From IMG/VR virus record IMGVR_UViG_3300038361_000164, positions 43,086 to 107,085 of that record: a stretch of DNA of 64,000 nucleotides; one strand, given 5' to 3'. The stretch comes from a virus. Positions within the stretch are counted from its first letter, which is position 1, and each line of letters starts with the position of its first letter. Positions 1 to 64,000 of this stretch are shown in pieces. The notes under the pieces were generated by a model that saw only the letters and a list, made by a program, of their open reading frames with translations, was not told the DNA's origin and did not search any database. Made by a program: the position numbers and the translations under genes.

Positions 1-2
1 AA

Positions 3-2021
3 TTAATTGGTATGGGCATGCAAGGAATGCAGGCTGCGGCCGGTACTGGAATGGGAGCTGCTGCAGGCTTTAACATTGCAGCTGCCGCAACAGTGGAAGC
101 TGGCATGCTAAGTAGAGGAAACGCGGCTCAGCGTAGTATGGTTTTTGACATGGGTGGCGTAACAAACACAGCTAATTTTCTTACAAACAATGCTTTAAAT
201 TATGGGGAATCTTCTGCAGGATTTCTTCAAGCAGCAAATATAGCAGGAGGCGGCTCATACACTGGAGATCTTAATCAACTATACACAAACGCAGCTTCTT
301 ATTTGGGCCAAGATCCACAGAATTATTATAAACTAAGTGCTAATCAGGGAAGTATTATTGGTGGTCTATCTCCCACAGAAATAGGCGGAGCAGATTATGA
401 TAAAGCTGTAAGTATTGCAGACACACTTAGCCCAGGGCCTCATGATTCAGATACGATAGTTGGTATTTTAATGAGAAATTTGGGACATAGCGGTGCTGCT
501 GCGAGACTTTTAGTGCAACAACAATCTTCTGGAGGAGGAGCGGCTCTGTTAGGACATATGAAAACAGCTAACTTAGCCTACCAAACACAAGCAGAGATGG
601 AACCTGGAATAGTTGGATCAATTGGGGCAGGCATATCGTTAAGTGCAAATTATTTAACGAATCCATTCAGACAAATTGGCGGAGGGTTGTGAGAAGGCAC
701 TAGTTCTTTTATTTCAAATATTGCAGAAAAAACAGGAGACTTTTTTACAGGCAAAACTAGAGTCTCTGGAGAACTTACTAATCCAGAACAAAACGCCCGA
801 ATTTCAAAGCTAATTGATCAGGGTATTTCGGAATACGGCGGAGGATTAGATCGTTGAGAAAATTATGCAATGAACGCAGGACTGCGATCCAACAAAAACG
901 CTCCAAAAATGTATAATCAAGAATTATTCGAATCAAATGTTAGAGTAGGAAGGCGGCTTAGTGGGGCAGACAAACTTGATTTGTCCTCTGACGAATATAC
1001 GAGCTCACTGCTAGACTATGGTCGTAAAAGCATAAATTGAGACGAAATTATAAGTAATAAAGAATTCGAAACAGCTGAAGAATTATATGATACAGTTTCA
1101 GAGGGTAGGTATGGTGTATATTTTAGTGACTTAAATGATTATCAAGTAAAAATAATTGATTCGGAATTAAGAGGCAATACTTCTTTAAGTGAAAGATTGT
1201 ATCGCATTAGCATTGAAAGTAACACATCTTTGATGGACCCTAGAAATGATTATATCTCGAAGAAATATATAGAAGACGGTATGCCAGCAATTAGCGTGAG
1301 TAAGGCAGATTTTGTTAAAGATAGGGATGCAAAATTTAAAAAATGAAGAGATTTCAATGGAAGAAGACTTTCTGGGGATTACACTGACGAAGTTAAAGGC
1401 GCTTATGCGGAAATAGCTAAGGGTTATGAAAAAGTAAGTGGCGAGCAAACATTTGATGAGTATGAAAAATGGATGATTCATATGTCAAAGAGATTTGCTG
1501 GAGGAGATCAGGAGTTTGTGTATGCACAAGCATTCGGGGCTCTTAGAAAGTCCTTAAATCGCTATGAACTGGACGATATGCCTGTAGATGCTGATTTTGA
1601 ACAGGCAAATACTATATTACAAGAATCTGCTAAATTTATAGGCAGACATCTACCAGAATGGATGCACGGAGATAGATTAAAAATACTTATGAACGAAACA
1701 GCTCACGACATGCAAGCTTCTTTAGGTTCTGGAAAAGATCTTGTATATAAAACTTTAAGCTCTAAAGGACGCGCTAATTTCGCGGATATGTTCGACAATG
1801 AAGAAATGACTGTTGACAATCTGTTCGATGAATACGCACTTATGGAAGAGCGTAAACGAAAGATCGTGAGAAACGCACTGTCAGAAACTTCCGAAGGCGT
1901 GGCACTTGCTAATAGTTTAGTAACATCTAATGATGACGGACAAGATTCTTTACGAGCATTACAAATTTTAGCTAGCGCTGTAGATATTGACGCTAGAGCA
2001 TTGAGAACTATAAAACAATAA
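3..2021 (+). CDS. Large virion protein, C-terminal part (5' partial)
   Basis: The frame is open from the window edge to TAA at 2019-2021, with in-frame TGAs at 690, 855, 1038 and 1344 read as Trp, so the true start lies upstream. The first 230 residues are rich in Ala, Gly and Met; the rest is charged and mostly helical in character. No family is recognised. It sits directly ahead of baseplate genes, two bases before the next ATG, so a structural or injected virion protein is the best inference. Read with TGA as stop, it would fall into several fragments without start sites, which argues against separate genes. Confidence 0.8.
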
Positions 2022-2023
2022 CA

Positions 2024-4198
2024 ATGGACTTTAAAAAACCACTCATCAATGATTATACAGATTTTGAACTGTATTTAGAGGGAATAAAAATTCCCTTTAG
2101 TTCAGTAACTATACATGAATCGGAATCGGCTCCTCCTAGTCTTTCTATAAGGCTTCCGGCTAAATCTGGGGCATTAAAAATATTAGCTAAAACAGTTGTA
2201 CATTTATATGGTCCGGCGCCCAATCCTTTTACTGGAATTAAAGAAAAAATACTTTTATTTGAAGGAGAGGTAAGTGGATTTGGATACGATACAACTTCTA
2301 ACAGTTCTTCTATTTCTTTGCGTTGTCAAAGTTTATTAGCTTCTATTTATAAAGCAAAAGCCTGACCAAACGATGCGATAGTGCTTAATTCTTTTAGAAG
2401 TGCGGCTGGAGACACGCAAGCCTTTATTTTAAAAGATGTCGACACTGTGGCGGCACAGACCATTAATAAAAATGTCGATGAAACAAAAGCATTGGAAAAT
2501 ACTGTGTCAACCGTAACGAACTCTGAAAATTTATCAAACTTGTTTGGATTTACTGATATGTTATTGAAACAGTTATCAGAAGACTCTCCCGCCGAAGCTG
2601 GAGATTTTCAACAATTTCTTAATTCCATTTTTAAATATTTTGAATTACGAGATACTTCTTTTGGAGTAAATTCTCGTTCTTACAAACTTATGGATTCTGT
2701 TGTGGCATTTCCAAATCCAAATCCGGCCAGTGCTTTTCAATTAAGTTTACTTAGAGAAATAGTAAATAGAAGCGATTTTGAACCAACGAATAGACAACTA
2801 TATTTGATTCAAGGCATAATGAAATTATTGACAACTATACATTATAAAGTAATTATGCCTTCTACGTTTACTAGCGTTCCACAATCTTTTTCTGACAATG
2901 GAGGAAAAATAGGTCCTCTTCGTATGTTGCTTTTACCAAAAATGGATAATGCTCCTCCAGCACTTTGTAATGTGTTTTTTGATGAGCAGATAAAAAGCGT
3001 AGGATATTCAAGAGACATTGATAGAGAGCCAACACGTGTGATCGGTTCTATGGAATTTAATTTACCTGGGATAAACAAAGATGGAGGAAAAGAACAGTTA
3101 TACTCTCCATATACAGTTATTCCTTCTGTAACTGCACTAGATGGGGGATATACTAATTACACAGCCGAAGAAATGTATAGAGGAATACATTCTGAAATAC
3201 TACAAGTACCTGGATACTTTATTACTGCCTTGGAAAATGAATTAATAACAAAAGAAGATTTAAAACCAGGACAAGACACTTATAAGCTTATTACGGAATT
3301 TACCACTAGAGAATATTTAAAACGTAGGTTTTCTGGTAGACAGCTTTCTGTATCTTGTGAGTGATCTCCATATCGAATGATAGGTTTTCCTGGAGTTGTG
3401 TTAACAAAAGATCTTTCTATAACTGCAATTATTTCTTCCATAACTACTACTATAGATTCTAAGGGATCTATTTCATCCTCTATTGCTTTCAATAATCCAA
3501 GACCAATATTTGATCAAGAAGAAAACAATTTATTTTTACAAAAAGGTGCTGGGGACGAACTTATAAACCATTATAGTGTAGATTCATATTCTGGACTAGA
3601 TGGTGTTTTATACAATCCAGATCTTTATAGATTTGATAAGATTGGTATGGATATTTATGCTTATGCTTTGCTTGGTCAGGGCTGTAAAAGAGAAGAATTT
3701 TTAACTTTTAAAGATTCTCTTCTAAAAACTCACCCAGCTTTAACAAATTTATCAAGCGATAAAGCCCGTCGATTGGATCAGTCAATTCTTAATCTCATAC
3801 GAAATCAAGAAACTGAAGCTTTTCAGCTTTCAAATACCGCAACGATCGGACATGAGTATAATTATTTAATCTATAAATCTATTCATAAACTAAGAATTTT
3901 AAATAAACAATCTGATATACAAAGAACACAGTTGTTGGTTAACTGGAGAAATTTACTTACTAAAAAAGAATATGAAAATTATTTATCCATAACTGGTACT
4001 ATCTCTGATTACAAAAAACCTTCGGAGATATTTACCAATACTGAAGATGTTCAAAAGGCAATCCAAAGTGACATAGATAAAGAATCTCTTGATACAGATA
4101 TTTTTAAACCGTATAATTTAACTAGATACCTTCACGTCAAAGAGGCGATGAAGGGTTTCATAGCAGAACAAAACACTAAATCTATAGGAGTAATTTAA
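2024..4198 (+). CDS. Baseplate hub-like structural protein
   Basis: 724 residues with TGA as Trp at 2363 and 3362. The N-terminal 110 residues (FELYLEGIKIPF, PSLSIRLP, then LLFEGEV) resemble the beta-barrel start of phage tail hub or late-control-D proteins, where an epitope domain is followed by a 'flux' of short strands. The rest is not recognised. It overlaps the next gene as TAATG, indicating translational coupling within a baseplate operon that continues to gp25-like and J-like genes. The hub assignment is an inference from pattern and context; a different baseplate component is possible. Confidence 0.75.
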
Positions 4199-5358
4199 TG
4201 ATAGATTTTTCATATCCAACTTCTAATAGTTCCACCTCTCCGAGTGCTAAGGCTGAACATATAAAAAACGGCGGCTCCATGACTAATGATTTTCCAGATG
4301 TAGATTATACTTTAAGATTGTTAGGAAATACTAATCTTCCAGAATTAAAACCAAAAACAGGACCTTCGGATTTAGAGGAAATTATTAACGATAGTACAGA
4401 AGCTGGGGCCACTATTATGGTGTTGGGCGATTCTGGGGAAATTACACATAGAACTAATAAATTTTATTTAACAGGTTTTAACTATTCCTTCAAAGAAAAG
4501 GCACAGGTTACAGAAACTTTAAATGCACCGGTTCTTTCTTTCTTCGATGACAGTGTAAAAATCTATAATTTTCAAGGAAGTGTAGTAGACTACGCAAGTC
4601 AAGATGCTTTCTTTCCTGGTAAATATTATCATGCAAGTAGTTTAACAAAACTATACAACGATGTAATACGTGGTACAAAACTTGTACAAAATAAACGAAT
4701 TGCAATCATGAGAATTGCTAATCATTTAATATATGGTTATCCTTTAAATTTTCAATTACAGCACAACGCTAGTAGAGATAAATTGGCAAGCTTTTCTATG
4801 GCTTGAGTAGTCGCAACACATACCTTAAGTTTGGCAGGTGTGGTGACTGAAAAAGACTTAGAAAGCATGTACATACCTGCATTATCAGACGATCCAATTA
4901 TTACAAAATACTTTAGAAGCATGAACGAGGTAATAGAGTCTATTGATAATTTATTAAACTTTAGTAAATGAAATGAATCTTTAGCGTATTTAGGTAGATT
5001 AAGTACCGTAAGCCCAAGTCAACTACAGTTGGAATTATCGTCTGAAGTGACTACCTTTGTTCCTAGTGATATAGAAATTAAAATAGAAACAGCAAGGCAA
5101 GTGATTGGCAGTAGAATTGGAATAGCCCCAGATTCAGATGGTACAGAGATTTCCCCTGTAATTTATAAATATTTCACAGGTGGTACTTCTGATTTAGATA
5201 GTTTTTTTGGAGATATGAGCACTAGGTGGGAACAGTATACTACTAACGCTAGTTCTATTGCAAGTGATGAAGCCTTTTCAAAATTTCAAGGACAAACTGT
5301 TTTGCTTGAAAACATTAGAATAGAATTAGAAATCATTAAAAGACAATATCAGGTGTAA
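4198..5358 (+). CDS. Baseplate/tail protein of unknown family
   Basis: 386 residues; starts in the TAATG overlap with the hub-like gene and reads TGA as Trp at 4804 and 4969. A central part (about residues 90-200) has alternating strand-like segments, including FYLTGFNYSFKEKAQV and a Tyr/Phe-rich stretch; the C-terminus is helical and charged. I do not recognise the family. Position between a hub-like gene and a sigma-like gene in a run of coupled genes suggests a tail or baseplate part. Confidence 0.75.
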
Positions 5359-5360
5359 CT

Positions 5361-6083
5361 ATGGGTAGAAAAGAGCAAGAATTAAGATTATTTGAACTAT
5401 ATAGAGATGGGGACCAGGAAGCAAAAAAGGAACTTTTAAGTTCTTTGAAGCCACTAATAAGAAGTCAGGCGCAGAGATTTGCTGGATCAGGATTGCCTCA
5501 AGTAGCTGTTGAATTAGAAGGAGTAAGACTGGCCTCAGAGGCAATAGACACTTACAATCCTAAACAGTTTAACACTCAATTAAATACGCATGTAGTTAAT
5601 CGTTTAAAAAAACTAAGCAGATTTGTGACTAACTATCAAAACATAGGACACATCCCTGAACCACGAGCTTTAATGATTGGAAAATATCATAATATATTTG
5701 AAAACTTAGAAGCTGACAAAGGTCGAGAACCTACACAAGCAGAGCTCTCTGATGCCCTTCATGTTAGTATTGCTGAGATAGAGCGTTTGCAATCAGAACT
5801 TCGAAAAGATTTATCAATGACTGTCGAGGATGATTCTGATGCTGGAGGTTTCTACTTCTATTCAGATACTACTACAGCAGACCCAAAACTATTACAGGCT
5901 TTAGAATTTGTTTATTTTGATGCAGATAATATTGATAAAAAAATATTAGAATATACGTTTGGAATGGGAAACACTCCAAAACTATTATCTGGACAAATTA
6001 TATCAAAACTAAGAATAAGTGGAAATGAGCTGAGAACTAGAAAAGCGGCCTTAGGAAAAGAAATTAAACAACTAATAAAATAA
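5361..6083 (+). CDS. Sigma-70-like RNA polymerase sigma factor
   Basis: 240 residues. The N-terminus (LFELYRDGDQEAKKELL..LKPLI) matches the opening helix of sigma region 2. A segment around residues 65-100 (AIDTYNPKQFNT...RLKKLSRFV...IPEP) resembles regions 2.2-2.4. GREPTQAELSDALHVSIAEIERL (about 122-144) is a typical region 3 pattern. The C-terminal 70 residues would take the place of region 4 but are divergent. Such a protein would direct an RNA polymerase to promoters, and this phage encodes a fused polymerase at 49211. It lies among baseplate genes and overlaps the next start by TAATG. The gene has no Trp codon of either kind. Function is inferred from motif pattern. Confidence 0.72.
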   Translation: MGRKEQELRLFELYRDGDQEAKKELLSSLKPLIRSQAQRFAGSGLPQVAVELEGVRLASEAIDTYNPKQFNTQLNTHVVNRLKKLSRFVTNYQNIGHIPEPRALMIGKYHNIFENLEADKGREPTQAELSDALHVSIAEIERLQSELRKDLSMTVEDDSDAGGFYFYSDTTTADPKLLQALEFVYFDADNIDKKILEYTFGMGNTPKLLSGQIISKLRISGNELRTRKAALGKEIKQLIK

Positions 6084-8155
6084 TGCCTACCTTAGATCAA
6101 ACATATACTACCGTAAAAACAGCACTTGGTTTAACCTCTGAAAGTTCGTGTGAATATTCAGAAATATTACAATCTATACGAGAACAAACCAAAGATCTAG
6201 CAGATGAAACAAAAGAAGCTGTAGACCTTATTTCAGCCAAATCTATGGGAAATTTTCTTGGCGTATTTGGCGTACTAATGAGTGATTTGTTTTCAGGAGC
6301 CGGCAACGCAATGGTAGAACTTACTGTTGATAAAATGTTATTTGAAAATGTTCTATCCGCCACCGTGGCAGCAGTTACTATGGCAATTACAGCTATACCT
6401 AGTTTCGAGATCATCTTAATTTATTTAGCTGCAAAACAACTAAGTGTTTCTTTAACACAGCGTATACAATTATCAGAAATTTTAGTTCGAGAGTTGGGAT
6501 ATTTACTGGCATTTATGGATGCTTTAGGAGATTTATTTGATTCAGATTTTAGAGATATTGCTTTTCCTGAAATAACTAAAAGTCTGGGACATGTTAAAAC
6601 AGCAAGTAGATTAGTAGCTTCTGAATATATAAAAACAGTTTCTAATGATACCACTGAAAAGCTGTCTTTAAATGTTTCTAATCTAGACATAGCGAAGAAT
6701 GAAATAAATTTAGCAATTGATGACCTTACTGGTGGAAATTATTCAGTATTTTCCAACGAGTTAGTTAAAATTCACAATGAGTATGGTTTAGAGATTCCAA
6801 CTATTACTAACAGCTTGGCCACGAGTTCTAACTTTTTTGAAGGCTTGTCCGATTATATGACTGGATTAAAAACAGCGATTAAAGATAAATATTACGGAGA
6901 CAATTTTAAAGAAAATAGACAAACAATTGTGACGGGGCTATTGCGTAAAGTATTTAATGTGTTCCCAGAATTTATTAGACTTGTTTTATTAAAGGAAATT
7001 GTTTCAGAATCTACGGATATTTTAATTAAAAAATTCCCAGTATGGCTTTCTTTAAATGCATCGAATAGGGAGGAGATCAATAAAAGACTCAAAATACCAG
7101 ACACAATTATTGATAATATCTTTCCAGAAATTAGAACAAAAAATGTAGATCCATTCTTTACTGATAACAAAACTAAAGATTTAACTTGGTTAGTATTAAT
7201 GATGGCTGGGAAAACAGCAGAGGCGGCACTATTGCTATTTCCTACTAATTGGGAATTTTTAAACGCAGCAGCCGGCATTGGGAGATCGATTCTTTGACCT
7301 GCACACCTTAACTTATTAAAAGTAAAAAACACGATGCAGACTTTTATCGCTACGGAAGAGGATAAAAGCTTTTTAGATATTCAAGGTCACAAAGTTTCTT
7401 GAAACACAGACTTAGTAGGTGCTAGAAATTTATTAAATCTTATTATAGGCGATCAACAGCTTTCTGTTACTATTGGTGGAACAGCTTACGAGTTTAATCC
7501 AACCGCAACTTTGTCAAGTTTTAGTCAAGCCACTCTTGCTTTGGATTCTTTGGAGAGCTATATTGTAGAAAAACACACAGCTCCAAAAGAGCCTGGTGAT
7601 ACAGCGTTTGAGTTAGCCCAACGTTTTTTAGGTCCTCTATCTTTTGATGTTGTAATACTTCTCACTCAATCACCATATTTCACAGCGGGAGTTCAATCTA
7701 TACGAGTTGCTCTTAACGAGCAGATAACTAAAGATGCCGAAGAACTTGTTTTGGCTAATAACTTAATACACAAAATAGAAGCTATTGCTTCGTTTCCAGC
7801 TTTGCGAAGAATTTTAGAAGAATTGTTGGAAGGGTTAGGAGATAAACTAAACATAGCTAATATTAATGAAACGCTAAAAAAGGGAGACTTATCTGGATTG
7901 GTTGACGTATTGGACGACACTGCCAGAGCAACAGAAGGTATTGGTTTTATCAAATGTTTATCAGAAAAAGAAGGAGTGAATATCGCTTTTTTAGAGAATT
8001 GAGGAAAATTTTTTGGAATTAGCTTGGAAAAGGGCTATGGAATAGATAAATTAAAGGAATGGGTTTCTTATAAAGATAAAAGTTTAGCTGCGTTAAGTGA
8101 TAAGTATCAAGTATTACAATCAGCTGAAAAACAAGTAGAGGAGTTAATGGCATAA
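6083..8155 (+). CDS. Virion structural protein with hydrophobic segment
   Basis: 690 residues with TGA as Trp at 7295, 7400 and 8000. A hydrophobic stretch around residues 50-120 contains two or three possible membrane-spanning or buried helices (NFLGVFGVLMSDLF, VLSATVAAVTMAITAI, FEIILIYLAA). The remainder is helical and charged. No family is recognised. It is coupled by TAATG to both neighbours, between the sigma-like gene and the gp25-like gene. It could be a tail or baseplate protein, or a virion protein that contacts the membrane on entry. Confidence 0.75.
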
Positions 8156-8601
8156 TGGCCGGATTACGAGATATAAAATTAATTAAAAATCTTGCGGGAT
8201 CAGATTACTTACAGTACACATTAGATGGTGCTGGGGAACTGGCCAGTGGCACCACTTTGCTCAAACAGCGTTTAGCTAAAATGATGCTCACAAAAAGAGG
8301 ATCTAACTTCTTTGACAGTAGTTACGGCAGTGAAATCGCTAGCTTTTTTGGAACTACAACACATCCTGGCCAAGTTGATGCTTTAAAGGAAATGTTTCCA
8401 GTTTATTTAGTAAAACTAGTAGAAGATGTAAAGCTTCAACAAGAAAAAATGGAAATTGATGGAATTGTATTAGAGCCGGAAGAAACCGTAGTCGATATTA
8501 CATTAGATAATATTATTTTCGATGCCGTTGTCGGTGGTTGAATTATTAGTTTGTCCATTATTACCGCGACAAACAGCACTGTCGCAATTACATTGCCATA
8601 G
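8155..8601 (+). CDS. Baseplate wedge protein, gp25/W-like
   Basis: 148 residues, ending in TAG, with TGA as Trp at 8539. Residues 30-60 (LLKQRLAKMMLTKRGSNFF followed by SSYGSEIASFF) match the T4 gp25/GPW pattern, where a helix leads into RxG...YG. These proteins form the inner baseplate wedge and seed sheath assembly in contractile-tail phages. The following gene is J-like, the normal partner order. With a standard code the protein would lose its last 20 residues, ending directly after VVGG. Confidence 0.85.
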
Positions 8602-8609
8602 GAGTATTT

Positions 8610-11600
8610 ATGAATCAAATAGAAATTGTTAATTTAATAAAAGAAAAATTAAAAGAACAAAACATTAATGTTAGTGATGGAAGTGTAATTTCTGACATAT
8701 TAGTTAATCCAATAAGCCACGCTTTAGCGGATTATCAAGTAGAGCACGATGCGATTATCGCAAGACAAACTGTTAGCGATTTATCTCTGTTATCAGAAGG
8801 AGAGCTGGACGCTGTTGCTGCTAACTTTATGGTTTATAGAACAGCCGGAACCAAGTCCTATGGATACGTAAAAGCATCCTTTACTGCTCCACGTCCATTT
8901 AAATTATCTAAGGGTACAATTTTAGTAAGTAGTGGTGGAGTAGAATTCGAAACTCTAAGTGATTTTTATATCTCCCAAGTTCAGATGCAACTAAACAGCA
9001 GCGAATATCCTTTATATGATACTGGAAACTTATTAATCCAAGCCAAGGAGGCCGGTCTAAATGACGTTGAGGTTGGAACTCTTTTCACTATTAGAGGAGC
9101 CTCACAAAGTTCTCCTGTAAAGATTGTCAATGTTGCCAGTTTTATTGGAGGTTCTTTACGAGAGGATAACGAAACATTTTTTAACAGAATAAGAAACACT
9201 GTTTTAAACTATTCATTAGCATCACCAGATGCTATCAAAAACGGCATACAGGATTTAATTGATTCTGTTATAGACGTAGAGGTAGTGGGTGCTGGGCATG
9301 ATCGCATGATCCGAGATTTAACCACTAGTTATACTCAATTTACAACTTATAGATCTGAAGATTTTTTACACACATATTCCGGAATGCATACTGGAAAATA
9401 CGATAAAAAGCACACAGCATTCTTAGGCTACTTTACAGATTCAGATGAGTCAGATACTGTCTCTAGTCCAGATCCTGGAGCATGATCTCAGGAATTTTCA
9501 AATGCCATGTATGAGGGAATGTATTTACTTGCAGACACTGATTATATTGAATCATCATTAGAATTTTATGTGAGAGAACTTTTTGATTATAGTGCGGCCG
9601 AAGATCCACTGGCTATTATGATGATATCTGGTATGTGACAATTTCATGATGGGGTGCGGCTAGACCAAAATCCGCAATATGTGGATGAATTTGGTATAGA
9701 CATCGCTAACAACCGATTACGACTTGGAAAAGTAATTGACGAAAGTAGTATAACTGAAGAAATATCTATTGTTTTAAGCGAATTAACAAGTATTTATGAA
9801 TTAATAAATTCCGGTAATCCGACAGAACAAGATTTAGGGAATGAACAATTGGGAGTTTTACTTAATAACACTTATTTTAATAATGTGTCTCCTATTTTCC
9901 ACAAACAATTAGATCAGCATACTGGCATTGAAATTAATTTAACAATGGCTACAACAGATAATACTGATGATGGTGAAATGTGTTATATAACAGTATTGAG
10001 AAATTCTGTAGTTTATAAACCACATGATGGGTATGGTCTTGCTTGGAGAAAACAACCAGCTTATTTAGTTAGAATTAATGGTTATTTAATAGACTCCGGA
10101 GCAACTTATCCTGGTGCATCTAATCAGCTTTTATTAGATACCGCACAATTTGTAGAAGAGTATCAAACAGATTTTGATGACAGTTGGTTTGGTGTAGGTT
10201 TGCCGAAAGCTTACTGAAAATACAATGTTTACTTAGTAGATAATGATATTTTACAAGATGAGGTTTGAGTAGGTAGAGATCAGCTTTGAGACCAAACAGG
10301 TGGAACTAACCAGTTTCTACAAGCTGCAAAAGTTTGGATTGTTCCAGATGTAACTTATGGATTTAAATTAAAAGTCTTTCCAAAACTTGGTTTCCAAGGT
10401 TGGATTTGGGATAACGATTCCGGCAGTTATGATGTTACCGCTTCTTTAGTTATAGATAGGGGTACTACCTATCCTCCTTATATTCCTGTATCTGGAGATG
10501 CTATAACGAGTGATACCGGAACAGGTGTAATTACTAGTTATAAAAATCATTTTGGAGTGGCAGTAGCTGAAACGCGAAACAATGAATGATATTTAGATAA
10601 CTTAACTATCAGTTCTTTTGAAGAATCTTTTTCCATGCACTTATTTAAAATGTATTTAGCTGGGCAGTACTTCACTCCAGGCTCTTCTGCTGTTTTAAAT
10701 TACTACGGAATAGGATATGATCCTGTACAATACGCTCTCAATGGTGAAGGCCATAGCAAAGTAAGAGCTCTAGTTTATAATCAAACTACAGCCGCTTGGG
10801 AAAATATTGGAACCAATACCTATACAATTGACAATATAGGAAGCAACACTGCTTTAGCTAAGCTTACTAAAACTGTCACAGGTTTGAGTGATTATTTAGA
10901 TGCTGATAATTACATTTATATTGCGGCAGCGGCCATAAACAGTGGTTCTGCTTTTCCTAATGACACAGAACATAGTTTACGTACTTACTATGTCGAAGTA
11001 AATAACGGATCCGAACTAGCTATGCATAGAGGAAACGCTTGAGATATTTACGTACACGATCCACTAAGTATTGTGGAAGGCTCTGTGGTAGGATCTGTTA
11101 CAGGAAATACCTTAAACTTACAGGCACTTACGGGAACCCATAACCACATTCAAACCATTACAAGTGTGAGAGAATTTATTTCTCAAGTAGAGTTTGATGC
11201 CAGTTCTTATGTTGTTACAAATAATAATACAGGTGCTACCTTTTCAAAAAATGCAAACTATACATTAACATTTGATTTAGATGACATGACTGGAACTCTT
11301 ATAGAAGTAAGTTATAGATATCTTGGAAGTGGAGATGTCATAGATACATACATTAACGATGTAAGTAGAAGATACCCATCGGCAGACCAATTAGTAAAAG
11401 TAATGCCTCCTACTATAATTCAAGTTACAAAACTAGAGTTTTCAGGATCTTTGAGTGTTGGAGAAGCAACTGATGTAGTTGCGAGCTATTTTAATGCACT
11501 AACAGCCCTTACTTTCGACAAGTCGGATTTGATAAGTTACCTGTATGATAATGGAGCTACCTATGTAAATGTAGACATGGACATTAATGCTATTGAGTAT

Positions 11601-11717
11601 GATCCGGTGTTTGTAAAAACAACTGTAAGAGTTGCCTCTACTTATACAATTCCTATTGCGAATGTGAGCAGATTTTATACACATGTAAACTATTTAACAG
11701 GTATCTCTAAAGTATAA
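8610..11717 (+). CDS. Baseplate J-like protein, long
   Basis: 1,035 residues, with seven TGA Trp codons (9483, 9636, 10215, 10266, 10287, 10587, 11040). The first 300 residues match gpJ/T4 gp6-like proteins: an N-terminal helix (NLIKEKLKEQ), SLLSEGELDAVAANF, then SLREDNETFFNRIRNT and SPDAIKNGIQDLI, the signature of the family's core. The C-terminal 650 residues are beta-rich and unrecognised and may be peripheral baseplate domains. The length is well above common gpJ (300-450 residues). A good ribosome site (GGAG, 8601-8604) precedes ATG 8610. Confidence 0.85.
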
Positions 11718-13402
11718 TGAGTTTTAACCCACAACCAGTTATAAGTACAGATCGAATACTAGATAGTCTCGGTTCTTTTTATAATAACTTAGACGAAGCT
11801 ACTAAAACTACACTGAAAGAATATTGATCAGCAGTATACACAGGTGTTGAGGGGTTGTTGTTTGAACTTTTTCAAGCAGATTTAACTACGTATTTGCAAC
11901 ATACTACTGGGTATTTAGAACATGCTTATCAGTCATATAATATTGTTTTCACAGGAAATAATATAAATATTGATACAACATTTTTAGATATCCCAACTAC
12001 TCTTTCTGGGTCACCTTCAGCTACAGTACTTAATGGGGAGTCTTATGCTTATAAAATAAGTGCCATAACAGATTTTGGAGAAACACCTGTTTCAAACTCA
12101 ATTGTAGTAATTAGTGGAGGAACGGATCTTAGTGCTAATAATATAAATTTAGGATGGGGCGCTGTTACAGGAGCCTCTCACTATAATGTATATGGACGTA
12201 CAGTTGGAGGCACTTTAGCTTTATTGGATTCAGTAGAAACAAATTCTTACACTGATGTGGGAATTACAGCACTAACTAGAACATTGCCAGCAACCAATAC
12301 AGCTGTAAAGACTTTTAGATATCAACTTGGCGATGAAAGAGCTTATGTGTCTATTCCCACTCTAAGTGGTTACACAACTTCTCAAGTATTAACAGAGCAG
12401 ACTCACTATGAAGTAGAAGATTTACATAAAATAAAGTTTTTACAAAACCTACATAAAGTCAAGTTCGACGTAACACAAGAAGTTAGTGGCGATAGTTTTA
12501 TAATTAATAATGTTAAAGGACGATCTATAACCCTTAAACGAGGTGTTAGGTATGTATTTGTATTAACTACAATAGATAATTTTGCTCTTACAAGTGTTGG
12601 AAGTAATTTAACAACGCCCGGCACTTCGACTACTGTTGATTATACTCCAACAGCCTTAACTCCAGATACTATTTATTATAACAACCCCTCTGGTTCTTTA
12701 GCAATTAGTGTGGTAGATGATATTTCTAATGTTATTTTTTATAGAGCAGAGCAAGAACCATTACAGGCTGGAGAAAAGTTTTTAGCCTTATCTGGATATA
12801 GTTTATTGCCATCCTTATTTAGTATATACTTTCCAGGGTTTGGTGCGGATACTCCAGAAGATGTTGTTTTAAATAATCACTATCAACCATACGCCAGTGG
12901 TTATGCTACAGGTGCGTTAACTTATACTCAAAAACGCTTAGCATATGCAACTCATTTAAAGAACTGGTCATATGCCTATTCCTCTAAGTTAAGGTCTTCA
13001 CCTACAGTTTCAAATTTGGAAGCTGCGTACTCCTTAGTAAAAGGACTTCCTTTTGTATATGAATCGGGAGTAATATCTTCTATTACAAATATAAGTAATT
13101 ATAATTATGTTGATGTTTTGTTATCTGATAATACAACACAAACTTATGAAATTACAGATAGTTTACTTTTAAACATAGTAGATGGTCAGTCGGTATCTAA
13201 ATTTGATGTTATCTGTTCTGGAATCAGTTTAGTAGATTATTTGATAGACGAATATACTGTTTCTGGTTATATGACAAAAACAGGAAGTGTATTAGAATTC
13301 GATGTAGGTATAGATCATATAAATGAATTAGGAGTAACTCCTAAATTTATTGAGAAACTAGATTTAACTGTGCGCTCTAAAAATCTTGATGGGGAGTTTT
13401 AA
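11717..13402 (+). CDS. Tail/baseplate protein with Fn3-like domain
   Basis: 561 residues beginning in a TAATG overlap; TGA is Trp at 11825. Residues about 95-190 (YAYKISAITDFGET..S, then LGWGAVTGASHYNVYGRT) form a fibronectin type III-like fold pattern; phage tail proteins often display such domains on the particle surface. The rest is beta-rich and not recognised. Its place after the J-like gene fits a baseplate-to-fibre connector, which is an inference. Confidence 0.78.
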
Positions 13403-13403
13403 A

Positions 13404-14288
13404 ATGTTGACTTTAGTTCGTAACATCAGTTACACCTTTAATTATCATAACAAAGACCATAATTTTGCTTTAAGCACACACACTTTAGGTGGCACTGTTT
13501 CTGGTGTGTTGACAGATAGTAGCGCTGTAGTGCGCACTTGAAAGTTTTTAGATGGCACTACGTGAGAAGGCGCGGTACTGTACAATGAATTAGAACCATA
13601 TGCGGGCACTACTTATGCAGAAGATACATCTGAAAGAATTTATTTAGACAAGTTGGTATTTACTCCAAATTCAACCCATGCAGACACTGTGTATATGCAG
13701 TGCACTCAACATGAAAATGAAGGAGCGGAAATCACTATTAGTGATACTGAAGGCTCTATTGTAAATAATATTGAGCTTTATCATTTATTATGTGCTCATC
13801 ATTCCAATCGTGTTGAGTATGCTAATACCCCAAACTCAGATTTAATAGAATACTTTTTAACTAATTTTATACCAGCGGGAAGCAAACCTAAAATAATTAA
13901 TGCAGCACCAAGTGGAACAATTACTGGTGATGTAACAAGTTGATACGATCCAGCTGGTGCAGATATTTCTCTTTCTGGGTTGCTTTCGGACTTGGAAAAT
14001 GATATATTAATAAAGACATGAGAACAGACAGCTCCAACTATTGCATTGCTAACTAGTTCGAGCTTATTGAGTCCTATATCAAGCTCAACAACTTTAGGGA
14101 TGAGCGCGGATCTAACAGATCCTCCGGTTGATACTATTTATGATTTTCGACTAAGTATTGATGATACATATAATACAACAAGAGTTATAGCAGAAATTAA
14201 AGTATCAGGAGTTACTGCTTTTGACACTTGAGATCACGACGATTTTGCTATAGGAGATTGTCGTTTACCTTTTACACTATTACCATAA
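13404..14288 (+). CDS. Tail-associated protein of unknown family
   Basis: 294 residues with five TGA Trp codons (13539, 13563, 13941, 14019, 14229) and no TGG, the densest recoding in the first 15 kb. The fold appears beta-rich with short loops. No domain is recognised. It is preceded by a weak ribosome site (GGGGAG, 13391-13396) inside the end of the previous gene and followed after 11 bases by a fibre-like gene, so it is likely part of the tail-fibre attachment region. Confidence 0.72.
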
Positions 14289-14299
14289 TGGAGAAATAA

Positions 14300-16000
14300 A
14301 TGGACGCATTAACAGCCTTAGTAAATACACAGACTCCAAATATCGCGTTGAGCGGAATTCAAAGTAATTTCGAAATCATAGAAGCTGCTATTGAGGTTAA
14401 TGAGGGAGTTATCACAGGAGCGGAAGGAGTGCTTGTAGGCACTACTGCTTCACAAACCTTAACAAATAAAACCATGGTTTCTGCTGGACGTGGCGGTACT
14501 AACTTATTAGATATCGGTAGAAAGGATTTGGGAGATGATTCACTATTTAATGTTTTAACATATCGTAATGGATTGGGTAATAATAGCATAACTAACATAA
14601 AAGTAGATGATGATACTATTTATAACTTGACTATTAGTGGTGGAAACGGAGTTAAGGCTTCTGCTACTAACAATTGATTACATTTAGATTTAGAAACAGA
14701 TGCTGTTTTATCAAGTGCATCTCAAACATGAGTTCAAGGTGCTTCAGCCATTACAACAGGATTCGCAACAGATTTCGCAGGAAACGTTCGAGCTAGAACT
14801 AAACTTGCTTTGGGCTATCACACAGTGGCTCCTACTTCAGATTTCCATTTTAAACCACAGTCGATGTTAAATGACTTTTCAGGAATATATGAAGTAGCTT
14901 CTGGACAAAATATTAGTGAGCAGTATACTGTAAATACAAACACACTTCAAACAGTGTGGGACGGGACTACCTGGCTTCAAAGCTTGAATGGCTCTGTTAT
15001 GCAAACATTAGTCGCTGCTGGATTAACAATTAGTGGAACGCTAGATGTGAGCGGAGATATTAATGCGACAGGTGCCGGAACTTATAAAGGTACTATTGAC
15101 GCAACTGCAACTTTAGGTGCAGACTTAGTAGGCACCTCACAAATTAAAGATGACGCCGTAACAAATGCTAAAATGGCAAATCTTGCGATAGATACTGCAG
15201 AGTTAGCTGCAACTTCAGTTACTACAGCTAAAATTGGTAATTTAGCAGTTACCACAGGTAAACTAGCAAGCGCTTCTGTTACGGAAGCAAAAATAGGAAC
15301 AGGTGCGGTGGTGGAAGCTAAACTAGCGACAGACGCCGTTACCACTGATAAGGTGGCATCCTCGGTATTTGGAAATAGTATGCAACTGGCTGGAGGAAAT
15401 TGAGATGTCAAGCCAGGAAACGCAACTATATCTGTTAACGCTTCCGGAGTGCAGCTGGGTGATGTAACTATCACAAATTTAAGTACAAATATCATTGATG
15501 ATACAATCTCTGGTGTAAATAATATATGGACAGCATCTAAAACTGGGGCTGTTATAGAAGAAAGTGCAGGATACTTCGGAGATAAAACACGTATTAAATT
15601 ATCTACTATAGCATTTGAAAAGGGATATTCACATACAGATACAGGTGTGCGCGGATCTCCATATGATTATTATAGGCTCGAAACTCTTGGATACACTTAT
15701 GCATATATACCACTTCCAATTGGATTTAAAACAACAGGAGCCTGTCTTTGGGCATCAAATACCTTAGTTAAATGAAAAGTTCACGAATGTAGTGTAAAGA
15801 ATGAGGATCGCACCAGTCTTTCGTCGACCTGAACAGACTCCGTCTCAGCGGATTCTAGTGAATCAATAACACCATATAATATAAGTGATTCTACTGTAAT
15901 GGTTGCTGGTGGTTTTAAGTATGTTATATTCGAAGTTTATAATACCGGACCTACCGTGCATAACTTCTACGGTGCCACAATTGAAATTGAAAAAGCTTAA
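14300..16000 (+). CDS. Tail fibre protein with hinge repeats
   Basis: 566 residues, TGA Trp at 14675, 14729, 15401, 15773 and 15830. GGAGAAATAA precedes ATG 14300. Residues about 275-360 carry a repeat of the form D-x-A-V-T-x-x-K-x-x-x-x-A-V-x-T (for example AVTNAKMANLAI, SVTTAKIGNLAV, AVTTDKVASSV), a pattern common in trimeric phage tail fibres and neck fibres. A C-terminal beta-rich domain could bind a receptor. The companion gene at 16010 has similar texture, suggesting a multi-part fibre. Confidence 0.8.
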
Positions 16001-16009
16001 GGAATAATT

Positions 16010-19000
16010 ATGAATAAAATAAAAATACCAGCAGGTACTAAACAAAATTTTGAGACTGTATTTGAAGATCTTCAAACTAAAATACAGGCTAATATAAACA
16101 ATAGACTGAGTCTTTTATTAGGAACCTCTAATGGATTACCTATACTAAAAAATAATGGAGCTTTAGTAACTGGGGAAAATGATTTTAAAATCAGTTTATA
16201 TACTCAAGATGGTTTAGAAACTCGTATACAAGTACAAGGTGGTACTGTCTTTTTTGGTAACGGTGAGTTTTACACATTACCTTCTACACAGGAAACCTCT
16301 TTAACAAGTCCAGCTGCTTCGACAGTATACTTAGTTAAATTACGATATGCGGAATTGGGCGGAAGCCCTGTTGCTGCACAAAATAGTTTTTTGTTCGACA
16401 CTGTTAGTGATAATCCTTATTCTCAAAAGAACACAAGATTTAGTGATTCTTATACTATTATTTGGGTAGCTTTAGCTAGTGGAACGGATATTACTTACGG
16501 CTCTAATGAAATCCCATTAGCCCTGGTAAAGACAGGAACAGTAGGGGCTAGTTATTTATTTCAATCTTCTGCTTGAACATATTTAGATTCTTCTTCAACA
16601 CACACTGCAGTAGCTGGTGTGGTCGATTTAAGAGCTTCTTACGATCTTAAAGTACGTACAGAAGTATTAGATGACTCTTTACTAGTTTTTAAGGATCGAG
16701 ACAGTACAGGTACAAACAAATTAGCCGCAGATTTAGAAGTAAATAATTTTACCACTTCAGGCCTAACTGCTGTAACTGGGGCCTTTTCAGGCGCTGTCGT
16801 CGGGGAAAGTACGGGTCAGTTTCAAACTGCTTTAAATGTTGTTGGTTTAACAAATACTGGATATTTAAATTTTTTAAATTCTTCTGGCTTATATTCTGGA
16901 AGATTAGTCTTCGATGCATCAGATCAAAAATTAGGATTTACTGACTCTATTGGAATTTTCGGAAGTCATATGCATTGAAATAATTCTGGATACTTTGGAT
17001 GAACTAATTATGTATCCTTTGATCCCTTAAAACATTTTCACTTGCACCAACGAGGTTCGCAAGTAACAACAACTCTCAGATTAGATGCGGATTCTACTTC
17101 TACAGACTCAGATACTGACACAGTGTTTGATATTTCTGTGTTAGCTAATGATAACGGCAGTAATCTTGGAAAACTTACAGTTCAACCTGTAACTAACAAC
17201 AGATCAGTCTTTTTTAAAGATGTGGCTGGTAATGATCTATTAGCAATTAATCCTGGTAACCGTTCAATAGCAGTTGGAGATTACACAGCAACTAATGGAC
17301 TTATTTTAAACACTACAAGTTTATTTAAACAAACATCACAATTTGACGCAGCTGTTTCTATGGATACATTAACAGCCTCCGGAATTGCTGCTGTAAATAC
17401 ACTTACATTAAATGGTAGTTCTGTAAAAGTTGAGGAATCTACCCCAGATCCTGTTCTTAATTTTAGAATCTATGATGTATTTCCTACTGAAGATATTACA
17501 GAAAAAAAAGCATATCTTCATTTAAAATGGGGATATGATAATCTAGTTGCCATTGATGTAGACTATACTGCGGGAACAGTCACTTTGCCTCTCACAAATG
17601 AAGTAGGTGAAACAAATACTTTTAACACACAAGTTGCTAGAAGCATTTTTAAATTTAGCTCTGTCGGTGAGCCGGAATTTGACATTTTAAGTTCTACTAT
17701 TTCCGGATCTTACCGAGTACTTACTCTTGATACTTCGTCTCAATCTTTAGTGGCCGGCACACATATATCTTCGGCCGAATATCCATCAAAAATATTAGAT
17801 GATACTAAAACTAAAGGATATACTGTTAGCCTCAGTGAATTCGATGCTACCAACGCTAATCGTGCGCATTATAAAACAACACATACTTTAGGAGCAGTTC
17901 ATAGAACATCACCAGAATTAATAGTTAAACTTGAATTAGGAAAATGATGGTTTGTAAAAATTAATGGATTTAATTCAGATAAAGAAGGTTTGGTAAGCTC
18001 TTTACCGTTTGGAAGTTATGATCCAGATCATGCAGCAGGAGGACAAGCATCTGTTACATATCAAAGTCCTTATCAACATAAATTACCATTTTTAGATAAC
18101 ACAGGTTCAATATCTTTAACATCTACTAATTATGGATTTAATATAGATATTACGGGATGAGAAGATACTACAGATTCTGAGCAAACAGCTCATGAGTTTG
18201 AAATAATTTACTCTACTGTAGCGGAAAATGGTTTTGAAAATTATACTAATACCACACATCTTATTACAAAAAATAGATTTGTTCCAATTAGTTCTAACCA
18301 ACCAAATACTTGGTACGTTTCAGTAAGACCCTTACAAAATAAACAAGTTGTAGGCACAGCCGTGGCTTCAAATATTGTTGCTGGTGGCGGTGGAGTGGCT
18401 CCGTCAGATGAAGCCTGGCATTTAGCTGGTTTTAATGTGGAAACGGTTTCCGGAACAATTGCCAATATAGGTGACATGGCTAATTCTAATGTTAATGTTA
18501 CTATGAGTGATTTAGCTATGTACGGAAGTAATCAACTTAACGGAGAATGAATGTCTGTGGCGTATTCTGGCGGCGGTGGAGGTACTCACGAAGCTAGAAT
18601 GTTGGATAATTTAACTACTATTAGTGGATCTCTTATGACGCAACGCTTTAAGATTGAAAGTTTAACAGATGTTTCTGGTTTAATAGTTGTGGGAGATCCG
18701 TGGACTATTGGAGTAGATAAAGCATCTCGTTTGGTACATGAATTTAAAGACTTGCCAGTTGATTATACAATTACAAATATAGCTGTAAACGTAACTTCGG
18801 TAGATGGTGTTTCTTCATCTTCACCGGCTGTAATGAGATTTTATCAATATCCAGAAGAAGCGAGTGCTAGTCTTTTAGAAATTGCGGGAGTCGGTACTTA
18901 TTCAGAAACTCTTAATTTCGATATAACACAATCTGTTTATAGTCCTAGAAAATTAGTAATTGATTTATGAGATCCGTCGGATTCTCCCAACAATACTTGT

Positions 19001-19087
19001 AGTGTGCGTGGCGGAGTTATTGTGTGAGTTAAACCTAAAATAAATATATTAGGTGGAACAACTCAAGATTCTGGTAGTACTTCTTAA
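16010..19087 (+). CDS. Long tail fibre / adhesin protein
   Basis: 1,025 residues with eight TGA Trp codons (16574, 16976, 17000, 17945, 18158, 18548, 18968, 19025). At 17945 a TGA is followed directly by TGG, giving Trp-Trp. The N-terminal 20 residues (KIPAGTKQNFETVFEDLQTKI) are helical; the rest is Thr/Ser/Gly-rich and beta-strand-like, as in long tail fibres. A Gly-rich stretch occurs near residue 790 (VAGGGGVAP) and again near residue 850. No named family is recognised. The context between a fibre gene and a carboxypeptidase-regulatory-like protein supports an adhesin role. Confidence 0.78.
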
Positions 19088-19108
19088 AAATAATTAACCA
19101 ATTATATA

Positions 19109-19933
19109 ATGTCAAAAACTTATACAGAAGTTTTAAAAGATTCTAACGGAAACCTTATTCAAGGTGCATTGGTTAGCTTGTATCTCGATGGAGTACGCAT
19201 AGATGTGGATAGCACTTCGAAAGATGGCCGCTTTACATTTACTGGACTTACTACAAATTATTATGAACTTAGATTTAAAGGTCGTGGATTTACTAGTGAT
19301 GATACTCGGTATATAAGTATTGTTGATGATATAGATACCGACAGTTTAAAACCAGAAATACGATTAGAAAGATTATTAGCACAATTTAATGCAATAACTT
19401 GGGCTTCCAGAGCTATTTTAATTGCAGCTGTAGATGACGATCTTGTTTCTAGTTCTAATACTATGGTTGCTAGAGATTTTTTAATTCGTCCTCCCGCTGT
19501 TACGGAATCAAATACTGCTTATATTTTTGAAACATCATCAGTAGATGTAAATGTTTCTGGAATTACAAAAGCTGTTGTAACTGCCGATTTCAATCTTACA
19601 GGAGATGCAAAGTTTAAATTAGAAACAGACTTTACCGGGGCCGGTAATTGATTTACTTGGTTAGACACTGCAGATACCACTGTCATAGGTAATGGAAATT
19701 TATTTCCTAATGGATATAGAGATTTAAGAGACATAGAAGTAACAACTTCTGGGGTTATCGCAGAATATACAGTTTCTGGTGTCTCATACATAGCTGGATT
19801 TACAGGATTTGTAGAAGGAGAAACTCCAGTTATTAAAGCAACACTCACGACAGATATATTAAACCAAGGAGGTTACTTAACTAGCTTGGCTGTTTTTACC
19901 AACCCAAATTTAGTAGACCCACAAACCACTTAA
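19109..19933 (+). CDS. Virion protein with carboxypeptidase-regulatory-like domain
   Basis: 274 residues; TGA Trp at 19649. Residues 1-65 (VLKDSNGNLIQGALVSLYLDG..DSTSKDGRFTFTGLTT.YYELRF) fit the beta-sandwich repeat seen in CarboxypepD-regulatory/SpaA-like domains, which phages use on fibres and decoration proteins. The rest is not recognised. It lies at the end of the fibre block, seven bases ahead of the first glycosyltransferase gene. Confidence 0.75.
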
Positions 19934-19939
19934 TTATAT

Positions 19940-21613
19940 ATGCGATTTCATATACTTGGATTGCCACATACAAAAATAAGAAAAGATCTTCCTTGAGCCT
20001 TTTGTGCTTATACACAAAAAATTCATAACATGTGTAAAATGTTATATGATAATAATCATGAAGTTTTTTTATATGCACATACAGGAAGTACAGCTCCTTG
20101 TACGAAGTTAATAGATTTTTATCCTAATAACATGTTTGACGAATGTTTTGGAAAAATCACTTCTGACACCCGAACAGCTTTTAATACAGAAGTACCGACA
20201 AACATTTGAGCGCGAGATAACTTCGCCAAAGAAGTAAATAAACGTTTAATAAAAGATGACATAATTTTAGCACCTTTTGGGGATATGTATGAAGGAAGTA
20301 CTTTCAAAAACTGCAAAGCACCTGTAATAGAAATGGCAATCGGATATCCCAATTGTCATTTTGCATATTATAAAGTGTGGGAAAGTTATTATATTAAAAA
20401 TCACATAGATGGTCGCAATCATAATGAAAAACCCAACTGATCTGAAACTGTAATACATGGTTATATTGATCCAGAGGAATATATTTATAATCCAAACCCA
20501 AGAGATTATTTTCTATACATGGCAAGAGTGGAGGACGATTATGCACATTCAAAAGGACTGCATTTAGCATTAGAATTACAAGCTAAGTTAGGCTTTAAAC
20601 TAATTATAGCTGGACCAGGTCCTGGGGAAAAATATGTTAGAAATAATGTGACTTACATAGGCCCAGTTTCAGAAACCGAGAAAGCGTTATTATTATCAAA
20701 TGCTAAAGGATTATTTTCTTTAAGCCTGTACCCAGAACCTTTTGGATATATAGTAATTGAAAGTTTAATATCTGGCACTCCTGTAATTACTACAGATCAT
20801 GGAGCTTTTCCAGAAACAGTAATAGAAGGTAAAACAGGTTTTAGAGCAATTTGTTGAGATGATCTAGTCAACGCAGTGGAAAATATCAATAATATATCTA
20901 GATACGAATGTAGAGATTATGCTTTAAGAAATTTTAGTTTAGAAGCTGCTTATAAAAAATATATTAAATATTATAATAAAGTACTACAATTAGAGAAAGG
21001 TGATTGGTATGCTTCTTTTGATAAAAATAAATTCGAAAAAGATTGACATAAAATCCCAATAAATCGAATATGAACACAAGCTGGACATGCTGTTTTTAAA
21101 AAAGAATTAGAAATTCCTCTTAATTTAAACAATAAAACTATAATAGATGTTGGAGGTGGGCCTTGTTCTATACTTCTTCAATCTTTGAACATAAAAAAAG
21201 GATATATCATTGATCCAATTAATTATATAAAAGAATTGCCAAAACTAAGAACTATTTTCGATGATCTAAATATTAATTTTATAAATAAGAACATAGAGGA
21301 TTGTAATGATATTGTTGGAGCAGACGAGATATGATGCTATAATGTTTTATCACATGTAGACGACTTACAAGGAGCATTTAATTCCATATTAAAGATGTGC
21401 AAGCCAAACACTATTGTTAAAATAATGGAGCCAATAAATGTTGGTATTTATGAGGGACATCCACAAAACTTAACAACAGCTAGTTTTAAAGTATTTAAAT
21501 CAAAATTTGAAATTATAAAAGACATTGTTGTAGATTATACCAAAGAGAAAAGAGTTAGAGGAGAACATCTAGCCTTAATTTTAAAAACTAAACCACCAAC
21601 TACTGATGGATAA
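19940..21613 (+). CDS. Glycosyltransferase fused to SAM methyltransferase
   Basis: 557 residues with at least six TGA Trp codons (from 19994 on). Residues 1-360 follow a GT-B, family-4-like plan: an N-terminal MRFHILGLPH strand, a second Rossmann half starting near 193 (YFLYMARVEDDYAHSKG), and the acidic donor-binding motif in EPFGYIVIESLISGTPVI. Residues 375-557 resemble a class I methyltransferase, with TIIDVGGGPCS as motif I. The product may add and methylate a sugar on virion proteins or a surface glycan. It shares its N-terminal motif with the genes at 21606 and 24335, so these are paralogues. It overlaps the next start by eight bases. Confidence 0.82.
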
Positions 21614-23537
21614 AATAAAAATTCACATATATGGATTACCACATACTTTGACCATAAGAGATCATCCACAGATGATGACTTGTGCTTATACCACTAAGAT
21701 ATGATTGTTATGTGAAAAACTAGCGCAAGAAGGGCACGAAGTTATTCATTATGGTGTGGAAATTCCAGACCATTTAAAACAATACAGTGTTCCTGGTATT
21801 GAATATGTGTCTTGCATTCCTTATAAATTATGAGAGGAAACACATGGAAAAAGAGACGCTAATAAAACTTTTCATGAACATAAAGTGAACATGCCAACAT
21901 ACCAATTGGCTATGAAAACATTTCCAGAAAAAATTATTGAAGGAATTATTGATCCTTCCAGAGAAGTGGTATTAGCTAGTTTTGGCTTTTGATCCTCGAC
22001 TTTACTAGAGATTAGTAAAAAGATTGCTTTAATAGAATTCGGTATCGGGTATGATGCAGTATTCACACAATATAAAGTATTTGAAAGCCATAGTTGAATG
22101 CATACGGTTTACGGCATTAAGGATACGCACTTAAAAGCTCCCGGCTGGTTTGATGCAGTTATTCCTGGTTATGTAAAAGCGGAAGAATTTGAATTTAAGG
22201 CTGAAAAAGAAGATTATTTATTATGTCTTGGAAGAATGATTGATACTAAAGGAATACATGTAGCAGCCCAATTAGCTAAAGAAAAAAATATCAAACTAAT
22301 TTTAGCTGGAAACGGAGACACTTCCTGGGTAAAGGATTTTCCTAATGTAGAATATGTAGGCGTAGTTGGTATAGAGGAAAAGAAAAAACTCTTGTCTAAC
22401 GCTAAAGCAACTATGTGCAATACTCATTATGTAGAACCATTTGGAAATGTGCATATAGAGAGCTTAATGTCAGGTACTCCAGTTATAACTACTGATTGGG
22501 GGGTATATACAGAAACTGTACCTCATGGCGAGGTTGGGTTTAGAGGAAGAACTTGGAATGATTTTTTATATGCCTTTGATAACTTAGATAAAATCAATCC
22601 AAAAAAATGCCGTGAATGGGCTATGGCTAATTTTTCAATGGATGCAGTCTATCCAAAATTTAACGCATTTTTTGAGAAATGTGCAAAGCATTTTACAGCC
22701 CAAAAAGGATGGTACTTTGATTATGATGAAATAGATTATTTTGTTAATTATCGTCAAAATTATTTAGAGTATACCAAAACTCATCTTATGCTTATAGTAA
22801 ATTCCCCGTATTTTGCTAAGGCGAAACTGGCCATTAATAGTTTTGCCAGCAGACATGAGAATTTTGACTTAACAATAATAAACGTAGGATTAGAAAAAGA
22901 AGAGTCAGCTTATTTTGCTAAACTTCCTTTTTTCAATAAAGAAATTATATCAGATAAAAATGTTTATTGGGCTAAAGGTATTTGCGCTTCCAATATCGCA
23001 ACTTCTGGTACTTTACTTATTTTAGATGCGGATACTATTACAAACGACAACTTAGAAGAATTTTTAGAATTTAAAGATAACAATATTTGGTTAAATACTA
23101 CTCCAGATTATGCCACTTTCCAACAACAAAACGATTTCAATGTTAGAGAGCGTGGTTCACAGACATATTTTAATGCCCAATTTACTTCAATATTTGAAAA
23201 GTGTTGGGAATATAGAAATGAAATGACGATCAACGCTGGACTATTGGCCTTTAATTTAAACAATGTAAAGGCTAGAAACTTTTTAAATAACTGGTCAACC
23301 CTTTGTACTGAATTAGAGCCTAAAATAAATATATGACCTAACGAACAAGGCGCTCTAAACCACATGTTATACTCAGACAAACTGATATCTAGTATTCAAA
23401 TGTTTTCTACTAATGTTTACAATCGCACTATTTTAGAGACAGAGGTGAATGATTTACAAGTATGAAACTCTGCTAAATTAGTACATTATCACAACTTTTT
23501 ACCAAAAGAACTTAAAAATGAAAATTCAAACAGTTAG
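21606..23537 (+). CDS. Two-domain glycosyltransferase (GT-B plus GT-A-like)
   Basis: 643 residues, ending in TAG; TGA Trp at 21702, 21831, 21990, 22095, 23334 and 23463. The first 375 residues are a family-4-like GT-B enzyme (IKIHIYGLPH; DYLLCLGRMIDTKG; EPFGNVHIESLMSGTPVI). Residues about 395-620 look like a GT-A transferase, with a DxD-type metal site in LLILDADTITND. The TGA at 22095 falls in FESHS-W-MH, exactly where the paralogue at 24335 has TGG in FESYAWMH: direct evidence that TGA means Trp. Two transferases in one chain suggest consecutive sugar additions. Confidence 0.84.
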
Positions 23538-24333
23538 TTTATTGCACACACATTATGATTTAATAAATCATTTAAACTTTTTAACTCCATATTTTGGAGA
23601 TGTACTGTTTATTGATAATACGCCAGCCAACCAACGTCAAGCCATAGAAACACATTCAATATTTGTCCCTAAAAAGGCTGCTTCCTCTTATGGAAAAGCT
23701 TTATATGAGTATGGACAAATAGTTGATATGACTAACGATTATATTTTATGATGCAATCAAGATATATTTCCTGCTAAAGATTTTGATAAACACATGCAGG
23801 CCATGTTAACTATTTTAGATAAAAAAAATCCTGGCATACTAAGTTGTGGGGTTACGGGAAGCGTGATGGCAAAGTATTGCAACAAGGACCTAGCTACCAT
23901 AATGGATATGGATCTAAGATATAAATTAAAACATAGTAACGGGGATCCAGCTTATAATTTGTTGGAAACTATTTTTCTATTTATTAAGCCCTCACTTTTA
24001 AAAGCATGGGGAGAAAAAATACAAACATTAAGTGTGGGTTTTGATACAGAGGCTTTCTTAGTGGCAGAATGTTTTGCCGCAAATAGGGACGCATTAGTAT
24101 ACACCGAGCACGTAGTTAGTCATATGCGTGAATTAACCAGACAAGATAAAGGAAGTTGAACAGTAAATACGGAGGATAAGGTTTGTAATAATTTAATATA
24201 CTTTTTACATACATATGGAAAAGATACTACTTCCTTGATACGTGTGTTTGAAAAAACTCAAAATAGATTTTTAGTGTTATTTAATGAGACTATGGCAGTG
24301 TTACAAGAATTAGAAAAAAAGGAAAATAATTAA
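23518..24333 (+). CDS. GT-A-like glycosyltransferase, probable
   Basis: 271 residues, overlapping the preceding gene by 20 bases; TGA Trp at 23749 and 24157. The start (MKIQTVSLLHTHYDLINHLNF) and the segment DYILWCNQDIFPAKDFDKHM resemble nucleotide-sugar transferases of the GT-2/GT-A fold, where an acidic loop binds metal. The catalytic assignment is tentative. It lies within a four-gene glycosyltransferase block. Confidence 0.62.
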
Positions 24334-24334
24334 T

Positions 24335-25420
24335 ATGAAATTCCATATTTTGGGCGTTGCTCATTCCATTGCAAATAGTCAGTATCCTACAGATCCTTTT
24401 ACAAATAAATCAGTTCTAATGGCTGAAATGTTATTTGATAGAGGACATGATGTAATTTATTACGGGGTAGAGGGTGGAAAGGTTCGCTGCACAAAATTTG
24501 AAACAGTAGTAAGTACTAACACTTTTCACTTAGCATATGAAACCAAAGATGATACGAGAAAACAACATTTTTCTACAGCCGATGGCGTTGCTTGAGAAGA
24601 GTTTTTTAAGAATGCTCGTATTGCTGTAAAAAATAATATTCAAGAAGAAAACAAAGAATTCTTATTATGTTTTTTTGGACATCATCATGCTCCCATCGGT
24701 AAGGATCTTCCTATAATTTCTGTCGAACCTGGAATTGGATATGAGGGTATTTTTGCTGAATATAAAGTTTTTGAATCTTATGCTTGGATGCATTATTTAT
24801 ATGGTAACTCTAATACCATGTGACCACATTCTTACGATGCTGTAATACCTAATTTTTATGATGTAGATAAGCATGTATATTCTGACACAAAAGATGATTA
24901 TCTTATGTTTATGGGAAGGGTTATATGGGGAAAAGGTATTAGTTTGGCAGTTGAGGTTGCTAATTATTGTAATAAAAAACTTATTATTTGTGGCTCAGGG
25001 GATATAGACAAAGCTATTCCAGAGCAAATATCAAAAAAAAATATAGAATACTTAGGCGTAGTAAACTTCGAAGAGAAAACTAAATTATTAAGCAAAGCAT
25101 CTGCATTTATTTGTCCAAGTTTATATGTAGAACCTTTCGGGCACGTAGTGCCTGAAGCATCTTTGGCGGGAACTCCTGTTATTAGTACTGATTTTGGTGC
25201 TTTCACAGAGACTGTAAGACATGGAATTACTGGGTTTAGGTGTAAGGTGTTTAAAGATTATATTAACGCTGTGACTGCGTTATCAGACATTATGCCAGCC
25301 AATTGTAGAAAATTTGCAGTTGAAAATTTTTCTATTCAAGCTGTATATCCAAAATATTATGATTATTTTCTTAATATTATTAAATTAAAAACTACCAATG
25401 AGGGGTGATATTCCGTATAA
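24335..25420 (+). CDS. Family-4-like glycosyltransferase
   Basis: 361 residues; TGA Trp at 24593, 24821 and 25406, the last being three codons before TAA. GT-B layout: MKFHILGVAHSIANS, then DYLMFMGRVIWGKGISLAVEVA near residue 188 and EPFGHVVPEASLAGTPVIS near 268 (donor-binding acidic motif). It is a shorter paralogue of the genes at 19940 and 21606. Its substrate is unknown. The block lies between fibre genes and a collagen-like gene, so glycosylation of these virion proteins is a reasonable inference. Confidence 0.85.
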
Positions 25421-25426
25421 TAAGTA

Positions 25427-28400
25427 ATGGCTGTAGTCAAAAAACATATTACTGGTTATTGATACCGATACTACGGACCTTCCGAAAGTGGAGGTACTAT
25501 AGGTCCTACCGGACAAATAGGCTTTTGCGGACCATTAGGTAATACAGGTGCAATTGGCCCGCAAGGCGCTACTGGAGAAGTAGGTGGCTGTGGCCCATTA
25601 GGAGCTTCAGGCGCAACAGGTATCCAAGGACCTACTGGAGAGCAAGGATTATGTGGTCCAATAGGTTTAACCGGTGCTTGTGGTCCTCAAGGAGCTACTG
25701 GAGAATCGGGATCTTGTGGTCCATTAGGTTTAACCGGTGTTTGTGGTCCTCAAGGATTTACCGGAGAACTAGGTCCATGTGGTCCACTAGGAGCTACAGG
25801 TCTTTGTGGTCCTCAAGGATTTACTGGAGAGTTAGGATCATGCGGTCCAATAGGTAATACAGGTGTTTGTGGCCCTCAAGGATTTACTGGAGATCAAGGA
25901 CTATGCGGTCCGATGGGATTAACCGGTGTTTGTGGTCCTCAAGGATTTACGGGAGAACTAGGATCATGCGGTCCAATGGGAATAACAGGTGTTTGTGGTC
26001 CTCAAGGATTTACAGGAGAATTAGGATCATGCGGTCCTCAAGGTATAACAGGACTTTGCGGTCCTCAAGGATTTACTGGAGAGTTAGGATCATGCGGTCC
26101 AATGGGAATAACAGGTGTTTGTGGTCCTCAAGGATTTACGGGAGAACTAGGATCATGTGGTCCAATGGGAATAACAGGTGTTTGTGGTCCTCAAGGATTT
26201 ACAGGAGAATTAGGATCATGCGGTCCTCAAGGCATAACAGGACTTTGCGGTCCTCAAGGATTTACCGGAGAATTAGGATCATGCGGTCCAATAGGTAATA
26301 CAGGTGTATGTGGTCCTCAAGGATTTACAGGAGAATTAGGATCATGCGGTCCTCAAGGTATAACAGGACTTTGCGGTCCTCAAGGATTTACTGGAGAGTT
26401 AGGATCATGTGGTCCTCAAGGTATAACAGGACTTTGCGGTCCTCAAGGATTTACTGGAGAGTTAGGATCATGCGGTCCTCAAGGTATAACAGGACTTTGC
26501 GGTCCTCAAGGATTTACCGGAGAGTTAGGATCATGCGGTCCAATGGGAATAACAGGTGTTTGTGGTCCTCAAGGATTTACCGGAGAATTAGGATCATGTG
26601 GTCCTCAAGGTATAACAGGACTTTGTGGTCCTCAAGGATTTACCGGAGAGTTAGGATCATGTGGTCCTCAAGGTATAACAGGACTTTGTGGTCCTCAAGG
26701 ATTTACCGGAGAGTTAGGATCATGCGGTCCAATAGGTAATACAGGTGAAAAAGGTGTTTATGGATTTACCGGAGAACAAGGATCATGCGGTCCAATGGGC
26801 TTGACCGGTGTTTGTGGTCCTCAAGGATTTACTGGAGAGTTAGGATCATGTGGTCCAATGGGAATAACAGGTGTTTGTGGTCCTCAAGGATTTACCGGAG
26901 AATTAGGATCATGCGGTCCTCAAGGTATAACAGGTATTTGTGGGCCTCAAGGGTTTACGGGAAGCATAGGTAATCAAGGCTCTACAGGTCCAGACGGCGA
27001 GATAGGCCCTGCCGGAATAACAGGAGCAATCGGACCTCATAGTTTTTCATATTCTTTAGTACAAGATAACGGTGGTGATCCAATTTTATGAGTAATGTAT
27101 GGAGTTAACACTGGAGAAACTGCAGCACAATATATAATAGATAATGATCCTCTTGTACCAGTCGGCCCTAGTACTGGGCATAGTGTCATGTTCATGTTAT
27201 ATAATGCCATTACCAATACACATAGTTTAGTTCATGATATGGTTGCTGGAGCTAAATTTACTTATACATTAGATAGTGGAACTCCTGTAGCTGATGTTAC
27301 TGGAAAGGGTTCTGTTGAACTTAGTACAGGTATAAGCGGTACCAATTGAACTGACATCGATGTGGACATAACACCAGATAGTTCTGAAATATGTCACTTT
27401 TATGCATGAACTTTAGTAGCTTATGCTCCAATAGATGTTACTGAAACTTTAACTATTAGACCTGGCGGTCCAAAAGGTGTACAAGGTGATCAAGGTCCCC
27501 AAGGTCCTACAGGCCCAACTGGATCAACTGGTTTAGTCGGTTCATGTGGTCCTCAAGGAGTAACTGGAATACTAGGATCATGCGGTCCTCAAGGTATACA
27601 AGGTTCATGTGGTCCTCAGGGAGTAACTGGAATACTCGGTTCATGTGGTCCTCAAGGCCCTGAAGGTTCTTGCGGCCCACAAGGAATAACTGGAATATTA
27701 GGTCCATGCGGTCCTCCAGGAGTTACTGGACCATGTGGCCCACAAGGAATAACTGGAATATTAGGTCCATGTGGTCCTCCAGGAGTTACCGGACCGTGTG
27801 GCCCTCAAGGATTAACTGGAATAATCGGTTTATGTGGCCCAATAGGATATACAGGTGAAAAAGGTATTCAAGGAAATACAGGAATAAAAGGTGCCTGTGG
27901 TCCTCAAGGTATACAAGGCTCATGTGGCCCACAAGGATTAACCGGAATATTAGGCTCATGTGGACCTCCAGGAGTTACTGGACCTTGTGGCCCACAAGGA
28001 TTAACCGGAATACTGGGCTCATGTGGACCTCCAGGAGTTACTGGACCATGCGGCCCACAAGGAATAACTGGAATAATTGGTTCATGCGGTCCTCAAGGTA
28101 TACAAGGCTCATGCGGCCCACAAGGATTAACTGGAATACTAGGATCATGCGGTCCTCCAGGAGTTACTGGACCATGCGGCCCACAAGGATTAACCGGAAT
28201 ACTAGGCTCATGTGGACCTCCAGGAGTTACTGGACCGTGCGGCCCGCAAGGAATAACTGGAATAATTGGTTCATGCGGTCCTCAAGGTTCACAAGGCTCA
28301 TGTGGTCCCCAAGGAGTAACCGGAATATTAGGCTCATGTGGACCTCCAGGAGTTACTGGACCATGTGGCCCACAAGGATTAACCGGAATACTGGGCTCAT

Positions 28401-30838
28401 GTGGACCTCCAGGAGTTACTGGACCGTGCGGTCCGCAAGGAATAACTGGAATAATTGGTTCATGCGGTCCTCAAGGTATACAAGGTTCATGTGGTCCCCA
28501 AGGAGTAACCGGAATATTAGGTCCATGTGGTCCTCAAGGTATTACAGGTTCGTGCGGTCCAAAAGGATTAGCCGGCGCTACAGGTGTTTGTGGTCCAATA
28601 GGTAATACAGGTGAAAAAGGTGCCCCAGGAAATACAGGAATAACTGGTCCATGTGGTCCTCAAGGCCCTGAAGGTTCTTGCGGTCCTCAAGGAATAACTG
28701 GAATACTAGGATCATGTGGTCCTCAAGGTATACAAGGTTCATGTGGTCCTCAAGGATTAACTGGAATACTGGGATCATGCGGTCCTCAAGGTATACAAGG
28801 CTCATGCGGCCCACAAGGAATAACTGGAATATTAGGTCCATGCGGTCCTCCAGGAGTTACTGGACCATGTGGCCCACAAGGAATAACTGGAATATTAGGT
28901 CCATGTGGTCCTCCAGGAATTACTGGACCGTGCGGCCCACAAGGAATAACTGGAATAACAGGACCTTGTGGTCCACAAGGAATAACTGGTATATGTGGAC
29001 CTGCAGGAAATACAGGTACTCAAGGAGTTCTCGGATTGCCTGGAAATGATAATATAATTAGCAATTCTGATTTCGAACAAGCGGGTACTACTCTAAGTTT
29101 AGATGGTGGAGTGGTTTATAGTTGGCTAAGTACATTTGATTATAATACTGGAGCACCTCCAAGTTCTTATGTCGAATTAAATGCCTCACAATATGATTCT
29201 GGAGTTTCACACTCAGGAGATAATAGTTTAAAAGTAGCTAGCAGTTGGACACTAGCTACTACACATCCGAATCATTTTATACCAGTTACTTCTGAAGAAA
29301 ATTATTTTATTAGTTTTTATCATTTTATAGGTATTGGTTCGAACAATCTTAGAGTTAGAGTTCATGAATTTGATACAGATAAACATTATTTAAGTTCCTA
29401 CACTACCGTATCTTATGTAAATCATGTAGGCAATACTTGGCACAAAAATTCTTTTATTATGGGGTCTCATCCAAGCGCTGTTGGAAGCTTAGGATCTTCT
29501 ACAAGATTTATTGCGATTGAGCTATACTCCGATAGTGCTGCTACAAGTTACATTGATGACTTTCGTGTAAGCAGGGAATTAACAGCAGATTCTGTAGTTA
29601 TTGGAAATCTTAGATCAACTGACGGAACTACCTATTTTAACTTAGATAGTAATGAGATTGGATTAAGTGACGGAGACGTTAGAGTTGTACTAAATACTAC
29701 TAGTGGCTTAGTAGCCACATATAATGATATTACTCAATTTGATGCGGGTGCAAAAACTGGAAGAGGATACTTTAAAGGTGGCCATTTAACAGGTAGAATT
29801 GCCAGTATCCCTGAACATAACTATTCTTTTAATTTAGGAAACAACACATTTGCTGGAATAGAGGACATAACTATTACAATCCCAGCTAATTATACCTTTG
29901 ATGCTATATCTATGGTTTTTCTTAAAACAGACTTATTTATCTGTGGAGGATATACAGATGTACTGGGATTATCGTCTGTTCCTCGTATGTATAAAATAAA
30001 TGTACATACTAAAACAGTTACTTCTCAAGATATTACAGTTCCTGGAGCTTCCACTACAGATTACCCAGCACTATACTCAATTACTACAGACGGCTCTCTG
30101 CTTTATACGGCTATTATCGATGACGAAACCGAAGAAAGCTATTTGTTTAGCGTAGACCCGGACGACATGTCAACACATACACACATTCATACGCTAGCAG
30201 TTGCCGCTTCTATGTTAATATGTGATGGTAGTAATATTTGATCGTGTAATGATGGTGCAGCTACTTGAGACACTAATGCTCTTGAGAAATATAGCATAGC
30301 AGGAGATTCCTCTGCTACTATTGCTGGATTTGATGGGGTAATGTGAACAGATCGTATATTATATGATGGTACTTATATTTGAACAGCGGAACAAGGTACT
30401 TGAAATGGACTTCGTAAAATGGCAAAATATAATATTGACGGAGCGTCCTGAGATACCTCTCTTCCTGCGTGAGGAATAAAACCGATTTTTTATGATGGTA
30501 TAGATGTCTGATGTTTTTATGGAGCATCACAATCAGCTAACCCTACATTAGCGCGTTTTAAGCAATCTGGAGATGTTCCATTTCAATGGCAATCATTGCT
30601 TGTATCTACGCAGGTAACTGGCGGGATATTTGCCGGAAGAAAAGCCTATTTAACATTAGCGTCTAGTGCTAGTTTAACCATATTTAATACAGAAACAGCG
30701 GTAGAGGAGGGCAGTATTCCCGTAGGAAGTGCTTACGCTGGAATCAGAAACGCTGTGTGAGATGGTGCAAATATCTGATTCCCTTCAACTAGTGGTGGTT
30801 CTGGAGAAAATTTAATTATTAGAAAAATACCAACTTAA
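25427..30838 (+). CDS. Giant Cys-rich collagen-like virion fibre protein
   Basis: 1,803 residues in one frame when TGA is Trp (first at 25460, residue 12; about ten between 30239 and 30780). Layout: short N-terminus; Gly-X-Y domain 1 (about 25480-27050); a 135-residue globular insert; Gly-X-Y domain 2 (about 27460-29040); a jelly-roll-like domain beginning [12 protein letters not shown]; then a repeat-rich C-terminus with propeller-like texture (about 29880-30780). The collagen domains use 21-residue units ([21 protein letters not shown]), with Cys in the Y position two or three times per unit. Phage collagen domains normally trimerise in fibres; the regular Cys pattern is unusual. Confidence 0.88.
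25650..26980 (+). repeat. 63-bp tandem repeats encoding collagen-like units (domain 1)
   Basis: Near-identical 63-base units (21 codons) recur about twenty times; variants differ mainly at GGTCCAATGGGA versus GGTCCTCAAGGT and at third positions. The register is maintained in the coding frame throughout, so this is a coding repeat, not a CRISPR array. High identity suggests recent expansion or ongoing homogenisation. Confidence 0.9.
27520..28990 (+). repeat. Tandem repeats encoding collagen-like units (domain 2)
   Basis: A second set of Gly-X-Y repeats with a different consensus from domain 1 ([21 protein letters not shown] and CGPQGIQGS). Units of 21 and 9 codons alternate. The different consensus indicates that the two arrays expanded separately. 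Confidence 0.85.
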
Positions 30839-30840
30839 TC

Positions 30841-31725
30841 ATGATAGCATATTTAGATTTAACAAAACTTAACACATTCCAAGCCGTTAGTGCTAATGCT
30901 ACTATTAGTGGAACTATTAGCGGTATTAACTATCTATCTGGACTTCCGTTCAGAGATCAATTATTAAATACTACTGTAACTCTTGATAGTTTTATAAGTG
31001 ATATACAAACCAAGGTTGATAACCTTAGAGATGGTTTAGAGCTTATAAATCCATACGTAACAGCTACTATTAGCGGGACTACTGTACAGGCTCTAACCGC
31101 GAGCGGTATGCAACCCATAGATCCGTTAGTTCGCGCTGTCATTGTAGTGCCAGATGCCACAGGCTCTGGAATATATACGGCTGCTGATTTTTATAGAACA
31201 AGTCAAAACTTAGTTGGTGCGCTGGAAACACATAGTGGGTTAATTACAAACCTAGATGCCGCCTTTGATGTATCAGGTAGTGATATTGAGTTAAAAAAAG
31301 ATCTTACCGGAGGCAGTATACAATCTTTTAAGGGATTAATAGACCACTTTACTAATCATGCTTTTACTACGGCCGTGTCTACTGTTGTATATATTCCTTT
31401 ATGTGGCTCTAATGTAGAAGCTGCTGGGGAGGCATATCAACACCGCTTAATTGCTCCATGGGATGGAAAAATAACCCAAATACAAATATGAGGTGGCGCG
31501 GCAGCAGGAAAAACAGATTTAAAAGTCTATATCAACTCTGTTTATGGAGGCGATTCGACACATAAAGCAACAGCAACCTTGAGTGTTATAAAAACTACGT
31601 ACGATTTTACTTTTTCATCCGCTGAATTTGTAAAAGGTGACGCTATTAGTATAACTATGAATCCTACTAATGTTCCTGGCGATGTACAAGTTACAATTAA
31701 ATATAATTTTAACACAAATTCTTAA
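30841..31725 (+). CDS. Virion-associated protein after the collagen-like gene
   Basis: 294 residues; starts two bases after the collagen-like gene stops; TGA Trp at 31489. The N-terminal half contains helical and Thr/Ser-rich segments (LDSFISDIQTKVDNLRDGLELI); the C-terminal 110 residues are beta-rich (HRLIAPWDGKITQIQIWGG; KVYINSVYGGDST), like head- or tail-decoration domains. No named family. It closes the fibre operon before a promoter-like site. Confidence 0.75.
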
Positions 31726-31754
31726 TTGCTTTTCATGTTTAAAGTTAGTATATT
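31726..31754 (+). promoter_or_regulatory. Promoter-like site ahead of lysis operon
   Basis: TTGCTT at 31726-31731, a 17-base spacer and TATATT at 31749-31754. The -10 box and spacing match the candidate promoter before the RNA polymerase gene (49086-49114). It is the only plus-strand gap over 80 bases between genes 11717 and 35052. Confidence 0.45.
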
Positions 31755-31806
31755 TAATTTTAAACCTTACTTTAAACACTTAACTAAATCAAAATATTAA
31801 AAAATT

Positions 31807-32055
31807 ATGAATAAACTAAATTTAGAAGATAAACTAACTAACGTAAACGCCGCAATCGCAAAAATAGAAGCAGACGCTGGTAACGTTCAAAATCAAATCA
31901 CACAGCTGCAAGAAACTTATAATATTCTTTCTAGACAGCACAATCAAGCTACTGGGCAAAGGGACTTGTTAGTACAACTAATTGCAGATGAAAAAAAGAT
32001 CGAGGAAACACCAGAAGCGCCCCCAGTAAAAATACCGGCCGATACGGATAAATAA
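31807..32055 (+). CDS. Small coiled-coil protein of the lysis region
   Basis: 82 residues, almost entirely a predicted coiled coil (heptad-like KLTNVNAAIAKIEADAGNVQ) with a Pro-rich acidic tail (EAPPVKIP). There is no signal peptide or membrane segment. It sits just before the holin gene. It could be a lysis accessory or a small structural protein; I do not recognise it. Confidence 0.7.
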   Translation: MNKLNLEDKLTNVNAAIAKIEADAGNVQNQITQLQETYNILSRQHNQATGQRDLLVQLIADEKKIEETPEAPPVKIPADTDK

Positions 32056-32057
32056 CA

Positions 32058-32489
32058 ATGAGTATTTGGGCAACATTATTCGGCGCCGGTGGAGATACTT
32101 TAGCTAAACCTATAGATGCTATAGGAAACGTTTTAGATAAAGTTCTTACCAGTAAAGAAGAAAAATTAGCAGGAGCCGCTGTTTTAGAGAAACTAAAGCA
32201 GCGTCCTGCAGAACTTCAAGTAGAAATTAATAAGCTAGAAGCACAACATAAAAGCAGGTTTGTTGCAGGCTGGCGTCCAGCAATCGGCTGGGTTTGCGCA
32301 GCGTCTTTGGCTTTTTATTTCATTCCTCAATACATTGTAGGAGCATATCTTTGGGCTAAGATTAGTTTAGCAACAGGAGCTGTTGCAGCTTTTCCGATAA
32401 GTGCGGATGGCTTGTTTCAATTAGTATTAGCTTTACTTGGTATGTCTACATTACGTACATATGAAAAAGTAACCAAAGTTAGTAAATAA
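32058..32489 (+). CDS. Holin, GTA_holin_3TM-like
   Basis: 143 residues. After a 60-residue amphipathic helical N-terminus, RFVAGWRPAIGWVCAASL, FIPQYIVGAYLWAKISLA and LFQLVLALLGMSTLRTYEK form three hydrophobic segments. This pattern, including the W-RP-IGW motif, matches the three-helix phage/GTA holin family. It would permeabilise the inner membrane to release the amidase at 33190. It overlaps the next ATG by TAATG. Confidence 0.85.
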   Translation: MSIWATLFGAGGDTLAKPIDAIGNVLDKVLTSKEEKLAGAAVLEKLKQRPAELQVEINKLEAQHKSRFVAGWRPAIGWVCAASLAFYFIPQYIVGAYLWAKISLATGAVAAFPISADGLFQLVLALLGMSTLRTYEKVTKVSK

Positions 32490-32710
32490 TGGATAAATTC
32501 TTTGAAGGACACGTAGATCCAATTGCAGGATCAAATAATTTTTCAATACAAATCGATAATCATATTGATAAAACTACATATATTTTAGATAATCCTGTTC
32601 CAAGTAGAGAAATTGGTAAAGTTGTTATTGAGTCTCATCTTTTAAAACTTGCGAAGAAACATGGTTTATTTACCGATAAACCTATATCAGTAAGTTGTAA
32701 GATAAAATAA
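32489..32710 (+). CDS. Small protein in lysis operon, unknown
   Basis: 73 residues, starting in a TAATG overlap with the holin gene. No membrane segment or known motif; moderately charged with a strand-like N-terminal half and a helical segment (ESHLLKLAKKHGL). A lysis role is suggested only by position. Confidence 0.65.
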   Translation: MDKFFEGHVDPIAGSNNFSIQIDNHIDKTTYILDNPVPSREIGKVVIESHLLKLAKKHGLFTDKPISVSCKIK

Positions 32711-32719
32711 AATATTTTT

Positions 32720-33067
32720 ATGACTAAAATAATTACTTGTTGTAAACATGGACTTGTGCGCAGCGTAGCTTTGGCAGATGTGCTAAAATTACATTTTGAG
32801 CCAGTTGACGTAATACCACTAGGCCTTAATAGTAATTCAAAAGAAACAATTATTATGTTAGGAAATTGGGCGGATCATATAATCATAATGGAAGAGAGAT
32901 ACCGATCTCGCGTTCCAAAAGAACTACATTCAAAAGTCTTAGTATGTGATGTAGGTCAAGACGTGTACGGCAACTCTCATCATCGCACATTAATTGACAT
33001 ATGTTGGCAATGGTGTAGAAAGCATGTTGGAAAATTAGGTATAGCCGAACACTCAAAAAGAATTTAA
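32720..33067 (+). CDS. Phosphotyrosine phosphatase-like protein
   Basis: 115 residues. The N-terminus has CCKHGLVRS, a C-X5-R-S phosphate-binding loop as in low-molecular-weight tyrosine phosphatases, placed directly after the first strand (MTKIITC) as in that fold. ADHIIIMEERY and LVCDVGQD could be the later acidic loop. Small predicted phosphatases of this type occur in phages; substrates are unknown. It lies between the holin-side genes and the UCA tRNA. Confidence 0.6.
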   Translation: MTKIITCCKHGLVRSVALADVLKLHFEPVDVIPLGLNSNSKETIIMLGNWADHIIIMEERYRSRVPKELHSKVLVCDVGQDVYGNSHHRTLIDICWQWCRKHVGKLGIAEHSKRI

Positions 33068-33074
33068 AATTAAT

Positions 33075-33173
33075 AGGCGTGTATAGCCATGAAGCTATGG
33101 CACAGGACTTCAAATCCTGATGCGGTGATTCCAACTCATCGCTATGAGGGGGCGGTACCTTCCATGCCTGCCA
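33075..33173 (+). tRNA. tRNA-Trp-like, anticodon UCA (reads UGA), atypical fold
   Basis: Seven-pair acceptor AGGCGTG (33075-33081) with CATGCCT (33163-33169), discriminator G at 33170 and encoded CCA (33171-33173). A1-U72, G2-C71, G3-C70 and G73 match bacterial tRNA-Trp identity. Anticodon stem CAGGA/TCCTG encloses CTTCAAA, anticodon TCA at 33110-33112. The D arm is GCCAT/ATGGC with a six-base loop. A seven-pair extra arm (33122-33142) has a T-loop-like TTCCAAC loop, and a further hairpin GAGGG/CCTTC (33146-33162) has an odd loop, GGCGGTA. So either it has a long variable arm and a noncanonical T loop, or a canonical T arm plus an inserted hairpin. It can decode the many in-frame TGAs. Confidence 0.85.
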
Positions 33174-33189
33174 AAAACCAACAAAACAA

Positions 33190-33753
33190 ATGTTTGACAC
33201 AATTAGAAGATTTAATCCATTTGGAGAGCATGGTTCTCCTTTTAAAATTATAAACAAAATAAATGAGTTACCAGCTCATCCGACTCGCACCTGATCTAAG
33301 CGTTCTTTATCTAAAATAAATAAAATTATTATTCATCAAGAATTGGGTGATGGCAGTATAGAGGCTGTCAACAACTACCACATAACTCCTGGCTCAAACA
33401 ATCATCTTTCTCCTAACGGGGCTCCTAAGTTTGCTTATCACTATGGTATTACAAAAAAAGGCGAAGTATGGCAGGCTAATATGCTTAGCGATGTGACTTG
33501 GCATTGTAAAACTCAGAACACAGCCTCTATTGGAATTATGGTAGTTGGTGATTTTAATGGACCAAACCACACTGGTACTGCCAAGAAACCTGCTAAAAAA
33601 CAATTGCGTGCTTTAGAAAACCTCTTGAATCATTTAGTAAATAGTGCTAAATTAAACTTGGAGTGTGTTTCTATTTACGGACACTCCTCATTTGGGAAAC
33701 AAAATTGCCCAGGAACAGCATTAGAAAATTTTATAATTAAGTATAGGAGATAG
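33190..33753 (+). CDS. N-acetylmuramoyl-L-alanine amidase endolysin
   Basis: 187 residues, with TGA Trp at 33292 (residue 35). The amidase_2/PGRP fold is visible: zinc-ligand His in IIIHQE, then FAYHYGITKKGEVWQA, VTWHCK, IGIMVVGDF, and the final HSSFGKQNCPG segment with the third ligand and catalytic context. It cuts the bond between MurNAc and the stem peptide. It follows the holin after the UCA tRNA, and its own translation past residue 34 needs UGA decoding. No signal peptide, so release depends on the holin. Confidence 0.9.
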
Positions 33754-33757
33754 CCTC

Positions 33758-34813
33758 GTGAATACTATAACACTACAATCATTGGACGTGGTTGATTACA
33801 TTGTGAATAATGAATTAGAAAAGGTAGCAGAAGTTGCTAGTACCTTATCTGAAAAAAGTAGAATGGCTACAATTCCTTCCTACGAAGATGAATTAGAGCG
33901 CAATGAAAAAGACTTTGCATTAATTCTTTGGAATCCACGTTCAGGACAAATGCGTAAATTCGCATTATACACACCAGAATTAGTTGAACTTAACATGGCC
34001 TTATTAGCATCTAAAGTTGATGAACTTCCGGAGGAAGTAACTAAGACAGCAGCTGCAAATTTAACCAGTGCAGCATACAACTTTAAATTAGAAGTTCCAA
34101 AAGAGTTAGTTAAACTCAGCTCAACTCAGTTTGTTAATAACATAGTAGATACCAGAAAGGTTACTCCTGTTATGCAAAAACGAGCTTCAATTTCCAAATT
34201 TGCATGGGCTACAGATGAGAAGTTTCCATTGGAAACTGATATGCATGTAAAACAAGCAGCAGCCTACTTTGAAAAGAATCATTACAGAATGCCAATGGAA
34301 AAGAAAGCTGAATTTATTGTTAATGTAATTGATGCTGCGAAAGAGAAAGATATTTCATTAGGTAAAACTGCTTTAGAAAAATATAGTTCATTACAAAAAA
34401 CTAAATTTAATCCTGATTTTTACGATCATATTCAAATTAGAAAAGGTTATTTAAAAGATAATGACGAAGAATTAAAAACTGCGTATGACGAAATAATTAA
34501 AAAAGCCGACGAATTGGGTCCTCAAAAAACTGCAATGGTTTTATCAAAGGTAGATGAAAAAGCCAATCTATTAGGATCTTATGGCAAAGGTCTCGAAGAT
34601 CCCTTCTTGTCTACTTTCTTAGAAGAAAAAGTTGCCAGCAGAACAATTGACGGAGTATCTGTTACACAAGACCAACTATCTGCAATACCTTCGGCATCCT
34701 TAACAGGTGTAATTGGCGAGGGACATATTGGAGCTCTAAAAGGCGAAAGCGGCTTAGATGTTTTAGAATCCTTACCAACTCCATTCCGTAGAGGAGTATT
34801 GGATTTAGTATAA
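33758..34813 (+). CDS. Unknown protein, probable head/packaging region
   Basis: 351 residues from GTG 33758, four bases after the endolysin stop. It is helical and rich in Lys/Glu, with FALILWNPRSGQMRKFALYTP near residue 55. All Trp codons are TGG. I do not recognise the family. Its position upstream of the portal gene suggests a head or packaging role, though this is a guess. Confidence 0.7.
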   Translation: MNTITLQSLDVVDYIVNNELEKVAEVASTLSEKSRMATIPSYEDELERNEKDFALILWNPRSGQMRKFALYTPELVELNMALLASKVDELPEEVTKTAAANLTSAAYNFKLEVPKELVKLSSTQFVNNIVDTRKVTPVMQKRASISKFAWATDEKFPLETDMHVKQAAAYFEKNHYRMPMEKKAEFIVNVIDAAKEKDISLGKTALEKYSSLQKTKFNPDFYDHIQIRKGYLKDNDEELKTAYDEIIKKADELGPQKTAMVLSKVDEKANLLGSYGKGLEDPFLSTFLEEKVASRTIDGVSVTQDQLSAIPSASLTGVIGEGHIGALKGESGLDVLESLPTPFRRGVLDLV

Positions 34814-35052
34814 TGTTTTGGGAAACGTTAGTAGTTGTATATGTTGCAACGTTTGTAGTTAGTAAGATAGTCTTTTTATATATCTTTTGGAAAAAGGATT
34901 TTTCACGTCCAATAACTGTAAACAATAACATTCCAACATCTCTTGGCGAACCAAACAAATCAAATAAAAAACAAATGAATGAAATACCTGTTGAAAATTC
35001 TAGCTCCAAAAATATATCATTTGATTACGAAGTGGGAGAATCAAATCTCTAA
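34813..35052 (+). CDS. Small single-pass membrane protein
   Basis: 79 residues, starting in a TAATG overlap. Residues 3-27 (WETLVVVYVATFVVSKIVFLYIF) form one transmembrane helix followed by a basic segment (WKKDFSRP) and an Asn/Ser-rich cytoplasmic tail, so an N-out orientation is likely. No family recognised. Confidence 0.65.
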   Translation: MFWETLVVVYVATFVVSKIVFLYIFWKKDFSRPITVNNNIPTSLGEPNKSNKKQMNEIPVENSSSKNISFDYEVGESNL

Positions 35053-35132
35053 TGAAAGTAATAAGTGGAATTTATAAAATTTCTAATAAACAAAATAAAA
35101 ATTATCAACAACATAAAGGATGGACATTATAA
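35052..35132 (+). CDS. Possible 26-residue peptide
   Basis: ATG 35052 overlaps the preceding stop as TAATG and the frame runs to TAA at 35130-35132, two bases before the next ATG. The peptide is basic (starts MKVISGIYKISNK). It may serve to couple translation to the actin-like gene or be chance. Confidence 0.3.
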   Translation: MKVISGIYKISNKQNKNYQQHKGWTL

Positions 35133-35133
35133 A

Positions 35134-36114
35134 ATGAAAGCAATTGACTGTGGAACTGGATTTTTTGTTTCGGTGAATAATCAAGATATTACATTACAAC
35201 GAAATGCTTTTTTAACTATAGATAAAGCTGTAACAACGCTTCGACAACTTAAAACACTTAATGTGCCTTATATAGAAATTAATAACAAACTACATATTAT
35301 AGGACAAAAAGCCTATGAGTATGCACAAGTTTTTGGAAATAAAGATCTAAAACGACCTATGGCACAGGGATTATTAAATCCAACTGAGCAAGATGCTTTC
35401 CCTATATTACGAGAAATTATTTCCGGATTGGTTGGAACGGCTTCTCAAGAAAACGAGCGCATTGTTTATTGTATCCCAGGAAAACCTATTGATAAATCAC
35501 AAGAAATTGACTATCATAAAGATGTATTAAAGCAAATTATAGAATCTTTAGGATACTCTGCAAGAGCCATTAATGAAGCAACAGCTTTAGGATTAGTAGG
35601 TTTACAAAATTCAGAGTTATCTGGAATTGCTATTTCATTGGGAGCAGGAATGGTCAATTTTGCCATTTTATATGCTGGAATGTCTGCTTTGACTTTTAGC
35701 ATAGCTAAATCAGGCGATTGGATTGATGAGAACGTGGCAAGAGATTGTGGAATTACTAAAGCGAAAGCTCAATATATAAAAGAAACAGGAAATTACACAA
35801 TAGATCCTGCCTCAACGCAGGAGCGTACAAGAGAACAACAAGCTATAAAAACATATTATGAAGTATTATTTAGATATTTGTTAGCTAATTTAGCAAAACA
35901 ATTTGAATCGTCAAATATGCCTACTTTTCCGAAACCAATACCAATTATAATTGGCGGCGGCACGGCTTCAATAAATGGTTTTATAGAAGTATTTAGAGAT
36001 CAATTTCAGGCAAAACAATTTCCTTTAGAAATAAGCGAAATTAAAATCGTGGACGAACCACTTACAGCAGTAGCTCGTGGTTGTTATTTAGAGGCTCAGT
36101 TAGAGGAGAATTAA
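35134..36114 (+). CDS. Actin/Hsp70-like ATPase (ParM/StbA type)
   Basis: 326 residues from ATG 35134, chosen because AAAGGATGG (35116-35124) lies ahead of it; a GTG at 35065 would add 23 residues of poor quality. The five actin-fold motifs can be followed: MKAIDCGTGFF (phosphate 1), YCIPGKP (connect 1), AINEATALGLVGLQ, ISLGAGMVNFAIL (phosphate 2) and PIIIGGGTASINGF (adenosine). Such proteins in large phages form filaments for DNA segregation or positioning. All Trp codons are TGG. Partner (adaptor) unknown; the next gene is a candidate. Confidence 0.78.
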   Translation: MKAIDCGTGFFVSVNNQDITLQRNAFLTIDKAVTTLRQLKTLNVPYIEINNKLHIIGQKAYEYAQVFGNKDLKRPMAQGLLNPTEQDAFPILREIISGLVGTASQENERIVYCIPGKPIDKSQEIDYHKDVLKQIIESLGYSARAINEATALGLVGLQNSELSGIAISLGAGMVNFAILYAGMSALTFSIAKSGDWIDENVARDCGITKAKAQYIKETGNYTIDPASTQERTREQQAIKTYYEVLFRYLLANLAKQFESSNMPTFPKPIPIIIGGGTASINGFIEVFRDQFQAKQFPLEISEIKIVDEPLTAVARGCYLEAQLEEN

Positions 36115-36116
36115 GA

Positions 36117-36665
36117 ATGGATAAGAAACAATTGCAACTGTATGAATTTGGAGCAGCACATCATGTAGGTACTTTCAATATTAGTGCCGCTAAAAACAAA
36201 AGTAAGGCACGAGCTACCTTGCTTGGCAAACCTGGTGCTCGTTTTATGCGAATAGATACTCCTAAATCTGGCTTTTTTAAGCGCAAACCTGCGTCACGTA
36301 CCTACTATAAAGTAGTTTACGGAGATAAAAATGCAGTGGTCAAATTTAAACGTATGGAGCTGAAAAAAGAAGCAAGTATGGACAAAGCAGAATATGTATT
36401 CGAGAAACTAGCCGAAAGGGCAGCCCATGAGTTGAAAAGAAGGAATCCTGTGGCTGGAGATTGAGGTAATGCAATAGGAGGCGCTTTAGGTTTACCTGCC
36501 GGCCCATTGGTAGTTAATAAATTAAACCCTAATTTATTTAAGGGAAAAAGCAATACTAAAAAAATAGTAGGTGTTGCTTTAGCCGCATTACTTGGAATGG
36601 GTGTTGGAAGAAGACTTGGAGAGGAGATCCTTGGGGGCCCTTACGAAAAAATAAATAAACACTAG
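36117..36665 (+). CDS. Small basic protein with C-terminal glycine-zipper segment
   Basis: 182 residues, ending in TAG; TGA Trp at 36462. ATG 36117 is preceded by GAGGAG. The N-terminal half is basic (FFKRKPASRTYYKVVYG); the C-terminal half has GNAIGGALGLPAGPLVV and ALAALLGMGVGRRLGEE, glycine-zipper-like segments that may insert in membranes. No family recognised. Read with TGA as stop, it would lose this C-terminal segment. Confidence 0.7.
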
Positions 36666-36682
36666 AAGCTGATGGTGGAAAA

Positions 36683-37168
36683 ATGTTAGTAGAAGATCTT
36701 TTAAAAATAACAGAACCTCTGGAACCAGAGACTCTTGACTTCGTTGAACCAGCGTTGACTCCTTTAAAACGGGAGCAGATTTTAGCAATGACAGCTATTA
36801 GGCGCAACGACATGGTTTTAGAAGATATGGATATATTTAAAAATGTGGTCTTTCTACTTAACGATATGTCAGCGGATATCTTTATGTCCAATGTTCCTGA
36901 ACCGGAATGGATATGGAAAGCGCTGATTATGCTAAACAAATTAAAACCCAAGTTTAAACTATCTTGGGAAGTTAAAGTGTATATTAAATACATATTTGAC
37001 GATGAAGGATATAATTTTTATCCACCATTGTCAGGACTTGATAATCCAAATTTTGCAGCTACGAAAGCGTTAGCAGTACATGGCCCATTTCCGTTAGACG
37101 AGACTAGACGAGGTATACAGGCTGTGCGGTATTTAAAAATAAAAGAATATTTAAAACAAGTAAGGTAA
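36683..37168 (+). CDS. Unknown protein upstream of portal
   Basis: 161 residues; GGTGGAAA ribosome site before ATG 36683. Acidic N-terminus (EPLEPETLDFVEPALTPL), helical centre, and a C-terminal segment with ALAVHGPFPLDETRRGIQA. All Trp are TGG. Not recognised; the neighbouring portal gene begins four bases after the stop, so a head-assembly function is plausible. Confidence 0.7.
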   Translation: MLVEDLLKITEPLEPETLDFVEPALTPLKREQILAMTAIRRNDMVLEDMDIFKNVVFLLNDMSADIFMSNVPEPEWIWKALIMLNKLKPKFKLSWEVKVYIKYIFDDEGYNFYPPLSGLDNPNFAATKALAVHGPFPLDETRRGIQAVRYLKIKEYLKQVR

Positions 37169-37172
37169 TAAA

Positions 37173-39053
37173 ATGAGTAACAGAAGTTTTACTGAAAGAA
37201 ATATACAAAACCCGTCAAGAAATGGTAGAGAATATCCTAATCCATTTTTCGATTTGGCGAGTTCGTATATTCCTAAAGACATAAAAGTATTGTTTAAGTA
37301 CTGTAAAGGCTTCTTCTATACTAATGCCTTTTTGCGTAATGTAATTACTAAACTAACAGAATATCCAATAACAGATTTACTTTATAAAACAGATGTAGAT
37401 GAAAAAATTAGAGAGAAATGGGACGAACTTCTACACGAACAATTAAAAATAAAAAGCTTTTTAATAGAAATCGGCTTAGATTATTTTACTTATGGAAATT
37501 CCTTTATTTCCTACTTTGTAAAACAAAAACGTTTTTTAAAATGTACTAAGTGTGGACACGAAGATGATATTAAAAACATAAGTTTTAAATTAAAAAACTT
37601 CGAATTCTATGGATCATGTAAAGAATGTAAAGCTTCAGAAATGAAGTTTACAGTACACGAAGAAGCTTTAGTATCCAGAAAACATTTTAGACTTTTAAGA
37701 TGGTCACCACAAAATATTGACATAGAATATAACCCAATAACGGGTAGTAGCTTATACTATTATAATATTCCTAATAAAATTAAAAAACAAATAATATCAG
37801 GAAATGCAGCTATTTTAAGAGACATTCCCTTGGTGTTTTTAGAAGCTTTAAAAACTAAGAAAAGAATAGAACTTGACGAAAGTAATTTATACCATTTTAA
37901 ACGTCCTACTCTTGCTGAAGAAGATATGGGTTGGGGTAAGCCTATAATACTTCCAGCGTTAAAAGATATCTTTTATCTACAAACATTGCGTAGAGGCAAC
38001 GAAGCAATTGCTATGGAGCATATTGTGCCTAAGAAGAGTATTTATCCCGCTAACACAGTTACACTCGACCCATATTCACAATTAAACCTTGCTCAATGGC
38101 GTACTGAGATGGAAGAGCAGATTAAAAAATGGCGAGAAGATGTGAACCATATTGGCGTATTTCCTATCCCAATTGGTTACCAAGAATTAGGTGGAAACGC
38201 TCGTGCATTGTTACTTACTCCTGAAATGAAGTTTTTAGAAGAAAACATTATTAATAGTTTAGGAGTACCAATTGAATTTATTAAAGGTGGAGCATCCTGG
38301 ACTGGATCATCTATCTCTCTTAGAATTATTGAGAATCACTTTCTTACATATAGAGAATTGTTAGAAGACTTTGTAAATCACTTCTTATTGCCTAATGCTT
38401 CTCGACTAATTAAATTGCCGCCAATTAAACTTAAATTTAAAAAGTTTAAAATGAGCGATGATGTGCAAGAAAAACAGCTTATGCTTGAAATGAATGGCGC
38501 TTCTCAGCTCTCCACTCCAACCTTACTAGAAGAATGGGGCTATCACTATGCTGATGAAATGAAGCTTACTAAAAAACATTTGGTAAGTACATTTGAAATG
38601 CAGGGTCTGCAAAAAGAAATGGACGCAGAATCAAGTGGAAAAGCTCAAGTAATTTTAGCCAAATATCAAGCACGCTCCGAAAAAGCGATGCAAGATGAAA
38701 TGTTAAAAATGAAGATGGAGTTATTCCAGAAAGAATTAGAACAAGAATTTGGAGGCATACCTGAAGATGCGTTTTCTATTATAGATCAATATGCTATACA
38801 AATAATGGCCTTAGAGCCAGCTATGCAACAACAGACTTTAATGTCTTTAAAAACTAAGACACCTACAATAGCTGTAATGGTAATGGAGCGTATAAATCAA
38901 TATCAACTTATGATGGAAAGTGAGGCACCTGCCGCACCTCCTATGAAGTCTAAAAGTGCTCCAAATGAGCAACAGCCTGGTACTAGGCAAAAAGACAAAC
39001 CAAATACTCCTAGCTCAGATAAGAGTAAGGCACAAACAAGAGGTAGCGCATAA
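37173..39053 (+). CDS. Portal protein
   Basis: 626 residues. Portal hallmarks: DMGWGKPIILPALKDIFYLQ (about 248-267), the RRGNEAIAMEHIVPKKSIYP segment, LGVPIEFIKGGASWTGSS and ENHFLTYRE in the clip/stem region. Residues about 124-155 contain two CxxC-type pairs (CTKCGHE and CKECK), so a small zinc-binding insert is likely. The C-terminal 150 residues are a long charged helix and a Pro/Ser/Lys-rich tail. It forms the dodecameric DNA gateway of the head. All its Trp codons are TGG although neighbours use TGA. Confidence 0.85.
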   Translation: MSNRSFTERNIQNPSRNGREYPNPFFDLASSYIPKDIKVLFKYCKGFFYTNAFLRNVITKLTEYPITDLLYKTDVDEKIREKWDELLHEQLKIKSFLIEIGLDYFTYGNSFISYFVKQKRFLKCTKCGHEDDIKNISFKLKNFEFYGSCKECKASEMKFTVHEEALVSRKHFRLLRWSPQNIDIEYNPITGSSLYYYNIPNKIKKQIISGNAAILRDIPLVFLEALKTKKRIELDESNLYHFKRPTLAEEDMGWGKPIILPALKDIFYLQTLRRGNEAIAMEHIVPKKSIYPANTVTLDPYSQLNLAQWRTEMEEQIKKWREDVNHIGVFPIPIGYQELGGNARALLLTPEMKFLEENIINSLGVPIEFIKGGASWTGSSISLRIIENHFLTYRELLEDFVNHFLLPNASRLIKLPPIKLKFKKFKMSDDVQEKQLMLEMNGASQLSTPTLLEEWGYHYADEMKLTKKHLVSTFEMQGLQKEMDAESSGKAQVILAKYQARSEKAMQDEMLKMKMELFQKELEQEFGGIPEDAFSIIDQYAIQIMALEPAMQQQTLMSLKTKTPTIAVMVMERINQYQLMMESEAPAAPPMKSKSAPNEQQPGTRQKDKPNTPSSDKSKAQTRGSA

Positions 39054-39205
39054 TGACTATGGAAAAATATAGCACGTATACTGTGTATGAAAACACACTT
39101 ACTGGTGAGCTTAAAAGAATACCTGTCGGAGAAGAACTTGAAAAAAGTGCTGCCGATGAATGGCGTGAATTGGATTACGATCCGGAAGGTGAGGAGAGCA
39201 ATTAA
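39053..39205 (+). CDS. Small acidic protein downstream of portal
   Basis: 50 residues; begins in a TAATG overlap with the portal gene and ends at 39205. Rich in Glu and Tyr. There is no recognised motif. Tight coupling suggests co-production with the portal. Confidence 0.6.
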   Translation: MTMEKYSTYTVYENTLTGELKRIPVGEELEKSAADEWRELDYDPEGEESN

Positions 39206-39394
39206 ATGGGATTCGGAGTTGGGGTACAAAAAGTTAGAAAGTTTATTATAGATTGGGAAGGTAACACAGACTACGAAGAAATACTAAACAATGAAGCTTG
39301 TGTAATATTGCGGGATGTGTTTGAAACAAGCAAATCTGGAGTATCAACTGTTACAGTTTGATATAGAGATGAGTCGGACGAATCAGAAGAATAA
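39206..39394 (+). CDS. Small protein with TGA-encoded Trp
   Basis: 62 residues starting immediately after the previous stop; TGA Trp at 39359 and an acidic C-terminus (DESDESEE). Contains an ordinary TGG Trp as well. Unknown role. Confidence 0.6.
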
Positions 39395-40108
39395 TTGAGA
39401 CTAATTAATAAACTATATAATCTTCACCTTGATGAAGATATTTATGTACTATGTTCAGGTCCTTCGGTAGATTATATCTCCAAGGACTTTTTTCGTAATA
39501 AGACGGTAATTAGTGTAAATAGATCTTATAGTGTGTTTGATATAGATATTTGTAAATATGTTATTTTCCAAGATTATAACGAAGATATTATAGAAGATGT
39601 TTTTAACTCCGCGGTTAATTTAATTATACCCGAACGGGCTGGCGGTCGAAACGCGCTGAAATCTTTTAAAGAATGGGAATGATTTTTTTTCGAAAGAGAG
39701 TTTCCTAATTATAACTCTGAGCAATTATTTTACTTCGAACATTTAGAAAATTCAGTAGGAGAACTTCCTAACAACTTGCCATGAAAAGATCCTAAGCATT
39801 TATTAATAAATAAGTGCACTACTAACAGTGCTTTACACTTGGCCGCACACTTAGGGGCTGCTAACATTATTTTAGTAGGACATGATGGAGGGTCTTTGGA
39901 CGGTGAAGTGCATAGTAAAACATATTGAAGACAGGCTAATGAGGGTGATTATAGAGAAGATTACTTGGACTGGATGAAGGGAAATCTACAACTAACCTCA
40001 GAAATTAAAACACAGTTAATAAAGCATTTTAATGTAAATATTTATAGTTTAAATCCTTTTCTTTCTCTGGCCTTAGATGGCCATATATTAAAAAAGCCCG
40101 GTGATTAA
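39395..40108 (+). CDS. DUF115/sialyltransferase-like sugar enzyme
   Basis: 237 residues; likely TTG start directly after the upstream stop, no ATG available. TGA Trp occurs at 39680 and at two further sites. The Rossmann-like start (DIYVLCSGPSVDYISKDFF then TVISVNRS) and NSALHLAAHLGAANIILVGHDGG fit the MptE/DUF115 and GT42-like group, whose members move nonulosonic acids or phosphate-activated groups in surface glycans. Next to the other glycosyltransferases in this phage it may act on virion or host glycans. The start codon is uncertain. Confidence 0.68.
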
Positions 40109-40119
40109 CCAGGCTTTTT
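40091..40119. terminator. Bidirectional rho-independent terminator
   Basis: AAAAAGCC-C-GGT / ACC-A-GGCTTTTT hairpin with a GATTA-type loop. A and T tracts on both sides let it end the plus-strand operon and the convergent minus-strand glycosyltransferase gene. The plus-strand gene's stop lies within it. Confidence 0.8.
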
Positions 40120-40121
40120 AT

Positions 40122-41414
40122 TTAAACGTTTAGAGCATCTCTTAGAATATTTCGCTTATCTTCCCATCGGAAGTTCTTATCAACATTTGCAATACATTCT
40201 GTATGCACATGTTTTTCCTCCCCGCTTTCTTTCCACTCTTGATAAGCTTCCTCTAATGCTAAGGTCATTTCCCACGGACTCACAACTGGGCGTAAATGTC
40301 CATTATCTCCAGATAGAGCTATGTGTCCGACATGGTTTATCATTTTTCCCGTATGTTGTAGCATTTCAGGAATAGCACTGTTTTTTGGTGCTATGCTTGG
40401 GGTTCCGCAGGCAGCAGCTTCGATTAGTGATAACCCACAGCCTTCTCCTAAAGTTGAAGTAATGTTGTAATTAGCAGCGTTGTAGTATTCATTTATTTCC
40501 TCTATACCAACTTCTCCGCCATAAATATTTCTAGCATTTACTCCAATTATACGAAGCATATCAACATCTAAGAATCCTGCATTAACTAAATGATTTTGTA
40601 GCATATTAGCTGGACCAGGGCCCATTGGGAGTTCTTTAGGCATCATGTGTAAATAAAGAAAGATATCATTACGGTTATGTACTTTAGATGCCACAATGTC
40701 GTCAGGAGGACACATGTTTAAATCACAAGATCGCCTATCGATCGGCATGTGATGTCCACATTTGCAAATTTTATACCCCTTAGCAAACATACTCCAGGCT
40801 AACATAGTGCCAGTAATAAATTTTCGAGGTTGAAATCTGTTTATGTTAATAACAGAAAACTTTCCAGTCCATTTAAACTGCTCTCTTAATTCACTTATTT
40901 TCTTTCTTGACAGTGGATAGAAATGCTCTGGATTAACTCCGTGATATAATTTATATGTGGGTTTGTTAACTATTTTTACTTTTTCTTCTACTATCATTTT
41001 AGCCCAATCTGTGTAGTAAATAAGAGCGTCGGACATTTCAAGCACATTTCTCCAAGCTAAAGAGAAAGGCGATCCGTCAGTTGGGAAGTAAGATATTATT
41101 TTAGCTTGGGGAGCTAATTCTTTTACTTTTTGGATAATTCCTGCAATATTAAAAATATCTTGAAATAGAAGTATTTTGTCTGGCTGTTCTTTTTTTATTA
41201 GAAGGGGAAGTCTTTCAAATCCGAAAGGATCTGCTCTGGTTATTGGGTAAACAAAATATTTACTTGTATCGTATCGTTTTGTTCCGTCATAGTTGATCCC
41301 TAGAATAGACACATCATAGTCTTTGTACATATCTTCGAGTAAGTTCATGGCAACATTTCCGAAGCCTGTAGGACATAAAAAGTCACACCAAACAAAAAGT
41401 TTAGGTTTGTTCAT
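40122..41414 (-). CDS. Glycosyltransferase with zinc-binding insert
   Basis: 430 residues. GT-B enzyme: N-terminal KLFVWCDFLCPTGFGNVA, a donor-half start VININRFQPRK, and EGCGLSLIEAAACGTPSIAP with the acidic donor motif. An insert near residues 215-236 has Cys and His in C-x-C-GHH...C-x4-C spacing, probably a zinc knuckle, unusual for the family. All Trp are TGG, unlike the plus-strand glycosyltransferases. It has its own promoter (41451-41480) and terminator, so it may be made at a different time from those. Confidence 0.85.
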   Translation of the reverse strand: MNKPKLFVWCDFLCPTGFGNVAMNLLEDMYKDYDVSILGINYDGTKRYDTSKYFVYPITRADPFGFERLPLLIKKEQPDKILLFQDIFNIAGIIQKVKELAPQAKIISYFPTDGSPFSLAWRNVLEMSDALIYYTDWAKMIVEEKVKIVNKPTYKLYHGVNPEHFYPLSRKKISELREQFKWTGKFSVININRFQPRKFITGTMLAWSMFAKGYKICKCGHHMPIDRRSCDLNMCPPDDIVASKVHNRNDIFLYLHMMPKELPMGPGPANMLQNHLVNAGFLDVDMLRIIGVNARNIYGGEVGIEEINEYYNAANYNITSTLGEGCGLSLIEAAACGTPSIAPKNSAIPEMLQHTGKMINHVGHIALSGDNGHLRPVVSPWEMTLALEEAYQEWKESGEEKHVHTECIANVDKNFRWEDKRNILRDALNV

Positions 41415-41450
41415 TAAATTTTCTGGTTTATTAAAAATAGTCTATACTTT

Positions 41451-41480
41451 AATATACATTATATCCATAACATAAGTCAA
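41451..41480 (-). promoter_or_regulatory. Promoter of the minus-strand glycosyltransferase gene
   Basis: On the minus strand TTGACT (41480-41475), an 18-base spacer and TATATT (41456-41451), followed by AAAG. The same two boxes precede the RNA polymerase gene. Confidence 0.6.
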
Positions 41481-41501
41481 TGTTCCTATAATTTTTAAGA
41501 T

Positions 41502-41525
41502 AAAAAAAAGGAAACGGGTGTCTCC
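41502..41525 (-). terminator. Rho-independent terminator of the upstream RNA
   Basis: Minus-strand GGAGAC-ACCC-GTTTCC hairpin (41525-41510) followed by eight T (41509-41502). One pair is G-U on the minus strand but A-C on the plus strand, which supports minus-strand function. No protein gene ends just upstream, so it probably ends a non-coding RNA. Confidence 0.7.
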
Positions 41526-42640
41526 TTCTAAAATCGGTAATATTCAACTTGCACAAAATTTATTTTCTGCGTTCCCGTGACTCCCGCAGCTAGCTGCCGG
41601 ACCCGCGGACTGCGCATTAACCAGGAACCCTTAGGCCTCAGTTCTTCCTGCTGGTTTGTTCGGAATTCTAGCTGGAGAAAAGAGTGCGTGGTTTTTCCCG
41701 GCCAAGGGACCATGGATCCTTGCGCACTGGAAGTGCCGTCTCTTCGAAGGCAACTTACGTCTCACTTAAGCGCTCGGGACTCCGACGGCGTCATCTCCGT
41801 CTCCCAGGTCAGCTCGGCGTCGTCTAGTTTTCAGCTGGCGCCGTCTAGAATTTGTGGGTCTCCTTCTGGGAGGGCTCGCTTCGTTACTAGCATGCGAGTT
41901 CCAGGGGGAACTTATTCTTCAGCCTTAGTTAGGAATTTTCGGCAGACGGTTTTCCAGTCGGTATCCCATCGATACCTATCAACGTTGCCGGCGCGCCGTG
42001 AGCTGCAGTGCGAAAACCCGGGTACCTCTAGATGAGCGTGCACGTCACCTCCGATCGAGGCCTCCTCAAATTTTGAGGGGGGCGAGGAAAAACATTCCCT
42101 GGGGTCTTACTCCTGTAAGACGGGGACACCCATTCGAATTTTTGAAGGGGTGTTCGCGCGTCAGGGTTAGACCAGTGGAATGTTTGGTTGTATTTATACA
42201 AATACGTATCGTAATTGTTTGTCTTGTAAAAGACTAGTAAACTGCAAGTCGTTTACCTAAGATTTTTTATGTTCTTTACTATAGTCAGCAATATCTAGTG
42301 CGTAACTGGTGCAGGATCTGTGTAGTCCTGACATTGTCGAAGAGTGAAACCTGGTTTCTTGGAGTGATTCATATTTTGCGAATAATTATAAAATAATTAT
42401 TGTAACATTTGTGTCACGTCGAGGTAAACCATGGTGTAACTGTTCGGGACAGGCCGCGACCTCACCAGTGGAGAGACTAGCATATTCTGTTGTTTTTGGT
42501 ATTATTTATCATACCTTGAAATACGAATCATACTTCTATCCTAAAAATTAGGAAGCGTCTAAAGAACAAGATTCTTATACCAAGTTTTTTTAAATTTGTT
42601 AAGGGTGTAGATAGCGAGGACACAGTGTCCCCGCTATTTG
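41526..42640 (-). ncRNA. Candidate large structured non-coding RNA
   Basis: About 1.1 kb without a credible gene. From about 41580 to 42180 G+C is near half, against about a third elsewhere. Hairpins include 42104-42121 (GTCTTAC-TCCT-GTAAGAC), 42237-42256 (GTAAAC/GTTTAC), 42065-42079 and a 25-base hairpin at 42610-42634. In that hairpin a plus-strand A-C mismatch becomes G-U on the minus strand, as in the terminator at 41502-41525. Size, phage setting and high structure recall giant phage RNAs such as GOLLD or ROOL, but I cannot assign a class. The 5' end is uncertain and may lie near 42750. Confidence 0.5.
41586..42063. other. Palindrome-dense block
   Basis: I count 26 six-base palindromes in 478 bases (about 7-8 expected), of at least 22 kinds. 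They include GGATCC, CCATGG, GAATTC, CTGCAG, CCCGGG, GGTACC and GCATGC, longer ones such as the 12-base palindrome at 41586-41597 and the 10-base one at 41989-41998. It lies inside the candidate ncRNA. Confidence 0.75.
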
Positions 42641-42773
42641 TGATTTACTAACATCAGTTGGTAGTAACCCGTAGGGTCAGTTTGATGTTTATAGGTATTT
42701 CAAATTCGAAACGAATTTGTTTGTTTCTCTAAATTAATAAAGAAACACTACCGTATATCTAAATCAGTTCTTT

Positions 42774-42986
42774 TTACGACATTGTTCTTTCGTCTAAAGA
42801 TTGTTTAATATAACGTATTGTTAAGTTTTTCAAGTTCTTTGCTAGTTTCCTAGCCAAAGTTCCGTCACGTTTAAAGCGTCTTAACAACCATCTATTATGT
42901 ATCTGAAGAAACTCTGCCGAAATTCGATCTATTTCTTTTGCTGTAATAACGGTATTTCCAGTTATTTCTGTAATTATCTTTGCCAT
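42774..42986 (-). CDS. Small basic helical protein
   Basis: 70 residues, start overlapping the radical-SAM gene's end by 13 bases. Basic and helical (RWLLRRFKRDGTLARKLAK). No known family; might bind nucleic acid. Co-expression with the radical-SAM gene makes it a possible substrate or partner. Confidence 0.65.
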   Translation of the reverse strand: MAKIITEITGNTVITAKEIDRISAEFLQIHNRWLLRRFKRDGTLARKLAKNLKNLTIRYIKQSLDERTMS

Positions 42987-43708
42987 AATTTATTCCAGTT
43001 TGGTGGTTTCGTTGCCGAAGATTTCCAACATCTTGAACATTTTGTACAAGCTTCCTGCAATTGAATTTTTCCGTTGTCAGCTGGACATGAGACTTTGATC
43101 GTCTGTCCCAGCTCTTTATCAGCTTTTCTCCTCTTTCCTATATTGAAAAAGGGATCAACTTTCGCTTTTATGTTTTCTTCCAATACTAGGAAGTCAGCTG
43201 GTAATCCAGTAAAACATAACTTTACTTTGTCTTGCCCTAAGTGGGACTTTATGTTTTCAAAATTTTTCTTGTTTACACTATCCAAACTAAGTAATAAACT
43301 AGTAAGATTATTTAGTTCTAATAAAGGTTTAATATGACTAATCATATCGAGTCTTGTCAAGTTTTTAGAGATAATAAAGAATTTAAACTTTAGTAGTTTT
43401 AAAAATTCAAAATGTTGGGAAATGTAATCTCCTGAACCGTATATTCTTATGGGTAGTTTGTTTAGTGGTAATAGTTGTTTACTATTACTTCTTCTTGCCT
43501 TATGGTATTCTTCGTTTATCTGTTTTGCAAATTTACTCGGGTTTTCAGTTGCCATTGCGTTATTCCTTTCTACTTTTCCTAAGTAGGCTGGATATATGCG
43601 CTCCATATTATCAACATAGCAATACTCACATGTTTGCATACATGTGTTTTTACGTGCGAAATCTATTGATAATATAGTTTTTTGATTTCGAGTAAACGCA
43701 TTAGGCAT
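42974..43708 (-). CDS. Radical SAM-like protein
   Basis: 244 residues. CMQTCEYC at residues 23-30 is a CX3CX2C site that would hold the 4Fe-4S cluster used to split S-adenosylmethionine. A second Cys group at the C-terminus (CPADNGKIQLQEACTKCSRC) could hold an auxiliary cluster. Middle segments (PIRIYGSGDYIS; FFIISKNLTRLD) suit a partial TIM barrel. The substrate is unknown; small neighbouring ORFs are candidates for modification. All Trp are TGG. Confidence 0.8.
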   Translation of the reverse strand: MPNAFTRNQKTILSIDFARKNTCMQTCEYCYVDNMERIYPAYLGKVERNNAMATENPSKFAKQINEEYHKARRSNSKQLLPLNKLPIRIYGSGDYISQHFEFLKLLKFKFFIISKNLTRLDMISHIKPLLELNNLTSLLLSLDSVNKKNFENIKSHLGQDKVKLCFTGLPADFLVLEENIKAKVDPFFNIGKRRKADKELGQTIKVSCPADNGKIQLQEACTKCSRCWKSSATKPPNWNKLWQR

Positions 43709-43721
43709 TTTTTAGTAATGA

Positions 43722-43949
43722 TTAGTATATGAAAGGATACTCCGGTGAGTGCTTTCTACTTACTCCTAACATATATTCTTTGTAATCTATAGGTACTATC
43801 ATTTTAACAGTACCTCTTATCTTTCGTCCTATATTTAAAGCATGAATGATCCCGTCGTGCGAATCATCTTGTCCTGCTTTTACATATAGAATGCGATTTT
43901 CACTTTGCTTTTTTCCTGTAATCAAAGTGATCTTAAAGTGTTCCGCCAT
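43722..43949 (-). CDS. Small unknown protein
   Basis: 75 residues from ATG 43949, chosen for the AGGA ahead of it; an in-frame ATG at 43991 would add 14 basic residues. Strand-rich start (HFKITLITGKK), and a His/Asp cluster (GQDDSHDGIIHAL). Not recognised. Stops just before the radical-SAM gene's start. Confidence 0.6.
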   Translation of the reverse strand: MAEHFKITLITGKKQSENRILYVKAGQDDSHDGIIHALNIGRKIRGTVKMIVPIDYKEYMLGVSRKHSPEYPFIY

Positions 43950-44073
43950 TCTGTTTTTGTTCCTGTTTTTTATCTGTTGCCATTTTCTCAAAACTTTGTC
44001 GTATCATTTTTTCCAGTACTTTTACCGTTATGTAAGCTATAGATAGACCGAATACTTTTAGTATTCGATTCAT
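43933..44073 (-). CDS. Small protein with hydrophobic N-terminus
   Basis: 46 residues from ATG 44073, preceded by a strong AAGGAGG ribosome site. Starts MNRILKVFGLSIAYITVKVL, a possible signal anchor, then a Lys/Gln-rich tail. It overlaps the next start by 17 bases. Unknown role. Confidence 0.6.
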   Translation of the reverse strand: MNRILKVFGLSIAYITVKVLEKMIRQSFEKMATDKKQEQKQNGGTL

Positions 44074-44095
44074 ACTATGCCTCCTTAGTTATGAG

Positions 44096-44740
44096 TTAAT
44101 TTTGGCTATTTGTTAGAAAGAAACTGTTAGCTTCTTTCAATAGTTGTATTATTTGTTTACGAACCACTTCTGTTTTATTTGTAACTACTAATCGACTTAT
44201 CCTTATCTCTTTCGGCTTTTTTAAATAGTAATATCCGGGAGTGTATGAAATTTTCTGCTTTAGCATTTTTATAGGAAACGCAATACTTACAGCTGTGCAG
44301 TTTCTCTTTTTATACTTAAAAGCTTCGAAATATACCGGATACCAAACTACTGGGTACATTAAAGAATAATTACCAGTATTTGGATTATAAACATGTAAAG
44401 CAAGTGAAGGTGAAGGTGTTGTCGTTCCTATTCCTATACATCCTGCAGAGTAAATTCTTAATTCCTCTTTTTGAAGTTTTTGTATAATAGGGGTATATTG
44501 TGTTATCCATTTTCTCATCTTGTCACCATTCTTTTTTCCAAAGTAGGCAAACATAGGAGCTCTCGGAATCATACATCCATAGTTGGTAGTAGTAGTTATT
44601 TTATCTAAATATGTAATTTCATTTAAATATTGTGTCAGAAGTGCTGGTTCAATTATTAAGTCGTCTGGGACTCCTTTGAAATGCCGGAGAAGGCCTGACG
44701 GAATTTTTGTCCCTCTTGGGGATTTATTGAGTATATCCAC
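44096..44740 (-). CDS. Unknown protein overlapping the reverse transcriptase gene
   Basis: 214 residues from ATG 44740, inside the 3' end of the reverse transcriptase gene (85-base overlap); a later start at Met57 is possible. Aromatic-rich (MYPVVWYPVYFEAFKYKK) with a basic C-terminus. I do not recognise it. Retron effectors are often encoded next to the RT, so this is the first candidate effector here, though that is inference. Confidence 0.65.
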   Translation of the reverse strand: MDILNKSPRGTKIPSGLLRHFKGVPDDLIIEPALLTQYLNEITYLDKITTTTNYGCMIPRAPMFAYFGKKNGDKMRKWITQYTPIIQKLQKEELRIYSAGCIGIGTTTPSPSLALHVYNPNTGNYSLMYPVVWYPVYFEAFKYKKRNCTAVSIAFPIKMLKQKISYTPGYYYLKKPKEIRISRLVVTNKTEVVRKQIIQLLKEANSFFLTNSQN

Positions 44741-45576
44741 TCTACATGACCTCTAATTACTTCTGATTCTTTTTCAGATATTGTAATACCTGATTTTTTA
44801 ATATTATGAATTCTAGCTCTTAAGTTTTTTCTAAAGCTTTTAGCTAAACTAAGCTTATCATTTATTACTACACCTGTGACTGTCATACGTCGATGTGGTC
44901 TAGTAATGCGTGTTTTCTTGGTATTAACTAGTAGATTAGTTACCTCATCACCCTCTATAAGTTTTGTAATTGTTTCAATTAAGGGATGAATGTCATATTT
45001 ACTGTCCTTGTGACTGAATGCCAGATCATCTGCATATCTAGTATATATTAGGGAATTTTCTTTTGCTAGTCTTTCTAGCTCTTGATCTAGTTTCCAACAA
45101 ACTAAATTAGCCAAAGCTGGACTTGTCGGCGCTCCTTGTGGTAGTGCTTTGTGGTATGTAACCAGCTTTGCCATTGTTTCAATGTCATCTGCTGTGTATG
45201 TCCATTCTGGTATGTGTTTCTTTAGTTTATCTGTCAGAAAATAAAGTAATTTGATGACGTTATTATATGTAATAGAATTGAAAAAGTCTTTCAAATCCAT
45301 ACATAGTAACGTTTTGTTTCCTAAGTGTCTTTCGGCGCCATCTCGCACTCCTATGCCCACTCTAAAACCTACAGCGGCTGAATGCGGGGCAAAGTTGTAA
45401 AACACTTTTCTTAGTAACTGAGATTGTATGGCTTTCAACTCCTCGCTAGGAGCATCTAACCATCTTAATTTGCCACTTGATTTGGCGATAGGAAACGATT
45501 TATAATGTTCATGTTTGTTAGCAAGTATTGTTTCTAATTGCTCTTTAGTCGTTTCCAATAGTTCATATAAGTTCAT
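44656..45576 (-). CDS. Retron-type reverse transcriptase
   Basis: 306 residues, usual for retron RTs. Visible motifs: CMDLKDFFNSI (RT1), LPQGAPTSPALANLVCWKLD (RT4 region), YTRYADDLAFS (catalytic YADD) and TVTGVVINDKLSL (the VTG motif of retron RTs). Its start lies 19 bases after a structured 169-base element with short terminal inverted repeats, as expected for an msr-msd. A retron RT primes cDNA from a branched G and leaves RNA-linked DNA. A phage-borne copy may act against rival phages or host defence. A group II-intron RT is less likely, as maturase and X domains are absent. Confidence 0.88.
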   Translation of the reverse strand: MNLYELLETTKEQLETILANKHEHYKSFPIAKSSGKLRWLDAPSEELKAIQSQLLRKVFYNFAPHSAAVGFRVGIGVRDGAERHLGNKTLLCMDLKDFFNSITYNNVIKLLYFLTDKLKKHIPEWTYTADDIETMAKLVTYHKALPQGAPTSPALANLVCWKLDQELERLAKENSLIYTRYADDLAFSHKDSKYDIHPLIETITKLIEGDEVTNLLVNTKKTRITRPHRRMTVTGVVINDKLSLAKSFRKNLRARIHNIKKSGITISEKESEVIRGHVEWIYSINPQEGQKFRQAFSGISKESQTT

Positions 45577-45594
45577 TTTTTTCTGTGATTAATG

Positions 45595-45763
45595 CAGTTA
45601 TACATGTGACGTCGGATAGGCTCCATAGCCCGTTCCGCCGTCTTTAGACGGCCTGAAGCTTGCTTCAGGATCAGTCCTGCTTTGTTGATTTATTACTTTA
45701 GCTGTCAAGTACGATTCGCACTTGTTTAATATACTTGCGCATACGTTGCTATTACTATAACTG
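45595..45763 (-). ncRNA. Candidate retron msr-msd RNA
   Basis: Minus-strand a1 CAGTTATA (45763-45756) and a2 TATAACTG (45602-45595) are perfectly complementary over eight bases. Just inside a1 is TAGC, with a G that could be the branch site. Then come hairpin AAGTGCG-AAT-CGTACTT (45723-45707), and in the msd part GACTGATC-type and CTGAAGC/GCTTCAG hairpins (45679-45653), GCCGTC/GACGGC (45652-45637) and GGCT/AGCC (45630-45619). It lies between the VWA gene stop and the RT start. Fold and branch G are inferred by eye. Confidence 0.6.
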
Positions 45764-45773
45764 TGACGTTTTC

Positions 45774-47282
45774 TTACAAATTGTTCATCATTTTGAACAT
45801 AAATTGATCTTTTTCTTTTGAAGTAAAAGAAGACATACGTGTTATGTCATCTATAAAATCTTTTATAGCAGTTTTTGTGCTATATCCGAAATCAATTATT
45901 ACTCCATAAGTATTAACTTTTTTTTCTTTTTTCCATGTGTTAAAGGCAGTCGCCCATTCTGGAAGAACTGCGGATGAGCCATCTGTGATTAAAATTATAT
46001 CTGCTGTAGAAAACTCTGTTTCCAGGTTTATTCGATCTCGGCACAAATCTAATGCTGGACTGAATCTAGTGCTTCCTGAAGCAAAATAAGTGGCACAATC
46101 GATAACTTTGTTTATGTCATAGGGATCGGTTTTTAGAAATGTATCTACTCGTAGTACTTCTTTATCGTTTGCATTAAAATGTACTATAAATAGATTTCTT
46201 TTTTGCATTCTGGCAATTTCCATTAAACCAAGTGCTAACGCTTTTGCCCAAATTTCTTTATCTCCGTCCATAGAGCCTGATTCATCGATAGCTATAGCTA
46301 TAGCTCCTTTATGCTTCTTTACTTTTCCTTCATATTCGTGTTGCAGTAAACTCTTTTCATAGTATTGCTTAATAAACACTTTCCGAGTTATGGGGTTTTT
46401 CAATTTCATAGCTTCTGAAGGTATAACTTTTCCCAGGTCATTGCCTAAGGTAATGTCATATAGGCTATCAGAACCTCTTTTGATTTTAGTATGTTTTTGA
46501 GCTAAAATCATTCTTTTATATCTACCCATAAGAGCTGCAATTGCTCGTAGTTTTGGATTTTCTTGTAACTCTTTTATTAGCTGTAGCTGTTCTTGATATC
46601 CTACACGTGTAAATGAGTCTGATTGTTGTAAACCCCAATCTGTTATTAAATCCGAAGACTCTTTTGTTTTGCTTACCACTGTAGTAAGTGCACGAGCCAT
46701 TACCCTCTGTTCTTTTGGAGTCATTAACTTACTTTTAAGTTCTTTTTCAGCTTCTCGTAATCGCTCGATAGCTTCTGTAAGTGTTAGTTGTTCTCCACCT
46801 TGGGCTTTAGTGCTTTTACCACTGCCGCCAAGTTGCTTAGCAGTAAGATATGCTTGTTGCGCAGCTTCCATTGCTTTTTTACTTCGTTCTTGAATATTTT
46901 CTATTATATCTTTGGCTTCTGTGGATAATATTTTTGTTCCCGTTGCGGAATTTAACTTATCCAATCTGGTTAAGCTTCTAAGCTCTTTGTACTGCTTACT
47001 TTTCATAATAGCATCCATTACGTTAGCATTGAGCCAATAATCGTAATTGATTTCATGGTCTTTTAACTTTGTTGGGTTGTATTTATATAATGAATTAAAA
47101 ATATCCTGTTGTAATTCCTGCATCTGTGGGTATTCATCTTTCATAAGCAGAAATTCTTTAGTCATCTCAGGATTAACACTTATCAATTGTTGAAAATTTA
47201 TCAAATCAAAATTATCGTGCTTGATTGTGTATTTAGAATTCTTAATTCTTTTTAAATAAAATTTATGATCTATACGTCTCAT
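45774..47282 (-). CDS. VWA-domain protein (ViaA-like)
   Basis: 502 residues. The first 300 are helical, with a long coiled segment (ERLREAEKELKSKLMTP). The C-terminal VWA domain has the MIDAS motif IDESGSM (about 327-333), LFIVHFNAN, and DIILITDGSSAV. This is the architecture of ViaA and other MoxR partners, and the ATPase gene at 47279 is coupled to it by an ATGA overlap. Such pairs remodel protein complexes, often loading cofactors or subunits. All Trp are TGG. Confidence 0.85.
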   Translation of the reverse strand: MRRIDHKFYLKRIKNSKYTIKHDNFDLINFQQLISVNPEMTKEFLLMKDEYPQMQELQQDIFNSLYKYNPTKLKDHEINYDYWLNANVMDAIMKSKQYKELRSLTRLDKLNSATGTKILSTEAKDIIENIQERSKKAMEAAQQAYLTAKQLGGSGKSTKAQGGEQLTLTEAIERLREAEKELKSKLMTPKEQRVMARALTTVVSKTKESSDLITDWGLQQSDSFTRVGYQEQLQLIKELQENPKLRAIAALMGRYKRMILAQKHTKIKRGSDSLYDITLGNDLGKVIPSEAMKLKNPITRKVFIKQYYEKSLLQHEYEGKVKKHKGAIAIAIDESGSMDGDKEIWAKALALGLMEIARMQKRNLFIVHFNANDKEVLRVDTFLKTDPYDINKVIDCATYFASGSTRFSPALDLCRDRINLETEFSTADIILITDGSSAVLPEWATAFNTWKKEKKVNTYGVIIDFGYSTKTAIKDFIDDITRMSSFTSKEKDQFMFKMMNNL

Positions 47283-48430
47283 ACATCATCAAACCCAACA
47301 TACGAAGCAAGTTTTCCAACCATAACATTTACTTGTTTAATCATTTGCTCAGCCGTCTTTTGCTGTTTCTTTCTGTTTTTTGCTTTTACTGCTTCTTTGT
47401 ACAACTCAGTAAGTCTTACTTTAGCAGCTTTTAGTTTAACTATTCCTTCCATGATTTCTTGTAAATCTTCTTTGGTTTCCGCTTTTTTCTTTTTACTTAA
47501 ATCGGCGAACAAATCTTTGCAATCATCCATTATTGCAAGCATCTTGCTGCGTGCTGGATCTACTAATCCAAATAACTTTGTTGCAGTTTTTTGAGAGTGA
47601 TCTGGATCAGTCCAAAGAACATGTTGCAAACAATCAAAGTGATCTTCGTTGACCTCTTTAGAGCCGTCTAGCCAAGCTTCGGATTTTAAAATGTTAACTG
47701 CTTTTTTTAGAGTTCTGTCGGTAACTACTATCTCGTCGTTTTTCAATTCTACTTTAATTTCATACAATAATTCTGACATTTCTTTTGGCATTTTTACTTT
47801 TGCAATTTGCGTATGTGCTTCTTCTATGTCATTTAAAGTTAAGAAGGTCTCTGCGACAAAATCATCACTTGATACCATCTTAATAAAATTTTCCTGTTCC
47901 TGGATTGCTTTTACCATAAACTTTATAATAAATCGATCCTGTAAAGCTTCTAAGTTGTCATCGTCCTCTGGTATTTCGTTTGAAGCTCCTACTATTGTTA
48001 AGATTGGAGTTTCACATTCTTCACCATTATTAAAGAAGGTGCGTTCGTTTGCTAATTTTAATAAGAAGTTTAGAACCCCACTATTTCCTTTCCAGATTTC
48101 GTCTAGAAAAGCAATGTGAGCCTCCGGGAGCATGTTTGTAGTATTTCTAATAAACTTGTCATTCTCTAATCCACTTAGTGAAAAAGGTCCTGCAAGTTCA
48201 TCTGGTACTGTAAATTTTGTAAGCAAATGTTCGAAGTAGTTCGCACCTTGTATACACATAGACCATGCTTTAACTAAATAAGATTTAGATATTCCCGGAG
48301 GTCCCAAATATAGCACATTATTTTGTGACAATAGTGCTAATGTCAATCCTCTAATTTCGTCTAATCTTTCTACGAAATAGGAGTTTAGTTGTTTTTCTAC
48401 GTTTTTAAATTTGTCTAATTGAGTTGTCAT
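47279..48430 (-). CDS. MoxR-family AAA+ ATPase (RavA-like)
   Basis: 383 residues. Walker A GPPGISKS, Walker B IAFLDEIWKG, sensor-like GASNEIPEDDDNLEALQDRF as in RavA. Works with the VWA protein encoded next. It ends at TGA (47281-47279), in an ATGA overlap with the VWA start; it is the only gene in the window I can see that stops at TGA. If TGA were read as Trp, only two further residues precede TAG, so the product would hardly change. Confidence 0.88.
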   Translation of the reverse strand: MTTQLDKFKNVEKQLNSYFVERLDEIRGLTLALLSQNNVLYLGPPGISKSYLVKAWSMCIQGANYFEHLLTKFTVPDELAGPFSLSGLENDKFIRNTTNMLPEAHIAFLDEIWKGNSGVLNFLLKLANERTFFNNGEECETPILTIVGASNEIPEDDDNLEALQDRFIIKFMVKAIQEQENFIKMVSSDDFVAETFLTLNDIEEAHTQIAKVKMPKEMSELLYEIKVELKNDEIVVTDRTLKKAVNILKSEAWLDGSKEVNEDHFDCLQHVLWTDPDHSQKTATKLFGLVDPARSKMLAIMDDCKDLFADLSKKKKAETKEDLQEIMEGIVKLKAAKVRLTELYKEAVKAKNRKKQQKTAEQMIKQVNVMVGKLASYVGFDDV

Positions 48431-48438
48431 TTCCTTTC

Positions 48439-48792
48439 CTAATTTTCAAGTTTAAGTTCTAGTCCGTATTGTCTTTCATTCCACTCTATAACTCGTATTT
48501 CTTCTTTTAGCGCTTTTTTAAGTTCTCGCAATTTAAATTTTAATGTGAGCTCTAAATCCCTTTGTGAAGTAAAATCAGAGGGAAGAATGTATGTTTCTGT
48601 GCTTGTAATTGGATCGCTATGCACAACAATATCTATATAAGTTATTAGTCCCATTCCATTTTTTCTTATTTTAGCTTCTATGAAAATCGCTCTGAATGAG
48701 CGTAAATCTTCTAATTGTCTTACAAGTTTTTCTATTGGAGCTTTAACTATCTCTTGAATCCTTGCTGTTATTTGCGTCGTTGTCATCGTCAT
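48439..48792 (-). CDS. Unknown protein upstream of the ATPase
   Basis: 117 residues, TAG stop; the start in MTMTTTQITARIQ may be Met1 or Met3. Helical with one strand region (GLITYIDIVVHSD). Not recognised. Probably cotranscribed with the MoxR/VWA pair and could be an adaptor. Confidence 0.65.
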   Translation of the reverse strand: MTMTTTQITARIQEIVKAPIEKLVRQLEDLRSFRAIFIEAKIRKNGMGLITYIDIVVHSDPITSTETYILPSDFTSQRDLELTLKFKLRELKKALKEEIRVIEWNERQYGLELKLEN

Positions 48793-48898
48793 TTTCTTCT
48801 TTTTCCTCTTGGTTTCCAGGGTAAAATATATCTAAAAATAGATCTTTAACTGCATCTACTAAATTAGTTACATGTTGTCTTATTTGTGAGTCTTTCAT
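48743..48898 (-). CDS. Small acidic protein
   Basis: 51 residues; starts at ATG 48898 and overlaps the next gene by 50 bases. N-terminal helix (HVTNLVDAVKDLFLDIF), then a strongly acidic Glu/Asp tail. A weak ribosome site lowers confidence. Confidence 0.5.
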   Translation of the reverse strand: MKDSQIRQHVTNLVDAVKDLFLDIFYPGNQEEKEENDDDNDANNSKDSRDS

Positions 48899-48921
48899 CT
48901 CATTCTCTGATTAAGGTAAAG

Positions 48922-48950
48922 AAAAGGTGTACCTGTATAGCACACCTTTT
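48922..48950. terminator. Terminator-like hairpin
   Basis: AAAAGGTGT / ACACCTTTT with an 11-base loop. On the minus strand it is followed by TTTTCTTT-like bases, so it probably ends the short 48973-49062 transcript. Confidence 0.55.
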
Positions 48951-48972
48951 CACATAATAATTTTTTCGATTG

Positions 48973-49062
48973 TTAGCGTTCTTTAGGATGTACGTAAATC
49001 TCCTCGTTAACGCCTTCTTCGTCTTCTTCAATTTCTGGTGTAATTTGTCTTTTTAAAATCAC
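48973..49062 (-). CDS. Very small acidic protein
   Basis: 29 residues from GTG 49062, with a strong AAGGGGGT ribosome site eight bases ahead. Acidic (IEEDEEGVNEEIY). It is transcribed divergently from the RNA polymerase gene; too small to classify. Confidence 0.5.
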   Translation of the reverse strand: MILKRQITPEIEEDEEGVNEEIYVHPKER

Positions 49063-49085
49063 ATCTTTTACCCCCTTGTTTTTCG

Positions 49086-49114
49086 TTGACTGAAAACCCA
49101 AAACTTAGTATATT
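49086..49114 (+). promoter_or_regulatory. Promoter of the RNA polymerase gene
   Basis: TTGACT (49086-49091), 17 bases, TATATT (49109-49114), then AAAG. This is close to a host sigma-70 consensus, so the phage polymerase could be made early by host enzyme. A roughly 95-base leader with A/T-rich short repeats (TTAAGAAA) lies between it and ATG 49211. Confidence 0.65.
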
Positions 49115-49210
49115 AAAGTCAGGGTTAAAAAATACAAGTGCCCTTCAACATTATTCTTATACCAAGAAATTAAGAATTAAGAAATTAAGAAATTTTAATA
49201 AGGTAAACTA

Positions 49211-52200
49211 ATGGACAATTCATTAAGACATGATACTCAAAATACTCAAATAAAAAGAGCCATCAAAAAAGCAATAGAAACCGACTTTCCAATAGAAGCC
49301 AATGGTCGTCGTTTAGAAATTTCTAATGTATTGATAGACGATACTTTACCTACCGCCGATTTTCCGCTACAAAAGAAAACCAAACTAAATAGAAAGAGCT
49401 GGCAGATGCCTATGTACGCTGATATTTCTTTAATTGATATTAAAACTGGAAAAACTATTAGTAAAAAAACAAAAGCAAAAATTGGATCAGTTCCAAAGCT
49501 TACAAACAGATTTACCACTATTATAGACGGCAATGAATATATTACTGTAAACCAGCTACGTCGTAAATCCGGCATTTATTCCAGAGTAAAACAAAACGGA
49601 GAGTTAGAAAGCGAATTTAATTTATCACAAGGCTTTAATTTTAAAATGCAATTAGATCCGCATAGTGAAAAGTTTTTCTTAATCTTATCTAATCGAAAAT
49701 ATCGTTTATGGACTTTACTCAATCTATTGGGAGCTTCACGAGACTCCATTTCCAAGGCTTGGGGAGAGGAATTGTTGGCCAAAAACATTGCAGGCGCTTT
49801 AAACACTGAGGCATCAGAGATGACCTCTATCTATACAAAACTATTTAAAAACAAGCCTAAAGATTTTAGAGAAGTTATTGTAGGCTTACAAAAGTATTTT
49901 AATGAATACACAGAAGTAGATCCTGAAACAACAAAAATAACTTTAGGCAAATCTTATGAAAAGGTTAACGCGGCTACATTGTTAGCAGCATCTTTAAAGT
50001 TATTAAAAATTCAGCGCAGCGAAGATAAGCCGGACGAAAGAGATAGTTTAATCTTTAAAAAAATATTAGGTGTCGATGATTTATTAGTTGAGCACTTTAA
50101 AACTCGTCAGGAGCCTTTAAAAAAGAAAGTTGCACGTAGTATGCGATTAAAGGACAACGTGAGGGAGATTATTAGTGCTGGTATTTTTACCAAAGCGATT
50201 AAAGAGTTCTTTACTACAGGAGATATGACCTCTACTCCTCCTCAAACCAACCCTGTCACAATTGTAAGTGAGCGTCGTAAAACCACTCCAATGGGTACGG
50301 GCGGTATTAAAAGTCGACATGCTGTGACTATGGATGCGCGCTCAGTACAACCAACTCACTTAGGATTCTTGGATGTTTTATCGACGCCGGAGTCAGGAAA
50401 AGTTGGATTAACGATTGGATTGCCGTCAGAAGTTGAGAAACACGGTACTGATCTTAAAACTCCTGTCTATACTAATGAAGGTAAACTAATTCATATTAAT
50501 CCATTGACATATTATAATAATTATGTTGCCTATCCTGATCAATTTGAACTGGTAAAGGCAAAACCAAAAGCTAGAAAACAAGCGGTTAAAGTTATGTATA
50601 AAGGAAAGCTTGAGCAAATTACTCCAGATCGAGTAACTTACTGGATGCGTTCTCCTAAGGCTATGTTTTCTTTTGCTACTAATTTAGTACCTTTCATACA
50701 AAATGTACAGGGCAACCGTGCTGCTACCGCTGCACGAATGGTTACACAAGCCATGGCCCTCGACGAGAAAGAGGCGCCTTTAGTACAAGTACGCAGAGAT
50801 GACTCTTCAACTTATGAAAGTCTCTTAGGTAACTATTTAAATCCCGTGCTGGGCACAAACAAAGCTGGTAAAAAGCAAAAAGGAACTGTTACTAAAATTA
50901 CTAAAAATTATGTTCATATTGATGTAAATGGAGAAGAAATAAAGAGAGGATTATATAATAACTTTCCACTTAATCAAGATGGATATTTAAACTCTACTCC
51001 AGCGGTCAAAGTGGGAGATGAGGTTAAGTCTGATACTCCTTTAGCTGAAAATAATTATTCATCTGGACGTGTTTTATCCTTGGGTAAAAATTTAACAACA
51101 GCATATATGGCATACAAGGGTTATAACTTTGAGGATGGAACTGTTATAACTGAAAGCGCTGCTAAAAAATTAAGTCACAGTATGCTACATAAAATAAATC
51201 ATTTCTTTTCTCCTAAGCTTACGATTTTTGATTTAAAGAAATTTGTTGCTTGGTATCCTGGCACTTTAACTCCTGACAATCAAAAAAAGTTAGGAGAAAA
51301 TGGAGTTATTAAAGTAGGGCAAACTGTGAACCCTGGTGACACTATTATTGCACTTTTAGAAACCAAAGATTTGGATGATAATGAACGTGCTTTAAAAAGA
51401 TTAAACAAATTTATTTATAATCAATATAAAAAAAGAGTCATTGAGTGGGATGAGGATGATGTAGGCGTGGTAACTGATGTGGCTATAAACGGTAGAAATA
51501 TTGATATTTATATAAAATCAAAACACCCTTTCAAGGAGGGTGATAAACTTTGTGTTAGTGCAGATACTGAATTTTTAACATACGATGGTTGAAAGTTTTT
51601 AGAAGAAATAAGTATGAAAGATGAATTTTGTACGTTAAATCCTAAAACACATAAAATTGAATATCAAGAACCTTCTATTATTAATTTATATGAACATGAA
51701 GGACCTATGTATCACATTGCAAATACTTTAATTGATCAACTTGTAACTCTTGATCATAAAATGTATGTAAAAAAACGTTATAGTAAAAAATATGAATTTT
51801 TAAAACCTGATCAAATTAAAGGAAAAAGAGTACGTTATGTTAAAAATGGAACTTGGAAAAGTAAGAAAAAAGTAGTTCCAAAAGAATTTGATAAACAAAT
51901 GGATACTTTCGAATATGCCTCTCTAATGGGGTGGTACTTATCTGAAGGTTCTAGTTGCAAAACTTCAAACGGATATGTAACTGATATTTGCCAAAGTCCC
52001 ATTATACATAAAGAATATTATGATGAGATTGCAGTCTTGGTAAGAGATTGTGGGTTCACTCCTATTTATTGTAAAGATAGAATACGTTTTAATGGTAAAG
52101 CTATTCATTTATATTTAAAACCTTTTGGTCATGCTCATGAAAAATTTGTTCCTCAGAATATAAAAAATGCTTCCCCAAGAATAATACAATATTTTTTAGA

Positions 52201-55200
52201 TGCTTATATCAAAGGGGACGGTCATATTAACAAAACTAATCAAGCTGTTATTACTACTAGTAGTGTTAAGATGCGTGATGATCTTATGGAGTTATTTTTA
52301 AAGGTCGGAGAAAGTGCTACCTATCAAAAAGTTGCTAATGCGGGCGATACCATGATGGGAAATGCAGTAAATTATGATATATGGAATGTAAGACAAATTC
52401 GTACTAAAAACTATCCCCAAGTAAACCATGGCCATGTACACCAACAAAACGGTCAAATTGAAGAAATTATACAATATTCAGGAAAAGTTGGTTGTCCTAC
52501 TACAGAAAATGGTGTTGTGTATATAAGACGTAATGGTAAAACAAGTTGGACTGGAAATTCCGGACGATATGGAAATAAATATATTGTAACTAAAATTATT
52601 GGCGATTCTGAAGCTCCACATAGAGAGGATGGTACTCCTATTGACATAATGCTAAACGCACACGGTGTACCTTCTCGAATGAATATTGGGCAAATTTTAG
52701 AAACAGCGGCTGGCAAAATAGCTGCTAAAACTGGAAAGCCTTATATTGTAGATAACTTTAGAGATCCAGATGAGGATGTGACTCAGACTGTAATAAATGA
52801 TTTAAAAAAGCATGGAATTGAGCCAGACGAAATATTAACAGACGGTAAATCCGGCAAAGCTTTCGCTAAGCCAATTTTTGTTGGTAAGCAGTACTTCATG
52901 AAATTGCGTCACATAGTTAAGAAAAAACAAGGTGTAAGAAACTTAGGTACTTACGATATTGACGAGCAGCCGGTCGGCAAAGGTGCTCAAACTGTTGGTA
53001 CGATGGAAACATATGGATACTTAGCTCATGGGGCAAAAAAGAACTTACAAGAAATTGGAGAAATAAAAGGTAGAGCTAATGAGGAATACTGGAGAAGTAT
53101 TCAATTTGGATTAGTTCCTCCAAAGCCGGCAAGAAATTTTGTTTTTGATAAAATGTTAAATTACATTGAAGGACTTGGTGTAAACATAACTAAGAAAGGA
53201 AATCAACTTCGCATCTCTCCACTTACTGATGAGGATGTTTTAAAGAAATCAAACGGTAAGCTACTTGATCCTGGTGCTTTGTTAATTGGTAAGAATTTAA
53301 CTGCACGAAAAGGCGGACTATACGATCGTGAAATAACTGGCGGTGTAAGAGGAACACATTGGTCACACATTGAGCTGGCTTCTAGAATTTCTAATCCTAT
53401 GTATGCTGATGCGATCATGAAAATACTTGGTTTAACACAACAACGTTTTGAAGATATTCTTGAAGGTAAAGAAAAGCTAAATGAACTAACTGGAATGGAA
53501 GCAATTATTGCAGCATTAAGTGCAATTAAAGTAGACTCTAAATTATTGTCAGTAACTGATGAATTAGTAAGCGCACCTCCTACCAATGTAAACAAGTTAA
53601 ACACTTTGGCAAAATATTTAAGAGCTTTAAAGGATCTTAAACTAAGACCAGAAGAAGCTTATACAATGAAATATGTTCCAGTACTTCCTCCAGTATATCG
53701 ACCTACAGTGCCATTACCTTCTGGTGATTTAGCTGTAAGTGATATTAATAAACATTATAGAGATATTGGAATTATCAATACAAGCTTGTTAAGAGCTAAA
53801 AAGGACTTAACGAAGGAAGATGTTGATTTAGCAGAATACTCGCTATATAACACGGTTAAAGCTATGCAGGGGTTCATTGAGCCTACTACTTATGGTGGTG
53901 AGCAGTATAAAGGTATATTAAAAGAAATTGGTAAGCCAAAAGTTGGGCTAATACAGGGCAAGACATGGTCTAAGCGACAAGATGTAAGTGCTAGAAGTAC
54001 TATAACCGTAGAACCTAGTTTAGGGTTGGATGAAGTTGGAATTCCAAGAAAGCTAGCTTATAAAATGTTTAGACCTTTTGTTATACAGGAATTAAAGCAA
54101 TCTGGATTAAAAGCAGTTGCAGCTTTAAAGAACTACGAAGAGGAATCACCGTTAGCTTGGAATGCTTTAAAAGAAGCTGTTAGAAAACGCCCTGTTATAT
54201 TAAATAGAGCTCCGTCTTTACATAAACATAGTATACAAGCATTCAAACCTGTTTTAATAAAAGGAAAAGCTATTGCTGTTAATTCGTTAATTCACGCAGG
54301 ATTAAATTTAGATCATGATGGCGATACAATGTCGATTATGACACCCGTTGGCCCTGAAGCTATTGCTGAAGCTCGTCATATGTATCCTAGTAAAATCTTA
54401 TTTAAACATGGAGATAACTCTGTAGTGCCTGGATTGGGTCAAGAATATATTTATGGATTATACCAGTTAAGTTTAATTACTAAAAAAACTGATGCAAAAT
54501 ATAAAACCATTCAAGCTGCTAAGAAGGCTAAAATTTCCTGGACTGAACAGTTTTTCTTAAATGGAAAAGAAATGACTATCGGTCAATATCTTATTAATCA
54601 CGAACTTCCAGACAAGTTAAAAGAGTATGATCGTGCTATGGACAAAAAAACTATTAGCAAATTACTTACAACTCTTGCAAAGAGTTATAATAAATACTTC
54701 TCTGATGTGATTGAATCTTGGAAGGATCTAGGCGCGATGTATGCTTACAGAAATACAAATACTATTTCCATAAAAGATTTTGATGTAGATCGTTCTTACA
54801 GAAATGCTATTATTGAAAAAGAACTTCCTGCTATAAATAGATTTAAGGGTGAAAATAGAATTAAGAAACTAAACGCAATGACATTGAAAATTCAGGATGC
54901 TCAAAATAAGAAGTTTAGTAAATCAAAAAACAATATTTTCACTATGTTACGTTCTGGATCGTTTAGTAAACCGGATTCGGTTCGACAAATTATTTCTATG
55001 CCAGGTGTGCTGACAGATGTCCATGGCAAACCAATTCCATATCCTGTATTAAAATCATATGGAGAAGGATTGGATACAGCTTCTTATTATTCAACGCTAT
55101 ACGCTGTGCGTAAAGGTACTGTAGATAGAGCTGTAAATACTCAGGATTCTGGAGCACTCAACAAGGCACTTCTTAATGTTACTCGTCGTTTACTAATTAC

Positions 55201-56275
55201 TGTTGAAGATTGTGATACTAAAAAGGGAATTTATATACAAACAGACTCTCCAGATGTACTAGATAGATATTTGGCAAAAACAATAACAGGAATTGGTAAA
55301 CGAAACGATATCGTAGATTCTACGCTTGTTGGAAAAGCGAAAAAAAGAAATCGCGTACAATTATATGTTCGCAGTCCTTTGACTTGTGAGGCTGTCGAAG
55401 GTATATGTCAATCCTGTTATGGATTAATGCCAAACGGACAACCTGCTTCTGTGGGAACCAATGTTGGAGTTTTAGAAAGTCAATCCGTTACAGAAAGATC
55501 TACACAGTTAGTTATGCAATCCTTCCATAGCGGAGGATCAGCACTTGCTGGAGGCGGAATTCAAGCTGGATTTCCTCGTCTTGAGCAGTTATTAAAAGTT
55601 CCTGTTAAATTACCAGGAAAAGCTACTCTTTCTACTGTACGAGGAAAGGTGAAGAAAATAGATAAGAACCTGACTGGCGGATATAATGTACGAATAGAGG
55701 GATATGGTACTGCGAATGATAAGGACTTTACAATTCCTTCTGGTAGATTGCCTTTAATTAAAGTAAATGATCAAATTGACAAAGGTGATGTACTAAGTGA
55801 CGGCATTATCAAACCACAAGAACTTGGAGAGTTAAAAGGACATTTAGTTGCTCAACGTTATTTAGTAGATGAAGCACATAAGGTTTATGGAGGCAACTTC
55901 TTTAAAAAGACTTTTGAAACAGTAATTCGTGGAATTTCAGATAATGCGGAAGTAACTAAAGCTCCTGAAAAAAGCGGATTTCTACGTGGTGATAAGACGA
56001 CTGTAAGTAATATAAAATTTGTTAATAAAAAACGTAAAGCAGAGGGATTAGAAAGAGTTGAATATGTTCCTTACTTCAAATCTATAGAAACTCTTAATAC
56101 AGATGTTGACGATTGGTTAACTAGAATCAGTACGAACAGAGTTAAAGCTGGGCTAACTGTTGGAGCAGCTAAAGGGTTATATGCTAACCTTAAAGGTAAG
56201 GATCCGATACCTGCTTATATCTATGGAGATAACTTTGGAAGAAATACTAAATATGAAAAGGGTGAATTTTATTAA
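49211..56275 (+). CDS. rpoBC: Fused beta-beta' RNA polymerase with intein
   Basis: 2,354 residues as encoded, about 2,018 after intein removal. Beta part: PKLTNRFTTIIDGNEYITVNQLRRKSG, then GDKL-[intein]-SGRYGNKY and [22 protein letters not shown]. The beta' part follows without a stop: RDREITGG-type HWSHIELA, LPPVYRPTVPLPSG, LNRAPSLHKHSIQAF, the metal-binding LNLDHDGDTMSI (NADFDGD in cellular enzymes), GICQSCYG and MQSFHSGGSALAGGG (trigger loop region). It would transcribe phage genes, likely with the sigma-like protein at 5361. Its only TGA (51590) lies in the intein; all extein Trp are TGG. Its own terminator follows. Confidence 0.92.
51551..52558 (+). other. Intein with LAGLIDADG endonuclease in RNA polymerase
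   Basis: 336 residues between GDKL and SGRYGNK of the beta subunit. Starts with Cys (CVSADTEFLTYDG-W-K), a standard block A, where TGA at 51590 encodes the common Trp. The endonuclease core shows YASLMGWYLSEGSS (about 51915-51950) and FLDAYIKGDGHI (about 52190-52230), two LAGLIDADG motifs. The C-terminal VVYIRRNGKTSWTGN precedes extein Ser. The penultimate residue is Gly where most inteins have His, but the essential Asn and +1 Ser are present. Confidence 0.9.
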
Positions 56276-56286
56276 ATTTTAATATA

Positions 56287-56325
56287 AAAAAAAGAAGAGG
56301 GTGGTTTGCCCTCTTCTCTTTTAAA
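56287..56325. terminator. Terminator between polymerase and J-domain genes
   Basis: AGAAGAGGG / CCCTCTTCT hairpin with A-tract on the left and CTTTT on the right. It ends the plus-strand polymerase RNA and, with eight T on the minus strand, the J-domain gene's RNA. Confidence 0.8.
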
Positions 56326-57196
56326 GTCCTTCTTCTTTTAACATTTTGAGTAGTGCATCAGATGCTAATTTGTCATTAGCCATTATTTTAAATTGTATTA
56401 AAACATCTCTACCTGCAAATCCTTGCCCCTGAAGCTTACTAAGTTTTTGTAAGTCCTTTCTAGCCTTTAATTTAACTTCGAATTGTTTATCAAAGATACT
56501 TACTGTATGAGAAGCACCCTCTAACCACTCACTAACCTTAATATCTTTACTTGTTATAATGTTGCCATTACGAATTTCATAAGGATATTTTTCTTCATCA
56601 TGAGAATATTGAAACTGTATTATGAGCTGAGCCGGTCTATCAAAGTTGGGATCGTAGCTGCCAATTAGTCCTAAGTTTAAATGAGCTGGTAAGTTGTTTT
56701 GCAAATGAATTTCTAAATCAACTTTTTTAGGAGTACCTGTTTTTTTTATCTTTCTCCCATTACACCCGCTACAAGGTTTCTGGCTGATCGCTATCATTTG
56801 GCCATGTTGTTCTCGTGTTTCTATTGTTCCAGTTCCTCCACAAGTATCACATCTTTTTACCTGATCTTTGTTGTATTGATAATACTGATAGGCTATGGTT
56901 TTTTCATGATAAGCGTCTTTAAGAGATACATTTACAAAATGTACTTCCTGTATAGGCTGAATCGGTGGTTTCCAAAAAGAGTTATTAAGGATATCATGAT
57001 TTGGTTCAGGATTTTGAATTTGCTCGTTGGCTTCGTTAATTTCTTTGAATTTAGCTTCTGCTTCCTGTTGGGCTTCTTCACTAAGAGTGGCTGATTTGTC
57101 AGGATGGTATTTTTTAGCAAGATTTCTAAATGCTTTTTGTGCTTCTTCTTTAGTAGCTGTGCTGTCGAGCCCCAGTACTTGATATGGATCTGGCAT
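56321..57196 (-). CDS. DnaJ-like J-domain protein
   Basis: 291 residues from ATG 57196, with AGAAAGG ahead. J domain at residues 3-65, including KKYHPDKS (the HPD motif). Two zinc-knuckle motifs CDTCGGTG and CSGCNG, about half the four seen in bacterial DnaJ, then a C-terminal client-binding region ([15 protein letters not shown]). It would stimulate host DnaK. All Trp are TGG. Confidence 0.85.
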
Positions 57197-57220
57197 ATTG
57201 ACCTTTCTTATTAAAGTTGT

Positions 57221-57248
57221 TTGAATTGACAGAAGGAATCTGTATATT
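57221..57248 (+). promoter_or_regulatory. Promoter-like site, near-leaderless
   Basis: TTGAAT (57221-57226), 16 bases, TATATT (57243-57248). A start about seven bases later would fall at the ATG (57256), so the message may have almost no leader. It is divergent from the J-domain gene. Confidence 0.4.
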
Positions 57249-57255
57249 ATGTTAT

Positions 57256-57807
57256 ATGCCATTATTTGAAAAAATTGACACATACGAAATTGTTTGGCGT
57301 CGTTATGAGATTAATGCTGAAGTGTTAGATGGCAAAATGACTCTTCTACCAAATGACGCTAAATGCCACATTATTACCCATCATCCCAACAAAAGTTGAG
57401 GATACAATACTGGCATCATAAAAACTATAGATGCTCTTTCCGGATGGGATGAAGTTCAACATCTTGGACCATACAAGGGAAATGATCCGGAATTATATTA
57501 TGGATTAGTCTTAGTTGACTCCTACCAAAAATATTTAGATTGTCATAAGTTTCTTGCAGAGACAGTAAAAACAGCTAAAGAGCCTACTCCTGCTCCCGAA
57601 AAACCTATAAAAATAAAACCCAATGTAATTAATTCGAGTGTTCAGATACAGCCGTCGGTAATACTGCAGCCGCATTTACAACCGCCGCCACCACCACCAC
57701 CAACTATTAACACAACTCCAAGTGTTCCACGACCAGCAAGGTCACCTAATCTTGTAAGTAACAGAGAGGTGCCCATTTATACATATAAAAAACCCAATAA
57801 TCGTTAA
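57256..57807 (+). CDS. Unknown protein with Pro-rich tail
   Basis: 183 residues from ATG 57256; TGA Trp at 57397. N-terminal domain (about 1-115) mixed alpha/beta; then a linker and a stretch of seven Pro ([10 protein letters not shown]) and a basic end. No family recognised. No ribosome site is visible, fitting a leaderless start. Confidence 0.7.
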
Positions 57808-57818
57808 ATGGAGAAGCT

Positions 57819-58526
57819 ATGCAAGAATGTAAAAACAAACGACAAGCCCTCGAACAGGTGAGAAGATTATTTTATCCCAAAAATGGTTCTGACCATGGAC
57901 TATCATTAGAGTTCAAAACTGATAACCAAAAGTTATTATTTGACACAATCGATACCCATGACATAACATTTTGCACAGGTCCCGCAGGAACTGGCAAAAC
58001 GTTTATTACTATGTGATATGCCTTACAAGCGTTATCAAGTAAAGACAACAACATTGAGCAAATTGTATTATGTCGTCCGCTTGTTCCGGTAGATGATGAA
58101 AGAGTTGGATTTTTAAAAGGAAACTTGGATGATAAAATTGGACCTTTTATGCTTCCGTTTTTTCAAAATTTAGAAAAGTTAATTGGAAACGATCGTGCTG
58201 AAACATTAAGAGCTTCAGGTGTAATTAAACAAGTTCCATTAACTTTTTTTAGAGGACTTACTTGGGATAACGCTGTCATTGTATATGACGAAGCACAAAA
58301 CTCCTCCCAGTCTAGTATGAAAGCGTTTCTAACCCGTATAGGGCAGGATTCAAAAATGATTGTAGCCGGGGATATTAGACAATCAGATATAGGATACGAT
58401 AACGGATTACGCAACGCTATAGAACGTCTTAGTGCTTTAAATGAAATAGGTACTTTGGAATTTACTAGAGAAGATATTGTACGACATGGTTTAATCGCAA
58501 AAATATTAAAAGCCTATGAGGGTTAA
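57819..58526 (+). CDS. PhoH-like ATPase
   Basis: 235 residues; TGA Trp at 58014, immediately after the Walker A helix. Walker A TGPAGTGKTF; QIVLCRPLVPV; Walker B AVIVYDEAQNSS; and MIVAGDIRQSD, all as in PhoH, an RNA-associated ATPase common in large phages. Without UGA decoding the product would be 65 residues and inactive. It overlaps the convergent minus gene by four bases. Confidence 0.88.
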
Positions 58527-58729
58527 GCCCAAAAGTCAATTACTTCTTTTTTGAAGGTTTCCATAAATTGATCAATAACTTTAGAAGGTTCGCTTTCTTT
58601 TTCAAAAGAGCGTTCAAGCATTGTGCGCACTTGATTCTCTAATCTCTTTTTTCCGCCAAGAATGTCGGAATTTGGAAACCCCATTTGTGTTCTGAGATTA
58701 TTGAGTGCTTTTTGCTTCTTTTTATTCAT
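58523..58729 (-). CDS. Small charged protein
   Basis: 68 residues, helical and charged (NKKKQKALNNLRTQMG; DQFMETFKKEVID). Ends four bases into the PhoH gene's end. Not recognised. Confidence 0.6.
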   Translation of the reverse strand: MNKKKQKALNNLRTQMGFPNSDILGGKKRLENQVRTMLERSFEKESEPSKVIDQFMETFKKEVIDFWA

Positions 58730-58734
58730 GTCAG

Positions 58735-59373
58735 TTACTTTCTCAAAATTGCTTTTTGAAAGTGTAGTGTAACAGGTTTCTTGGAGCCTGGATCTCTATC
58801 TTTCGGGTCGTTAAGAAACATAAATCTCCAGCCATCATTCATTAAATAACGTGGCTGTTCTTTTTTCTTTCTAGATGCAAATTCAACTACTTTATAATCC
58901 CAATTGCAAAGTGCAAACTCTTCGTTAATAATTTGTTGAGCTGTTCGTCCTTTTTCATCTTTGTCAGTTATCATTTTAACAACTACTACAACTTTAGTTT
59001 TTTCCGTAACAGTAGTTCCACCTAACCAAGTGGGTTTCATTTTAACTTCGTCAGATGTTTCTTGCTTAACAATAGTAGCTAGTTCTTTGCTTTGATTCTT
59101 CTTTGCTGTTTCTTGTTTTTTACTTTTTCTTGCAATAAATTGATCTAAGGTCATGCCGCTTTTTAAATCAGCAACTGACATTCCTGCCGCAATTTCTACT
59201 TTATTGCGTCGAGTTCTTATAGTTGTGTTTGGATTAGGCTTAATAGCGACAACTGAATATTCGGGTTCGTCATTTTTATTTTTATTAAATTCGTCCAATG
59301 TTATGCCACTGCGTACATCCTCTACTGACATACCAGCTTCCATCTGTTCTTTTGTACGTCTAATTCTAGTCAT
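58735..59373 (-). CDS. Protein with two N-terminal tandem motifs
   Basis: 212 residues. Two copies of R-x-RR-x-K-x-x-x-AGMSV-x-D-x-x-x-G-x-TLD-x-F occur at about residues 3-33 and 52-84, so an internal duplication is clear. The central part is Lys-rich; the C-terminal half (TEKTKVVVVVKMITD) is a compact alpha/beta domain. The repeated motif resembles short N-terminal DNA- or substrate-tethering elements, but I do not recognise it. It overlaps the preceding gene's stop by eight bases. Confidence 0.68.
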   Translation of the reverse strand: MTRIRRTKEQMEAGMSVEDVRSGITLDEFNKNKNDEPEYSVVAIKPNPNTTIRTRRNKVEIAAGMSVADLKSGMTLDQFIARKSKKQETAKKNQSKELATIVKQETSDEVKMKPTWLGGTTVTEKTKVVVVVKMITDKDEKGRTAQQIINEEFALCNWDYKVVEFASRKKKEQPRYLMNDGWRFMFLNDPKDRDPGSKKPVTLHFQKAILRK

Positions 59374-59626
59374 CGTTTTCTCCGTATATTATTTTTTCTT
59401 GTATCATTTGGTTACGAAAGTCTGCTTTCATTTGCTCTGTGTGAGACTCTTCTAATATTTGTTCAAAAGTTTCGTTCAGTTCTCTAGTATCCATTTGGGG
59501 ATTTTTTCTAAAAAACGGAATGGCATGGTCCCAATATTCTTTCATGAATGGTCCAAATGGTTTGTATTTATCCGGTACTTTGTAATCGGAAATACCAGTA
59601 AAATTATCTTCTTTTCCGTTTTGCAT
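59366..59626 (-). CDS. Small unknown protein
   Basis: 86 residues, TAG stop. Starts inside the end of the ClpP-like gene (23-base overlap). Contains YWDHAIPFFRKNPQMDTREL and a helical C-terminus. Not recognised. Confidence 0.65.
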   Translation of the reverse strand: MQNGKEDNFTGISDYKVPDKYKPFGPFMKEYWDHAIPFFRKNPQMDTRELNETFEQILEESHTEQMKADFRNQMIQEKIIYGENDD

Positions 59627-60215
59627 GTGTTCTTACCTTATCTATTAATCCATATTCTAAACAAGTGGATGCAGACATGTACAAAGTGTTTTGTACTAAA
59701 CCTGCCCAGTATGCTTTCGATTTATTGGAATTTTTTGCTAAGACAGTGAGTGCTTGACTAAAGCGTTCTTCAAGATAACTTGCGCTCGCTGTTAGTTCTG
59801 CTACACCGCCTCCGAGATCGGCTTTCATTTCATGTAGCATTAAGGAAGCATTTTTACTCATACTTCTTTCTCCTGGAGCGGCTATCAATATCCAAGCGGC
59901 AGCTGACGCGGCAATTCCAATACCATGTGCATTTATTATTGCTTTTGATTCATTCATAACATCTAGACAACCAAACATACCTTCTACTGATCCGCCGTAA
60001 CTTGTTATTTCCCAAGTAATTGGGTCAAAACTGTTAGTTAGACCAGTAATTAAGTCTATTTTGCTTTTCAGCAAGCCTGGGGTCGTAATATCAATCAGAC
60101 CGTCTACTGTAATAATTCTTCTATCTACATCAATTCCTACTTCTAATTGTCTGCTCAGTATCTCGAATTGAATTCTCATAAGCTCTAGTGTTTCAGGGTT
60201 CATAGGGTTATTCAT
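59604..60215 (-). CDS. ClpP-like serine protease
   Basis: 203 residues; AAAGGA before ATG 60215. Fold and catalytic set as in ClpP: EITSYGGSVEGM (oxyanion strand), HGIGIAASAAAWILIAA (Ser in GxAAS), LMLHEM (His), and an Asp region near ERFSQALTVL. The SYGGS variant and Ala after Ser differ from host ClpP. It may pair with host ClpX-type ATPases. Possible roles: head maturation or turnover of tagged proteins; the tmRNA is nearby. Confidence 0.82.
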   Translation of the reverse strand: MNNPMNPETLELMRIQFEILSRQLEVGIDVDRRIITVDGLIDITTPGLLKSKIDLITGLTNSFDPITWEITSYGGSVEGMFGCLDVMNESKAIINAHGIGIAASAAAWILIAAPGERSMSKNASLMLHEMKADLGGGVAELTASASYLEERFSQALTVLAKNSNKSKAYWAGLVQNTLYMSASTCLEYGLIDKVRTHAKRKRR

Positions 60216-60234
60216 AGGTTCCTTTTATTTGTAT

Positions 60235-61050
60235 TTATATTGCCACGGGAAATTTTATTGGAGGATGTGGGTTATAATCTTCCAATGTAAAATCTTCAAA
60301 ACTGATGTCCCAAAAAGGCTTTTTATTAATTTTTAATGTTGGTAAGCTTCTTGGTTCTCGTTTTAATTGTTTCAAAGCTCCTTCTATTTGATTTTCATAT
60401 ATGTGTAAGTCATTTAAATAATGGGAAAATTCTCCTACCTCTAAACCAACTTCTTGTGCGATCATTTGGGTAAGTGCTGCATAGCAAGTAATGTTAAAGG
60501 GTACGCCGAGTGGTAAATCCGCAGAACGTTGTGTCATATGGCAATTTAATTTGCCTCCCATAGTGCTGAACATGAAAAACATGTGGCAACTAGGAAGTGC
60601 TATTTCACCGAGTACTGAGGGATTCCATGCTGTTACTATCATTCTGCGATCATTTGGGTTTGTTTTTAGCATATCGATTACATTTTGTATTTGATTGATA
60701 TGCTCTACTTTACATCTTCCCGTAATGTCGTGTGTATGTTTTTCCCAATTAACCCACTGATATCCATACATTTTTCCAACATTCCAATTATCTTCTTCTG
60801 ATGTCCAGCCATCCCAAATTTTAGTGTGTTTACGAAGATTTCTAATATGAGTCTCTCCAGATAAATACCAGAGAAGTTCTCTTATAGCTGATTTATAATA
60901 CATCTTTTTCGTAGTCAATAGGGGAAAGCCTTTCGCCAAATCAATTTTATAATGATATCCGAATACAGCAAACGTACCTATTCCAGTACGATTATCTCTA
61001 TATTCTCCCTTGTCTATTACATGTTTTAACATATCTAAGTATGCTTGCAT
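60235..61050 (-). CDS. thyA: Thymidylate synthase
   Basis: 271 residues. All ThyA landmarks present: KGFPLLTTKKM, LWYLSGETHI, VGKMYGYQW, DRRMIVTAWNPS, the nucleophile in LPSCHMFF, and QRSADLPLGVPFN. It methylates dUMP to dTMP with methylene-tetrahydrofolate. Supplies dTTP for phage DNA; a UDG gene lies close by. All Trp are TGG. Confidence 0.95.
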   Translation of the reverse strand: MQAYLDMLKHVIDKGEYRDNRTGIGTFAVFGYHYKIDLAKGFPLLTTKKMYYKSAIRELLWYLSGETHIRNLRKHTKIWDGWTSEEDNWNVGKMYGYQWVNWEKHTHDITGRCKVEHINQIQNVIDMLKTNPNDRRMIVTAWNPSVLGEIALPSCHMFFMFSTMGGKLNCHMTQRSADLPLGVPFNITCYAALTQMIAQEVGLEVGEFSHYLNDLHIYENQIEGALKQLKREPRSLPTLKINKKPFWDISFEDFTLEDYNPHPPIKFPVAI

Positions 61051-61056
61051 ATTCTA

Positions 61057-61368
61057 TTATTGGTTAGGTCGTGTCTCTATTGGTGTGAAAGATTCCTCAC
61101 AGTTGTTTACACACAAAAAGCCTGGTGTAGGCATTAGTTGATCTTTTCCTGTAGAATTTTTTGGATTAAGTTTAGAAACTATAAACAATTGAAATACTTG
61201 TGTAAAGTGTGGTGAATTACATTTTTTACATGCATGCTGTGAAATTCCTGGCGGTAGTGCGGATATTTTTTCTGATGTTTCCGCAGGTTTTGTTTCTGTG
61301 GTATTAGCGGGTGTTCGGTTACCCATTTTGATAATCTTTGTGTTATCGTCTTTGTTTTTATCGTTCAT
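61057..61368 (-). CDS. Small zinc-ribbon-like protein
   Basis: 103 residues. Disordered N-terminus rich in Thr/Glu, then HACKKCNSPHF and FLCVNNCEESF, two CxxC/CxxxC pairs typical of a zinc ribbon. Ends seven bases before thyA. Unknown role. Confidence 0.68.
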   Translation of the reverse strand: MNDKNKDDNTKIIKMGNRTPANTTETKPAETSEKISALPPGISQHACKKCNSPHFTQVFQLFIVSKLNPKNSTGKDQLMPTPGFLCVNNCEESFTPIETRPNQ

Positions 61369-61389
61369 TTAAGTCCTTATGGTTAAAAT

Positions 61390-61770
61390 TGGTGGAGGCG
61401 GGGAGAGTCGAACTCCCGTCTTATTATAGTATCAAGGTGGTTGTTTACAAGCTTATTTCTTTTGCAATGTTTACGAGGTAATCAAAAGAACAAATGATCT
61501 CGGGAGCTCTATTATTAGTTATCGTACTTCCCTTTACCTTTGGAACGCTGTGCCTTTATTTATTCGTCCCCAAACAGTTGGACAGATCCGATAAATGACG
61601 CTCTTCAGAACTATCGGAGTCAAGAAGAAGAACGTGAGCGATAACCGTAAATGTTACTTTACGCCGCTAATGCGAACTGCGTTTTGCCAGTTGTTTGTTT
61701 TAATTGGTTAAGCCAATAACTCTGCTTGAGCCATTCTCGCGTCGTATAATAATCGATACCGGGCGCCCCC
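61390..61770 (-). ncRNA. ssrA: tmRNA
   Basis: 381 bases. Acceptor GGGGGCG (61770-61764) pairs with CGCCTCC before A-CCA; T arm GGGAG-TTCGACT-CTCCC precedes it. The tag frame at 61688-61659 encodes GKTQFALAA and ends in TAA. The LAA end is the usual Clp degron. Phage tmRNAs are uncommon. It would rescue stalled ribosomes, including at UGA codons if suppressor tRNA is limiting. Confidence 0.93.
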
Positions 61771-61777
61771 ACTGAAT

Positions 61778-62137
61778 TTAATTTAGTAAATTTGTTATAG
61801 CTACTACAAGCTCTTCTTTTGTTCGGGTGCCATTTATAGATGCAAATTTCTTTTTTGGAGAGAAAATAAACAACTGTGGTAAATTCTGAAACGGTATTCT
61901 ACTTTGCAAATATGCAAATTCATCTGTAGGTACTGTTTCTTGATCAAATGCGTGCAATACAGCTTTATATTCTTTAGTTAAGGCTTGTAGAATTGCAAGC
62001 ATTTTTGTTTGCTTTTCAATGTCTTCTGTAGATACGTAGAACATTGTTAAAACTTCTGGGGTGCTTACTCCTAAGACACTTTCTTCTGGAAATAGTATTT
62101 TAACTATCGTATTAAATTCTTGTGAGTCGTGAAACAT
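61778..62137 (-). CDS. Thioredoxin-fold-like protein without CxxC
   Basis: 119 residues. The C-terminal PQLFIFSPKKKFASINGTRTKEEL matches the end of a thioredoxin fold, with the cis-Pro segment FQNLPQLFIF. The CxxC motif is missing, so it is likely non-redox, for example a protein-binding adaptor. Confidence 0.55.
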   Translation of the reverse strand: MFHDSQEFNTIVKILFPEESVLGVSTPEVLTMFYVSTEDIEKQTKMLAILQALTKEYKAVLHAFDQETVPTDEFAYLQSRIPFQNLPQLFIFSPKKKFASINGTRTKEELVVAITNLLN

Positions 62138-62153
62138 AATATTCCTTTAGTAA

Positions 62154-62186
62154 ATAGGACTCTCCCGCGAAGAAGAGTCCTAGAGT
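62154..62186. promoter_or_regulatory. Hairpin between small genes
   Basis: AGGACTCT / AGAGTCCT stem with a ten-base CCCGCGAAGA-type loop. Plus-strand side is followed by GAGTTTTC; there is no clear T run on the minus strand. Possible processing or attenuation site. Confidence 0.4.
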
Positions 62187-62201
62187 TTTCATTTATAGTT
62201 A

Positions 62202-62510
62202 TTATACTATGAATGTTTGTATTTTTTTCTTTGCTTTTTTACAACGTGCAACTTGTTTGGTAATTCCCAAATTCTGTGCTTTTGTTGTATTTATTTTGGC
62301 AAGTACTGCATCTATTTCAGTCTGCATTCTAACTATTTCAGCGTCATTTGCTTTTTTTTGAGCAGCAAACTTTGTTTCACCGGCAGTTACGTGTTTTAAA
62401 GCGGTTGTAAAAAGATCCATACCCTCTTCGTATGACTTTAGTCCTTCTTGTGCTTTTTTTCCTGTTAAGTCTTTCGCTTCTACAGGTGTTATTGAGCTAA
62501 ACGGATTCAT
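62202..62510 (-). CDS. Small coiled-coil protein
   Basis: 102 residues, helical with heptads (NDAEIVRMQTEIDAVLAKI). Not recognised. Confidence 0.65.
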   Translation of the reverse strand: MNPFSSITPVEAKDLTGKKAQEGLKSYEEGMDLFTTALKHVTAGETKFAAQKKANDAEIVRMQTEIDAVLAKINTTKAQNLGITKQVARCKKAKKKIQTFIV

Positions 62511-62512
62511 AT

Positions 62513-63112
62513 TTATCCTTTGTTTTTATTGTTGAGTATTGCGTCACACGCAGTACTTAATTTATGTAAGTCTTCTATTAGAGTAGCTTTTCGAATCTTA
62601 CTTCTTAAAGCTGAAGCTGGGTGATATATACCCATAAACTTATATCCTCCTGGCAGGTCTATTATTTTACCATGCCCATCAAAGAAGTTATAAGATAATT
62701 TTGGATAATCTATTAGTCTTCGGGTTGTAATGTCCCCTAATCCTACGATTATTAACGGTTTGATTAAGTGCTTAACTTGACGTATCAAATGTGGTATGCA
62801 TGTTTCTATGTCCCAAGGAAATGGCGCTGTGTTATTTGGAGTAGCACATTTAACAATTGTGGTCATATAGTATGTATGAGAAAAATTAATTTCTTCTAAG
62901 ATTTCTCTGAATAACTTTCCAGAACGTCCTTTTAGAGTTCGTGGTTCGTCTTCTTCTATAACATCTTGACCAGGTGCGTCTCCTACAAATAAAATATTTG
63001 CAGGTATACTACCCTCTCCAACATTTACTCGTTCGCATCCGTCTCTGAGCTCACATTTAGTGCAGGCTGCTATGTCAGTGTCGATGTTTTGGACATTAAG
63101 TCTCAAGTTCAT
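62513..63112 (-). CDS. Uracil-DNA glycosylase, family 4-like
   Basis: 199 residues from ATG 63112 (TAATG coupling); ATG 63118 would add two residues. CTKCELRDGC and further Cys fit the 4Fe-4S site; ILFVGDAPGQDV and GRSGKLFREIL are the family's active-site motifs; IYHPASALR is the C-terminal motif. It removes uracil from DNA. Repair of deaminated cytosine in phage DNA is the simplest role. Confidence 0.88.
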   Translation of the reverse strand: MNLRLNVQNIDTDIAACTKCELRDGCERVNVGEGSIPANILFVGDAPGQDVIEEDEPRTLKGRSGKLFREILEEINFSHTYYMTTIVKCATPNNTAPFPWDIETCIPHLIRQVKHLIKPLIIVGLGDITTRRLIDYPKLSYNFFDGHGKIIDLPGGYKFMGIYHPASALRSKIRKATLIEDLHKLSTACDAILNNKNKG

Positions 63113-63501
63113 TACCATGTAGTTATTTCTTTGATTTTTTCTTTACAACCTTGCTGAACGTACCCATCATTGTTACTGGCTCCGGCCTCTGATTTCAAGT
63201 ATTTTAAATGTTTTGCTTTTGTTCTTGCAACTGCGAAAGCTGCTTTAAACTTGTCATTGTCAAAATCTCTTGATAATGTCATGACATGCTCAAATGTATA
63301 TGAAAAATCAGGAGCCTGTCCCACTTTAGTTAGCATGACTTCTTTTTCTTCATTTGAGAAGCCATCATAATTGCCGTTCTCAAAGATAAAACAATTACCA
63401 TCTGATTTTGTTCCAAGGTTATATGTGTCGTAACATATTCCTACAGATCCTGCAGGATTTCCTAACATTGAAAGTTTTGTAACTACAAGTGTTCCTATCA
63501 T
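63112..63501 (-). CDS. Unknown protein
   Basis: 129 residues. Starts MIGTLVVTKLSMLGNPAGSVG and contains Gly/Tyr/Asp-rich turns, and a central charged helix. Coupled to the UDG by a TAATG overlap. Not recognised. Confidence 0.65.
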   Translation of the reverse strand: MIGTLVVTKLSMLGNPAGSVGICYDTYNLGTKSDGNCFIFENGNYDGFSNEEKEVMLTKVGQAPDFSYTFEHVMTLSRDFDNDKFKAAFAVARTKAKHLKYLKSEAGASNNDGYVQQGCKEKIKEITTW

Positions 63502-63506
63502 TATTC

Positions 63507-63716
63507 TTATACCCCTATTTTATGTTTTTCAATTTTGATGAGTTTTTCAAATTCTATGTGCACTTTTTTCCTGCTTCCTTTGAGATTAAACTCTTTTTTT
63601 ATTATAGATAAGCAAGACGGGCCACTTCTTCGCATTCCTAATGCTTCAAGTTCACTTCCTTTAAGTAAAGTAACCATACGATAAACAGGAATTGCGGCGC
63701 CAGTTATTACAGCCAT
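63507..63716 (-). CDS. Small protein, possible DNA-binding
   Basis: 69 residues; AAAGGAG ahead of ATG 63716. VYRMVTLLKGSELEALGMRR and IIKKEFNLKGSRKKVHIEF are helical and basic. Could bind nucleic acid; not recognised. Confidence 0.6.
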   Translation of the reverse strand: MAVITGAAIPVYRMVTLLKGSELEALGMRRSGPSCLSIIKKEFNLKGSRKKVHIEFEKLIKIEKHKIGV

Positions 63717-63779
63717 AAGCTGTACTCCTTTCGATTATTTGTTTGTTTTTTAAATTGTTAGGGCGACCAGTTGGTCTGT

Positions 63780-63840
63780 GATGTTTCAGGGAATCGAACC
63801 CTCGCTATCCAGCTCTTACACATCAGGCTACCACGCCCCC
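63780..63840 (-). other. tRNA-like remnant
   Basis: Minus-strand GAGGG-TTCGATT-CCCTG resembles a T arm and TAGCC...GAGC a D arm, but no anticodon arm fits between them and no acceptor closes. It sits next to tRNA-Ser. A degenerate tRNA is the best guess. Confidence 0.35.
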
Positions 63841-63847
63841 GCCCAAG

Positions 63848-63933
63848 CGGAGAGAGTGAGATTCGAACTCACGGAACGCCGTTCGACGTCCACGGATTAG
63901 CAATCCGCTGCATTACCGCTCTGCCATCCCTCC
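63848..63933 (-). tRNA. tRNA-Ser (GCU)
   Basis: Acceptor GGAGGGA/TCTCTCC, anticodon stem GCGGA/TCCGT with loop TTGCTAA (anticodon GCT), long variable arm, T arm GTGAG-TTCGAAT-CTCAC, discriminator G. CCA is not encoded. It reads AGC and AGU. Confidence 0.92.
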
Positions 63934-64000
63934 GAATTTTACCACGTATGTCTTAAAGCCATTGTTCTCTTTGAATAATTCCAAAAAGAATTAAAGAGCT

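Follow-up and report, generated by a model that had tools for sequence, protein, structure and literature searches.

A putative two-anticodon tRNA-Trp of UGA-recoded phages that may separate decoding from charging identity

Within the 64,000-nucleotide stretch of viral DNA analysed here (the window), which forms part of a 210,263-base virus record, the RNA encoded at 33075-33173 on the plus strand is an intact tRNA gene with the anticodon UCA and a tryptophan-like acceptor. Its extra arm carries a further seven-nucleotide loop, UUCCAAC, which by its sequence is the anticodon loop of tRNA-Trp (U33-CCA-A37). An earlier note on this DNA had described the extra arm but missed that, judged by sequence, its loop is the anticodon loop of a tRNA-Trp and is conserved in 44 tRNAs. 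We consider the molecule to be probably a phage suppressor tRNA that inserts Trp at UGA and divides the two jobs of an anticodon between two arms. Slightly less firmly, we propose that it represents a natural class of two-anticodon tRNAs in which UCA decoding and CCA identity are separated, possibly with a switch between charging and decoding, and that this class occurs widely among UGA-recoded phages, where tRNA-SeC calls conceal it. The Trp anticodon loop in the extra arm would make a mechanism out of what otherwise looks like an oddity.

Parts and fold of the 99-nt tRNA gene

The minimum-energy fold of the RNA (-36.9 kcal/mol) is identical to the centroid, and both give a five-arm structure, bearing out the extra arm and nonstandard fold that had been described before. 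The stability of the fold corresponds to z = -2.19, with 6 of 200 shuffles equally stable; the tRNA goes beyond chance because it has 43 structural relatives. The acceptor comprises 7 bp, its 5' strand AGGCGTG (A1, G2, G3; 33075-33081) pairing in the fold with CATGCCT, which together with the discriminator G73 and the encoded CCA occupies 33163-33173; these pairs are 99.6% paired over 39 relatives. The acceptor features of tRNA-Trp, namely G73, A1-U72, G2-C71 and G3-C70, are thus all present, as the earlier note had claimed. The D arm (33086-33101) folds into a long stem, GCCAT(G)/(T)ATGGC, and its loop lacks the usual GG. The first anticodon arm, CAGGA-CTTCAAA-TCCTG (33103-33119), bears the anticodon UCA at 33110-33112, which decodes UGA, and the second, anticodon-like arm, GCGGTGA-TTCCAAC-TCATCGC (33122-33142), bears CCA at 33131-33133 in a tRNA-Trp anticodon loop and is proposed here as an identity element for tryptophanyl-tRNA synthetase (TrpRS). 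A UCA anticodon within a complete tRNA fold, one of the features by which a UGA suppressor tRNA (Trp) is recognised, was found. The molecule departs from tRNA-Trp in that the arm beside the D arm carries UCA while CCA sits in the second arm, in place of one anticodon arm with a variable loop of 4-5 nt. ARAGORN made no call for this tRNA, and the Rfam tRNA model matched positions 33084-33140 only (30.5 bits), a span that takes the TTCCAAC arm as the T arm.

The arm at 33146-33162, GAGGG-GGCGGTA-CCTTC, is the T arm of the fold, with a noncanonical loop (GGCGGUA, 33151-33157). At the same place in a related phage (L011) the tRNA reads GAGGG-TTCGACT-CCTTC, i.e. the T stem of the window with a canonical T loop. 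Because same-place relatives keep a 3' arm with a canonical T loop, GGCGGTA occupies the T-loop position and the TTCCAAC arm is separate. Thus, out of the two explanations offered by the earlier note, the noncanonical T loop stood and the insertion of 22 bases between a TTCCAAC T arm and the acceptor did not. Furthermore, a tRNA on a different contig (L300, minus strand near 1421) has the same T loop, GGCGGUA, on a different stem, and its D loop also lacks GG. Since the pair recurs there, it looks, by this comparison, like a recurring alternative set of D and T loops and not like decay. Its occurrence on unrelated stems suggests a noncanonical interaction between the D loop and the T loop.

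Conservation and covariation of the second arm

The layout of acceptor, D arm, UCA arm, CCA hairpin, 3-5 nt and T arm is shared by 44 distinct UCA tRNAs, 43 of them in virus contigs. As 36 of the 44 came from pattern searches, some with UCCAA required, and the parser for the whole set selects on UCCA, the unselected sets are the test. Synteny or portal homology led to eight distinct UCA tRNAs, none of which was selected for the second loop, and UCCAA was present in that loop in 8/8; the extra-arm loops read UUCCAAC in the window, GUCCAAA in L006, L102, L242, L243 and L244, GUCCAAG in L011 and UUCCAAA in L237. In addition, IMG/VR was scanned with a pattern that specified a UCA loop, GCCA and, at the spacing of a long arm, a canonical T loop; the extra-arm loop was left unconstrained. 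Among the matches with a 7-bp acceptor and G73, U-CCA was found in the extra arm of 30 out of 31 distinct tRNAs (28 with UCCAA, two with UCCAU), and among the other matches, mostly tRNA-Sec with an 8-bp acceptor, in 0/19. Compared with the 30/31 observed, UCCA occurs in 6.6% of shuffled arms, and a chance origin of UCCAA was rejected. The exception, L439, combines UCA and a Trp-like acceptor with a long variable region that forms neither a stable nor a CCA hairpin; its record contains no TrpRS.

In all 44 sequences the second loop has U33-C34-C35-A36, and A37 is found in 42, whereas positions 32 and 38 vary. The loop is not a T loop, because position 32 is U in only 9/44. Pairing was scored in a structure-based alignment of 39 rows, N-padded and arranged by hand around the proposed arms (MAFFT misaligned the arms), and slid and shuffled controls are given because the alignment was fitted to these arms. 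The whole structure is 93.9% paired with 272 compensatory cells. In the stem of the second arm 82.3% of cells are paired versus 49.1% in shuffles, and its covariation score of 0.851 compares with 0.243 for shuffled arms and approximately 0.24 when the arm is slid by one base. In these alignments conservation and covariation show a second, CCA anticodon arm.

The UCA arm usually starts one base after the D arm, as anticodon arms do, and between the CCA arm and the T arm lie 3-5 bases (GGGU, AGGU, UGGU, UAU, UGC), which resemble the variable loop of tRNAs with a single anticodon. In one tRNA from a pattern scan (L104) the second arm, ACGGT-CTCCAAA-ACCGT, is a complete tRNA-Trp anticodon arm. When the UCA arm was deleted in silico, ARAGORN called tRNA-Trp(CCA) in 30/44, the window tRNA not being among those recognised, and deletion of the CCA arm left a UCA tRNA in most of the 44. 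Judged from sequence, the molecule looks like a tRNA-Trp with a duplicated anticodon arm.

Further searches added little: a first pattern, GGACTTCAAANCC..CCTGCCA, matched mostly by chance, every sound tRNA that could be parsed among the matches listed for one further pattern scan was already known, and the isolate collection 'phages' yielded ordinary tRNA-Trp only. Among 56 matches in genome_contigs there was one real case, a two-anticodon tRNA at L421:1403-1499, on a contig of a Methanobrevibacter MAG that packs 28 tRNA genes into 8 kb. This contig is probably a phage that was binned with the archaeon.

UGA codons of the source phage and its relatives

In the late gene region (12-36665, plus strand) 74 in-frame TGA codons are spread over 19 genes, of which none is terminated by TGA and none has an in-frame TAA or TAG. 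The TGA-bearing late genes include those for a baseplate wedge, glycosyltransferases, a collagen-like protein and an endolysin. The tRNA gene lies in this region, after a gene of 115 aa (32720-33067) and just upstream of the endolysin gene (33190-33753, plus strand), which encodes an N-acetylmuramoyl-L-alanine amidase (Amidase_2) with an in-frame TGA at codon 35, aligned with TGG in relatives. The portal gene (37173-39053, plus strand) lies near the recoded late genes but is itself free of in-frame TGA; the portal homologues examined likewise have none, and in-frame TGA is absent from the minus-strand genes of the window.

The late genes were translated with X at each TGA and then aligned to relatives. 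In non-recoded records the residue opposite X was Trp (TGG) in 29 of 66 cases, with Phe in 6, Tyr in 4, Ser in 2, Gly in 1 and Cys in 0; in recoded relatives it was Trp encoded as TGA 28 times and as TGG 15 times. These alignments give good support to the view that the phage reads UGA as Trp, and the source is likewise well supported as a recoded jumbo phage with a UGA-decoding tRNA-Trp. Both the decoding of UGA and the amino acid inserted are thus well supported, and the proposal of the earlier note, that a UCA tRNA with Trp identity could supply Trp at UGA, agrees with the code of the phage that carries it.

Related phages were gathered by portal homology, and in-frame TGA was counted inside homology alignments because the counts in mechanical ORFs were too noisy in GC-rich relatives. 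It made up 56 of 8,114 residues in records with the tRNA versus 1 of 13,144 in records without it. In-frame TGA and a UCA tRNA in the same place were found together in L006, L011, L237, L241/L102, L242, L243 and L244, and neither was found in L005, L017, L019, L021, L024, L025 and others; a whole-record pattern search of the non-recoded relatives revealed no other copy in tRNA context. G015 and G017 have few TGA, counted in sampled stretches only. Thus the presence of the tRNA tracks recoding among the relatives.

Several other features were observed. A frame for RNA polymerase beta/beta' (2354 aa; 49211-56275, plus strand) is open only with readthrough of the TGA at 51590, which lies in an intein-like insertion that follows GDKL (CVSADTEFLTYDG-W-KFLEE), approximately 14 residues from the start of the insertion, at what we take to be the conserved Trp of intein block A. 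If this TGA is read through, the polymerase gene would also depend on UGA suppression. A phage tmRNA with the tag GKTQFALAA is encoded at 61390-61770 on the minus strand, beside an array of about 30 tRNAs. Among the other records, a CUA tRNA carried by one phage and named tRNA-Pyl by ARAGORN (L042:9365-9439, minus strand; G000:115366-115439) is a possible amber suppressor. Beside the portal gene, the frame at 35065-36114 (plus strand) weakly matches the MamK family of actin-like proteins.

Proposed division of labour and alternative readings

Where a synthetase reads the anticodon, which TrpRS does, a tRNA generally loses its identity once that anticodon is altered; the phages seem to evade this loss because a second arm still carries the identity anticodon. 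In the proposed mechanism the first arm, with UCA, would pair with UGA on the ribosome. As the UCA anticodon is devoid of C34, the second arm, which stands in the place of the variable region and appears to copy the ordinary tRNA-Trp anticodon loop U33-CCA-A37, would restore the missing identity element. The determinants of bacterial TrpRS are G73, the CCA anticodon, A1-U72 and G2-C71/G3-C70 (PMC9976931), and the CCA arm together with these acceptor elements could supply what the enzyme needs. The host TrpRS would then charge a tRNA whose decoding anticodon would otherwise be rejected. Most likely, we infer, TrpRS reads the CCA arm. A search of 48 phage records, of which 37 have this tRNA, found no TrpRS (PF00579), most virus records being incomplete, and RF1/RF2 were absent from the 14 records searched; with no phage TrpRS in the records the host enzyme must charge the tRNA, unless the gene lies outside them. 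The anticodon position could be occupied by either arm: 3-5 nt, the normal length of a variable loop, follow the CCA arm, and the UCA arm lies one base past the D arm. The simplest idea of how TrpRS might reach the CCA arm is a switch between two forms, a charging form with the CCA arm in line and the UCA arm looped out and a decoding form with the reverse; we infer both this switch and the expression of the RNA.

The alternative that survives best, although we hold it to be rather unlikely, gives the CCA arm another conserved role, either as a long variable arm that is stabilising or as a place where a modification enzyme, an elongation factor or another protein docks, while TrpRS tolerates UCA and reads the acceptor only. 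The acceptor and discriminator are indeed strong Trp identity determinants (PMC9976931), and L439 has UCA and a Trp-like acceptor with no CCA hairpin. Nevertheless, a purely structural arm leaves unexplained why U-CCA is fixed in 44/44 while the stem and positions 32 and 38 vary, and why it is absent from the tRNA-Sec arms found in the same scan. Considerably less probable is that either arm enters the ribosome and that one tRNA reads both UGA, through the UCA arm, and UGG, through the CCA arm. Both arms do have the geometry of anticodon arms (a stem of 5-7 bp and a 7-nt loop) and in many sequences a tRNA is still predicted after removal of either, but G000, L104 and L421 have separate tRNA-Trp(CCA) genes and UGG can be read by wobble with a U34 anticodon anyway, which leaves little for a UGG-reading arm to add. 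It is highly improbable that the cell excises one arm in the manner of an intron and leaves an ordinary tRNA: recoded jumbo phages are reported to have tRNA 'introns' (PMC13037316) and a normal tRNA-Trp(CCA) remains in 30/44 after removal of the UCA arm, yet that removal would abolish the UGA decoding that the phage needs, and the second arm, unlike an intron, is conserved exactly at the TrpRS anticodon determinants.

We attach hardly any weight to a tRNA-Sec, or to an RNA resembling SerRS-charged allo-tRNAs, that would insert Sec or Ser at UGA. The likeness to tRNA-Sec remarked on earlier is superficially real, given the UCA anticodon, long D stem and long extra arm, the name tRNA-SeC that ARAGORN gives to most relatives, and the 48.5 bits scored by L011 against an Rfam tRNA-Sec cut-off of 47. 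It does not extend to a relationship: the covariance search for tRNA-Sec (RF01852) gave the window tRNA 31.1 bits, the acceptor/T helix is 7+5 and not 8+5, pair 1-72 is A-U, UGA sites align with Trp and never with Cys, true tRNA-Sec has no CCA loop, and 74 TGA codons spread over structural genes are unlike selenoproteins. tRNA-Sec was ruled out by the acceptor length, U72 and the alignment of UGA with Trp, and a SerRS-charged allo-tRNA by the 7/5 composition, which is not 8/4 or 9/3, and by Ser at only 2 of 66 UGA sites. Equally remote is the reading of TTCCAAC as the T arm with 22 bases inserted before the acceptor, which follows the Rfam alignment described above and is contradicted by the relatives, in which a canonical T arm lies at the 3' position and the UCCAA arm is a separate hairpin.

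The proposed two-arm suppressor can be compared with several known tRNAs. In Mycoplasma and mitochondria UGA is also read as Trp by a tRNA-Trp(UCA), which unlike the phage molecule is an ordinary cloverleaf with one anticodon and presumably an adapted TrpRS. Bacterial tRNA-Trp(CCA) shares A1-U72, G2-C71, G3-C70 and G73, and the CCA arm, the following 3-5 nt and the T arm resemble its 3' half, but in the phage tRNA a further anticodon arm, with UCA, stands after the D arm and before the CCA arm. Bacterial tRNA-Sec (RF01852) is similar in UCA, the GGACTTCAAATCC anticodon arm, the long D stem, the long extra arm and G73, whereas the phage tRNA differs in its 7-bp rather than 8-bp acceptor, U72, the CCA loop in the extra arm and Trp at UGA. 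The allo-tRNAs and selC* tRNA-Cys (Mukai et al., reviewed in PMC7609411) likewise combine, as natural tRNAs, an unusual cloverleaf with a long extra arm; however, they alter the lengths of the acceptor/T helix and none described there has a second anticodon arm. Phages that read UGA as Trp with suppressor tRNAs, some with TrpRS and RF1, are described in PMC10746230, citing Borges et al. 2022. According to that source, these 'code 4' phages are alike in UCA, UGA as Trp, a phage-carried tRNA and recoding that falls mainly in structural and lysis genes, and differ in that some carry TrpRS and RF1, in contrast to the 48 records without TrpRS and 14 without RF1/RF2 searched here. The accessible literature on code-4 suppressor tRNAs makes no mention of a second, CCA anticodon arm, nor do reviews of noncanonical tRNAs or a tRNA-Sec survey (PMC7609411, PMC5330540), and full-text literature searches, with most subscription papers outside their scope, found none, which does not prove priority.

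If the proposed division between the arms is true, it would be a natural answer to a central problem of suppressor-tRNA and genetic-code engineering and a simple route to stop-codon reassignment without a new synthetase, and many phage genes annotated 'tRNA-SeC' would be something else. Finally, two of the tRNAs (L447 and L429) have U37 together with G1-C72, and the second loop is GUCCAUA in both although the rest of their sequences differs, a possible joint change of the acceptor and the second loop.
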